Assembly: GCA_031316315.1 (NCBI GenBank)
Contig: JADBEO010000032.1
Span: 1 to 48,552 of the forward strand
DNA: 48,552 nucleotides
Reading direction: 5' to 3'
DNA from: Chelatococcus sambhunathii
GTDB lineage: Bacteria > Pseudomonadota > Alphaproteobacteria > Rhizobiales > Methylopilaceae
The stretch's first letter is position 1. Each line of letters starts with the position of its first letter. A program made the position numbers and the translations under genes. Below are positions 1 through 48,552 of the stretch, piece by piece. The notes under the pieces were generated by a model. The model was not told the origin of the DNA. It did not search any database and was given only the letters and a program-made list of their open reading frames with translations.

Positions 1-11
1 GTTCCATGTCC

Positions 12-150
12 CCCTCCCCCTTGCGGGGAGGGGTTAGGGGTGGGGGGCCCTCAGGATCAGGCGAAAGCGTCGAACGTAGAGCAACGTCCCTCGCGACGCT
101 TCCCTTCGGAACCACCCCCACCCCTAGCCCCTCCCCGCAAGGGGGAGGGG
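12..150. repeat. Long imperfect inverted repeat, C/G-rich family
   Basis: The left arm (about 12-46) and right arm (about 112-150) are reverse complements over roughly 35 bases with one clear mismatch, and each arm contains its own small hairpin around TTGCGGGGAG. The inner 65 bases are unremarkable. A related but more diverged element lies at 34581-34735. The element sits just upstream of the reductase gene at 198, with the ribosome binding site outside it. Elements like this are common intergenic repeats in Hyphomicrobiales genomes; no transposase is present. Confidence 0.8.
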
Positions 151-197
151 AACAGGCGCACTTCCTTTCATCGGATCCGCTCATAAGGAGCCCTGTC

Positions 198-1082
198 ATG
201 AACGTCGGATTCGTCGGCCTAGGCATCATGGGCAAGCCCATGGCCGGCCACCTCATCGCGGGCGGGCACACGCTGTTCCTGAAGGGCGGCCGAAAGGGCG
301 CGCCGGCCGAGCTGGTGTCGGCCGGCGGCGTCGAATGCGCGAGCGCAGCGGAGGTCGCCGAGAAGTCGGACGTCGTCATCATGATGGTGCCGGACACGCC
401 GGACGTCGAAAAGGTGCTGTTCGGCGAGGACGGCGTCGCGGAAGGTCTGTCCGCAGGCAAGACCGTCGTCGACATGAGCTCGATCTCGCCGATCGAGACC
501 AAGGCCTTCGCGGAGAAGATCTCCGGCCTCGGCTGCGCCTATCTCGACGCGCCGGTGTCCGGTGGTCAGGTCGGCGCCCAGAACGCCGCCCTGTCCATCA
601 TGGTCGGCGGCGACGAGGCGGGCTTCGAGAAGGTCCGGCCGCTGTTCGAACTCATGGGAAAGACCATCACGCTGGTCGGTCCCGCCGGCAGTGGCCAGGT
701 GGCCAAGGTGGCCAACCAGATCATCGTCGCGCTCACCATCGAGGCGGTCGCCGAGGGCCTCGTCTTCGCCGCCAAGGCGGGCGCGGATCCCGCCAAGGTC
801 CGGCAGGCGATCACAGGCGGCCTCGCGACCTCACGGATCCTTGAGCTTCACGGCGAGCGGATGATCAAGCGCACCTTCGATCCGGGCTTCCGAATCGAGC
901 TGCACCAGAAGGACTTGAACCTCGCTCTGGAGAGCGCCAAGGCGCTCGGCGTCCCGCTGCCCTCGACCGCGGTCGCCCAGCAGCTGTTCTCCGTCTGCGT
1001 CGCGAACGGCGGCGCCGGCTGGGACCATTCCGGCATGGTGCGCGCCCTCGAGATCATGGCGGCGCACCAGGTCGCGGAATAG
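198..1082 (+). CDS. garR: 2-hydroxy-3-oxopropionate (tartronate semialdehyde) reductase-like NAD(P)-dependent oxidoreductase
   Basis: This 294-residue protein belongs to the beta-hydroxyacid dehydrogenase family, cytosolic enzymes that reduce tartronate semialdehyde to glycerate or oxidise related hydroxyacids. The N-terminal Rossmann motif GLGIMGKPM is at residues 7-15, the substrate-binding DAPVSGG motif is near 120, and the catalytic-lysine motif GQVAKVANQ is near 170. The length matches GarR/GlxR. The start at 198 follows an AAGGAG ribosome binding site; the frame is open further upstream but only through the inverted repeat, so earlier starts are rejected. The residues after the Rossmann motif are unusual for GarR, so a 3-hydroxyisobutyrate dehydrogenase-like or other substrate is possible. 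The next gene is convergent. Confidence 0.8.
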   Translation: MNVGFVGLGIMGKPMAGHLIAGGHTLFLKGGRKGAPAELVSAGGVECASAAEVAEKSDVVIMMVPDTPDVEKVLFGEDGVAEGLSAGKTVVDMSSISPIETKAFAEKISGLGCAYLDAPVSGGQVGAQNAALSIMVGGDEAGFEKVRPLFELMGKTITLVGPAGSGQVAKVANQIIVALTIEAVAEGLVFAAKAGADPAKVRQAITGGLATSRILELHGERMIKRTFDPGFRIELHQKDLNLALESAKALGVPLPSTAVAQQLFSVCVANGGAGWDHSGMVRALEIMAAHQVAE

Positions 1083-1095
1083 ACGGCTTCTCGGT

Positions 1096-1117
1096 CTCGC
1101 GGCCGACGCGCCGCGAG
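1096..1117. terminator. Hairpin between convergent genes
   Basis: A perfect 8-base stem, CTCGCGGC (1096-1103) with GCCGCGAG (1110-1117), has a 6-base loop. It lies in the 47-base gap between the convergent reductase and ABC transporter genes and could serve both. There is no T-run, so intrinsic termination is uncertain. Confidence 0.4.
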
Positions 1118-1129
1118 GCCCGATGCGCC

Positions 1130-2944
1130 TTACACGGCAAGGGCTTTCGTGAGGTCGCTCGCCTGCCGCTCGAACAGGCGGCGATAGACCCCGTCCTCGC
1201 GCCTGAGCAGGCTCGGATGGTCGCCCTGCTCGACGATGCGGCCCCTGTCGAAAACCAGGATCCGGTCCATCGCTCTGACCGTCGAGAGCCGGTGCGCGAT
1301 GACGATCGTGGTGCGCCCGACCATCAACCGCTCGATCGCCTCCTGGATCAGCCCTTCCGATTCCGAATCGAGGCTCGACGTCGCCTCGTCCAGGATCAGG
1401 ATCGGCGCGTCCGCCAGGAAGGCGCGGGCGATCGCGACACGCTGGCGCTCGCCGCCCGACAGCTTGACGCCGCGTTCGCCCACGAGCGTGGCGTAGCCCT
1501 TGGGCAGGCCCGAGATGAAGCCGTGCGCGTTGGCGAGGGCCGCGGCCCGCTCGATCTCATCCCGCGTCGCCCCGGGCCGCGCATAGGCGATGTTTTCCGC
1601 GAGCGAGCGGTGGAACAGGATCGGCTCCTGCGCCACCGTCGCGATCGCGGCCCTTAGGCTGGCCTGCGTCGCCGAGCCGACGTCCTGCCCGTCGATCGTC
1701 ACCCGCCCGGCCGTCACGTCGTAGAGCCGCTGGATCAGCTTCACGAAGGTCGTCTTGCCGGAGCCGGAGCGGCCCACGAGGCCGACCCGCTCGCCCGCGG
1801 CGATCCCCACCGAGAAGTCGCGATAAAGCGGCGTCGCGTGGCCGCCATAGTGGAAGGTGACGTTTTCGAAGGCGATGCGGCCTTTGTCGATCGCGATCGG
1901 CCGCGCGTCGGCGCGATCGGCGACGCCGACCGGTTCGTCATGCAGTTCAACGAGCTCCTGCAGATCGTTCACTGCGCGCTGCAGGTCAGAGACGTGCATG
2001 CCCACGTCCTTCAGGTAGCCGTGAATCACGCCGAACATCACCAGCACGAAGGCGGCGTCGCCGGGGCTGGCCTGCTGCTTCCACCAGAGCCAGACCGCGG
2101 CCGCGAGAACCGCGGCCCGCAGCATCGCGATGGCCGCGTTCTGGAACGTGATCGTCCAGACCGCGCGCATCCACGTGCGCGTCGTGCGACGGCTCCACTT
2201 GGCGATGACGCGCGACAGCAGCGCCTCCTCCCGCGCTTCCGCGCCGAAGGATTTCACGATCGCGTTGCAGGTCACCGCGTCGGCGAGCGCGCCCCCGAGC
2301 TTCGTGTCCCAGGCGTTGGAGAGCCGCGCCGCCGGGGCGATCCATCCGAGCGCCGCCCACACCGTCAGACCGACATAGGCGAGCGAGCCGACGGCCGCGA
2401 TCAGCCCCATCATCGGCCAGTAGGCGCCGAGGATCGCGGTCGCGCCGACGAGAACCAGCGCCGACGACAGGAGCGAGGCCAGCAGCAGGTCGTTGAACTG
2501 GTCCACCGACCAGATCCCGCGCGTGATCTTGCGCACGGTCGAGCCCGCGAAGCTGTTCGCGTGCCAGTCCGTCGAGAAGCGCTGCACACGGGCGAAGGCC
2601 TCGGCCGCGACGTCGCGCATGACCTTCTGCGTCAACGCGACGATGGCGACGAAGGCGACGTGCCGGAACGCCGCCATCGCGACGCCGAGCGCGACGATCG
2701 CGCCGAGCGCGAGCAGCGCGGCGTCGAGCGCGGCGTTCCGGTCGGGCTCCGCGAAGGCGTCGACGAGCCGCCCCGCAAAAAGCGGGATCGAGACGTCGGC
2801 GGCGGTGTTGAGCGCGATCGCGCCGGCGACCAGCGCCACCCGCGCCTTCTGGCGCGCCCAGTGGGCGAAGACGAATCGCAGGACCCTGAGAAACGGGCTC
2901 GAGGGCGCGACGGCAGGCGGAACTGACAGAGACATGACGATCAT
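1130..2944 (-). CDS. ABC transporter, fused permease and ATP-binding protein (exporter type)
   Basis: A 604-residue half-transporter of the MsbA/multidrug type: an N-terminal membrane domain with about six hydrophobic segments (residues ~20-310) and a C-terminal nucleotide-binding domain. The domain carries Walker A GRSGSGKTT, signature LSGGERQRVAIARA, Walker B ILILDEATSSLD and H-loop IVIAHRLST, so ATP hydrolysis should be intact. It would act as a homodimer, or as a heterodimer with a partner not seen here, in the inner membrane. The substrate cannot be read from sequence; lipid or drug export is family knowledge. An in-frame ATG at 2935 is an equally good start, because neither has a strong ribosome binding site. 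Confidence 0.9.
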   Translation of the reverse strand: MIVMSLSVPPAVAPSSPFLRVLRFVFAHWARQKARVALVAGAIALNTAADVSIPLFAGRLVDAFAEPDRNAALDAALLALGAIVALGVAMAAFRHVAFVAIVALTQKVMRDVAAEAFARVQRFSTDWHANSFAGSTVRKITRGIWSVDQFNDLLLASLLSSALVLVGATAILGAYWPMMGLIAAVGSLAYVGLTVWAALGWIAPAARLSNAWDTKLGGALADAVTCNAIVKSFGAEAREEALLSRVIAKWSRRTTRTWMRAVWTITFQNAAIAMLRAAVLAAAVWLWWKQQASPGDAAFVLVMFGVIHGYLKDVGMHVSDLQRAVNDLQELVELHDEPVGVADRADARPIAIDKGRIAFENVTFHYGGHATPLYRDFSVGIAAGERVGLVGRSGSGKTTFVKLIQRLYDVTAGRVTIDGQDVGSATQASLRAAIATVAQEPILFHRSLAENIAYARPGATRDEIERAAALANAHGFISGLPKGYATLVGERGVKLSGGERQRVAIARAFLADAPILILDEATSSLDSESEGLIQEAIERLMVGRTTIVIAHRLSTVRAMDRILVFDRGRIVEQGDHPSLLRREDGVYRRLFERQASDLTKALAV

Positions 2945-3293
2945 CCCGCCGCCGCGAAAGCGGTCGGCAGGCTCCGGAAAAGACCCGCTGCGGCGGGACG
3001 TCGGGCGCGAGGCGGCGACGTCAGGCGCGCGGTGAAATCGCTAAGGACGACGGGAAAATGTCGGCGGGCGGAGCATGGCGGGCCCCGCGGAGCGGGGACC
3101 TAGCGCAGGCGGCCCGACTCGGTCGCGACAGGGGTGGGCGCGCTGACCATGACGACCATGCAAGTCCCTCCCCGTTCGAGCGACGCTGAATGCGACGCAT
3201 ACGTATTTACCCGTAGGCGATTCGCCGGACAAGTCGCCTCCGACGCGATCACACGCTTGTTCCCCGCACCCGGTCTCTCGCCGGCGAACAATG
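2945..3293. other. Intergenic stretch without a convincing gene
   Basis: About 350 bases upstream of the ABC transporter. Short open frames on both strands (for example 3134-3346 + and 3041-3232 -) have no ribosome binding site, recognisable domain or plausible composition. The region presumably holds the transporter promoter, but I cannot point to a clear -35/-10 pair. Confidence 0.5.
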
Positions 3294-3325
3294 AAAAACG
3301 CCGCCGACCTGATCGGTCGACGGCG
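3294..3325 (-). terminator. Intrinsic terminator of the DUF465 gene
   Basis: On the minus strand an 11-base stem (CGCCGTCGACC with GGTCGGCGGCG, one T-G wobble) with a GATCA loop is followed directly by TTTTT. It lies 33 bases after the stop codon of the minus-strand DUF465 gene. On the plus strand the wobble becomes a C-A mismatch and no T-run follows, so it is directional. Confidence 0.75.
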
Positions 3326-3358
3326 CTTAAAAACCAGACTAACTGACGAATCGCCCGA

Positions 3359-3541
3359 CTAATGTATCGTCGGCTCTGCAGGAGTGAGGCGGGTCATCTC
3401 GTCCTTTATTCGAAGCTTCTTGCGCTTCAGGGCGGTCACCCTCACGTCGTCCGAGCTCGGGTGCATCAACTCGTCTTCGATTTCTTTCTCGATGGCGCGA
3501 TGCTTCTTCTCAAGCTCGGCAAGATGCGACTCGATAGACAT
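3359..3541 (-). CDS. DUF465 (YdcH-like) small helical protein
   Basis: A 60-residue protein with the DUF465 pattern: an N-terminal helix (SHLAELEKKHRAIEKEIEDE), a polar turn around residues 26-35, and a basic second helix with the typical KRKKLRIKDEM segment. The family forms a short coiled-coil hairpin and has no established biochemical role. The gene is divergent from a second DUF465 gene starting 216 bases away and ends at its own intrinsic terminator. Confidence 0.85.
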   Translation of the reverse strand: MSIESHLAELEKKHRAIEKEIEDELMHPSSDDVRVTALKRKKLRIKDEMTRLTPAEPTIH

Positions 3542-3757
3542 TCAGTCCGTCTCCCTCGTCTGTCTTGACGTCATCAGCATGTCACGACCGAGCCGGTCTG
3601 TCGAACGGGATTCGCGCACTTTTGGATCACGGCCGCGTTCATCCGGACGTCCCGTTTCGGGAGCGCCCGCCCATCGTCGACGGACGCGCTTGCCGCCCCT
3701 CTTGCTGAGGGCGATACTGCGCCGACGTGGGGTGGCGTTGGGCGGCGGGCGACGTGC

Positions 3758-3982
3758 ATGACGGGGCGTGACGAGGAAGGGCCGGTCGATGAGGCGGCCG
3801 CCCGCGAGGAACTCGCCCGGCTGCGCGAGGAGCACCGCGACCTCGATCACGCGATCGAGGCGCTGGAGCGCATCGGCGCCGGCGACCGGCTCCAGATCCA
3901 GCGCTTCAAGAAGCGAAAGCTCGGCATCAAGGACCGCATCTCGTTCCTCGAGGACCAGCTGACGCCAGACATCATCGCCTGA
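3758..3982 (+). CDS. DUF465 (YdcH-like) small helical protein, second copy
   Basis: A 74-residue protein with the same two-helix plan: a first helix around ELARLREEHRDLDHAIEAL and a second, basic helix with KKRKLGIKDRISFLED. It is a diverged paralogue of the gene on the opposite strand, with a longer acidic N-terminus. The stop is 7 bases from the convergent SAF-domain oxidoreductase gene. Function is unknown; small helical proteins of this family often occur in multiple copies in alphaproteobacteria. Confidence 0.8.
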   Translation: MTGRDEEGPVDEAAAREELARLREEHRDLDHAIEALERIGAGDRLQIQRFKKRKLGIKDRISFLEDQLTPDIIA

Positions 3983-3989
3983 AGCGCTG

Positions 3990-5345
3990 TCAGCCCGGCC
4001 TGAACGCCGCCTCCATCTCCCGCCGCACCTTGAAGGCTTCGCTGTCGGGCGCCTCCACATCGTCCCAGGTCAGGATCGCGCCTTCCGCGACGGACCGCTT
4101 GAGGCGCACGCCGTGGGCGAGACCGATCGGGAGCGCGCCTTGCGCCAGAGAATCCTCCGCCGGCATGAGCTTGCCCCAGACGGTCCGGCCGCCCTCGCCG
4201 TCCAGCGTGTCGCCGGCCACAAGCGCGGTCTTGGCGCAGGACGCGACGTCGCCGCGAAATCCGGTCGGGCAGCCGGTCGGCTCGCCGCGTAGCGCAGCCG
4301 AGGCGACGCTGACGCCGAGCTCGAGCCCGATCAGATGCGAGGGGCGCCACAGCGCGGCGACGCGCCCCTCGGGGTCGGTCGAGACGCCGTATTCGCCGAA
4401 GCATCGGCGCGCATAGTCGCCGGCGGCGCCGGGCCCTTCCGGCTCGAACACGACATAGACGCCCCACCGCAGGTCGTCGGGGACGTTGCTGCCGTCGCGC
4501 TTCAGGCTCGAGACCACCTCGACCATGCCCGGTCCGTCGAGGACGCCGCCGTCCGCTTTCGGGCGCAGCACGCTCGCAAGCTCGCGCGCGCCCGCCGGCG
4601 GGAAGGTCAGGCCGTCGCGCGGCGCCTTCAGCCCCGTGCCGTTCGCGATGGCCGCCATCTCGATCGCCGACTTGGTGCCGTCCAGGAAGGAGTTGAACAT
4701 CTGCGGGTTCATGCCCGCGAGCCGCGCGCGCTCCGAATCGAGCCCGTAATGGTCCCAGACGGTGTCGGGCGTCGAGGCGTGGTAGGCCGGCAGATACTTT
4801 GTGCCCTTGCCGGCGGCGACGACGCGGAAGCCGCAGGTCCGGGCCCAATCCACCATCTCGCAGACCAGCGCCGGCTGGTCGCCATAGGCCATCGAATAGA
4901 CCAGCCCCGCCCGCACGAACTTCTGTGCGAGATACGGGCCCGCCAGCACGTCCGCCTCGACGTTGACCATCACGATGTGCCGGCCGTTCTCGGCCGCGAG
5001 CAGCGCATGGCGGATTCCCGCCGCCGGGTTGCCGGTCGCATCGATCACCACGTCAAGTCCGTCGGCGCGGATCAGCGCCTCTGGGTCGTCGGTCAGCGCG
5101 ACGCCGCCGGAGCCGCGCGCCTTGTCGAAGCCCGGAACGATCGCCGCTTCCGCGTCCCATCCCGCGGCGGTGAGCGCCGCGCGCGCCCGGTCAGGAGAGA
5201 GGTCCGCGATCCCGTAGAGATGAAGTCCCGGGGTCGTGCGGACCTGCGACAGGAACATCGTGCCGAATTTGCCAGCCCCGATCAGCCCGACGCGGACCGG
5301 GCGGCCTTCATCCGCGCGTTTCCTCAGCTTGGCGGCGAGGTTCAT
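3990..5345 (-). CDS. NAD(P)-dependent oxidoreductase with C-terminal SAF domain
   Basis: A 451-residue protein with an N-terminal Rossmann fold ([13 protein letters not shown] near residue 20) of the homoserine-dehydrogenase-like/Gfo-Idh type. It has a central catalytic-type region and a C-terminal SAF domain (about residues 370-445, containing [17 protein letters not shown]). Proteins of this layout are usually annotated only as SAF-domain or NAD(P)H-dependent oxidoreductases and occur in sugar or polyol catabolic loci; the substrate is unknown. The open frame extends to 5645, but that part overlaps the divergent purE gene and looks non-coding. The ATG at 5345 begins the recognisable protein and follows a GGAGGACG ribosome binding site. 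Confidence 0.8.
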
Positions 5346-5532
5346 GCGACGTCCTCCATCTGCGCCGGTCGAACGCCGGCTTGAGCCCGAAATCGCGCGT
5401 AGATCGATCCGGTCAATGCGCGGCCGTTCAACGGCCAGGGACGATACGAAACGCCAGTCCCGCGCCGCTTGCGCCGGGAGCCGCCCTTCCCTATCGTCCG
5501 CGCCCTCATTTCCCGTCCTACGGAGCCTGACC

Positions 5533-6054
5533 ATGGCCGCGGACCTCCGCGCCGACACGCCGCCCGTATCTCCGCTTGTCGCGATCGTCATGGGAAGCCA
5601 GTCCGACTGGGCGACGATGACCCACGCCGCGGAGACGCTCGACAAGCTCGGCGTCGCTTACGAGGCGCGGATCGTCTCGGCGCACCGCACGCCCGACCGG
5701 CTGGTCGCCTTCGCAAAGGGCGCCAAGGCGGAAGGCTTCAAGGCGGTGATCGCCGGCGCCGGCGGCGCCGCGCATCTGCCAGGCATGGTCGCGTCCATGA
5801 CGCCGCTGCCGGTCTTCGGCGTGCCGGTCCAGTCGCACACGCTGTCCGGGCTCGACAGCCTGCTGTCGATCGTCCAGATGCCGGCGGGCGTTCCCGTCGG
5901 CACGCTTGCGATCGGCCGCGCCGGCGCGGTCAACGCGGCGCTGATCGCGGCCTCGGTGCTCGCCCTCTCGGACGAGGCGCTGGCCGGACGTCTCGACGCC
6001 TGGCGCGCCGCGCAGACGGAGAGCGTCGCCGACCACCCGTCTCACGGAGCATGA
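5533..6054 (+). CDS. purE: 5-(carboxyamino)imidazole ribonucleotide mutase
   Basis: PurE converts N5-carboxyaminoimidazole ribonucleotide to carboxyaminoimidazole ribonucleotide in purine synthesis. The 173-residue protein carries the class I signatures GSQSDWATM (near residue 22), SAHRTPDRL (near 52) and [11 protein letters not shown] (near 77). Those are the phosphate and base-binding loops of the octameric enzyme. It overlaps purK by ATGA, the usual translationally coupled arrangement, since PurK makes the unstable substrate of PurE. An upstream extension of the frame to 5236 lies over the divergent neighbour and was not used; ATG 5533 starts just before the conserved domain. Confidence 0.95.
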
Positions 6055-7142
6055 CCCAGATGGCGACAGCCCCCCTCGCCCCCGGCGCGACGATCGGCAT
6101 TCTCGGCGGCGGCCAGCTCGGCCGGATGATCGCGCTCGCGGCCGCGCCGCTCGGCCTCAAGACGCATGTCTACTGCCCCGATCCCGACAGCCCCGCTTTC
6201 GACGTCGCGAGCGCCCACACCGTCGCGCCTTATGAGGACGAGGCGGCGCTCGCCGCGTTCTGCGACGCGGTCGACGTCGTCACCTACGAATTCGAGAACG
6301 TGCCGGCCGAGACGGCCAAGATCGTCTCCGGCAGGAAGCCGCTCTTTCCCGACGCCCGCGCGCTGGAAACCACGCAGGACCGGCTGACCGAGAAGACCTT
6401 CCTGCGCAAGCTCGGCCTGCCCGTTCCGGACTTCGCACCCGTCGACGACCGCGACGGGCTCGCGGCGGCCATCGCCGCGATCGGCCGCCCGGCGGTGCTG
6501 AAGACCCGCCGCTTCGGCTATGATGGCAAGGGCCAGATCCTCGTGCGGGAAGGCCTCGCGATCGATCAGGCGCTCGCCGCCATGAACGGCCAGCCGGCGA
6601 TACTGGAAGCCTTCGTGCCGTTCCGCGCCGAATGCTCGGTCATCGCGGCGCGCGGGCGCACGGGCGAGTTCCGCGCCTATGACGTGGTCGAGAACCGCCA
6701 CGAAAACCACATCCTGCGCTCGAGCCACGTTCCCGCGCAGATCAAGGCGGAGACGGCGGCTGCGGCGGTCGAGATGGCCCGCAAGATCGCGCAGTCCCTG
6801 AATTATGTCGGCGTGCTCGGCGTCGAGCTTTTCCTCGTCGACGGGCCGGCCGGCGAGCGCGTGATGGTCAACGAGATCGCCCCGCGCGTGCACAATTCCG
6901 GCCACTGGACGATCGAGGGCGCGGCGACCAGCCAGTTCGAGCAGCACGTCCGCGCCATCGCCGGCTGGCCGCTCGGCTCGACCAGGACGCGCGGCGAGGT
7001 GGTGATGACGAACCTCCTCGGCGCGGAGGCGACCCGCTGGCGCGATCTGCTCTCCGAACCCGGCGCGGCGGTCCATCTCTACGGCAAGGGCGACCCGAAG
7101 CCCGGCCGCAAGATGGGGCACGTGACGCGGGTGAAGAGTTAG
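6051..7142 (+). CDS. purK: 5-(carboxyamino)imidazole ribonucleotide synthase
   Basis: PurK carboxylates aminoimidazole ribonucleotide with ATP and bicarbonate, the step before PurE. The 363-residue protein is an ATP-grasp enzyme. It has an N-terminal nucleotide-type fold ([11 protein letters not shown]), TYEFENVP near residue 80, the ATP-grasp core around [12 protein letters not shown], and [17 protein letters not shown] near residue 280 in the metal/ATP site. The ATG overlaps the purE stop; a second in-frame ATG at 6060 is possible. A small DUF6980 gene follows 35 bases later and may be cotranscribed up to the terminator at 7506. Confidence 0.95.
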
Positions 7143-7177
7143 ATCGAATTCTCAGAAGTGGGAACGGCTTCCTGACG

Positions 7178-7444
7178 ATGAAAGCCGAGCGCCGGATAAT
7201 GATAAGATACTGTTGTGAACGGATGGCTTACGACTTGAACCAGTCGTGCGGTCAGCATCCCCATCGCGCGGATTGTCCAGACGCGCTGATCGACATGGTT
7301 CGCGGGGGCTACGGAATCATCGTGCATGACGGCAGCCACAACGTCATAGAGATCGCTTTCTGCCCGTGGTGTGGAGCAAACCTGCCACCGATCGGCGATC
7401 TCGACCTGCCAGCCTGTCCGAAAGCGGACGAGCAAACCGACTGA
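7178..7444 (+). CDS. DUF6980-like small Cys-containing protein
   Basis: An 88-residue protein with CC at residues 12-13, a further Cys/His-rich stretch (CGQHPHRADC) and a CPWCGANLP motif near residue 62, suggesting a small zinc ribbon. The layout, an N-terminal CC, then GIIVHDG, then CPWCG-LP, fits the DUF6980 family, whose function is not established. It lies 35 bases after purK on the same strand, so it may be the last gene of the purEK transcript. An internal ATG (residue 8, or residue 16) could be the true start; no ribosome binding site decides this clearly. Confidence 0.7.
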   Translation: MKAERRIMIRYCCERMAYDLNQSCGQHPHRADCPDALIDMVRGGYGIIVHDGSHNVIEIAFCPWCGANLPPIGDLDLPACPKADEQTD

Positions 7445-7505
7445 CTGGCTCATCGCTGAGCTGGTTTTCGTGGACAAGCCACGCATCCGCTGCTAGACAC
7501 TCCCC

Positions 7506-7553
7506 GACGATGACGCCGCGCGTCGCCCGCGCGGACGTCGTCTTTTTGTTTTT
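7506..7553 (+). terminator. Intrinsic terminator before rpsU
   Basis: A long GC-rich hairpin (7506-7542; arms starting GACGATGACG and ending CGGACGTCGTC, with small bulges) is followed by TTTTTGTTTTT. It ends the upstream purEK/DUF6980 transcript and separates it from rpsU. Confidence 0.75.
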
Positions 7554-7609
7554 CCGGCCGCCTTGCGCGGCCGCTTCGCTACAGACGACAACGCAATCCG
7601 AGGCACGAC

Positions 7610-7831
7610 GTGCAGGTTCTCGTTCGCGACAACAATGTCGACCAGGCCCTGAAGGCCCTCAAGAAGAAGATGCAGCGCGAGGGCATCTTCCGCGAGATGA
7701 AGCTCCGCGGTCACTACGAGAAGCCCTCTGAGAAGAAGGCGCGCGAGAAGGCCGAGGCCGTCCGCCGCGCCCGGAAGCTCGCCCGCAAGCGCGCCCAGCG
7801 CGAAGGCCTGCTCCCGATGAAGAAGAAGTGA
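7610..7831 (+). CDS. rpsU: 30S ribosomal protein S21
   Basis: The 73-residue protein matches S21 along its length ([23 protein letters not shown] at the N-terminus, [19 protein letters not shown] in the middle, very basic C-terminus). S21 joins the small-subunit platform and helps translation initiation. The start is GTG, supported by the family N-terminus and a GAGG ribosome binding site. The gene stands alone between two intrinsic terminators. A 7-base hairpin (CGGCCGC/GCGGCCG, 7555-7573) lies in the presumed leader and might be regulatory or part of the upstream terminator. Confidence 0.95.
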
Positions 7832-7879
7832 TTCGCCGGCCGCGCCTGCCGCGGCCGCGCTGATCGCTACGCCCGCAAG

Positions 7880-7911
7880 CGCCCGTCCGGACACGCCCGG
7901 CGGGCGTTTTT
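7880..7911 (+). terminator. Intrinsic terminator after rpsU
   Basis: CGCCCG (7880-7885) pairs with CGGGCG (7901-7906), followed by TTTTT (7907-7911). An alternative pairing uses GCCCGC at 7871-7876. It lies 49 bases after the rpsU stop codon. Confidence 0.75.
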
Positions 7912-8019
7912 GCATCCTGGGTCGTCCGCAGTCGGAAAGGCGGGGCGGCATCGCAATCTCGCCGCAATCCGCCTGTGTCTGGGCCGTTACGCTTTCCGAA
8001 CCATCGAGGTGATGAAGCC

Positions 8020-8883
8020 ATGGCTCGTCCGGCGAGCACGATCGCGATCTGGCGCGCCGCCGCGCTGCTCGGCTCCGTCCTGGCGCTGGCGGGGTGCGAC
8101 ACGATGGGCGGCCCGAGCGCGCGCGACGTCGATCCGGACGTCTACGCCGCCCGCACCTCGGACCTGAACTCGCTCACCCAGGTGGTGAACAGCAATCCGA
8201 ACGACCCGGAGGCGCTCAACATGCGCGGCTCCGCCTACGCCCGGCTCGGCCAGTACGACAACGCGATCGGCGACTTCAACCGCGCGCTCCAGATCAACGG
8301 CAATTTCGCCAAGGCCTACGCCAACAGGGCGCTCGCCTATCGCTCCAAGGGCGACAACGGCGCGGCGCTCGCCGACTACAACCGCGCCATCGACGCCGAC
8401 CCGGCCTACGGCTCGGCCTATGTCGGCCGCGGCAACCTCTACCGCACGACGGGCCGGACCGACGCTGCGCTCGCCGACTTCCAGAAGGCGATCGAGGTCG
8501 ACCCCAACAATGCGCAGGCCTGGCACAATCGCGGCCTGATCCACCAGGCCCAGGGTCGGCAGGAAGACGCGATCGACGACTTCACCAAGGCGACCGCGCT
8601 CTCGGTCACGCAGGCCGAGCCCTATATCGGCCGCGGCATGAGCTATCTCGCTTTGGCCGACTACGCCGCAGCGATCGACGACTTCAACACCGCCCGCACG
8701 CTGCAGCCGAAGAACATCGACGCCTGGCTCGGCCGCGCGCAGGCCTTCGAGAAGCGCAACGAACTCGGCAACGCCCGCGCCTCCTACGCCCAGGCGCTCG
8801 GCATCGACGCCCGCAACAAGCAGGCGCTGGAAGGTTTTTCCCGCGTGGGGGGCAAGCGCGGCGAAAGCTATACGGAGAACTGA
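8020..8883 (+). CDS. TPR-repeat lipoprotein
   Basis: A 287-residue protein with a lipoprotein signal peptide (lipobox LALAGC, Cys 26) followed by about six tetratricopeptide repeats. Each repeat shows the A--NRG--Y---G----A--D---AI--DP pattern, roughly residues 55-280. TPR solenoids bind partner proteins; the arrangement resembles NlpI-type envelope scaffolds, but the partner is unknown. The residue after the lipid-carrying Cys is Asp, which in E. coli marks inner-membrane retention; whether this holds in alphaproteobacteria is uncertain. Start 8020 has a GAGGTGATG ribosome binding site and places the signal peptide at the N-terminus. The gene converges on acvB across an inverted repeat. Confidence 0.85.
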   Translation: MARPASTIAIWRAAALLGSVLALAGCDTMGGPSARDVDPDVYAARTSDLNSLTQVVNSNPNDPEALNMRGSAYARLGQYDNAIGDFNRALQINGNFAKAYANRALAYRSKGDNGAALADYNRAIDADPAYGSAYVGRGNLYRTTGRTDAALADFQKAIEVDPNNAQAWHNRGLIHQAQGRQEDAIDDFTKATALSVTQAEPYIGRGMSYLALADYAAAIDDFNTARTLQPKNIDAWLGRAQAFEKRNELGNARASYAQALGIDARNKQALEGFSRVGGKRGESYTEN

Positions 8884-8916
8884 CGGGCCGCGTCAGGGTC
8901 CCGTTGGAAATCGCGC

Positions 8917-9043
8917 TCTGCGTGCTTCGAGACGCCCGCCTGAAGGCGGGCTCCTCAGCATGAGGAGCGTTGGTGGCTCCTGGCAGACGCCGCATTCCTC
9001 ATGCCGAGGAGCCGTTCGAAGGACGGCGTCTCGAAGCACGCAG
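8917..9043. repeat. Long inverted repeat, CTTCGAGACG family, copy 1
   Basis: The left arm (about 8917-8966) and right arm (about 8996-9043) are imperfect reverse complements. Both contain GCGTGCTTCGAGACG, a short inner hairpin and CTCCTCAGCATGAGG-like ends. It lies between the convergent TPR and acvB genes. A second copy of the same family is at 42282-42413, also between convergent genes. It could act as a bidirectional terminator or be a small mobile repeat. Confidence 0.8.
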
Positions 9044-9083
9044 GGCGCCTGTGCAGCCCGTCCGTCGTCCGGCGTCGCGCCTC

Positions 9084-10466
9084 TCACGGCTTCGGCGCAG
9101 CGCCGATCCGCTTGGAATATTCGGCGTCGATCCGCTCGGCGAGCTTTTCGTAGTTCCCGTCGAAATGGTGCCCGCCCGGCAGCTCGACGCGGGCCTTCGG
9201 CGCGATCGCGTCTGACGCGCAGGCGGCGTCATTGTCCTTGTCGGCGATTTCGTCCTGCCCGTAGACGCACATCACCCTGTCCATCGGCAGTTGCGCGGCG
9301 GGCTTCAGCACGTCGTGCTCGCCCGAGCCGACGCCGAGCCAGCCCGAGACGCTGACTTCGAAATCCGCGGTCTTGGAAAGCCCGAGCAGCGCGATCAGCT
9401 TCACCTGGTCGCGCACTTGGCGCGAGGCGTGCTGCCAGGCGAAAGGGATGACGTCGGCGCCAAAGGAATAGCCGCCGAGCAGAACCCGGTCGATCTTCCA
9501 GTCCTTGCCGTAGCGCCCGACGATCGCCTCGAGGTCGGCGCCCATCTCCCGCGGGGTCTTCTCGTTCCAGAAGTAGCGCAGCGTGTCCACGCCGACGACG
9601 CCGTAGCCCTCCTGCTGGAAATAGCCGGCGATGGTCTTATCGAGGTCGCGCCAGCCGCCGTCGCCTGCATAGATCACGGCAAGGCCCTTCGGGCTCGGCG
9701 TGGTCGGGGCGTAGAGCACCAGCGGCAGGTTGTTGACGGCGTCCGACGAGCCGCCGCCGATGTCGAAGGCGGCCTCGCGCGCGGCGGCCGCCATGTCGGC
9801 GTCGGGCGCCTGTTCGTCGTAGTCGCCGGTCGGAAGATCCTTCACATAGGCCTTCACCCAGTCGGGAGCCGGCCCCCGGGTGAGGATGCGCCATTCGCCC
9901 TGCAGTGGCTGCGGCGTGTCGTTGCCGAGCACGAGGTCGGCGCCGTCGCGCGTCTCGGTCTTCGGCCCGTCGCACAGCGTCTTGGGCGCCGGGATGGGCA
10001 GGCGGCCGGTGAAGCCGATCGACACGGCGCCCGAGAACATGTTCGCGGGCGCCTGGGAGAGCATGCCGTAGGCCACGTCCGCGCCCTTTCCGACGCCGAT
10101 CAGCACGGGCAGGCGATAGGCCTTCATCCCGAGCTCCTTGCCGGCGAGGCGGGCGTATTCCTCGATGTCGCCGGAAAGGTAGGTGCAGGCGTCCTTCTCG
10201 CGCGCGATGCCCTCGAGATACTTCGGCAGGTCGATGCCGATCGCCATCGCGCCGCCCTTGACCAGCGCGTCGGCCTCGGCCTGGCGAGCCGGCGTCCAGC
10301 CGTCGAGGTCGGAGACGATCACGGCGATCGCGGTCGGCTCGCCGGCGGGGGCGATCACGGGAACGGCCGATAAGGTCTCGTTGCCGACGGTGGCGCGCCG
10401 GACGTCGTCTGCGGAAGCGGGAGCGGCCAGAAGAACGGCGACGAGCGCCCCGAAAAGCAATTTCAC
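9084..10466 (-). CDS. acvB: AcvB/VirJ-type periplasmic hydrolase
   Basis: A 460-residue exported protein (signal peptide residues 1-19, ending ASA) made of two VirJ-like alpha/beta-hydrolase halves. The second half has the nucleophile motif GGYSFGAD (Ser 334), an IYAGDGGWRDLD segment before it and a late His (PGGHHFDGNY). In the first half the equivalent motif reads GVGKGADV, with Lys where Ser is expected, so that half is probably not catalytic. In Agrobacterium, AcvB hydrolyses lysyl-phosphatidylglycerol in the periplasm, and acvB is cotranscribed with lpiA. The ATGA overlap with lpiA here fits that exactly. Confidence 0.9.
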   Translation of the reverse strand: MKLLFGALVAVLLAAPASADDVRRATVGNETLSAVPVIAPAGEPTAIAVIVSDLDGWTPARQAEADALVKGGAMAIGIDLPKYLEGIAREKDACTYLSGDIEEYARLAGKELGMKAYRLPVLIGVGKGADVAYGMLSQAPANMFSGAVSIGFTGRLPIPAPKTLCDGPKTETRDGADLVLGNDTPQPLQGEWRILTRGPAPDWVKAYVKDLPTGDYDEQAPDADMAAAAREAAFDIGGGSSDAVNNLPLVLYAPTTPSPKGLAVIYAGDGGWRDLDKTIAGYFQQEGYGVVGVDTLRYFWNEKTPREMGADLEAIVGRYGKDWKIDRVLLGGYSFGADVIPFAWQHASRQVRDQVKLIALLGLSKTADFEVSVSGWLGVGSGEHDVLKPAAQLPMDRVMCVYGQDEIADKDNDAACASDAIAPKARVELPGGHHFDGNYEKLAERIDAEYSKRIGAAPKP

Positions 10467-13165
10467 GCGACGGACTCCTCGGGAAGGAGCGGCGGCGCGT
10501 CGGTCGGGACAGGCACATGGCGCGTGGGCGCGTCGCCGATAAGTGTCGTGATGTCGATCAGGATCTGCGGCAGCACCCAGCCGCCCGGACAGGCGAGGTA
10601 GCGCGGCTCCCAGACCGGGTTGAACTTCGACTTGTAGGTCCTGAGACCCTCGAAATTGTAGAAGTTGTCGCCGTAGCGGAAGAGAAAGGCGCCGACCCGG
10701 TTCCAGGTGGGCCCGAGCGGGTGCTCGGTGAGGCCGGACAGCGGCGCCATGCCGAGGTTGAACCAGCGGTAGCCCTCCGCCTTGGCGCGCAGCATCAAAC
10801 GGACGAACAGCGCGTCCATCACGCCCTTGGGCGCGTCGGGGGCGTAGCGCATCAGGTCGACGGTCGACTCTTCCTTGTCAGCGCTGGTCCAGATGTTGGC
10901 GAAGCCGACGATCTTCCCCTGGTGCCGCACGACCACCATGTCGAAGTGGCGCAGATAGTCCTCGGACCAGAAGCCGAGCGAGAATCCCTTCTCGCCGCTC
11001 TTGCGGGTCTTCATCCAGCTGTCGGAGACGGCCTTAAGCTCAGGGTAGAGCGCGACCGCGTCCGGCGCTGGGACAACGGTGATCTCGAGGCCGTCCTTGG
11101 TCGCCTTGCGGTCGACATAGCGCCACTCGTAGCCGGCCTTGCCCTCGAGCGTGAACAGCGAGAGGTCGACGCGCGCTTCCTCGCCGAGCTTGAGAAGCGA
11201 CAGGCCGAGGTCGAGATAGGTCGGCAGGCGCTGGACGCTCGCCTGGTAGAACACCGGCCAGCCGCCATGCTGGTCGGCGAGCTCGTTGAAGGCCCAGAGC
11301 AGCTCGGAGGTGCGCTCGGGCGGACCGACCGGGTCGCCCATCGCGACCCAGCTGCGCCCCTGCACCTGATACATGATGAAGGCGTCGCCGGCGTCGGAGA
11401 ACAGAAACCGCTTGTCGCCGAGGAAGGCGAGGTTGGCGTCGGCGCGCGGCGAGGTCGCGACGATCGAGATCAGGCGGCTCGCAGGCTCCGGAGGCGTCGG
11501 CTTCGGCCGCCCGTGACGGTGCAGCAGCGCGTGCAGCCCGATGGCGAGCGCGGCGACGCCCGCGGCGAGGCTGGCGCGCAGGAAGCGGGGCGCGTCGCCG
11601 CGATAGGCGAAGTCCCACCAAAGCTCGTTGGAGTAGCCGACGTTGCGATACGCGAAGAAGCCGAGCCAGATCGAGCCGGCGAGCACGATCGCCACCGCCG
11701 CGAGCCATGCCGGCGCAAGATCCTGATCCCAGAGGGACGCCCGGCGGTAGAACGCACGGCGGTTGATCGTCAGAAGGGCGAGCACGACGGCGAGGACGAT
11801 CGCCTCCTCGAAGTCGAAGCCCTTGGCGAGCGAGAACAGCAGGCCCGCGAGCAGCAGCAGCTGCGCGACGCGATAGGCGCTGTCGAGCCGCCGCAGCAGC
11901 CCGCGCGCGACGACCAGCAGCACGACGCCGACGACGCTCGCCAGCAGGTGCGAGGCCTCGACGAACGGCAGCGGCACCAGCTTCCTGAGGATGTGCAGGC
12001 GATCGGTCTCGGCCGGCAGCGCGCCCGAGACCAGCAGCACGATGCCGCCGAGGAACACGGCCGCCGCGAGCACGATCGGCGCGACCGGCCGCATGACCGC
12101 GGCGAGCAGCGCGCCGGCTCGGGCGAGATAGCCCTTGCGGCGCGTCAGCTCCGAGCCGCCGAGCAAAGCAAGCGCCAGCGTGAACGGGATCAGGTAGTAG
12201 ACGACGCGCCAGAGCAGCAGGCTGGCGAGCACGGTGTCGGCCGGAAGGTTCGGCAGAGCGAGCAGGACTGTCGCCTCGATCACGCCCGCGCCGCCCGGCG
12301 CGTGGCTCAACATGCCGAGCGTCATCGCCACGACGAACAGGGCGGCGAAGGTCGGGAATTCGATGACGGCCGACGGCGGCAGCAGGATCCAGAGCGCGAA
12401 GGACGCGCCGAGGATGTCGACGAGGCCGATCAGGATCTGCGCGCCGGTCGACTTCGCGCCCGGCAGCGCGAGGCGGTAGCCCTCGACCGTCACGGCGCGC
12501 TCGCGCCGGCCGACCCAGATCACGTAGCCGACGATCGCGGCGAGCACCGCGAAGCCGAGGGCCATGTTGATCATGGGGCTGAGGCCGTCGAGCCGCGCGA
12601 CGTCGGGCGCCTCGGTGACGAGGCCGAGCGCGAGCGTGAAGAAGATGCCGAGCCACAGCGTCACCGCCGAGATCGCCGTGATCGCCGCGACCTCCGCCGC
12701 TCCGAGCCCGGCGCCGGCGTAGATCCGGTAGCGCACGGCCCCCGCGACCAGAAGCTGGAAGCCGATCGTGTAGGACAGCGCGTAGCCGGTGAAGGAGGCG
12801 AGCGCCGCGACCGGATAGCCGACGTCGCGTCGCTTGATGTGGATGATCCCGAACCAGTCGTAGCCCGTCAGCGCCACGTAGCTCGCCGCGGTCGCGGCGA
12901 GCGCGATCCCGAGCCTGCTCCAGGGCGTCGCGGAGATCGCCGCCTTGACGTCGTCGAGCTTCACCTCCTCCAGGAGGTTGTGCAGCACGTAAAGGACGAT
13001 CGAGAACAGGATGATCGAAGCGAGCGCGCCGACGGTCCGCCACGGCACTGTCGCGGCCCAGGCGCGCAGCCGCGGGAAATGCAGCGGCGACGGACCCTGA
13101 CCGCCCTCGGCGGCGTCGATCGCCCGCGCCTCGGGCTGTTCGGCGTCTGTCGTCTGCTCGGACAT
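10463..13165 (-). CDS. lpiA: Bifunctional phosphatidylglycerol lysyltransferase/flippase (MprF/LpiA)
   Basis: A 900-residue membrane protein. The N-terminal two-thirds (residues ~40-560) contain many hydrophobic helices of the MprF flippase type. The C-terminal ~320 residues form the cytosolic DUF2156 aminoacyltransferase domain (FLGDKRFLFSDAGDAFIMYQVQGRSWVAMGDPVG at its start, RWFNLGMAPLSGL near the end). It transfers lysine from Lys-tRNA to phosphatidylglycerol and flips the product, lowering surface negative charge; in rhizobia and agrobacteria LpiA is linked to acid stress. It overlaps acvB by 4 bases, so synthesis and hydrolysis of the lipid are coupled. The 145 bases upstream are shared with the divergent prenyltransferase gene. 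Confidence 0.92.
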   Translation of the reverse strand: MSEQTTDAEQPEARAIDAAEGGQGPSPLHFPRLRAWAATVPWRTVGALASIILFSIVLYVLHNLLEEVKLDDVKAAISATPWSRLGIALAATAASYVALTGYDWFGIIHIKRRDVGYPVAALASFTGYALSYTIGFQLLVAGAVRYRIYAGAGLGAAEVAAITAISAVTLWLGIFFTLALGLVTEAPDVARLDGLSPMINMALGFAVLAAIVGYVIWVGRRERAVTVEGYRLALPGAKSTGAQILIGLVDILGASFALWILLPPSAVIEFPTFAALFVVAMTLGMLSHAPGGAGVIEATVLLALPNLPADTVLASLLLWRVVYYLIPFTLALALLGGSELTRRKGYLARAGALLAAVMRPVAPIVLAAAVFLGGIVLLVSGALPAETDRLHILRKLVPLPFVEASHLLASVVGVVLLVVARGLLRRLDSAYRVAQLLLLAGLLFSLAKGFDFEEAIVLAVVLALLTINRRAFYRRASLWDQDLAPAWLAAVAIVLAGSIWLGFFAYRNVGYSNELWWDFAYRGDAPRFLRASLAAGVAALAIGLHALLHRHGRPKPTPPEPASRLISIVATSPRADANLAFLGDKRFLFSDAGDAFIMYQVQGRSWVAMGDPVGPPERTSELLWAFNELADQHGGWPVFYQASVQRLPTYLDLGLSLLKLGEEARVDLSLFTLEGKAGYEWRYVDRKATKDGLEITVVPAPDAVALYPELKAVSDSWMKTRKSGEKGFSLGFWSEDYLRHFDMVVVRHQGKIVGFANIWTSADKEESTVDLMRYAPDAPKGVMDALFVRLMLRAKAEGYRWFNLGMAPLSGLTEHPLGPTWNRVGAFLFRYGDNFYNFEGLRTYKSKFNPVWEPRYLACPGGWVLPQILIDITTLIGDAPTRHVPVPTDAPPLLPEESVA

Positions 13166-13361
13166 TGAAATGGTGAAAGGGGCTCTGGACGGTGTGGCCG
13201 GCGAAACGTCGCGTCCCGCCGTCCGGCGCGGGACTTCAATCGCGAGAACGCGGCGGACATAGGGCGCTTCTTAACCGGAACGCTGTATGACAGCGTGACG
13301 CCGCAAATCAATGGAGCGGCGAAACGACGCCGTGCGGCGCGTCGACTTTTCGGAGAAGCGT

Positions 13362-14501
13362 GTGACCGCAGCGACCGAACGGATGAGGCTCGACGCCGAA
13401 GCCGGCCCGGCCGAGCCGGCGCGCGCCGCCCGTCTCGACGAGACCGCGCTCGCCTTCCTGCGCCGCAATCCGGCGGAGGCGCCGGTCCTGCTGCTCTGGG
13501 CTCTTCGGGGGCGTACGGAGCTCGCGCGCCGGCTCCGCGACCGCGTCCCCGCCGGCTCGGTGACGCCGGCCTCCACCGTCGAGCCGACCAGCGGCGCGTC
13601 CCGCTGGCGGCTGATCGCCAAGGCCGCCCGGCTCCACCAGTGGAGCAAGAACGCGCTGGTCGCGGTGCCCCTCGTGCTCGGCGGCCGCGCCTCCGATCTC
13701 GACGGCTGGATCGCCGTCATCGCAGGCATGCTGCTGCTCGGCCTGCTCGCCTCTTCCACCTACGTGCTGAACGACCTCTGGGACCTCGAGGACGACCGCA
13801 AGCACTGGACCAAGCGCAACCGTCCCTTCGCCAGCGGCCGGCTGCCGATCGGCGCCGGCCTTGTCGCGGCCCTGGTCGGGATCGTCCTGGCGCTCGCCGG
13901 GGCGCTCGCGCTGGGACTGTCCGTGTTCGCCGGCTTCCTCGCCTATCTCGCGATCACCCTCGCCTACTCGTTCCGCGTAAAGCGGATCATGGTGCTCGAC
14001 GCCTTCGCGCTGGCGAGCCTGTTCACCATGCGCCTCGTGATCGGCATCGCCATCGCGCAGGTCCCGGGATCGCCCTGGCTGCTGGTGTTCTCGATGTTCC
14101 TGTTCGCTTCGCTGTCGCTCGCCAAGCGCCACACCGAGATCCTGCGCGTGGTCGAGAGCGGCAGGGACCGCGCCGCCGGCCGCGGCTATCTCGCCTCGGA
14201 CGGTCCGGTGCTGATCGCGCTCGGCGTCGCGAGCGGCGTCTCGGCCGTGCTGGTCATGGTGCTCTACCTGATCGAGGAGGCGTTCCGCGCCGGCTACTAT
14301 GCGACCCCCGCGATGCTCTGGGTGTTCCCTTGCGCGCTGTTCGTGTTCATCGGCCGGATCTGGATCTATTCCGGTCGTGGCGAACTCAACGACGACCCGG
14401 TGGTGTTCGCGATCAAGGACAAAGCGAGCCTCTGCCTCGGCGCGGCGATGGCCGCCGCCTTCGTCGTCGCCGTGTGGCCGGCGCGCTTCCTGCCGTGGTG
14501 A
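13362..14501 (+). CDS. UbiA-family prenyltransferase (decaprenyl-phosphate phosphoribosyltransferase-like)
   Basis: A polytopic membrane enzyme of about 379 residues. The first aspartate motif is NDLWDLEDDRKHWTKRNRPF and the second region contains LAYSFRVKRIMVLDAFALA, the pattern of UbiA enzymes related to DPPR synthase, which act on polyprenyl phosphates. The first ~70 residues, before the membrane part, resemble the N-terminal helices of the HAD domain fused to many family members (LRRNPAEAPVLLLWALRGR), but the HAD catalytic motifs are absent. I chose GTG 13362 because a GGAG lies 6 bases upstream; ATG 13311 and ATG 13383 are alternatives. It is followed by gtrA after 7 bases, suggesting polyprenyl-linked glycan synthesis. 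Confidence 0.8.
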   Translation: MTAATERMRLDAEAGPAEPARAARLDETALAFLRRNPAEAPVLLLWALRGRTELARRLRDRVPAGSVTPASTVEPTSGASRWRLIAKAARLHQWSKNALVAVPLVLGGRASDLDGWIAVIAGMLLLGLLASSTYVLNDLWDLEDDRKHWTKRNRPFASGRLPIGAGLVAALVGIVLALAGALALGLSVFAGFLAYLAITLAYSFRVKRIMVLDAFALASLFTMRLVIGIAIAQVPGSPWLLVFSMFLFASLSLAKRHTEILRVVESGRDRAAGRGYLASDGPVLIALGVASGVSAVLVMVLYLIEEAFRAGYYATPAMLWVFPCALFVFIGRIWIYSGRGELNDDPVVFAIKDKASLCLGAAMAAAFVVAVWPARFLPW

Positions 14502-14508
14502 CCGCCCG

Positions 14509-14961
14509 ATGCCGTTCGACGCCGTCGCCCTCCTCCCCGCCCCGCTGCGCGCGCGCATGACGCCGGCGGAGCTGAAGCGCATCGGCCGCTTCCTGCTCGC
14601 AGGCGGCTTCGCGGCGCTGGTCAACTGGGGCGCGCGCTTTCCACTGAACATGATCATGCCGTTCGGCGCGGCGGTGATCTGCGCCTATGGCGTCGGCATG
14701 GTCGTCGGCTTCTTCCTCTATCGCTTCTTCGTATTCCAGGCGCATGAGGGCGACGCGCGCGACCAGCTCTGGAAGTTCGTGGTCGTGAATCTGATCGGCG
14801 CGGCCGAGGTCTGGCTGCTGGCCCTGTTCTTCGCGCGCTGGCTCGCCCCGGCGATCGGCTGGACGCTTTGGGTCGAGCCGATCAGTCACGCCGCCGCGAT
14901 CGGTATCGGCGCCGCGACGAGCTATGTCGGCCATCGGCTGCTGACGTTTCGGGGGCTCTGA
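14509..14961 (+). CDS. GtrA-family membrane protein
   Basis: A 150-residue protein with four hydrophobic segments and GtrA signatures: FLLAGGFAALVNW near residue 27, FFLYRFFVFQ near 70, and the C-terminal TSYVGHRLLTFRG. GtrA proteins are thought to move polyprenyl-phosphate-linked sugars across the inner membrane. It starts 7 bases after the prenyltransferase stop, so the two are probably one operon acting on the same lipid carrier. A candidate promoter for the next gene follows directly. Confidence 0.88.
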   Translation: MPFDAVALLPAPLRARMTPAELKRIGRFLLAGGFAALVNWGARFPLNMIMPFGAAVICAYGVGMVVGFFLYRFFVFQAHEGDARDQLWKFVVVNLIGAAEVWLLALFFARWLAPAIGWTLWVEPISHAAAIGIGAATSYVGHRLLTFRGL

Positions 14962-14974
14962 CGCGGGACTTCGC

Positions 14975-15002
14975 TTGAACGTCGTCTTGGTGGGTCTAGG
15001 AT
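14975..15002 (+). promoter_or_regulatory. Candidate sigma-70-type promoter for the first RTX gene
   Basis: TTGAAC (14975-14980), a 16-base spacer and TAGGAT (14997-15002) lie 31 bases before the RTX start codon, in the short gap after gtrA. The match is good for a GC-rich genome but there is no further support. Confidence 0.4.
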
Positions 15003-15032
15003 GTCGCGATCGGCAACCGGGGCGCGACGGCT

Positions 15033-15842
15033 ATGGCGACAATCGAGGCATCCAACAAGCTCGGCTTCAGTCTGGGCTACGTCAACTTCAACGACCTGAC
15101 CCAGGGCGAAGACTACACCGCTACCTCGAACCTGTTTCGCGTTTCCTATGGCGGCGGCGAGTATGACGAGTTCCACGGCAACGGCTTCAAGTATGACGCC
15201 AGCGGCTACCCGGTCGCCGGGACCGTCAAATCCTACACCTATTCGAGCGGCGACGGCGTCGTCATCGAGCTCTCGGACCTGAACGTCAAAGCGGTAGACA
15301 TCGCCGCGGCCGCCCGCACGGTCTCGACCTCGGACGACATCGCCCTGATCAACCGCGAGCTCGACAAGGGCGACGACCACTTCATCGGCGCCGCCAAGGG
15401 CGACGACTTCGCGAGCCTCGGCGGGTCGGACTACCTCGAGGGGCGCGGCGGCAAGGACGATCTCGACGGCGGCGCCGGCAAGGACGTCCTGTCGGGCGGC
15501 GATGGGAACGACACGCTGACCGGCGGGCTAGGCGACGACCGGTTCCGCTTCGACGCCGATCTCGGCAAGAACAACGTCGACGTCATCACCGACTTCCAGA
15601 TCAAGGGCGACACGCTGGCCCTCGACCATAACGTCTTCCGCGGCCTCGGAACCGGCGGGCTCGACAAGGACGCCTTCTTCGTCGGCGACGAGGCGCACGA
15701 CCGGTCCGACCGGATCATCTACAACGACAAGTCCGGCAAGCTGTTCTACGACCCCGACGGCAGCGGAAAGCAGGATGCGATCGCTTTCGCCAAGCTCGAC
15801 GCCGGGCTTGACCTCAGCGCCAAGGACTTCGACCTGTTCTGA
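15033..15842 (+). CDS. RTX calcium-binding protein, short
   Basis: A 269-residue protein with three parts. There is an N-terminal ~105-residue domain without a known name (FKYDASGYPVAGTVKSYTY inside it). It is followed by about six GGxGxDxLx nonapeptides (residues ~112-172) that bind calcium as a parallel beta-roll. The C-terminal ~95 residues are of the serralysin C-terminal type (ITDFQIKGDTLAL, IIYNDKSGKLFYDPDG). The last residues, KDFDLF, an acidic residue followed by hydrophobics, fit a type I secretion signal. There is no N-terminal signal peptide and no type I exporter gene in the window. The N-terminal domain is shared with the RTX protein at 17361. No enzymatic domain is visible. Confidence 0.85.
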   Translation: MATIEASNKLGFSLGYVNFNDLTQGEDYTATSNLFRVSYGGGEYDEFHGNGFKYDASGYPVAGTVKSYTYSSGDGVVIELSDLNVKAVDIAAAARTVSTSDDIALINRELDKGDDHFIGAAKGDDFASLGGSDYLEGRGGKDDLDGGAGKDVLSGGDGNDTLTGGLGDDRFRFDADLGKNNVDVITDFQIKGDTLALDHNVFRGLGTGGLDKDAFFVGDEAHDRSDRIIYNDKSGKLFYDPDGSGKQDAIAFAKLDAGLDLSAKDFDLF

Positions 15843-15854
15843 GCTCGGCGGCGG

Positions 15855-17129
15855 TCAGATGGCGCCCTTGGTGATCCCGGTGATCACGAAGGCGGCGACG
15901 TTGAGGCCGAGCGCGTAGACCGCGAGCAGCTTGAACAGCCGCAGCCGCTCGTCCACGCGCTCGGAGGCGCCCGCGAGCGCCGGCAGCAGCAGCACGTAGA
16001 GCGCCGGCAGCCAGTCCAGCACGTAGCGCTGCACGTTGTGCTGGATGAAGCCGTTGGAGTGGTAGAATAGCGTGATACCGGCCGCGGCGACGATGGCGAA
16101 CAGGCCGGTCAGCAGCTTCGCGTCGGGGCGCGCGTAGAAGGCGAACAGCACGAACGGGCTCGCCGCGAGCAGCGACGTCCCCATCGGGTCCATCTTGACC
16201 AGCTCGGTCATGTAGCGGCCGCCGAACTCGGCATGGAATCCCTGCACGAACAGGTAGAGCACGTTCGAGAGCAGGTACTCCTTCGAGAACAGGCCGAGAT
16301 CCTCGATCCGCCACGTGATGAAGGATCGCTCTTCGCCGTCGGGATAGGCGGCGATATAGGCGTAGCCGGTCTCGAGCGGCGAGCCGAAACGCGCGTAGTT
16401 GTAAGCGAGGTAGACGACGAGCGCGGCTGCGAGCGGAAGGCCGAGCCGCAAGGCGTCGACGATCGTCGCCCTGTCGAAGGAGATGAGCCTCGCCTCCTTC
16501 GGCCGCGACAGAGCGAACAGGAACGGGGCAAGGAAGAGCGTCATCTGCCGGGTGAGGAAGGCGAGCCCGATCATCGCCCCAGCCAGCCATAGCCGCCGGT
16601 CCATCGCGGCCAGCACGGCGAGGCTTGCGACCAGCAGCCCGAAAGACTGGGCGAAGAACCAGACGTTGTCGCCGCGCAGGCCGACATAGAAGGCTGGCGT
16701 GCCGAACACGAAGGCGAGCGTCGTCCAGATCCGCGCCTCCCGTGCGAGGCCGAGCCGAGCCGCGATCTCGAACCAGATCCAGGCCACGCCCGCGAGCATG
16801 AAGCCGGACAGAACGAGGAAGCCGGTGGCGTTCGGGCCGAAGACCGCGACCAGCGGCATGGCGACCAGCGCCGGCGCCGGGGGGAAGATCACGTAGATTT
16901 TTCCGGCGTAGCGCGCGCAGTCAATGTCGAAGCAGGTCGGGCTGTCGAAACGGCCGTGGAGGAAGGCGTCGGCCAGCAGCGCGTAGCTGTTCGTCCCGCC
17001 GACCTCGCCCCAGGCGCGCAGCGCGAAACCCGCGAGCAGCGCGGCGACCAGCGCCAGGCCCGCCGCGGCGAGGAAGGACCACCGGCCCGGCCCGCTTGGA
17101 GCCTCGGCGGAAACCTGATCGACGATCAT
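15855..17129 (-). CDS. GT-C-type membrane glycosyltransferase (ArnT/PMT-like)
   Basis: A protein of about 424 residues with roughly ten hydrophobic helices. The first large periplasmic loop after helix 1 contains FDIDCARYAGKIYVIFPPAPAL, with the D-x-D pattern of GT-C enzymes that use polyprenyl-phosphate sugars. A further loop (residues ~230-290, YAYIAAYPDGEERSFITW) is followed by more helices. It would sit in the inner membrane and glycosylate a periplasmic acceptor; the acceptor is unknown. It lies between the two RTX genes on the opposite strand, near the UbiA/GtrA pair. ATG 17129 is preceded by GGGCAGGG; the frame also offers ATG 17165. Confidence 0.75.
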   Translation of the reverse strand: MIVDQVSAEAPSGPGRWSFLAAAGLALVAALLAGFALRAWGEVGGTNSYALLADAFLHGRFDSPTCFDIDCARYAGKIYVIFPPAPALVAMPLVAVFGPNATGFLVLSGFMLAGVAWIWFEIAARLGLAREARIWTTLAFVFGTPAFYVGLRGDNVWFFAQSFGLLVASLAVLAAMDRRLWLAGAMIGLAFLTRQMTLFLAPFLFALSRPKEARLISFDRATIVDALRLGLPLAAALVVYLAYNYARFGSPLETGYAYIAAYPDGEERSFITWRIEDLGLFSKEYLLSNVLYLFVQGFHAEFGGRYMTELVKMDPMGTSLLAASPFVLFAFYARPDAKLLTGLFAIVAAAGITLFYHSNGFIQHNVQRYVLDWLPALYVLLLPALAGASERVDERLRLFKLLAVYALGLNVAAFVITGITKGAI

Positions 17130-17360
17130 GCCCTGCCCCGCGCGTCGCGCCCATGTCTGGCGCATCGCAGGGAACTTGCGCGACGCACGTTAATTAATCG
17201 AGACGGCGCGCCGCATCGGCCGCCGACGTAACGGAAGGATGCCCCGGAGACGGTTTCTGCCGCATTCCGGCCACCATGCGGTCGGGAAGGGGTAGCAGCT
17301 TCCGGTCGTAAGGGGACGGACACGCGCACTGGGGCGCCTCAAGCATCGGGACGGACCGCC

Positions 17361-18581
17361 ATGGCAGTCGGCACTATCGGTAACCTCGCACCAAACAGCC
17401 TCGAATTCTTCGAGTTCTTCGACCCCAACGCGCGCTTCAACTACGGCACCAAGTCGGAGATCTCGCTCGTCAGCCGCGACGGTTACGAGCTCGTTCTGAA
17501 GGGCGACGACTTCAAGTACGGCTCCGGCAACACGCCGAAGGACGGCACGATCACCGACATCTTCCTCTACGACCAGCATGGCGACCTGGTCGGGCGCATC
17601 GACGACGTGTCCTACTCGCTGGTGAAGTATTATGACACCGTGGTCGACAACGGGAATCCGGACAAGTTCACCGCCGACCTATTGTCGGGCGACGACGACC
17701 TCGCCGGCGGCTCGGCCCGCGACAAGCTGCAGGGCTACGGCGGCGACGACCTGATCAAGGGCTTCTTCGGCCACGATACGCTGATCGGTGACGGCGGCGC
17801 GGACACCCTCAACGGCGGCGACGGCGACGACAACCTGTTCGGCGGCTCGGGCGCGGACAGCCTGCTCGGCGGCGACGGCGAGGATCTGTTGGTCGGCGCC
17901 AAGGGCGACGACATCCTCGCGGGCGGCTATGACGACGACCGGCTCGACGGCGGCGCCGGAAACGACACCCTCAACGGCGACGCCGGCTTCGACAGCCTCG
18001 CCGGCGGCGGCGGCGACGACAGCCTCATCGGCGGCGGCGGCGGCGACCAGATCGAGGCCGGCGACGGCAATGATTTCGCGAGCGGCGGCGGCGGCAACGA
18101 CTTCATCGGCGCAGGCGCCGGCAACGACACGGTCAGCGGCGGCGACGCCAAGGACGAGATCTACGGCGACAACGGGGCCGATTCGCTCTCCGGCGACGCC
18201 GGCGACGACGCGCTTTCCGGCGGCGCCGGCGCCGACACGCTGATCGGCGGCGCGGGCTTCGACACGCTGTTCGGCGGCGGAGGCGACGACGTCTTCCAGT
18301 TCGTCAAGCAGGAGCACGGCAGCGACACGATCCTGGACTTCGATCGCGGCGACGACCTGCTCGCCTTCAAGGCCTCCGGCTTCGACAATCTCGACGCCGA
18401 TTTCGATCTTGTGACCGGCAAAAACCCGGAAGCCGACACCGGCGACGGGACCTTCCTCTACAACACCAAGTCGCACGAGCTGTTCTGGGACGCGAATGGC
18501 GACGGCAAGGGCAAGGAATTCTACATCGCGACGCTCGACGGCGTGAAGGATCTCGACAAGGGCGACTTCCTGATCGTCTGA
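17361..18581 (+). CDS. RTX calcium-binding protein, long
   Basis: A 406-residue protein. The N-terminal domain (residues 1-105) resembles that of the RTX protein at 15033 (GDDFKYGSGNTPKDGTITDIFLY). It is followed by about twenty GGxGxDxLx nonapeptides (residues ~106-313). The C-terminal module (ILDFDRGDDLLAF, FLYNTKSHELFWDANGDG) ends in KGDFLIV, a typical acidic-plus-hydrophobic type I secretion tail. The repeat region is strongly acidic and Gly/Asp-rich, with very repetitive DNA. It probably folds outside the cell on binding calcium; no catalytic domain is visible, so a matrix or surface-layer role is a guess. A strong hairpin follows the gene. Confidence 0.88.
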   Translation: MAVGTIGNLAPNSLEFFEFFDPNARFNYGTKSEISLVSRDGYELVLKGDDFKYGSGNTPKDGTITDIFLYDQHGDLVGRIDDVSYSLVKYYDTVVDNGNPDKFTADLLSGDDDLAGGSARDKLQGYGGDDLIKGFFGHDTLIGDGGADTLNGGDGDDNLFGGSGADSLLGGDGEDLLVGAKGDDILAGGYDDDRLDGGAGNDTLNGDAGFDSLAGGGGDDSLIGGGGGDQIEAGDGNDFASGGGGNDFIGAGAGNDTVSGGDAKDEIYGDNGADSLSGDAGDDALSGGAGADTLIGGAGFDTLFGGGGDDVFQFVKQEHGSDTILDFDRGDDLLAFKASGFDNLDADFDLVTGKNPEADTGDGTFLYNTKSHELFWDANGDGKGKEFYIATLDGVKDLDKGDFLIV

Positions 18582-18636
18582 ACCTGCGTCATCTTCCGGG
18601 ACGGCCGTCCGCCGGACGGTCGCCTTCGAAGCCTGC

Positions 18637-18654
18637 GGGGCGCTTCGGCGCCCC
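18637..18654 (+). terminator. GC-rich hairpin with TTCG loop after the RTX gene
   Basis: GGGGCGC and GCGCCCC form a perfect 7-base stem closed by a TTCG tetraloop, 55 bases after the RTX stop. Only a weak GTTCC follows, so it may be a terminator or a transcript-stabilising end. A second small palindrome (CCGTCC/GGACGG, 18605-18619) precedes it. Confidence 0.5.
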
Positions 18655-18676
18655 GTTCCATGTCCGGGGAGGACGC

Positions 18677-19432
18677 GTGCGTCCGATCGTTCTGGCCGCG
18701 ATCCTCGCCTGCCTCGCCGGCCCCTCGGGACGGGCGGAGCCGACCGTCGCCGCCGCCGAGGCGGCGCCGGCCGCCGCGCTCGCGCCGGAGGCCGCAGCGC
18801 CCACGGCGCCGGTCGCGCCGCCGGATCCTGCGACGCTCGAGGACGGTGCGGCTGAGGCCTCCTCGCCCGACGAGGCGAAGCTTCGCGCGATGGTCCGCGC
18901 CGAGGCTGAAAAAGTCGGCCTGCCGCCCGAGATCGCGGAGGCGGTCGCGAGCGTCGAGAGCGGCTTCGACGTCCGCGCAGTCGGCGGCGTCGGCGAGATC
19001 GGCCTGATGCAGGTGCTGCCGTCGACCGCCCGTATGCTGGGATTCGCCGAGCCGCTGCCGCGCCTGTTCGATCCCGAGACCAACATCAAATATGGCGTGC
19101 GCTATCTCGGCGAGGCCTGGAAGCGCACCGGCGAGGATATCTGCGGCACGGTCATGAAGTATCGCGCAGGCCACGGCGAGACCCGCTTCTCCTATCGCTC
19201 GGTCGCCTACTGTGTGCGCGTGCGCGAGATCCTCGCGGCGCGCGGCTTCAAGGTGACCGGGACCGTGCCGGTCGCGACCTTCGGCGATCCGGCCGGCCGC
19301 CTGGGCCCGGCGCGCGGCGTGCGGCGCCTCGCCAACGGCCGCGTGCGGATGCGCTTCAACTGGGCGAGCGTCGACAGCCGGCGCAAGGCGCTCGACCGCG
19401 CGGCCTCCGCCACTCTGTCCATCATGCAGTAG
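18677..19432 (+). CDS. Lytic transglycosylase (SLT domain)
   Basis: A 251-residue exported protein that should cleave peptidoglycan glycan strands. A signal peptide (1-20) is followed by an Ala/Pro-rich linker (22-52) and an SLT-type lysozyme fold (about 65-195). The catalytic Glu 94 lies in VASVESGFD, followed by GLMQVLPSTA and NIKYGVRYL. The C-terminal ~50 residues are basic and family-specific. The start is GTG with GGGGAGGA just upstream. It is not part of an obvious secretion-system locus; a housekeeping or surface-remodelling role near the RTX genes is equally possible. Confidence 0.88.
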   Translation: MRPIVLAAILACLAGPSGRAEPTVAAAEAAPAAALAPEAAAPTAPVAPPDPATLEDGAAEASSPDEAKLRAMVRAEAEKVGLPPEIAEAVASVESGFDVRAVGGVGEIGLMQVLPSTARMLGFAEPLPRLFDPETNIKYGVRYLGEAWKRTGEDICGTVMKYRAGHGETRFSYRSVAYCVRVREILAARGFKVTGTVPVATFGDPAGRLGPARGVRRLANGRVRMRFNWASVDSRRKALDRAASATLSIMQ

Positions 19433-19548
19433 TCGATTGAAAACGCCGCCCTCCCCGCGAATTCGCTGGACGCGCAATGCGCGAGTGGGCATGTGACGTT
19501 CTCGAGGGGGTATGGCGCGCGCCAGTTCTGCGCGCCGGTGGAGCCGAG

Positions 19549-21048
19549 ATGAGCCGAGGCCTGTTCGGGGGAGCGCTTCAACGCCGGGAGCTGCTGCTGC
19601 TCGCGCTGGGCTTCGCCGCGTTGCTCGCCGTCGGCGCCGTCTCCGTCTTCCTCGTCGAACGCAGCGTGTCCTATGGCCGTCAGGTCGCAAGGACGCTCGA
19701 GACCAAGGGCGAGATCGTCCGCGCGCTCAGCCTCGCGCAGGACGCCGAGACCGGCCAGCGCGGCTACTTGCTCACCAACGACGATCGCTATCTGCGCCCC
19801 TACGAGGTCGCGGTCGAGAACTCGGGCGCGCGGCTCCAGCGCCTCCGCGAGCTGATCGATCCGGACGGCCCGCAAGGCCCCCGGTTCAGGGAGCTGCTCG
19901 AACAGCTCGACATCAAGCTCGGCGAGCTCGCCCAGACCATCGCGCTGCAGCGGCAGGGGCGCACCGAGGAGGTGAAGGCGGTCGTCGACACCGAGCGCGG
20001 CCGCAACGCGATGCTCGCCATTCGCCGGATCGTCCGCGTGATGTCCGATCATGAGGATCAGCAGTTCGCGGAGCGGTCGGAAGCGGCGATCGCCTCCTCA
20101 AGGCTGCTGCTGGCCGCCGTCGCGATCGGGCTGGTCGGCGCGGCGGCGCTCGCCATCGGCGCGCAGCTGCTCGTGCGCCGGCAGTTCCGCGAGCTCGCCG
20201 AGGCGCAGAAGGCGCTTGCGGAGGCCAATACGGGCCTCGAGGCGGCCGTGGCGGAGCGGACCGCGGATCTGACGGCGGCGAACGAGGAGATCCAGCGCTT
20301 CGCCTACATCGTCAGCCACGACCTGAGGGCTCCGCTCGTCAACGTCATGGGATTCACGAGCGAGCTCGACGCCGCCCGGAAGGTGCTGAAGGATCAGATC
20401 GACCGGCTCGACGAGGAGGAGTCGCAGCGCGTCACATCCGAGGCGCGCGTCGCGATCGAGGAGGACCTGCCGGAGGCGATCAGCTTCATCCGCACCTCGA
20501 CCGCAAAGATGGACCGGCTGATCAACGCGATCCTCAATCTGTCGCGGCAGGGCCGGCGGCAGATCCGCCCGGAGCAGGTTCCGGTCGAGGAATTGGTCAA
20601 ATCCATCGCGGACACCATTTATCAGCAGACGCAGGCCGCCGACGCGGAGATCGAGGTGCAACCCGGGCTCCCGCCGCTGGTCAGCGACCGTCTCTCGATC
20701 GAGCAGATCTTCCAGAACCTGATCGAAAACGCGGTGAAATATCTGGACCGCTCGCGGCCGGGGCGCATTTCCGTCTCAGGTCGCAGGGTCGGCGCGATGG
20801 TCGAGTACGCGGTCGCCGACAACGGCCGCGGCATCGACGCCAAGGACCATGAGCGCGTGTTCGAGCTGTTCCGGCGCGCGGGGGCGCAGGATCAGCCGGG
20901 CGAGGGCCTCGGCCTCGCTTTCGTCCGCGCCAACGTCCGCAAGCTCGGCGGCGTGATCCGCCTGACGTCGGAGCCTGGACAGGGCTCGACGTTCCATCTC
21001 ACCTTCCCGGCCGTGCTCCGGCCGGCGCAAGAAAGTCCGGCCGCATGA
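19549..21048 (+). CDS. CHASE3-domain sensor histidine kinase
   Basis: A 499-residue inner-membrane kinase: transmembrane segment ~15-33, periplasmic CHASE3 domain ~40-175 (ETGQRGYLLTNDDRYL), second transmembrane segment ~182-204, and a coiled coil. The HisKA region follows (VSHDLRAPL, phospho-acceptor His 257) and then an HATPase domain (QNLIENAVKYLD, DNGRGID, GEGLGLAF). Between the two HisKA helices is a long insertion of about 35 charged residues, as in bacteriophytochrome-associated kinases. The signal is unknown. It overlaps the next response regulator by ATGA. ATG 19549 has GGTGGAG upstream; the open frame reaches to 19477 without support. Confidence 0.9.
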   Translation: MSRGLFGGALQRRELLLLALGFAALLAVGAVSVFLVERSVSYGRQVARTLETKGEIVRALSLAQDAETGQRGYLLTNDDRYLRPYEVAVENSGARLQRLRELIDPDGPQGPRFRELLEQLDIKLGELAQTIALQRQGRTEEVKAVVDTERGRNAMLAIRRIVRVMSDHEDQQFAERSEAAIASSRLLLAAVAIGLVGAAALAIGAQLLVRRQFRELAEAQKALAEANTGLEAAVAERTADLTAANEEIQRFAYIVSHDLRAPLVNVMGFTSELDAARKVLKDQIDRLDEEESQRVTSEARVAIEEDLPEAISFIRTSTAKMDRLINAILNLSRQGRRQIRPEQVPVEELVKSIADTIYQQTQAADAEIEVQPGLPPLVSDRLSIEQIFQNLIENAVKYLDRSRPGRISVSGRRVGAMVEYAVADNGRGIDAKDHERVFELFRRAGAQDQPGEGLGLAFVRANVRKLGGVIRLTSEPGQGSTFHLTFPAVLRPAQESPAA

Positions 21049-21479
21049 GCAAACCCAATCCCCGCTCCGTCGTGATCGTCATGATCGAGGACGATGAAGG
21101 CCATGCGCGCCTGATCGAGAAGAACGTGCGGCGCGCGGGCGTCAACAACGAGATCCTGCACTTTGCGGACGGCACCTCCGCGCTGACCTTCCTGCAGTCC
21201 GCCGATACGCAGGCCAGCGGCCCGCTGCTGATCCTGCTCGACCTCAACCTGCCGGACATGACCGGCATCGACATTCTCGGCGTGCTGAAGGGCCATGACC
21301 GGCTGAGGCGCGCGCCGGTGATCGTGCTCACCACGACCGACGACAAGGTCGAGATCCAGCGCTGCTACGACCTCGGCTGCAACGTCTACATCACCAAGCC
21401 CGTCGACTACGACACCTTCGCCACCGCGATCCGCCAGCTCGGCCTGTTCCTGTCCGTCATGCAGGTTCCCGACGCATGA
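21045..21479 (+). CDS. Single-domain response regulator (Rcp1-like)
   Basis: A 144-residue receiver with no output domain: acidic pocket EDD at residues 15-17, phospho-acceptor Asp 66 in LLDLNLPDMTG, the conserved Thr in VLTTTDD, and Lys in ITKPVDY. Such proteins relay phosphate or act by binding partners; Rcp1-type regulators pair with phytochrome-like kinases. Its 4-base overlaps with the kinase before it and the receiver-kinase after it indicate one operon and probably one phosphorelay. Confidence 0.92.
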   Translation: MSKPNPRSVVIVMIEDDEGHARLIEKNVRRAGVNNEILHFADGTSALTFLQSADTQASGPLLILLDLNLPDMTGIDILGVLKGHDRLRRAPVIVLTTTDDKVEIQRCYDLGCNVYITKPVDYDTFATAIRQLGLFLSVMQVPDA

Positions 21480-22528
21480 GCGAAAGCGCGACCGGAGGGG
21501 CGGCCGCAAAACGAGTCCTTCTGGTCGAGGACGACGAGGGTTTGCGCCGTCTCGTCGGCCGCGATCTCAGTCGCGCGGGCTATGACGTCTCCGCGGTCGG
21601 CTCCTGCGCCGAGGCGCTGGCGCTCGTCAGCGCCGAGACCTTCGACGTCGTCGCTCTCGATCATTTCCTCGGGCCGGAGACCGGTCTCGACATCCTGCCC
21701 GCCCTGAAGGCGCTGCCCGACGCGCCGCCGGTGATCTACGTCACCGGCTCCGAGGACGGCCGCGTCGCGATCGCCGCGCTGAAGGCCGGCGCCGGCGATT
21801 ACGTCATCAAGGACGTCGCGGGCGAGTTCCTCGCGCTGCTGCGCGCCGCCATCGCCCATGCGCTCGAGGAGGTCGAGATGCGCCGCGCCAAGGAGGCGGC
21901 GGAGCGCGCCGTAGTCGAGGCGCGCGACCGGGCCGAGACGCTGCTGCGCGAGGTGAACCACCGCGTCGGCAATTCGCTCCAGCTCGTCTCGGCCTTCATG
22001 CACCTGCAGTCGTCGAACCTGCCGGACGGGCCGGCGCGGGACATGATGCGCGAGACCGAGGCGCGCATCCTCGCCATCGCCCAGATCCACCGCAGGCTGT
22101 ACACCTCGCCGGACGTCCGCGCGGTCGACATGGACGAATATCTGTCGGGTCTCGCCGAGGAGCTCGAAAGTTCGCTGCGCACGGCCGAGCGGCCGCACCG
22201 CATCGACATCAACGCCGAGCCCGTGAAGATGGCGACGGACCGCGCCGTCTCGCTCGGCGTCATCGTCACCGAACTCGTCACCAACGCCTTCAAATACGCC
22301 TATCCGCAGGGCGAGGAGGGCGAAGTGCGCGTGCGCCTCGCCCGCGACGGCGCGCTGCTGTCGCTGAGCGTCGAGGATGACGGGATCGGCATGGCCGACG
22401 ACGCGCCGCCGAGCGGAACGGGCCTCGGCCAAAAGATCGTGCGGGCCATGGCCGCCTCGATCCAATCTCGGGTCGAGCGCGAAAGCACGTCGCGCGGCAC
22501 CAAGATCGTGCTGGCGTTCCCGGCCTGA
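21476..22528 (+). CDS. Hybrid protein: receiver domain plus HWE/HisKA_2 histidine kinase
   Basis: A 350-residue soluble protein. An N-terminal receiver (EDDEG at ~18, Asp 62 in ALDHFLGPETG, Lys in VIKD) is followed by a coiled coil (~125-155). A HisKA_2-type kinase comes next, with phospho-acceptor His 162 in EVNHRVGNSLQLVSAFM and an ATPase domain with TELVTNAFKYAYP and DDGIGM. It has no membrane segment. Receiver-first kinases of this type can be switched by phosphorylation from the upstream kinase and then signal onward. In alphaproteobacteria HWE/HisKA_2 kinases often feed the PhyR general stress response; no PhyR/NepR/EcfG gene is present here. Confidence 0.9.
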   Translation: MSESATGGAAAKRVLLVEDDEGLRRLVGRDLSRAGYDVSAVGSCAEALALVSAETFDVVALDHFLGPETGLDILPALKALPDAPPVIYVTGSEDGRVAIAALKAGAGDYVIKDVAGEFLALLRAAIAHALEEVEMRRAKEAAERAVVEARDRAETLLREVNHRVGNSLQLVSAFMHLQSSNLPDGPARDMMRETEARILAIAQIHRRLYTSPDVRAVDMDEYLSGLAEELESSLRTAERPHRIDINAEPVKMATDRAVSLGVIVTELVTNAFKYAYPQGEEGEVRVRLARDGALLSLSVEDDGIGMADDAPPSGTGLGQKIVRAMAASIQSRVERESTSRGTKIVLAFPA

Positions 22529-22549
22529 GGACCGGCGCGCGAGTCCGGT

Positions 22550-24253
22550 TCAGCGCGCCTCGGCAAGATTGAGCGCGTATTCCTGCGTTCCCGGATCGTA
22601 GAGCAGTCGCCACGACAGCTCGCCGCCCGCCGCTCCCAAAAGACGGGTCAGCACGTCGCGCGCGCTCTCGTTGTCTGCGCCGAAAGCGACCTTGAGCGCG
22701 CCGAGCGCAGGCGCATGGACGGTCCCGACATGGATGGGCCGGCCGAACGCGAGGGACGCGGCGTCGCAGATCGCCTGCAGCATGGCGAATCCCGAGCGCG
22801 CGCCGGGCTTGATCGTGATTCGGCTGTCGAGCGCGGGCGTGACGGCCACGAGCCGGCCGGATGCGTCGGCAGCCTCGCGCGGCACGATATGGATCATCGT
22901 GTCCTGCAACACGGCATAACGCGCCGCGCCCCGTCCGTCGGCCGCATAAGCTTCGGCGGCCTTCGTCGCGGCGTCCGCCGCATCCGCCGGCGACCGGCCC
23001 GCGGGCAGCGCGAATTCAAGCGTGGCGCTCTTCGGCCGGAGCAGCGCGTCGTCGGCGCCCGCCCCGGTCACCATCGGCGTCATCCGGCTGCGGTCGGCGA
23101 CCGGCGAATCCTCGTAGGTGACCGCGACGCCGGAGACGCGCGCGATCGCGGCGGCGGCCGCGGCCACCGGACGCGGATCGTCGACGACGATCCGATCACC
23201 GGGCTTTCCGTAGGCCGCCGGGTCCGGAAAACGGATGGCGCTGCACGCGCGTCTCGACTTCGTCGGTTTCGGATTGTAGTCTTGGGTTCGCGACTGTCCG
23301 GCGCGCGTCGAGGTCAGCTGCTTATAGTTGAAGAACGAGCCGATCTTCTTGACGCCGCCGTAATTCGTCCAAGGCGTCGAGCCCGAATCCGTCGGGGTCT
23401 GGAACTGCATCTGCTGGGGGAAGCTGGTGCCGCAGGGCGCTCGCCGCTTGGTGCGGTAATAGTCGATAATCGTGCGCCCGTAGCCGATGTTGTCGCCGAC
23501 CCAGTCGCCGTTCTCCTCCAATTCCCAGGAGCCGCCGGTGATCCGGTAGAACGCGTCGTACATCGATCCGCTGCACCAGCAGCTGTCGTCCTTCGGCTTG
23601 CCGCCGCCCGGGTCGTCCTCCTGGACGACCCCCGTGGTCCAGTCGAACTTCGGCTCGTCCTTGTTCGAGATGGTCGCGCCCCACACGCCGTAGCCATCGC
23701 GGCTCCAGTTGGAGAACTTCACCTTCTCCTTGTCGGGAAAAACAGGGCGCACCTTGATCGGAAACTGCTCGGTGACGTCGGATATCTGCGGCGGATGGTA
23801 GGTCGCGACGACCAGATCCTTCAGCGCGGTGTTGGCGTGCAGCGTCCACTTGTAGCAGATGGCCGCGAAATCATAGGTCTCGGTCGGGCATTGGCCGCTC
23901 GCCAGATGCCTGTTGGACAGGATGCCGAACGAAACCTCCCCGCAGCCCGCGCGGCGTCCGTCGCAGGGAATCTGGTCCTTGACCTCCCACGATCCGGCGC
24001 CGTGAGGCTTGCAGGTCTTCGGGTCGAACTCGGTGTGCGAGGCGAGGAAGGTGACTTCGTATCTCTTGAGCAATCCGCCGCCCGGCTTGCCCGGCAGCCG
24101 GCTCGCGTCGCAGGCGCTCCGCGCGGCGGCGAGGTCCTCTTCGGACGACAGCGCCGCGGAGCCTATCGCGGCCGGCTCGTCCGCATAAGCGGTCGCAGCC
24201 AACGTCGTCGGAGCAAGTCCGAACAAGGCAAACGTCAGCCAGCGAACATCCAT
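22550..24253 (-). CDS. Secreted protein of unknown function, two-part
   Basis: I do not recognise this 567-residue protein as a named family. It has a signal peptide (about 1-23, ending AYA), then a Cys-rich region of ~330 residues rich in Tyr, Trp and Gly (WCSGSMYDAFYRITGGSW, CGTSFPQQMQF). A C-terminal region of ~200 residues follows (about 365-565), with VAVTYEDSP, IHIVPREAADASGRLV and SWRLLYDPGTQEYALNL. The C-terminal pattern resembles, from memory, an unnamed domain found in acidobacterial exported proteins. ATG 24253 is chosen over the upstream TTG because GGGGGA lies 8 bases before it. It follows thiC on the same strand, separated by a hairpin, and need not be functionally related. Confidence 0.75.
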   Translation of the reverse strand: MDVRWLTFALFGLAPTTLAATAYADEPAAIGSAALSSEEDLAAARSACDASRLPGKPGGGLLKRYEVTFLASHTEFDPKTCKPHGAGSWEVKDQIPCDGRRAGCGEVSFGILSNRHLASGQCPTETYDFAAICYKWTLHANTALKDLVVATYHPPQISDVTEQFPIKVRPVFPDKEKVKFSNWSRDGYGVWGATISNKDEPKFDWTTGVVQEDDPGGGKPKDDSCWCSGSMYDAFYRITGGSWELEENGDWVGDNIGYGRTIIDYYRTKRRAPCGTSFPQQMQFQTPTDSGSTPWTNYGGVKKIGSFFNYKQLTSTRAGQSRTQDYNPKPTKSRRACSAIRFPDPAAYGKPGDRIVVDDPRPVAAAAAAIARVSGVAVTYEDSPVADRSRMTPMVTGAGADDALLRPKSATLEFALPAGRSPADAADAATKAAEAYAADGRGAARYAVLQDTMIHIVPREAADASGRLVAVTPALDSRITIKPGARSGFAMLQAICDAASLAFGRPIHVGTVHAPALGALKVAFGADNESARDVLTRLLGAAGGELSWRLLYDPGTQEYALNLAEAR

Positions 24254-24260
24254 GGCCAAA

Positions 24261-24297
24261 TCCCCCGGACCGAACGTTATCGGATCGATCCGGGGGA
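24261..24297 (-). promoter_or_regulatory. Hairpin between thiC and the secreted-protein gene, holding its ribosome binding site
   Basis: TCCCCCGGA (24261-24269) and TCCGGGGGA (24289-24297) are perfect reverse complements; an inner CCGA/TCGG pair (24270-24273, 24280-24283) closes a smaller loop. In the minus-strand transcript the 3' arm contains the GGGGGA used as ribosome binding site by the start at 24253. It may terminate thiC transcription weakly (only TTT follows) or limit translation of the downstream gene. Confidence 0.6.
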
Positions 24298-24324
24298 GAA
24301 ATCAGGAGGACTACTTAGCGGCCG

Positions 24325-26385
<2,061 letters not shown>

Positions 26386-26425
26386 CCGAGGCGCAGGTTA
26401 GAAGCGATCGAGGCGGGTGTCGAGG

Positions 26426-26935
26426 CTAATCGGGCCGGGTTTCTCGTTCCGCCTGCTGGCGCATGGCGTCAAGCAGCGGCGCAAGATCGAGGACGCTATC
26501 GACCAGAAAGATCTCAGGCTCGAACGGGCAGAACGCGGGAACGCCGTCGAGGCTCTCTCCATAGCGCTTCAGTGCGTTACGCGCCTTCAACGTTGCGTAT
26601 TTCCACACATCCTGCACGTCGAGCCTATGGAGCATTGACGGCGTCACCGCCTTGATGGCCTCGATCTGGAAATTGAGGATTTCGGTTTCCCAGTCCGTCC
26701 GGAGGCTCGGGTCGGCGTTCGAAGCCGCCTTCATCAAGTGAACGAAGATCTGCGTCAGGTAGCTCTCGAACGCTCGAAACTCCGCCCGGCCCACGCTCTC
26801 AATCTCCTCGGCGACGTTCTCCAGGTCGAGTTCGTTCGGCACAGCCCCCGCACGCGCCTTCAAGTCGCGCAACAGCGCAGCCTGCCGCTCGGACCAGAGC
26901 AGAATGTCGGTGTCGTAGTCGGCGACGTCGCTCAT
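26426..26935 (-). CDS. DUF29-domain protein, copy 1
   Basis: A 169-residue DUF29 protein: N-terminal YDTDILLWSERQAALLRDLKA, then ENVAEEIESVGRAEFRAFESYL, then a helical C-terminal half. DUF29 proteins are common in cyanobacteria and alphaproteobacteria, often in multiple copies; their function is not established. A closely related copy is at 28658-29161 on the same strand, and their first ~60 residues are nearly identical. The pair brackets the gntR and dioxygenase genes. The ATG has GGAGCGCTGATG just upstream. Confidence 0.88.
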   Translation of the reverse strand: MSDVADYDTDILLWSERQAALLRDLKARAGAVPNELDLENVAEEIESVGRAEFRAFESYLTQIFVHLMKAASNADPSLRTDWETEILNFQIEAIKAVTPSMLHRLDVQDVWKYATLKARNALKRYGESLDGVPAFCPFEPEIFLVDSVLDLAPLLDAMRQQAERETRPD

Positions 26936-27038
26936 CAGCGCTCCCTGACGAAGGAAGGGTCGGACAAAGCAAGCGCCTTTTCAAGCCGCGGAGCAAAGCC
27001 GGCGAGCTTGACCAGCATCGTGCCAAGCCCCAAAGTTT

Positions 27039-27053
27039 GGAATTCCGAATTCC
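27039..27053. promoter_or_regulatory. Candidate operator upstream of the GntR gene
   Basis: GGAATTCCGAATTCC is an inverted repeat with 6-base arms (GGAATT/AATTCC) around three bases, 18 bases before the regulator start codon. Its AT-rich core stands out in this GC-rich DNA. GntR/FCD proteins usually bind short palindromes near their own promoters, so autoregulation is a reasonable guess. Confidence 0.4.
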
Positions 27054-27070
27054 GGCTCTTGAATAAGCCT

Positions 27071-27745
27071 GTGACGCCCCTTACCGCCGCCCCCAATCTC
27101 ATCCAGCAGGCCTATGACCGCATCCTCGCGGCGATCGTCGACCATTCGCTCCCGCCGGGCCTGCGCATCCGGCAGCACGAGCTCGCGGATTCCCTCGGGG
27201 TCTCGCGCCAACCCGTGAGCCACGCGCTCCACCTGCTGCACCGTCAGGGCCTCGTCACCGAGAGCGGCCGGAAGGGTTTTGCGGTCGCCCCGCTCGATGG
27301 CGAGCGCATGCGCCAGCTCTACGAGGTGCGCGCGGCGCTCGACGGACTCGCCGCAAGGCTCGCCGCAGGCCGCGCCGCGACCGATCCGGTGGGCATCAAG
27401 GCCCTGCGCGCCTGCCTCGACGCCGGCCGCGCGATCGACGCCGGCGCGCCGCTGTCGCCGCTGATCGATCGCGACGCGGCCTTTCATCAGGCGGTCTACC
27501 GGCTCTCCGGCAACCCGGCGATCGCCGAGACAACCGCGCCGCAATGGCCGCATCTGCGTCGCTCCATGGCGGCGGTGCTGATGGACGAGCCCTACCGCGC
27601 GCGCGTCTGGGCGGAGCACGAGGACATCGCAAGGCGCATCGAGGCCGGCGACGCCGACGGCGCCGAGACCGCGGCGCGCGACCACGCGCTCCGCGCAGGC
27701 CGCTCGATCGCGGCGCGGCTTGAGGAGATTTCGCAGGCGGCGTGA
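27071..27745 (+). CDS. GntR-family transcriptional regulator (FCD type)
   Basis: A 224-residue regulator. The N-terminal winged helix (residues ~8-75) contains LADSLGVSRQPVSHALHLLHRQGLV, and an FCD ligand-binding domain follows (~80-215; LYEVRAALDGLAARLAA, DAAFHQAVYRLSGNP, DHALRAGRSI). FCD regulators sense small carboxylates and control nearby catabolic genes. It is 32 bases upstream of the dioxygenase gene on the same strand, its probable target. The start is taken as GTG 27071; a TTG 12 bases upstream is also in frame, and neither has a good ribosome binding site. Confidence 0.88.
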   Translation: MTPLTAAPNLIQQAYDRILAAIVDHSLPPGLRIRQHELADSLGVSRQPVSHALHLLHRQGLVTESGRKGFAVAPLDGERMRQLYEVRAALDGLAARLAAGRAATDPVGIKALRACLDAGRAIDAGAPLSPLIDRDAAFHQAVYRLSGNPAIAETTAPQWPHLRRSMAAVLMDEPYRARVWAEHEDIARRIEAGDADGAETAARDHALRAGRSIAARLEEISQAA

Positions 27746-27777
27746 AGACCGCGTCGCACATCCGAGGAGGAGACGTC

Positions 27778-28578
27778 ATGCAGTTGAACCAGGAACAGCT
27801 CGACCAGTTCGCGACGGAAGGCTGGCTGCTGCTGCCGGAACTGTTCACGCCGGAGGAGGTCGACCTGCTTCGCCGCGAGGCGGTCGAGATCTACAAGGAA
27901 GAGCGCGAGGAGGTCTGGCGCGAAAAGGACGGCTCGCCCCGCACCGCCTTCGCGGCGCACAAATACAACGAGGCCTTCCGCCTGCTGTGGCGCCATCCGC
28001 GCATGATCAAGCCGGTCGAACAGGTGTTCGGCGAGCCGGTCTATCTGCATCAGTACAAGATCAACGCGAAGTCGGCCTTCACCGGAGCCGTCTGGCAGTG
28101 GCACCAGGACTACGGCACATGGAAGCGCGACGACGGCATGCCGGAGCCCCGCGCCATGAACATCTCGATCTTTCTCGACGAGGTGATGCCGATCAACGGG
28201 CCGCTGATGCTGGTGCCGAAGAGCCAGGAGGCCGGCGACCTCGAGGCGAGCCACGATCTCGAGACCACGAGCTATCCGCTCTGGACGCTTGACGAGGCGA
28301 CGGTGACGAAGCTGGTCGAGAAGGGCGGCATCGTCGCGCCGACGGGAAAGCCGGGCTCTATGCTGATGTTCCACGGCAATCTGGTGCACGGCTCGGCCGG
28401 CAACATCACGCCCTATCCGCGCAAGATCGTCTATCTCACGCTGAACGCCTGCTCGAACCACATCCGCAAACCGACGCGGCCGGAGTTCATCGCCCATCGG
28501 GATTTCAGCCCGATCGAATGCGTGGAAGACGACGCGCTCGTGAAGCTCGCGCGGAGCCAGAGCCGGCAGGCGGCCTGA
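27778..28578 (+). CDS. Phytanoyl-CoA dioxygenase (PhyH)-family Fe(II)/2-oxoglutarate oxygenase, EctD-like
   Basis: A 266-residue non-haem iron oxygenase. The facial triad is His 109-x-Asp 111 (WQWHQDYGTW) and His 204 (NLVHGSAGN), and the 2-oxoglutarate-binding Arg is probably in the following strand. The WHQDYGTWKRDDGMP stretch and NGPLMLVPKS resemble ectoine hydroxylase EctD, but ectABC genes are absent, so the substrate may differ. It should hydroxylate a small metabolite in the cytosol using oxygen and 2-oxoglutarate. ATG 27778 has GAGGAGGAG upstream. It is linked to the GntR gene and ends in a hairpin terminator. Confidence 0.87.
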   Translation: MQLNQEQLDQFATEGWLLLPELFTPEEVDLLRREAVEIYKEEREEVWREKDGSPRTAFAAHKYNEAFRLLWRHPRMIKPVEQVFGEPVYLHQYKINAKSAFTGAVWQWHQDYGTWKRDDGMPEPRAMNISIFLDEVMPINGPLMLVPKSQEAGDLEASHDLETTSYPLWTLDEATVTKLVEKGGIVAPTGKPGSMLMFHGNLVHGSAGNITPYPRKIVYLTLNACSNHIRKPTRPEFIAHRDFSPIECVEDDALVKLARSQSRQAA

Positions 28579-28611
28579 ACATCGCGACGCCTTGAGCGTT
28601 GACTGAAACGT

Positions 28612-28643
28612 CGGCGGGCCGAGCAATCCGCCCGCCGGCCTTT
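28612..28643 (+). terminator. Terminator after the dioxygenase gene
   Basis: CGGCGGGC (28612-28619) pairs perfectly with GCCCGCCG (28630-28637), followed by GCCTTTCT. It lies between the dioxygenase stop and the end of the convergent second DUF29 gene. Confidence 0.6.
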
Positions 28644-28657
28644 CTGGGCGACTGCGC

Positions 28658-29161
28658 CTAGATCGAAGAGGAGCTCCGCGCTTCCGCGATCGCCGCCACG
28701 AGCGCATCGAAATCGAGAGGTTTTTGAAGCAGAACGCCAGCCGAAAGCGGCGGCGCCGCGGGCAGCCCGTCCGGGAGCGTCTCGCCGTACACCGCGAGAT
28801 CGAGGCGCGCCTGGCGCAGCGCGTCCGTCCACAGCGCGTCCAGATCAATCCGGCTCAGCATCGAAGGTGTCGCACGACGCGCCGCCTTCACATTGAAGCC
28901 GTCCGCCTCGCTGCGCCATTTGGCGACAAGCTTCGGATCGCGATTCGCCGACGCCTTCAGCGCATGAACGAGGATGAGCTGCAGATAGCTTTCAACCGCA
29001 TGGAGCTCGGATTTTCCCACGCTCTCGACCTCTTCGGCGACATTCTCCAGGTCAAGCTCGTTCGGCAGGTCGCGCGCGCGCGCCTGCAGTTCGCGCAGCA
29101 GCGCAGCCTGGCGTTCAGACCAGAGCAGGATGTCGGCATCGTAGTCGGCGACGTCGCTCAT
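28658..29161 (-). CDS. DUF29-domain protein, copy 2
   Basis: A 167-residue paralogue of the DUF29 protein at 26426-26935. The first ~60 residues are almost identical (SDVADYDADILLWSERQAALLREL, ENVAEEVESVGKSELHAVESYL); the C-terminal third has diverged and ends LVAAIAEARSSSSI. The frame is open to 29221, but ATG 29161 matches the paralogue start and has GAGGAGGC upstream. Function is unknown. The two copies probably arose by duplication, with the gntR-dioxygenase pair now between them. Confidence 0.87.
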   Translation of the reverse strand: MSDVADYDADILLWSERQAALLRELQARARDLPNELDLENVAEEVESVGKSELHAVESYLQLILVHALKASANRDPKLVAKWRSEADGFNVKAARRATPSMLSRIDLDALWTDALRQARLDLAVYGETLPDGLPAAPPLSAGVLLQKPLDFDALVAAIAEARSSSSI

Positions 29162-29226
29162 GCGGCCTCCTCGACGGAAATGTCGCGCCGCGCCCAAGGA
29201 TTTGCAACGGACGCCCGCCAAACGAG

Positions 29227-29254
29227 AAAGGCCGGGCCTTCCAGCCCGGCCTTT
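29227..29254 (-). terminator. Terminator of the pnt operon
   Basis: AAAGGCCGGGC (29227-29237) and GCCCGGCCTTT (29244-29254) form a perfect 11-base stem with a short loop. Its own A/T ends provide a short T-run on either strand. It lies 45 bases downstream of pntB and 66 bases upstream of the DUF29 start. Confidence 0.75.
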
Positions 29255-29298
29255 TCAAGCGATCGCCAAGGAAGCCTCGCGCCCTCGACGATCGGCCC

Positions 29299-30732
29299 TC
29301 ACGCGATGTGCGGCAGCAGCTTCTCGAGCGAGCCCTTGGCGTCGCCGTAGTACATCCGCGTGTTGTCCTTGTAGAACAGCGGGTTCTCGATGCCCGAATA
29401 GCCGGTTCCCTGGCCGCGCTTCGAGACGAAGACCTGCTTGGCCTTCCACACCTCGAGCACCGGCATGCCGGCGATCGGCGAGTTCGGGTCTTCTTGGGCG
29501 GCCGGATTCACGATGTCGTTGGAGCCGATGACGATGACGACGTCCGTCGAGGGAAAGTCCTCGTTGATCTCGTCCATCTCCAGCACGATGTCGTACGGCA
29601 CCTTGGCTTCGGCCAGCAGCACGTTCATGTGGCCCGGCAGCCGGCCGGCGACCGGATGGATCGCGAAGCGCACCTCCTTGCCGGCGGCGCGGAGCTTGCG
29701 GGTCAGCTCGGCGACCGCCTGCTGCGCCTGCGCCACCGCCATGCCGTATCCCGGCACGATGATGACGCTGTCGGCCTCGTTCAGCGCCGCCGCGACGCCG
29801 TCGGTGTCGATGGCGATCTGCTCGCCCTCGATCTCCTGCGCCGGCCCGGTCGTGGCGCCGAAGCCGCCGAGGATGACGGAGATGAACGACCGGTTCATCG
29901 CCTTGCACATGATGTAGGACAGGATCGCGCCCGAGGAGCCGACCAGCGCGCCGGTCACGATCAGGAGGTCGTTGCCGAGCGTGAAGCCGATCGCCGAGGC
30001 CGCCCAGCCCGAATAGCTGTTGAGCATCGAGACGACGACGGGCATGTCGGCGCCGCCGATCCCCATGATGAGGTGGTAGCCGATGAAGAAGGCGAGCAGC
30101 GTCATCAGGATCAGCGCCCACATGCCGGCGCCGTTCACGTAGAGGATCAGCAGCAGGAAGGAGGCCGCGGCCGCGCCGGCGTTCAGCATGTGGCCGCCGG
30201 GGAGCTTCTTGGCCTTGCCGTCGACCTTTCCGGCGAGCTTGCCGAAGGCGATGATCGAGCCGGTGAAGGTGACCGCGCCGATGAAGACGCCGAGGAACAC
30301 CTCGACCTTCAGGATCGCGACCTCGACCCCGGTCTTGTGCGCCAGCACCGCGGCGAAGCCGGTGAGCGCTTCGCGCGCCGTCTCGTCCATCGCCTGCACG
30401 GCGACGAGTTCGAGATGGGCGTTGAAGCCGATCAGCACCGCCGCGAGGCCGACGAAGGAGTGCAGCGCTGCGACGAGCTGCGGCATCTCCGTCATCTGAA
30501 CGCGCGTCGCCACCTGCCACCCGATGGCGGCGGCCGCGATGAACATCAGAAGGACGAGCCAGAGCTTGCCGCTGCCCGGCCCGAAGACCGTGGCGAAGAC
30601 GGCGAGCCCCATGCCGACGATGCCGTACCAGACGGCGCGCTTGGCGCTCTCCTGGTTCGACAGGCCGCCAAGCGAGAGGATGAACAGGATGGCCGCGGAG
30701 ATATAGGCCGCGGAAACGATGCCGACGCTCAC
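29299..30732 (-). CDS. pntB: NAD(P) transhydrogenase subunit beta
   Basis: PntB supplies the NADP(H)-binding domain and most of the proton channel of the inner-membrane transhydrogenase, which uses proton-motive force to make NADPH from NADH. The 477-residue protein has about nine hydrophobic helices (residues 1-270) and then domain III. Domain III contains [47 protein letters not shown] and the final [12 protein letters not shown]. It begins 10 bases after pntA. Confidence 0.96.
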
Positions 30733-30742
30733 TGTGGCCCCC

Positions 30743-32329
30743 TCACGACTTCTGGAACATTGCGAGCATGCGGCGCGTCACCAGGAACCCGCCGACGATG
30801 TTGATCGAGGCGACGAGGATCGAGACGGCCGACAGCAGCGGGACGAGGAAACCGTGCGCGCCGATCTGCAGCAGCGCGCCGAGCACGATGATGCCCGAGA
30901 TGGCGTTGGTGAGCGCCATGAGCGGCGTGTGCAGCGAGTGGCTCACTCCCCAGATCACCTGGAAGCCGACGAAGCAGGCCAGCGCGAAGACGATGAAGTG
31001 GCTCATGAAGCTCGCCGGCGCGACGGCGCCGACCAGCAGCATGAGGACCGTGCCGACGCCGAGCAGGGTGACCTGGAACTTGGTCTGCTCCTTGAAGGCG
31101 GCGAGCTCATTGGCGCGCCGTTCCTCCGGCGTCAGCTCCTTCGCCTTCTCCTTCGGCTTCTGGGCCGCGATAGCCTTCACCGTCGGCGGCGGCGGCGGAT
31201 AGGTGATCGCCCCTTCATGGGCGACGGTCGCGCCGCGGATGACGTCGTCGGACATGTTATGGACGATCTTGCCGTCCTTGGCCGGCGTCAGATCCGTCAT
31301 CATGTGGCGGATGTTCGTCGCATAGAGCGACGAAGACTGCGACGCCATCCGGCTCGGGAAGTCGGTATAGCCGACGATCGTCACGCCGTTCGGCGAGACG
31401 ACTCGCTCATCCTTGACGGTCAGCTCGCAGTTGCCGCCGCGCTCCGCCGCGAGATCGACGATGACCGAGCCGGGCTTCATCGCCTCGACCATGTCCTTCG
31501 TCCACAGCACCGGCGCGTCGCGGCCCGGGATCAGCGCCGTCGTGATGACGATGTCGATGTCGGGCGCGAGTTCGCGGAACTTCTTGAGCTGCGCCTCTCG
31601 GAACTCCGGGCTCGACGGAGCCGCGTAGCCGCCGGTCGCGGCGCCGTCCTGCTGCTGCTCCTCGAAGTCGAGATAGACGAAGTTCGCGCCCATCGACTCG
31701 ATCTGCTCGGCGACTTCCGGGCGTACGTCGAAGGCGTAGGTGACGGCGCCGAGCGCGGTCGCCGTGCCGATGGCCGCGAGGCCCGCGACGCCCGCGCCGA
31801 TCACCAGCACCTTGGCCGGCGGCACCTTGCCGGCGGCCGTGATCTGGCCGGTGAAGAAGCGCCCGAAATTGCTTCCCGCCTCGATCACCGCCCGGTAGCC
31901 GGCGATGTTGGCCATCGACGACAGGGCGTCCATCTTCTGGGCGCGCGAGATGCGCGGCACCATGTCCATCGCGATGACGGAGGCGCCCGTCCTGGAGCTC
32001 TGCTCCAGCAGGTCCTTGCTCTGCGCCGGATAGAAGAACGAGATCAGCGTCTTGGCCGGCGTCAGGCGCTCGACTTCCGAAGGCTCCGGCGGACGGACCT
32101 TGGCGATGACGTCGGCGCGCTCCCACAGCGCCGCGGCGCTGTCGACCACCTCGACGCCGGCGGCCCGGTAGGCGTCGTCGGTGAAGCCGGCCGCCAGTCC
32201 CGCGCCCGACTCGACGAGGCAGTCATAGCCGAGCTTCTTGAGCTGCGTCGCGCTGTCGGGCGTCATCGCAACGCGCGCCTCGCCTGCGAACAGCTCTTTC
32301 GGCGAACCGATCTTCATTGCGTCCGTCAT
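30743..32329 (-). CDS. pntA: NAD(P) transhydrogenase subunit alpha, single-chain form
   Basis: PntA binds NAD(H) (domain I) and contributes membrane helices. The 528-residue chain joins domain I (residues ~1-380; [49 protein letters not shown]) to the C-terminal membrane part (~430-520, four helices). Many alphaproteobacteria split this into pntAA and pntAB; here it is fused as in E. coli. ATG at 32317 (MKIGSP) is an alternative start. It lies between a cytochrome oxidase subunit IV-like gene and pntB on the same strand. Confidence 0.95.
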
Positions 32330-32537
32330 TGCGGATCCTCACGGTAACGTCGTCGGCGTTCGGGACGCTGGATCGTCGAGGCGTTATGCCTTTGGAGAAA
32401 TCGCAGTCCTGGTGAGCAGCTGATCCCGAATACTGCTGCTCGCTAAACTTAGCGCCGGGCGCAAGCCCCAGCGCTTGCCTCCCAGGGCTCCCGGCGTTCG
32501 GTCAAGATCCGGAGCCTGTCGCAGGCCCCGATCGCTT

Positions 32538-32831
32538 TCAGCGGAGGAGGAAGTAGAGGCCGACCACGACGAGCGCGGCGATGGCGATGGGGGCGATGTT
32601 GCCCTTCTCGCTCATGCCGGAGACCGCGCCGGTGACGACCGCGAGCACGATGCCGAGGCCCGCGAGACCCCAGGCGCCGCCGACGCCGCCGATCGCAAGC
32701 GAAATGACGATCAGAATGACCGCAGCCGTCGCGACCTTCGACAGCTTCATCACCATCGCATAGGTGGCTTCGTGCTCGGCGTAGTCGTTGCCGGTGGCGG
32801 TCGCGTATTCCTGGACTGCGTGCTCGGCCAT
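32538..32831 (-). CDS. aa3-type cytochrome c oxidase subunit IV-like protein
   Basis: A 97-residue protein with a polar N-terminus and three short hydrophobic segments. The N-terminal NDYAEHEATYAMVMKLSKVATAAVILIV is characteristic of the alphaproteobacterial aa3 oxidase subunit IV family, a small accessory membrane subunit not needed for activity in known cases. Genes of this family often precede the pnt operon rather than cox genes, as here. The 208-base gap to pntA has a palindrome (CGCTAA/TTAGCG, 32441-32454) and no gene. Confidence 0.85.
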   Translation of the reverse strand: MAEHAVQEYATATGNDYAEHEATYAMVMKLSKVATAAVILIVISLAIGGVGGAWGLAGLGIVLAVVTGAVSGMSEKGNIAPIAIAALVVVGLYFLLR

Positions 32832-33056
32832 GCGGCTTTTCCTCGGCTGAATGACGGCTTTTCACGGGATGTAGCGGAAACGATAGCGCCCGGCAATCAG
32901 CCAAAGGGCTGGTATGCCAGATGCCAGAGGATGCGCGCAGTCTTATATTTCAACGGCTTACGCCTGGCGCAGCCGCCGCCCGAAAATGCCGCGGGGCCGA
33001 AGTCGCCCTAAAGTCCGACGCGGCCCGCGCGGGATGCGACGTTGCGTCCCGCCCGA

Positions 33057-34427
33057 TCAATGCGCGGGTTCAAGTCCGACGGCGTCGCAGGTGGAGCGCT
33101 GCCGACGCGCGACGGCCTCGACCGAGAAGTCGGCCATCGTCTCGCGGAAGAGCTGCGAGAAGTTGAGCTCGGCGGCGAGATGCAGGAACACGCCGCCGAG
33201 CCCGATCGCGGCGCGGTCCATGAAGACGAACTCGCGCGGGACAGTGATCGGCCCCTTCGCTTTCAGCTCCTGCGCCACGCGGAACGCCTCCTTGCGCCCA
33301 TACTCGCCGGGCGAGACGCCGTCGGCGATCGAACGCACCCGGTCGTCGAGCAGCGGGCCGTAGATGAAGCGCGCCCAGATGTTGAGGACGTCGATGAGCT
33401 CGCGCTTCAGGCCCCTGAAGCCCCAGACCTCGTAGGCGTGGACGACGCGCTCGTCGTCGCCGTCGCGCAGGCCCTCGTAGAGATCGACGACGCCGCCGAC
33501 GAAGCTCGGCGGGAAGATGCGGATGCAGCCATAGTCCAGCAGGTTGATGCCCTGCGGTTCGCCGTTCTCGGAGAACGCCGCGTAGTTGCCGAGATGCGGG
33601 TCGCCATGGATGACGCCGTGGCTGGAGAACGGCCCCCACCACGCCTTGAACATCGCGACCGCGAGCCGGTTGCGGACCTCGAGCGGCGCCTGCTTGAACT
33701 CGAGCAGCTTTCGCCCCTCGAGCCAGTCGAGGGTCAAGAGCCGCCGGGTCGAGAGTTCTGGATGGACCCCCGGCACGCGCACCTCCGGCGTGTCGCGGAG
33801 CATGAGGGCGTAGAGCGCCGCGTGCTTGGCCTCGCGGGTGTAGTCGAGCTCCTCGCGGATGCGCGCGCCGATCTCCTGGACGATCTGGCTGGTGTCGATC
33901 GAGGGATCGAAGCGGCGGCGGATGTCGAACAGCAGCCGCAGCTGTCCGAGATCCGCCTCCACCGCCGAGGCCATATCCGGATACTGCAGCTTCACGGCCA
34001 CCGGCTTGCCGTCGAGCGTCGTCGCGCGGTGCACCTGGCCGAGCGAGGCGGCGGCGGCCGGCTCCTTCTCGAACGATCCGAATCTTTCAAGCCAGTCCGG
34101 CCCGAGCTCGGCGGCCATGCGGCGGCGGACGAAGCCGTAGCCCATCGGCGGCGCGTCGGACTGGAGCTGCGCGAGTTCGGTCGCGTATTCGGGCGGCAGC
34201 GCGTCAGGGATGGTCGCGAGCAGCTGCGCGACCTTCATCAGCGGCCCCTTCAGCCCGCCGAGCGCGGCGGCGAGGTCGGCCGCGCGCTGGTCGCGACCCG
34301 CCGCGCGGCCGCGCAACTGAGCGGTCGCGATCCGCGCCGCCACGCCTCCCACATTGGCGCCGACGCGCGCGTAGCGCCCGACGCGGGCTGAGAGGCGGTT
34401 GCGTTCGACGTCGTGATCGGAAGCCAT
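33057..34427 (-). CDS. ABC1/AarF-UbiB family kinase-like protein
   Basis: A 456-residue protein of the atypical kinase family linked to ubiquinone biosynthesis or lipid homeostasis. It has a KxGQ-like helix that here reads LMKVAQLL (residues 64-70), and the Ala-rich loop AAAASLGQV (124-132) in place of a P-loop. Nucleotide Lys 146 is in VAVKLQYP, the catalytic loop is HGDPHLGNY and the metal motif is DYG. The Gly of KxGQ is Ala, as in an alphaproteobacterial subgroup. The function is ATP-binding regulation rather than proven protein kinase activity. ATG 34427 is preferred to the in-frame GTG 34436. Confidence 0.85.
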   Translation of the reverse strand: MASDHDVERNRLSARVGRYARVGANVGGVAARIATAQLRGRAAGRDQRAADLAAALGGLKGPLMKVAQLLATIPDALPPEYATELAQLQSDAPPMGYGFVRRRMAAELGPDWLERFGSFEKEPAAAASLGQVHRATTLDGKPVAVKLQYPDMASAVEADLGQLRLLFDIRRRFDPSIDTSQIVQEIGARIREELDYTREAKHAALYALMLRDTPEVRVPGVHPELSTRRLLTLDWLEGRKLLEFKQAPLEVRNRLAVAMFKAWWGPFSSHGVIHGDPHLGNYAAFSENGEPQGINLLDYGCIRIFPPSFVGGVVDLYEGLRDGDDERVVHAYEVWGFRGLKRELIDVLNIWARFIYGPLLDDRVRSIADGVSPGEYGRKEAFRVAQELKAKGPITVPREFVFMDRAAIGLGGVFLHLAAELNFSQLFRETMADFSVEAVARRQRSTCDAVGLEPAH

Positions 34428-34580
34428 GTCGACCACTTACGTCGTGCGCGCCCCGCCGGTTGACCAGTGGGCGCGACGATACGTGTACGAGACGAAGAGA
34501 TTGGCGCCCGCGGCGCTGTCACGATCCTTAGGATGATCGCATCTCGGTCGCGCCGTTGGTTCTAGATCCGCAACGCTTCC

Positions 34581-34735
34581 CGCCCCTTCTCCCGCTTGCG
34601 GGAGAAGGTAAGGATGAGGGTGAGTGGCGGCGCGGCCTCAAGGAACGTCTGTCCGCTGGCGAAGCGCTCTGTTCGGAACCCTCTGCGCTGACGCCCCTCA
34701 CCCTTACCCTCTCCCGTGAACGGGAGAGGGGGCGG
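34581..34735. repeat. Long imperfect inverted repeat, related to that at 12-150
   Basis: The left arm (34581-34625) has CTTCTCCCGCTTGCGGGAGAAGG; the right arm (34693-34735) has the complementary CTCACCCTTACCCTCTCCCG and CGGGAGAGGG. Each arm is itself a hairpin. It lies between the ABC1 gene and the Bug-type gene, both on the minus strand, about 30 bases past the Bug stop, where it could help end transcription. Confidence 0.75.
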
Positions 34736-34764
34736 AGACGTCGTGACCTTTCTTGACGCGAACG

Positions 34765-35733
34765 CTACGGCGAAGGGATCTTGCCCTCGTCGACCACCTG
34801 CTTCCAGCGGGCGATCTCCTTGGCCTGGAAGGCCTCGGACTCGGCCTCGGAACTGGCGACGACGTCGAAGCCGGTCTTGGCGAAGGCCTTGGCCACGGCC
34901 TCGGTCTTGAGGGCCTTGATCAGGGCGTCCTCGATTTTCGCCTTCACCGCCGGGTCGACGCCCTTCGGCGCGCCGATCGCCTGCCAGGAATAGACCTCGA
35001 GGCCCTCATAGCCGAGCTCCTTCAGCGTCGGCACGTCGGGCAGCATCGGATGGCGCTCGGCGCTGGTGACCGCGAGCGCGTTCACCTTGTTGGTCACGAT
35101 ATGCGGATAGATGTTGCCGAGGTTCTGGAAGGAGACGTCCGTCTGGCCGCCGATCAGGTCGGTGATGGCCGGTCCGCCGCCCTTGTAGGGGATGTGGTTT
35201 CCGGTCGTGCCGGTCTTCTGCCAAAACAGTTCGGCCGTCAGATGGTCGGACGAACCGGAGCCCGAGCTCGGGAAGGTCACCTTGCCCGGATTGGCCTTCA
35301 GGTATTCGACCAGCGACTTCACGTCCTTGGCCGGGAAGTCCTTGCGCGTGACCAGCACGTTCGGCGTGCGGACCGCGACGGTCAGCAGGTCGAAATCCTT
35401 CGCGGCGTCGTAGTTCAGGCCCTTGAACAGCGCCGGGTTGATCGACCAGACCGACAGCGCCGCGCAGAGCAGCGTGTAGCCGTCCGGCGCGGAGCGGGCC
35501 ACGGCGCCGGCGCCGGTGTTGCCGGTCGCGCCGGGGCGGTTCTCGATGACCACGTTGCCGCCGAGGTTCTTCTCGAACTCCGTCTGCACGACGCGAGCGG
35601 CCTGATCCGAGGCGCCGCCGGGCGGGAACGGGACCACCATCGTCACCGGCCGCTCCGGGTAGCCGGCCGCCAGGGCCGGGACAGCCAGCGCGGCGACGGC
35701 GACCGCGGCCGTCAAAGCACGAATGATGCGCAT
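34765..35733 (-). CDS. Bug/TctC-family periplasmic substrate-binding protein
   Basis: A 322-residue exported protein: signal peptide 1-22 (ALA), then the family hallmark YPERPVTMVVPFPPGGASDQAAR, VIENRPGATGNTGA, YTLLCAA and GKVTFPSSGSGSSDHL. It captures a carboxylate or similar solute for a tripartite tricarboxylate transporter. The membrane components tctAB are not in the window, as is common for these orphan binding proteins. ATG 35733 has GAGGAGGACG upstream. It is divergent from a LysR regulator, with an inverted repeat between them. Confidence 0.92.
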   Translation of the reverse strand: MRIIRALTAAVAVAALAVPALAAGYPERPVTMVVPFPPGGASDQAARVVQTEFEKNLGGNVVIENRPGATGNTGAGAVARSAPDGYTLLCAALSVWSINPALFKGLNYDAAKDFDLLTVAVRTPNVLVTRKDFPAKDVKSLVEYLKANPGKVTFPSSGSGSSDHLTAELFWQKTGTTGNHIPYKGGGPAITDLIGGQTDVSFQNLGNIYPHIVTNKVNALAVTSAERHPMLPDVPTLKELGYEGLEVYSWQAIGAPKGVDPAVKAKIEDALIKALKTEAVAKAFAKTGFDVVASSEAESEAFQAKEIARWKQVVDEGKIPSP

Positions 35734-35819
35734 CGGGGCGCGTCCTCCTCTCAAAGCATCTCCTCCACGGGCGTTTCTTGGGGACGCCTCGTTCGTGACG
35801 GTGACGCTAGTCGTGCGAG

Positions 35820-35849
35820 CGATGCCGGTCTAAACCAGAGACGGCATCG
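35820..35849. promoter_or_regulatory. Candidate LysR-type operator
   Basis: CGATGCCG (35820-35827) and CGGCATCG (35842-35849) are perfect reverse complements with centres 22 bases apart, two helical turns. The site lies 38 bases before the LysR start and about 86 bases upstream of the divergent Bug gene. The spacing and location fit a LysR-type binding site controlling both promoters. Confidence 0.55.
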
Positions 35850-35887
35850 TTTGATGCGGTTAGTGGATCGAACCGGCGGAGCCGGCG

Positions 35888-36781
35888 ATGTTTGAGTTCA
35901 ACCATCTGCGCTGCTTCGTGGCGGTCGCCGAGGAGCTGCATTTCGGGCGGGCGGCGAAGCGGTTGAACATGACCCAGCCGCCGCTCAGCCGTCAGATCCA
36001 GCTGCTCGAACATCTGCTCGACGCGCGGCTGTTCGACCGCTCGAATCGGCGGGTGGCGCTGACGCCCTCGGGCCGCGCGTTCCTGCCCGAGGCGCGGCGG
36101 CTGCTCCAGCTCGCCGAAGGCGCGGCGATGTCGATCCGGCGCATCGGCTCCGGCGACGCAGGTACGGTCACCATCGGCTTCACCGCGGCCTCCGGCTACG
36201 AGTTCCTGCCGCGGATCGTGCGGACCCTGCGCGAGCGTCTCTCCAATGTCGACCTCGTGCTGCGGGAGGCGGTGACCTCGGCGCAGCTCGACGCCCTCGC
36301 CTCCGGCCGGCTCGACATCGCGCTGGTGCGCCCGCCGGTGCGCCGTGCCACCTTCCGTTCGCGGATCGTGCTGAAGGAGCCGATGGTCGTCGCGCTCGCC
36401 GAGCGCCACCGCCTGACCGAGCGGGAGGCGATCGAGCTGACCGAACTCGAAGGCGAGCCGGTCATCAGCTACTCGCCCTTCGAGGCGCGCTATTTCCACG
36501 ACCTCGTCCTCGGCCAGTTCGGCGCGGCGGGCATACAGCCCGCGATCGCCCAGCATGTCAGCCAGATCCATTCGGTGCTGGCGCTGGTGCGGATCGGGCT
36601 CGGCCTCGCTCTTGTGCCGGAAGCGGCGCGGCAACTACGCTTCGAAGGCGTCGCCTATCGGCCGATCACCGGTCCCGGCGAAGGCTTGGCCCAGCTCACG
36701 GCGGTCTGGCGGACGGACGGCGAGAATCCGGCGGCGGAGCGGGCGCTGGAGGTGCTGCTTGAGCGCGCGCCGCCGGCGTGA
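35888..36781 (+). CDS. LysR-family transcriptional regulator
   Basis: A 297-residue regulator. The N-terminal helix-turn-helix (residues 1-60) contains FVAVAEELHFGRAAKRLNMTQPPLSRQIQLLE, and a periplasmic-binding-like effector domain follows (~90-290; GTVTIGFTAASGYEFLP, LDIALVRPP, VSQIHSVLALVRIGLGLALVP). The FGRAAKRLNMTQPPLSRQI form is typical of regulators of aromatic or carboxylate catabolism. It is divergent from the Bug-type binding protein and probably regulates it. The effector is unknown. Confidence 0.93.
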   Translation: MFEFNHLRCFVAVAEELHFGRAAKRLNMTQPPLSRQIQLLEHLLDARLFDRSNRRVALTPSGRAFLPEARRLLQLAEGAAMSIRRIGSGDAGTVTIGFTAASGYEFLPRIVRTLRERLSNVDLVLREAVTSAQLDALASGRLDIALVRPPVRRATFRSRIVLKEPMVVALAERHRLTEREAIELTELEGEPVISYSPFEARYFHDLVLGQFGAAGIQPAIAQHVSQIHSVLALVRIGLGLALVPEAARQLRFEGVAYRPITGPGEGLAQLTAVWRTDGENPAAERALEVLLERAPPA

Positions 36782-36826
36782 CCGGGCGGCGCGGCCCGGC
36801 CGCCGACGCGACTGACGCCTGCGTAG

Positions 36827-36848
36827 AACTGCGTCCGCGTCCGCAGTT
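36827..36848. promoter_or_regulatory. Inverted repeat in the gap after the LysR gene
   Basis: AACTGCG (36827-36833) and CGCAGTT (36842-36848) form a perfect 7-base inverted repeat with an 8-base spacer. A separate GC hairpin (GGCGGC/GCCGCC, 36785-36804) just after the LysR stop may be its terminator. The AACTGCG repeat is about 100 bases upstream of the secreted-protein gene and could be an operator or an RNA stem. Confidence 0.35.
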
Positions 36849-36945
36849 AGACAGATGCCCCGCCACGCAAGCTTTGCTATGGTTCGCTACCCCGACCGGA
36901 CAATGCGCAGACCTGACGTGACACCGCGAGATGAGGAGCGCGGCG

Positions 36946-38712
36946 ATGGGGCGTGCATGCTGGATCTCGGCCGCCGGCGCGGCCGTTCTCGGAGCGATGG
37001 TCTCGCCGCCGGCGCGGGCCGCCGACAACGGCACCTTCAACGACTGCCTCGCGCGGGTGAACGCGGACGTCAAACCTCCCTATGACGTCATCACCCGTAA
37101 CTGCTTCGCCCTCCTGATCGGCACGCCGTTCGCGCCGAAGGGAGACAGCGAGGTTCAGTCCAGCGCCGCCGCCGACCTTGCGCCGCGCACGGCGACCTAC
37201 ATCCTCAGCAACCTCGGCGCGGACGTCCGCGGAAACGAGCCGACCTATGGCGGGCGGATGAAAAAGACCGTCTGGGGCCATTTCGACCCGGTGAAGCCGG
37301 CCCGCGTCACCTTCCACACCTTCGGCGCCGACATCGACACGGTGCTCGCCGTCTACGGCGTCGACGTGAAGAAGAGCGGCAAGGTTTCCTACGACTTGCT
37401 GCGCGGGAACGACGACACGCCCGTTCCGGGCGTCGGCCGCGGCTGGAGCCTCGTCACGGTCGATGTCGAGAAGAACCAGCACTACCAGATCCAGATCGGC
37501 GGCCAGGACGGCGCGGAGACCGACCGCATCGCCCTCACCGCCACCGCCTTCGGACCCGAGGGCGGCGTCTCCGCCTTCCTGCTGTCGACCGCGGCCGGCG
37601 CGACCATGCAGAACCGCGACTATGTCTGCGAGCAGCGGCCCTGCGCGAGCGCGACTTTCATTCTGCACAACAGCGCGAAGTCGGCCGTGAAGGTGACGCC
37701 TTCGACCACGCTGCCGCGCTTCTTCAGCGACCCGCAGCCGGTGACGATCGCGCCGGGCGCGCTCGCCGTCGTGATCTTTCCGGGCCGCGATTTCACCAAC
37801 ACGGCGGGCGTCGCGGAAAGCGGCGCCTTCACCTTCGCCTCCATCGCAAGCGGCAAGGCCGTAGACAGCATCGAGAAGCGCGCGAGCGTGTTCCTCGCCG
37901 ATCCCGACGGAGCGCCTGAAGGACTGGCCATGTCGGCTGAGGACAGGTTCCGGGCAGGCGACCTGAATGAGCCGCTGAGCTTCGAGGTGAAGGTTCGCAA
38001 CACGGGGAGCGACGAGGCGCGCGGTTGCGGCTTCCGGACCATCCAGTCGAATTTCCGCAACGTCCTGACGCGCTTCCGGAAGGTCGACGCGAAGTCTGGA
38101 AAGCCTGCGGGCGACTGGGGCGAGGTGGCGGACGTCGCCGCCGGCGCTGTTCAGGGCCTCGAAGTCGAGGTCGCGAGCATGGCGCCGCGGCTCGGCGATC
38201 CTGCCTTCGGCCTCGCCAACGAACTCGAAATGCGCTGCGTCAACCGCCAGCCGCCCGAGCGCGACCTGCTCAACACGCTCGACGTCAACGTGGACGGCTC
38301 GGGCCGCTACACCGAGATCGCCGCCGAAGTCGCCGGTGGCGACAAGCTGGCCGTCCCGTCGGGCGGACAGGCGAGCTTTGACGTCTCGACAGTCAACACG
38401 CTGAGGGCGGCAGATATCAGCGCACGGCCCGTCTACGTCTATCCATTCGACGCCTCCGACCCGGACCAGCGATACGAGATGTCGGTGTGCAGGCTGGACA
38501 AGCGGGAAAAGTGCGTGAGCCCGAAGGACTTTACCGCTCTCTGGGCGGCGAAGAACGGCGCCAAGGCCCGGTTCCGCGTGTTCGTGAGGGCGCCGAAGGA
38601 CAAGCCGCCCTCGGACCCCGGCCAGTTCCGCATCTACCTGCGGCTGGAGGGCCTTGACCGGCGCTGGCCCTTCCTGTTCGGCGCGCCGAGCGTCGCGGTC
38701 AGCGTGAAGTGA
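36946..38712 (+). CDS. Exported protein of unknown function
   Basis: I do not recognise this 588-residue protein. It starts with a signal peptide (1-26, ending ARA) and a Cys-containing segment (FNDCLARVNADVK, VITRNCFALL). A beta-rich region follows (~90-200; VWGHFDPVKPARVTFHTFGADIDTVLAVY) that resembles a pre-peptidase C-terminal (PPC)-like sandwich. Further beta-rich segments come after it (QRPCASATFILHN; SFEVKVRNTGSDEARGCGF, suggestive of a CARDB/Ig-like fold). No catalytic motif is visible. It may be a cell-surface or periplasmic structural protein. Start 36946 has GAGGAG 8 bases upstream; an ATG at 36931 is in frame but poorly placed. It converges on the dehydratase gene across an inverted repeat. 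Confidence 0.75.
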   Translation: MGRACWISAAGAAVLGAMVSPPARAADNGTFNDCLARVNADVKPPYDVITRNCFALLIGTPFAPKGDSEVQSSAAADLAPRTATYILSNLGADVRGNEPTYGGRMKKTVWGHFDPVKPARVTFHTFGADIDTVLAVYGVDVKKSGKVSYDLLRGNDDTPVPGVGRGWSLVTVDVEKNQHYQIQIGGQDGAETDRIALTATAFGPEGGVSAFLLSTAAGATMQNRDYVCEQRPCASATFILHNSAKSAVKVTPSTTLPRFFSDPQPVTIAPGALAVVIFPGRDFTNTAGVAESGAFTFASIASGKAVDSIEKRASVFLADPDGAPEGLAMSAEDRFRAGDLNEPLSFEVKVRNTGSDEARGCGFRTIQSNFRNVLTRFRKVDAKSGKPAGDWGEVADVAAGAVQGLEVEVASMAPRLGDPAFGLANELEMRCVNRQPPERDLLNTLDVNVDGSGRYTEIAAEVAGGDKLAVPSGGQASFDVSTVNTLRAADISARPVYVYPFDASDPDQRYEMSVCRLDKREKCVSPKDFTALWAAKNGAKARFRVFVRAPKDKPPSDPGQFRIYLRLEGLDRRWPFLFGAPSVAVSVK

Positions 38713-38719
38713 CTGCCTG

Positions 38720-38832
38720 CCTTGTCCCGGCCTTGAGCCGGGACCCAGACGCGCAGCCGCTTCAGAAAACAGCACCGGCGAGGACCACCACCGACGTCGT
38801 GTTTCTGGGTCCCGGCTCAAGGTCGGGACAGG
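38720..38832. repeat. Inverted repeat between convergent genes, third family
   Basis: CCTTGTCCCGGCCTTGAGCC with GGGACCCAGA (38720-38749) and its near reverse complement (about 38802-38832, TCTGGGTCCCGGCTCAAGG with TCGGGACAGG) flank about 50 bases. It fills the space between the convergent exported-protein and dehydratase genes. The arm sequence is unlike the other two families in the window. Confidence 0.8.
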
Positions 38833-38845
38833 GCGGACCGGCTCG

Positions 38846-40045
38846 TCACGGCCGCCTGCCGGCCTCGTGGCTGTCGACCGTCCAGGCGCGCGCCTGTTCC
38901 GAGATGGTGAAGCCGAGGCCCGGCCGGTTCGGCACGATCATGCGGCCGTTCTTCAGCTCCAGCCGCTCGTCGAACAGCGGCTCCAGCCAGTCGAAATGCT
39001 CGACCCACGGCTCGCGCGGATAGGCGGCGCAGAGGTGGAGGTGGATCTCCATGGCGAAGTGAGGCGCCATCTTCAGTCCCTTGAAGTCAGCCATGGCGGC
39101 GATCTTCAGGAACTGGGTGATCCCGCCGACGCGGCCCGCGTCCGGCTGGATGAAGTCGACGCTGTCGTTGCGGATCAACTCGTAATGCTCGGCGACCGAG
39201 GTCAGCATCTCGCCGGTCGCGACCGGCGTGTCGAGCGCGGCGGCGAGCCTGGCGTGGCCCTCCGCGTCATAGGCGTCGAGCGGCTCCTCGATCCAGAACA
39301 GGTTCATCGGCTCCAGCGCGCGCCCGACCCGCATGGCGGTCGGCCGGTCCCACTGCTGGTTGGCGTCGACCGCGACCGGGAAGGCGTCGCCGAGCAGCTT
39401 CCTGACCGCCTCGACGCGCTTGAGGTCGACCATCGGGTCGGGCTGGCCGACCTTGATCTTCACGCCGCCGATGCCCTTCTCCTTCAGCGCCGCGCAGCTT
39501 TCCAGCACCTCCTCGATCGGCGAGGACAGGAAGCCGCCGGAGGTGTTGTAGGCCTGCACGGTGTCGCGATGGGCGCCGAGGAGCTTGGCCAGCGGCAGGT
39601 TCGCGCGCTTGGCCTTCATGTCCCAGAGCGCGATGTCCATGGCGGCGATGGCCTGCGTCGCGAGCCCCGAGCGGCCGACCGAGGCGCCGGCCCAGACCAG
39701 CTTCTCCCAGATGCGGGCGATGTCGTTCGGGTCCTCGCCGATCAGCTCGCCGGAAATCTCCTTGGCGTGGGCGAACATGCCCGGCCCGCCGGCGCGCTTG
39801 GAATAGGAGAAGCCGTGGCCCTTCGCGCCGTTCCGGCTTTCCAGCTCGCAGAACAGGATGGCGACTTCCGTGAGCGGCTTCTGCCGGCCGGTCAGCACCT
39901 TGGCGTCGCTGATCGGGCGCTTGAGCGGCAGGAAGGCGAGCGAGAGCTTGACCCATGCGATCCGGTCGACAGTCGCCTCGCCGGTCTCCAGCCCGCCCTG
40001 CATGGCCATGGCCTGGATGGTGCGCGGCGCGTCGCTGACGGACAT
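38846..40045 (-). CDS. Enolase-superfamily sugar-acid dehydratase, L-talarate/galactarate dehydratase-like
   Basis: A 399-residue mandelate-racemase-subgroup enzyme. Visible active-site elements are the KxK motif in GVKIKVGQPD, metal ligands in VAVDANQQWD, WIEEPLDAYD and ATGEML, and the general-base His in APHFAMEIHLHL. The APHFAMEIHLHL form and the length match talarate/galactarate dehydratases, which dehydrate hexarates to 2-keto-3-deoxy acids. No transporter or aldolase gene is adjacent, though a tartronate-semialdehyde-reductase-like gene occurs at 198. ATG 40045 starts the recognisable protein; the frame extends to 40231 into the tlyA promoter region. Confidence 0.85.
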   Translation of the reverse strand: MSVSDAPRTIQAMAMQGGLETGEATVDRIAWVKLSLAFLPLKRPISDAKVLTGRQKPLTEVAILFCELESRNGAKGHGFSYSKRAGGPGMFAHAKEISGELIGEDPNDIARIWEKLVWAGASVGRSGLATQAIAAMDIALWDMKAKRANLPLAKLLGAHRDTVQAYNTSGGFLSSPIEEVLESCAALKEKGIGGVKIKVGQPDPMVDLKRVEAVRKLLGDAFPVAVDANQQWDRPTAMRVGRALEPMNLFWIEEPLDAYDAEGHARLAAALDTPVATGEMLTSVAEHYELIRNDSVDFIQPDAGRVGGITQFLKIAAMADFKGLKMAPHFAMEIHLHLCAAYPREPWVEHFDWLEPLFDERLELKNGRMIVPNRPGLGFTISEQARAWTVDSHEAGRRP

Positions 40046-40272
40046 GTCTTCTCTCCCTCTCGGCCTGCCTGCGGATCGCACGGCGAGAGCGGGGCCCTGC
40101 GGTCGTTGCGAGGTCTTTCTGATGCCACCGGCGTCGGTGCGCGTCCAAGACCAACTCCGCATGCATCGATACCGAGGGCGCATCGAATCGAGCTGTTCGT
40201 CCTTAAGCGCCGCCGCCGAGTCCAGTTTCATCGCGAACCGCTCTAAGGATGCGCGATGACCGGACTCCGCCG

Positions 40273-41016
40273 ATGAACGCCTCGCCCCGCCGCCGCGCCG
40301 ACCTGCTGCTGGTCGAGCGCGGCTTCTTTGAGAGCCGCGCCAAGGCGCAGGCCGCGATCTCGGCCGGCTTCGTCACCGCCGACGGCGCCCTCGTGCGCCG
40401 CGCCTCCGACATGCTGCCCCCGGAGGCCGCGATCGAGGCGCAGGCCGCCCATCCTTACGTCTCCCGCGGCGGGGTGAAGCTCGCCTATGCGCTGGACCAC
40501 TTTGGAATCGCCGTCGCGGGCTTGCCGGCGCTCGACGTCGGCGCCTCGACCGGCGGCTTCACCGAAGTCCTGCTCGCGCGCGGCGCGTCCCACGTCACCG
40601 CCGTCGACGTCGGCCGCGGCCAGCTCCATGCCCGGATCGCCGCCGACGCGCGCGTAAAGAGTCTCGAGGGGACCGACATCCGCGACGTCTCCGCCGACGC
40701 CTTGCCCGCGCGGCCGCGCATCGTCGTCATCGACATCAGCTTCGCGCCCTTGCGCGTCGCGCTGCCGGCGGCCGTCGCGCTCGCGGCGTGGGGCTTTTCG
40801 CTGGTGGCGCTGGTGAAGCCGCAGTTCGAGGTCGGCAAGCGCGAGATCGGCAAGGGCGGCGTGGTGAAGGACGAGGCCGCCCGCCTCGCCGCCGTCGAGG
40901 GCGCAAGGACGCTCGCGGCGGAACTCGGGCTGGACGTCATCGGCGTCGTCGAGTCCCCCATCCACGGCGGCGACGGCAACGTCGAATATCTGATGGCGGC
41001 GCGCCGTGACGGTTGA
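40273..41016 (+). CDS. tlyA: TlyA-family rRNA 2'-O-methyltransferase
   Basis: A 247-residue protein: an N-terminal S4 RNA-binding domain (RRRADLLLVERGFFESRAKAQAAISAG, residues ~6-65), then an FtsJ-like methyltransferase domain. The latter has SAM-binding DVGASTGGFTEVLLARGA and VDVGRGQL, DIRDV, and catalytic-region VKPQFEVG. TlyA methylates cytidine 2'-OH groups in 16S and 23S rRNA; it was first named as a haemolysin, a role that reflects indirect effects. An upstream ATG at 40249 is in frame; neither start has a clear ribosome binding site. It overlaps rlmD by 11 bases. Confidence 0.92.
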   Translation: MNASPRRRADLLLVERGFFESRAKAQAAISAGFVTADGALVRRASDMLPPEAAIEAQAAHPYVSRGGVKLAYALDHFGIAVAGLPALDVGASTGGFTEVLLARGASHVTAVDVGRGQLHARIAADARVKSLEGTDIRDVSADALPARPRIVVIDISFAPLRVALPAAVALAAWGFSLVALVKPQFEVGKREIGKGGVVKDEAARLAAVEGARTLAAELGLDVIGVVESPIHGGDGNVEYLMAARRDG

Positions 41017-42244
41017 GCGGCTCCGCATCGAACGCCTCGGCGCGCGCGGCGACGGGGTCGCCGCGGCGACGGGCGGCGCGGTCTTCGTCGCCCGGGCGCT
41101 TCCGGGAGAGCTGGTGCTGGCCGATCGGGACGGCGACCGGGCCGTACTGCTCGACGTCGTCGAGCCTTCGCCCGACCGCGTGACGCCTTACTGCCCCGAA
41201 GTCGGGCGCTGCGGCGGCTGCGCGACCCAGGAGTTTGCGCAAGACCGGGCGTTAAACTGGAAGCGCGAGCTTCTGATCGAAGCCTTTGCGCGCGAACGGC
41301 TTTCCGTCGCCGACGCGACGGCGCCCACGATCGACGCCCATGGCGCGGGGCGCCGGCGCGCGACCTTCCACGCCCGCATCGCGCCGCACGGCCGCGTCGT
41401 CACCGGCTTTTCCGAAGCGCGCAGCCACACGGTCGTCGCGCTCTCGGACTGCCCTCTGCTCGCCCCGCAGATGGCCGGCGCGCTGCCGGCGGCCCGCGCC
41501 GTCGCGAAGACGCTGGCCGCCAAGCGCAAGCCGCTCGACCTGCTCGTCACCGCGACCGAGTCCGGCCTCGACCTCGACGCGCGCGGCTCCGGCCCGGTCT
41601 CCGAGGATTTGCGGCTGCGGCTCGTCCGCCTTGCCGAAGACCTCGATCTCGCCCGTCTCTCGATCCATGGCGACGTCGTCGTCGCGCGGCGAAAGCCCCT
41701 GCTGCAGGTCGGCCGCGCGCGGCTGACGCCGCCGCCCGGCGGCTTCCTGCAGGCGACCGCCGAGGGCGAGGCTGTTCTCGCGGCGCTGGCGCTGGAGGGG
41801 ATCGGCAAGGCGAAGCGCGTCGCCGACCTGTTCTGCGGATCCGGCGCCTTCGCGCTGCGGATCGCGGAAAGGGCGGAGGTGTTCGCAGCGGATTCCGAGA
41901 AGCCGTCCATCGCCGCGCTCGACGCAGCCTTCCGGACGGCGCAGGGCCTCAAGCGTGTGACGTCCGAAGCGCGAGACCTGTTCCGCCGGCCGTTGACGCC
42001 GAAGGAGCTCGAGCGCTTCGACGCCGTCGTCTTCGACCCGCCCCGCGCCGGCGCCGAAGCGCAGGCTCGCGCGCTCGCGGCCTCGAAGGTGAAGACGGTC
42101 GTCGCGGTCAGCTGCAACGCGACGACCTTCGCCCGCGACGCGCGGATTCTCGTCGATGGCGGATACCGCCCGAAGGCGCTGACGCCGGTCGACCAGTTCC
42201 GGCATTCGGCGCATGTCGAGGCGGTGGGGGTGTTCGGGCGGTAG
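41006..42244 (+). CDS. rlmD: 23S rRNA uracil-C5-methyltransferase (RlmD/RumA type)
   Basis: A 412-residue class I SAM enzyme of the TrmA/RlmCD family. A short N-terminal TRAM-like region is followed by the iron-sulfur cysteines C63-x5-C69-x2-C72 (CPEVGRCGGC) with a fourth at C149. The SAM-binding segment is VADLFCGSGAFAL, the DPPRAG motif is near 345, and the catalytic nucleophile is Cys 370 in AVSCNATTFARD. It makes 5-methyluridine in 23S rRNA. The start is GTG, inside the end of tlyA, so the two RNA-modification genes are translationally coupled. Confidence 0.92.
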   Translation: MTVERLRIERLGARGDGVAAATGGAVFVARALPGELVLADRDGDRAVLLDVVEPSPDRVTPYCPEVGRCGGCATQEFAQDRALNWKRELLIEAFARERLSVADATAPTIDAHGAGRRRATFHARIAPHGRVVTGFSEARSHTVVALSDCPLLAPQMAGALPAARAVAKTLAAKRKPLDLLVTATESGLDLDARGSGPVSEDLRLRLVRLAEDLDLARLSIHGDVVVARRKPLLQVGRARLTPPPGGFLQATAEGEAVLAALALEGIGKAKRVADLFCGSGAFALRIAERAEVFAADSEKPSIAALDAAFRTAQGLKRVTSEARDLFRRPLTPKELERFDAVVFDPPRAGAEAQARALAASKVKTVVAVSCNATTFARDARILVDGGYRPKALTPVDQFRHSAHVEAVGVFGR

Positions 42245-42281
42245 ACATGCCGTCCTCGCCACGCCGTATCTTTTCCCCGCA

Positions 42282-42413
42282 CCTCATGCTGAGGAGCGCG
42301 CTACAGCGCGCGTCTCGAAGCACGCACTCCGGTCGTGCGCCCGTGATTCTCCGCTCACAGCTGTTGCTGCGTGCTTCGAGACGCCGACCTTCGGCCGGCT
42401 CCTCAGCACGAGG
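42282..42413. repeat. Long inverted repeat, CTTCGAGACG family, copy 2
   Basis: The left arm (42282-42326) and right arm (42369-42413) are imperfect reverse complements with TGCTTCGAGACG and CTCATGCTGAGGAGC-type ends, the same family as 8917-9043. It lies between the convergent rlmD and acyl-CoA dehydrogenase genes. Confidence 0.8.
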
Positions 42414-42447
42414 GGCGATTAGATTGAGCTTCAGCGGCCTTTAGCTC

Positions 42448-44226
42448 CTAAACCGCCAGCGCCGCCTCGACATCCTCCCCCGCCAGCGACCCCGCGCCCT
42501 CCGTGACGCTGAGCTCTAGCCCGGCGGCCGCCGTCAGCAGGTTCTCGGCGAAGAACCGCGCGATCGCGGCCTTCGACCGCGCCGCTTCCGCGTCGTTGGT
42601 CTTCGCGGCCGCCAGCGCCTCCTCCACGAGGCTCGCCCCGCCCGCCGCCAGCGCGAACAGCCGCAGGTACGGCGTCGCGCCCGCCAGCGCCTCGGCCTGC
42701 GTCCTCTCGGGCGCCGCGAGCCAGGCGGTCGCGCTTTCGAGCGCGTCGACGGCCTCGTCAAGCCGCCGCGCCGCGTGGCCGAGGCCTTGCGGATGCGCCT
42801 CGGCCGCCCGGCTCGCGCTCGCCCGCAGGCCCGCGATCACGCCGCGCGCGGTCTCGCCGCCGGACTGCGGGAGCTTGCGCGTCACGAGGTCGATCGCCTG
42901 AACCCCGTTGGTGCCCTCGTAGATCGGCGTGATGCGGGCGTCGCGCAGGAACTGGGCGGCGCCGGTCTCCTCGACATAGCCCATGCCGCCGAACACCTGC
43001 ACGCCGAGCGAGGCGACCTCGCAGCCGATGTCGGTCCCGAACGCCTTGGCGATCGGGATGAGCAGGCTCGCCCGCTCCTGCGCCGCCTTCGCCTCGTTTG
43101 GGTCCGCCGAGAAGCGCGCCCGGTCGAGCTCCACCGCCGCGCGGTAGCAGATCCCTCGGGCCGCCGCCGTCATGGCGCGCATCGTCAGAAGCATCCGCCG
43201 CACGTCAGGATGGGCGACGATCGGCGCGGCGCCCGAAACGCCCTCCGCCCTGCCCTGCCTGCGCTCATGCGCGAAGGCGAGCGCGTGCTGCGTCGCCCGC
43301 TCGGCCAGCGCGACGCCCTGAAGGCCGACAGCCAGACGCGCGTTGTTCATCATCGTGAACATGCAGGCCAGGCCGCGATGCTCCTCGCCGACGAGCCAGC
43401 CGGTCGCGCCGCCCTTGTCGCCATAGACCATGGTGCAGGTCGGCGAGCCGTGGATGCCGAGCTTCTCCTCGATGCCGGCGCAGACGACGTCGTTCCGCTT
43501 CGAGGGCGTCCCGCTCTCGTCCAGCAGGAGCTTCGGGACAAGGAACAGCGAGATGCCGCGCGTGCCTTCGGGCGCGTCGGGCAGGCGCGCCAGCACCAGA
43601 TGGACGATGTCGTCCGCCATCTCGTGCTCGCCATAGGTGATGAAGATCTTCTGGCCGAAGATCCTGTAGGTCCCGTCGCCGGCCCGCTCGGCGCGCGCCT
43701 TGAGCAGCGCGAGGTCGGAGCCGGCCTGTGGTTCCGTGAGGTTCATCGTGGCCGTCCACTCGCCGGAGACCAGCTTTGGCAGCCACGTCGCCTTCAGCTC
43801 CTGCGAAGCGTGACGCTCCAGCGCCTCGACGGCGCCCTGCGTCAGCAGCGGGCAGAGGCCGAAGGCGACCGAGCCCTGGCTCCAGAGCTCGCTCGCGAGC
43901 GCCCAGACCGCCGTCGGCATGCCCTGCCCGCCATGCGCCTCCTCGGCGAGGATCGTGTTCCAGCCGGCCGCCGCCCATTCCTTGTAGGTCGCGGCCCAGC
44001 CCTCCGGCGTCGAGACCCGGCCCTCGGCGAGGCTGCAGCCCTGCCTGTCGCCAACGGCGTTGAGAGGCGCGATCTTCTCGGTCGCGAAGCTTCCGGCCTC
44101 CTCGAGGATCGCGGACAGGGTGTCCCGGTCGAGCTCGGCGTAGAGGCCTTCGCCGCGCGCCGCGGCGAGGCCAGCCGCGTGTTCCAGAGTGAACAGCATG
44201 TCGGCGACCGGCGCGCGATAGGTCAT
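42448..44226 (-). CDS. Acyl-CoA dehydrogenase (long form, DmdC-like)
   Basis: A 592-residue flavoenzyme of the long acyl-CoA dehydrogenase group. The FAD/substrate segment is MNLTEPQAGSDLALLKARAE, with IFGQKIFITYGEHEM and the middle beta domain. Helical-domain signatures are QVFGGMGYVEETGAAQFLRDARI and the catalytic-Glu motif PIYEGTNGVQAIDL. A C-terminal extension of ~130 residues is typical of the 590-residue subgroup that includes 3-methylmercaptopropionyl-CoA dehydrogenase. The true substrate (a short or medium acyl-CoA) cannot be read from sequence. No electron-transfer flavoprotein or other fatty-acid gene is adjacent. Confidence 0.9.
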   Translation of the reverse strand: MTYRAPVADMLFTLEHAAGLAAARGEGLYAELDRDTLSAILEEAGSFATEKIAPLNAVGDRQGCSLAEGRVSTPEGWAATYKEWAAAGWNTILAEEAHGGQGMPTAVWALASELWSQGSVAFGLCPLLTQGAVEALERHASQELKATWLPKLVSGEWTATMNLTEPQAGSDLALLKARAERAGDGTYRIFGQKIFITYGEHEMADDIVHLVLARLPDAPEGTRGISLFLVPKLLLDESGTPSKRNDVVCAGIEEKLGIHGSPTCTMVYGDKGGATGWLVGEEHRGLACMFTMMNNARLAVGLQGVALAERATQHALAFAHERRQGRAEGVSGAAPIVAHPDVRRMLLTMRAMTAAARGICYRAAVELDRARFSADPNEAKAAQERASLLIPIAKAFGTDIGCEVASLGVQVFGGMGYVEETGAAQFLRDARITPIYEGTNGVQAIDLVTRKLPQSGGETARGVIAGLRASASRAAEAHPQGLGHAARRLDEAVDALESATAWLAAPERTQAEALAGATPYLRLFALAAGGASLVEEALAAAKTNDAEAARSKAAIARFFAENLLTAAAGLELSVTEGAGSLAGEDVEAALAV

Positions 44227-44336
44227 TCGGGGCTCCGAAGGGGTTTGCAGTCGGCCGCGGCTTGACGGCCGGCGACTCGACCGATCTATGCCGCCAAGGC
44301 CCTCTCGGCCACCGGACAGAAGGACGAACGCGACCC

Positions 44337-45320
44337 GTGACGGGCGATGATTTCAGCGGAACGACGCGCCGCCTCGCCCCCGAGGACGCGGTCGACGCCG
44401 GTCGGCTGCTGGCGCAGGGCGGCCTCGTGGCGTTCCCCACCGAGACCGTCTACGGCCTCGGCGCAGACGCGACCGACGGCGAGGCCGTGGCGCGGCTCTA
44501 CGCCGCCAAGGGGCGGCCGTCGTTCAATCCGCTGATCTCGCACGTCGCCTCGCTCGCGGCGGCGGAGGCGCTCGGCCGCTTCGACCCGACCGCCCGAATA
44601 CTCGCCGAAGCCTTCTGGCCGGGGCCGCTGACGCTAGTCGTGCCCGTCGCGCTGGACTGCGCCGTCTCCGACATCGTCCGCGCCGGCCTCGACACCGTGG
44701 CGCTGCGGATCCCCGACCATCCGGTCGCTCGCGCGCTGATCGAATCCGCCGGGCGGCCGATCGCGGCGCCTTCCGCCAACCGTTCGGGGCGGATCAGCCC
44801 GACGACGGCCGACCATGTGCTGGGCGACCTTGCCGGCCGGATTGACGCAGTCGTGGACGGCGGGCCGACCCGCGTCGGCCTCGAAAGCACGATCGTCGCG
44901 CTGACGGACGGAACGCCCCGCCTGCTCCGGCCCGGCGGCCTCGCCCGCGCGGCGATCGAGGCGGTGATCGGCCGCCCCCTTGCGGAAGCGGTGGTCGACG
45001 GAAACGCCCCTCTCGCCCCCGGCCGCCTCGCCTCGCACTACGCCCCCGCCGCGAAGGTGCGGCTCGATGCCGAAGAGATCTTCGAGGGCGAGGCCTATCT
45101 CGGCTTCGGCCCCGATGTGGAGGGACTTCGCGAAAAGGCGGCCGCGCACGAGACGCTGAGCGCCTCGGGCGATCTCGTCGAAGCCGCCGCGCGTCTGTTC
45201 TCGTGCCTGCGCACCCTCGACGCGACCGGCGCAGCGGTCATCGCCGTCGCGCCGATCCCCGCGCACGGCCTCGGCGAGGCGATCCGCGACCGGCTGGCGC
45301 GGGCGGCGGCGCCGAGGTGA
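44337..45320 (+). CDS. tsaC: L-threonylcarbamoyladenylate synthase (Sua5 type)
   Basis: This enzyme makes threonylcarbamoyl-AMP for the t6A modification of tRNAs reading ANN codons. The 327-residue protein has the YrdC domain (residues ~10-200; VAFPTETVYGLGADATD, KGRPSFNPLISHV, FWPGPLTLVV, PSANRSGRISPTTADHV) and a C-terminal Sua5 domain (~225-325, beginning near LASHYAPAAKVRL), hence Sua5 rather than short TsaC. It starts at GTG with AAGGACGA upstream; the open frame begins earlier (44262) over the divergent promoter region. Confidence 0.92.
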   Translation: MTGDDFSGTTRRLAPEDAVDAGRLLAQGGLVAFPTETVYGLGADATDGEAVARLYAAKGRPSFNPLISHVASLAAAEALGRFDPTARILAEAFWPGPLTLVVPVALDCAVSDIVRAGLDTVALRIPDHPVARALIESAGRPIAAPSANRSGRISPTTADHVLGDLAGRIDAVVDGGPTRVGLESTIVALTDGTPRLLRPGGLARAAIEAVIGRPLAEAVVDGNAPLAPGRLASHYAPAAKVRLDAEEIFEGEAYLGFGPDVEGLREKAAAHETLSASGDLVEAAARLFSCLRTLDATGAAVIAVAPIPAHGLGEAIRDRLARAAAPR

Positions 45321-45354
45321 GGACAGATCGCCCGCCGGCGCCTAAAATGCCCGC

Positions 45355-46815
45355 ATGAGCCCGCCGCCCGACGCCGCCGCTTCCCCCTTCCGTCCGCTCT
45401 CGCAGGAGACGGTCGCCCGCTTCGCCGCGCTCCTCGGGCCGCGCGACGTGCTGGAGGCGGACGCGGCCGCGCCGATGCTGGTCGAGCCGCGCGGGCTCTA
45501 TCAGGGCCGGGCGGGGCTCGTCGTGACGCCGCGGACGGTTGGACAGGTGGCCAGCGTGGTCACGCTGGCCAACGAACTGTCCATCCCGGTGGTCACCCAG
45601 GGCGGCAACACCGGCCTGGTCGGCGGACAGACGCCGGACGGGTCCGGCGGCATGATCCTGCTCTCGACCAAGAAGCTCGACCGCATCCGCGAGGTCGATC
45701 CGGACGAGAACCTGATGGTCGTCGAGGCGGGCGTCACCTTGCAGCGCGTGCAGGACGCCGCGATCGAGGCCGACCGGCTGTTCCCGCTGAGCCTCGGCTC
45801 GGAAGGCACTTGCACGATCGGCGGCAACATCGCCTCCAACGCCGGCGGCGTCGGCGTGCTCGCCTACGGCAACACCCGCGATCTCGTGCTTGGGATCGAG
45901 GCGGTGCTGCCGGACGGGCGGATCTGGAACGGCCTGAGGCGGCTGAGGAAAGACAACACCGGCTACGACCTCAAGCACCTCTTCATCGGCTCGGAGGGCA
46001 CGCTCGGCGTCGTCACGGCGGCGGTGATCAAGCTGTTCCCGGCGCCGCGCGAGGTCGCGACCGCCTTCGTCGGCGTTCCGGACGTCCATTCGGCCCAGAA
46101 ACTGTTCCGGCTCGCGCGCGAGCGCGCCGGCCAGTCGCTGACCGGCTGCGAGCTGATGCCGCGCTTCGGGCTGGAGCTCGTGGTCGACAACATGGCCGAC
46201 AGCCGCGACCCGCTCTCCGAGCCGCACCCATGGTACGTGCTTCTCGAACTCTCCTCGCCGCTCGCGGTCGGCCTCGACCGGACGCTCGAGGCGATCCTCG
46301 AACAGGCCTTCGAAGACGAGGTCGTCGCCGACGCCGCCATCGCCGTCTCCGGCGACCAGACGGCGGCGTTCTGGCGGCTGAGGCTGGGCCTGTCCGAGGC
46401 GCAGGGGCACGCCGGCGGCTCGATCAAGCACGACGTCTCGATCCCCCTCTCGCGAGTCGCGGACTTCATCGTCGAGGCGACGGCGGCGGTCGAAAAACAT
46501 CTCGACGGCGCGCGGGTGGTCGCCTTCGGCCATCTCGGCGACGGCAACATCCACTTCAACGTCACCCAGCCGGTCGGCGCCGACAAGGCCGAGTACCTCA
46601 GGGGCTGGGCGGCGATGAACGCGATCGTCCACGACATCGTCGCGGCCTATGGCGGCTCGATCGCGGCCGAGCACGGCGTCGGGCGGCTGAAGCGCGGCCT
46701 GCTGCCGGGCGTGAAGTCGGAGGTCGAGCTCAACCTGTTCGCGCAGGTCAAGCGTGCGCTGGACCCCAAGGGCCTGTTCAATCCGGGCGTGCTGCTGGCG
46801 GAAACGCGCGCTTAA
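45355..46815 (+). CDS. FAD-linked 2-hydroxyacid dehydrogenase (GlcD/D-2-hydroxyglutarate dehydrogenase-like)
   Basis: A 486-residue flavoenzyme of the PCMH/FAD_binding_4 type: VTQGGNTGLVGGQTPDG and GSEGTCTIGGNIASNAGG bind FAD. The C-terminal domain carries the HLGDGNIHFNV and AEHGVGRLKR metal/substrate motifs. It oxidises a D-2-hydroxyacid such as D-2-hydroxyglutarate, D-lactate or glycolate and passes electrons to a carrier. As a single gene without glcEF it is more likely D-2-hydroxyglutarate or D-lactate dehydrogenase. It begins 34 bases after the sua5 stop. Confidence 0.9.
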   Translation: MSPPPDAAASPFRPLSQETVARFAALLGPRDVLEADAAAPMLVEPRGLYQGRAGLVVTPRTVGQVASVVTLANELSIPVVTQGGNTGLVGGQTPDGSGGMILLSTKKLDRIREVDPDENLMVVEAGVTLQRVQDAAIEADRLFPLSLGSEGTCTIGGNIASNAGGVGVLAYGNTRDLVLGIEAVLPDGRIWNGLRRLRKDNTGYDLKHLFIGSEGTLGVVTAAVIKLFPAPREVATAFVGVPDVHSAQKLFRLARERAGQSLTGCELMPRFGLELVVDNMADSRDPLSEPHPWYVLLELSSPLAVGLDRTLEAILEQAFEDEVVADAAIAVSGDQTAAFWRLRLGLSEAQGHAGGSIKHDVSIPLSRVADFIVEATAAVEKHLDGARVVAFGHLGDGNIHFNVTQPVGADKAEYLRGWAAMNAIVHDIVAAYGGSIAAEHGVGRLKRGLLPGVKSEVELNLFAQVKRALDPKGLFNPGVLLAETRA

Positions 46816-46865
46816 CGGGCTTCTGCAAAGCTGCTCTGAAGAGTTGCGTTTCTTGGAGCCGCACC

Positions 46866-47189
46866 ATGTCGCGCGCCGCCGGCCCCTTCCTCGCCGCGCT
46901 GGGCCTCGCCCTGACGGCCTCCTGCGCATTCGCCGCCGACTACAACGGCCGCGCCGCCCGCAGCGCTGGCGGCGTCGCCGCGGTCGGCGTGAAGTGCCGC
47001 GGGCCCGTCGTCGAGACCGCCCGCTACAAGGAGCAGGTCTGCCACAACGGCGTCGCCGGCTACGCCTACTGCCGCTGGGTGGAGCGCGAGCACGACGTCT
47101 CGACGCCTGAGCACTGCACGCCCGCCTATACGATCGAGGACGCCTATCCGGCCGATCGTGGGGCGTTTCCGCCTTATCCGCGCGGCTGA
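46866..47189 (+). CDS. Small exported Cys-rich protein
   Basis: A 107-residue protein of unknown function with a signal peptide (1-23, ending CAFAA). The mature part has four cysteines (KCRGPVVETARY, EQVCHNGVAGYAYCRW, PEHCTPAY), likely two disulfides in the periplasm, and an aromatic, Pro-rich C-terminus. GGAGCCGCACC upstream supports the ATG. It lies alone between the FAD enzyme and the NUDIX gene. Confidence 0.75.
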   Translation: MSRAAGPFLAALGLALTASCAFAADYNGRAARSAGGVAAVGVKCRGPVVETARYKEQVCHNGVAGYAYCRWVEREHDVSTPEHCTPAYTIEDAYPADRGAFPPYPRG

Positions 47190-47280
47190 GGCGGGGGGTT
47201 TCGGGCCGCTCGACGTGCTATAGCGCGGGCCGTCCGCAAGCCCATTCCCTTCCGAGGCCTTCCGCCGCCGTGCCTTCCGC

Positions 47281-47712
47281 GTGCCGCCGATGACATCTTC
47301 TCCGCAGCCGCGCCTCGCCGCGAGTCTCGCCTGCTTCCGCGACGGCGCGGTCCTGATCGCGCGCCGCGGCCGGGCGCCGAACAAAGGCCTCTGGTCGCTC
47401 CCCGGCGGCGGGGTCGAGTTCGGCGAGTCGGCGGCGGAGGCCGCCGTGCGCGAATTCGAGGAGGAGACCGGCGCGACCGCCGAGGCCATCGGGCTCGCCG
47501 ACGTCGTCGAGGTCGTCGCACGCGACGAGGACGGCCGGCCGCTTCGCCACGCCGTCATCCTGGCCTACGCTGGCCGGCTGGTCTCGGGCGAGCCGACGAC
47601 GACCGAAGAGGCCGACGCCGTCGCCTGGGTCGCGCCCGCCGACATCGACGACTACGCCACCACGCCCGGCCTTGCCGCCGTGGTGGCGAAGGCCGCGGAG
47701 ATCGCCGCGTGA
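47281..47712 (+). CDS. NUDIX hydrolase
   Basis: A 143-residue NUDIX protein with a complete box, GGGVEFGESAAEAAVREFEEETGA (G-x5-E-x7-REFEEETG form, residues ~40-63). It hydrolyses a nucleoside diphosphate linked to another moiety; in this family ADP-ribose or dNTP cleaning is typical but the substrate is unknown. The start may be GTG 47281 or ATG 47290. Its stop overlaps the GTG of the TIGR02301 gene fragment (GTGA), which is evidence that the fragment is a genuine gene start. Confidence 0.9.
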   Translation: MPPMTSSPQPRLAASLACFRDGAVLIARRGRAPNKGLWSLPGGGVEFGESAAEAAVREFEEETGATAEAIGLADVVEVVARDEDGRPLRHAVILAYAGRLVSGEPTTTEEADAVAWVAPADIDDYATTPGLAAVVAKAAEIAA

Positions 47713-47824
47713 TCCGTCCTCCGCTGGCCGCGCTGCTATGCCTTGCGCTGGCCTCGCCCGCGCTCGCTCAGCCGACCGACCGCAAGGCGCCCCCGAAGCC
47801 CACGCCGCAGCCCCAGGCCGCGCC
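47709..47824 (+). pseudogene. 5' fragment of a TIGR02301-family gene (signal peptide part)
   Basis: The frame starts at GTG overlapping the NUDIX stop and encodes a signal peptide (ALLCLALASPALA) and a Pro/Lys-rich segment ending PTPQPQAAP. After 47824 the frame runs over the antisense of another gene and stops making sense. The final PQPQAAP is encoded by exactly the same 20 bases that begin the minus-strand TIGR02301 body at the end of the window, in the same reading frame. The natural continuation is therefore the reverse complement of the window end. I treat it as a broken gene caused by inversion or misassembly. Confidence 0.8.
47805..47824 (+). repeat. 20-base repeat, left copy of a perfect inverted pair
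   Basis: CCGCAGCCCCAGGCCGCGCC; its exact reverse complement is 48533-48552, the last 20 bases of the window. It codes for PQPQAAP in the TIGR02301 frame on both strands. The two copies bound a 708-base segment (47825-48532). Confidence 0.95.
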
Positions 47825-48082
47825 TCAGTGCGGCAGGCTCGGCAGCGTATATCCGCCCTCGCGGATGCGCTCCGGCAGCTTTTCCGCAAAGCGGGCCGTC
47901 GCCTCCTCGCCGAAGGCGAGCACCAGTTCCTTGAGCGCGGCGAACAGGGCGGCGTGCGCGACGCAATCGGGCGCAATGCCGTCCAGCAGCGCCTCTTCCC
48001 AGGCCTCGTCGAGATAGGCGAGAGCCGCGCGGCGACCGTCAGCCACCGCAGGCTCCGTGTTAACGTTCTCTTCGTCGCTCAT
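47825..48082 (-). CDS. Conserved hypothetical small acidic protein
   Basis: An 85-residue acidic protein of unknown function with two or three predicted helices (ALAYLDEAWEEALLDGI, AALFAALKELVLAFGEEATARFAEKLPERI). It looks like a conserved Hyphomicrobiales hypothetical of the kind found beside TIGR02301 genes. Its stop codon touches the left 20-base repeat. In the flipped orientation it would lie downstream of the intact TIGR02301 gene, on the same strand, as expected for an operon partner. The plus-strand frame over it is rejected. Confidence 0.7.
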   Translation of the reverse strand: MSDEENVNTEPAVADGRRAALAYLDEAWEEALLDGIAPDCVAHAALFAALKELVLAFGEEATARFAEKLPERIREGGYTLPSLPH

Positions 48083-48189
48083 GCTGACGCCATGCTCCCA
48101 CTCCCGCGACCCTATCGGGATTCCGAGCGGGCGGTAGGCGATTCTCGAACAAAGGGTTAACGGACTGCGGAAAACCCGACCGATCGCGT

Positions 48190-48552
48190 TTACGGTCCGA
48201 AGCGGGCGCGCACGTCGCCGGCGATTTTCGCAGTCTCGTCCAGGAACATGCGGCTCGCCGTCCGGGCGGCCGGCGTGCAGCTGCGATAGCTCCTCGCCCA
48301 GGTGCGGAAGCTCGAATTGAAGGCGCCGGCGAGCCGGTCCCGACGCTCCTGCGTCGGCGCGTCGGCCTCGATCAGCGCGGCGAGCCTGTCGCGCCAGAGA
48401 TCGGCGTCCTTCTCCTTGCAGACGGTTCTGAGGTGATGCAGCGCGCCAAGCAGCTCGGCGAGGCGGATCATCTGCGGCTCGTAAGGCGGTGGCGCGTTGG
48501 GGTCGGGCTGCGGCGGGGCGACGGGCGCGGGCGGCGCGGCCTGGGGCTGCGG
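48190..48552 (-). CDS. TIGR02301-family protein, body (start missing at window edge)
   Basis: Reading inward from the window edge the frame gives PQPQAAPPAPVAPP, a Pro-rich linker, then YEPQMIRLAELLGALHHLRTVC, DLWRDRLAALIEADAPT, RRDRLAGAFNSSFRTWARSYRSC and RMFLDETAKIAGDVRARFG, the pattern of the exported TIGR02301 family (function unknown). The signal peptide and start codon are missing here; they are found on the opposite strand at 47709-47824. Joined, they would give a protein of about 152 residues. An internal ATG at 48471 is not the real start because it would lose the linker and signal peptide. Confidence 0.85.
   Translation of the reverse strand, partial: PQPQAAPPAPVAPPQPDPNAPPPYEPQMIRLAELLGALHHLRTVCKEKDADLWRDRLAALIEADAPTQERRDRLAGAFNSSFRTWARSYRSCTPAARTASRMFLDETAKIAGDVRARFGP
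48533..48552 (-). repeat. 20-base repeat, right copy of a perfect inverted pair
   Basis: Exact reverse complement of 47805-47824, lying at the last bases of the window, so the match may continue beyond the edge. See the left copy for the reading-frame relation. Confidence 0.95.

Follow-up and report, generated by a model that had tools for sequence, protein, structure and literature searches.

Organization of the contig end

The stretch of DNA analysed here (the window) is the complete contig C26, 48,552 bp long, of a draft genome comprising 100 contigs and 4,104,872 bases. Its right end carries a NUDIX hydrolase gene, a TIGR02301/DUF2385 gene found in two parts on opposite strands, an acidic ORF and two copies of a 20-base repeat (Table 1). 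The TIGR02301 N-terminal part begins with a GTG at 47709 and overlaps the end of the NUDIX gene in a GTGA motif, confirming the overlap described in a first-pass annotation of this DNA. The ORF of the TIGR02301 body (48190-48552, minus strand) runs open off the contig edge and scored above the curated threshold with both the TIGR02301 profile (114.5 bits; cut-off 42.55) and the DUF2385 profile PF09539 (106.1 bits; cut-off 25). The acidic ORF had no match among Pfam or NCBIfam profiles, and a literature search on the name TIGR02301 yielded nothing.

Table 1. Features at the right end of contig C26. Positions are those of the window; L009 is the corresponding locus of the reference relative G010.
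Feature	Positions	Strand	Remarks
NUDIX hydrolase gene	47281-47712	+	Natural place; PF00293, 81.3 bits; 97% identical to L009
TIGR02301/DUF2385, N-terminal part	47709-47824	+	Natural orientation; collinear with L009; signal-peptide-like start (by eye) and PQPQAAP linker
Repeat, left copy (20 bases)	47805-47824	+	Natural linker sequence; one homologous L009 site, 17/20 identical
Presumed false fold-back junction	47824/47825		Collinearity with relatives broken; L009 alignments switch strand here
Acidic ORF, 85 aa	47825-48082	-	Flipped direction; 96% identical to L009
TIGR02301/DUF2385, body	48190-48532	-	Flipped direction; profile scores computed for 48190-48552
Repeat, right copy (20 bases)	48533-48552	-	Same linker, second reading at the contig end; in L009 continuous with the body to the last base

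The same annotation had described the gene as split head to head by 708 bases between perfect 20-base inverted repeats, and this description was exact: the arms at 47805-47824 and 48533-48552 are 100% complementary over 20 nt, with 708 nt between them. It had also proposed that flipping 47825-48532 restores a protein of about 152 residues. A scripted flip of this segment indeed gave a single 152-aa frame, identical at 147 of 152 positions to the intact 152-aa protein of G010, the relative closest by its TIGR02301 protein (98% at the protein level), which served as the reference. As the window is the whole contig, the right arm ends at the last base of C26 and not at an arbitrary window edge, where the match had been noticed to stop. 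The last 60 bases of C26, containing the linker, are 88% GC and exceed 99.8% of the 60-base stretches of the window. At the other end of the contig, the first 54 bases (window:1-54) are the same as the last 54 bases of contig C35 in the same orientation, and C35 may therefore precede C26.

Both copies of the repeat map to a single site in the reference relative

The exact 20-mer was found at only these two sites in the whole assembly; with one mismatch allowed, it occurred at one place, on contig C22. A second repeat copy elsewhere as the true continuation of the contig was rejected, since the exact 20-mer is confined to the two C26 sites. On the reverse complement of L009, the left piece of the contig end aligns to 1297-1520 and the flipped piece aligns unbroken to 2230-1501. 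The two alignments thus both cover 1501-1520, a single site that is identical to the repeat at 17 of 20 bases. This overlap at one L009 site places the natural junction at 48532/48533 and the false one at 47824/47825. Because both arms map to the same L009 site, the comparison suggests that a second copy of the repeat is very probably absent from the genome. A real copy lying between the acidic ORF and the sequence beyond it, on contig C17 (see below), would be excluded through the relatives only; the exclusion is by analogy with them, as the stretch from the acidic ORF to C17 is missing from the assembly.

The occurrence of such arms by chance was assessed by shuffling. When the last 2 kb were shuffled by mononucleotide 2000 times, 726 of the shuffles contained a perfect inverted repeat of at least 14 bases, the arm threshold of this control, indicating that short arms are common in GC-rich DNA here. 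An inverted match of at least 18 bases, flush with the position sampled and within 1.9 kb upstream of it, was obtained at none of 20,000 random interior positions, the longest being 17. The feature that stands out is the length of the repeat combined with its flush position at the terminus.

The gene is collinear with its neighbours in relatives

The TIGR02301 protein was found in 34 of the 41 genomes searched (own genome included); none of the 13 genomes of the genus lacks it. Relatives were sampled at one genome per species. Gene order was counted in 17 loci, 12 from the same genus (L009-L020) and five from other genera of the same family (L021-L025); loci L026-L037, from other families, were left out of the count. 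The order NUDIX, TIGR02301, small protein, a point raised in the first-pass annotation, was present on one strand in 11 of the 12 same-genus relatives, with the acidic ORF as the small protein. The exception is G011, where a contig begins within the TIGR02301 linker; the body and the acidic ORF agree with the common order there, and the NUDIX gene is on a different contig, 142 bases short of its end. The NUDIX gene also agrees in four of the five same-family loci and was not found in the fifth within the 3.3 kb examined. The TIGR02301 body and the acidic ORF share a strand in all 17 loci.

It may be mentioned separately that the G011 assembly (C11 start, L017:1-50; C12 end, L210:1903-2044) also breaks in the TIGR02301 N-terminal part/linker. 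The G011 break shows no long fold-back, and its two contig ends do not overlap.

One of the two readings offered by the first-pass annotation was a DNA-inversion switch that turns an exported protein off. In the form considered here, a recombinase would flip the 708 bp between the 20-bp inverted repeats and thereby switch both the exported TIGR02301 protein and the acidic ORF on or off. The perfect inverted repeat and the intact 152-aa frame obtained on flipping are in keeping with it. In C26, however, the right copy of the repeat flanking the segment is the contig terminus itself, and the contig ends flush with it. In all 17 loci of the relatives, the 300 bp that follow the acidic ORF lack the reverse of the 20-mer, the best sites there having 6-9 mismatches of 20, and the flipped orientation was seen in none of these loci; the switch reading is not supported. 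Matches in the genome number three for serine recombinases (PF00239) and eight for tyrosine recombinases (PF00589), all on other contigs, with none on C26 or C17 (the gap past C26 is outside the assembly). The repeat, moreover, lies inside coding sequence and not at a promoter. A switch of this kind is thus given the slightest chance of the explanations considered. Hardly better placed is a strain-specific invertible segment that would split the conserved exported alphaproteobacterial TIGR02301 protein in its proline-rich linker, the repeat having been newly acquired after the acidic ORF.

A real inversion fixed in the strain by recombination or template switching, which would not involve switching, was considered as well. 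Inversions at short inverted repeats have been documented in bacterial populations with a cut-off of at least 12 bp (reported in PMC3411829), and in that study junction homology of at least 12 bases is given as a mark distinguishing true inversions from read chimeras. If the 20 bases were real homology between two sites, they would favour a true event. A fixed inversion, however, requires a copy of the repeat after the acidic ORF, which the relatives lack, and it does not predict a contig that stops exactly at the outer edge of the repeat. Since inversions at short repeats are described in PMC3411829 as real in bacterial populations, a small probability was kept for a genuine inversion; one fixed in the strain is nevertheless very improbable.

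The neighbouring contig and the gap

Beyond the acidic ORF, L009 carries a 72-aa ORF and then a convergent 211-codon gene with a LysE match (PF01810, 79.6 bits; cut-off 25.6). The LysE-family gene of the present genome (PF01810, 80 bits) is on contig C17 (57,267 bp); its DNA match to L009 is 89% identical and stops 46 bases before the end of C17. The true right-hand neighbour of C26 is C17, whose end comes shortly after the LysE-family gene. An overlap of the C17 end with the C26 tail was rejected: the longest word common to the last 300 bases of C17 and the last 852 bases of C26 is 11 bases, and a gap therefore stays between the two contigs.

The last bases of C17 (C17:57222-57267) contain the palindrome CCCTCCCCTGTCCCAGGGGAGGG. 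The general form of this palindrome, CCCTCCCC-N(2-12)-GGGGAGGG, was found at 134 places in the genome, and a reversed-pattern control gave 0. In the 2.29 Mb examined, 90 of 121 copies were no more than 150 bases from a contig end, and 86 ends had such a copy. Many of the breaks in the assembly thus coincide with this palindrome family, and the gap that separates C26 from C17 most likely holds a copy of the CCCTCCCC/GGGGAGGG element. Counts of the palindrome across 13 genomes of the genus ranged from 0 to 138. Among the copies listed for G002, G008 and G009, the palindromes often form mirror pairs about 100-120 bases apart, an arrangement that would suit a REPIN- or MITE-like element.

The 72-aa ORF (L009:802-1020) that separates the acidic ORF from the LysE gene in G010 resembles sigma-70 region 1.1 at a score just below the Pfam threshold (PF03979, 21.9 bits; cut-off 22.5). 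The DNA of L009:802-1020 was not found in the assembly of the present genome; its counterpart may be absent or lie inside the gap.

A second contig end folds back on itself

Contig ends were surveyed throughout the assembly. Sequence was readable at 182 of the 200 ends, 18 reading N; 58 contigs were covered whole, and of each remaining contig the first 20 kb and the last 2-20 kb were included. A scan for inverted repeats with perfect arms of at least 18 bases, a loop of at least 30 and a span of at most 2.5 kb covered 2.29 of 4.10 Mb and returned 41 repeats. Only two were flush with a contig end, those of C26 (arm 20, loop 708) and of C11 (arm 81, loop 826). With flush inverted repeats of this size at only 2 of the 182 readable ends, the assembly does not show this signature as a rule.

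The end of C11 (C11:83711-83856, L156:19855-20000) matches its own positions 82869-82949 through an 81-base perfect arm, with an 826-base loop. Compared with G010, 2,390 of 2,501 bases of this end align forward at 86% identity, whereas the final 92 bases match that stretch on its opposite strand, at 82% identity. This comparison marks the C11 end as a fold-back that is independent of the TIGR02301 gene. The loop direction differs between the two contigs, that of C11 being in the natural orientation and that of C26 being flipped.

Two further ends were considered in the survey. The start of C67 was rejected as a fold-back, its match being on the same strand and hence a direct repeat; the 17-base palindrome at the very start of C28, with a gap of 1 nt, is a plain hairpin and not a fold-back.

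The length of 20 had been explained in the first-pass annotation as k-1 for an assembler k of 21. When the longest exact match to other sequence was measured for each contig end, the lengths clustered at 127-130 bases (28 of the 182 readable ends), which suggests a k near 127, and there is no excess at 20 (three ends at 20, three at 21). As the end matches cluster in this way and the C11 fold-back measures 81 bases, an origin of the repeat in k=21 was dropped.

The contig end is best explained as an assembly artefact

As the relatives examined carry the gene unflipped, an assembly artefact is the most likely explanation, and with high confidence the end of C26 is an artefact of one kind or another. 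Of the two readings in the first-pass annotation, it is the artefact that was supported: the relatives are collinear, G010 has a single site for both arms, the contig end is flush, C17 is found as the neighbour and C11 provides a second fold-back end. Within this confidence, the end of C26 is probably a fold-back chimera. The TIGR02301 gene itself is very probably intact in the genome.

On the fold-back explanation, the order in the genome would be the NUDIX gene, an intact 152-codon TIGR02301 gene, the acidic ORF, the gap and the convergent LysE-family gene of C17. A strand end would have folded back onto its own strand and primed or ligated there at a distance of about 0.7 kb, so that the acidic ORF became joined at its end to the TIGR02301 linker on the opposite strand. 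Such a chimeric join would create a loop in the assembly with both ends attached to the same linker, which could be walked either way. In C11 the loop would have been walked in the natural direction and in C26 in the other, the assembler halting 20 bases after it re-entered sequence already used. Owing to this re-entry into the linker, the 20-base repeat would be one genomic site written twice. On the present reading its length has no special meaning and is simply the distance run after re-entry. We infer an origin of the join in the library and not in scaffolding or gap closing, the reversal of the loop by the assembler, and the content of the gap.

A different artefact, counted within the same overall confidence, would be a small piece holding the TIGR02301 body and the acidic ORF that was misoriented during scaffolding or gap closing; no chimeric read would be needed. 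The end product would be identical, and the terminal matches of 127-130 bases would fit a large-k assembler followed by scaffolding or gap filling. The fold-back tail of C11, however, lies behind a naturally oriented loop and is not readily produced that way. A misplaced piece is accordingly regarded as unlikely, though it deserves more weight than any of the genuine inversions discussed above.

Whichever artefact applies, the TIGR02301 gene would be read as broken in this assembly, though it is probably intact, and a phase-variable split gene is very probably non-existent as biology. Where a contig terminates flush with a short, perfect inverted repeat and a gene is split head to head, the contig can be a folded one. 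Such loci should stay off lists of phase-variable genes unless reads support them.

Comparison with known systems

Serine and tyrosine invertases drive invertible DNA switches. Flagellar phase variation in Salmonella is an example of such a switch (mentioned in PMC3411829). The end of C26 resembles these systems in having inverted repeats around a segment whose flip would restore a gene. It differs from them in that no PF00239 or PF00589 match is present on the contig and the loci examined in relatives contain no partner of the repeat; the C26 repeat is, in addition, coding sequence for a proline/alanine linker, and its arm stops at the contig terminus.

Fold-back chimeras are known from amplification and library preparation, and a literature search on fold-backs returned nothing. 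Lasken and Stockwell (2007, PMC1855051) reported that amplification with phi29 produces inverted, mostly intramolecular chimeras, more than 85% of the chimeras being inverted. In fixed-tissue samples, chimeras with nearby partners have been described to arise when single strands undergo end repair (SimFFPE/FilterFFPE, PMC8458033). The material described in these papers, amplified single cells (PMC1855051) and fixed tissue (PMC8458033), may not match the preparation of this genome. The C26 case is unlike them in being known from a contig end alone, and any micro-homology at the join is unreadable in C26 because the true downstream sequence is missing. The likeness lies in the structure itself: in these chimeras as at the end of C26, the sequence jumps to the opposite strand nearby in the same molecule and is then read back.
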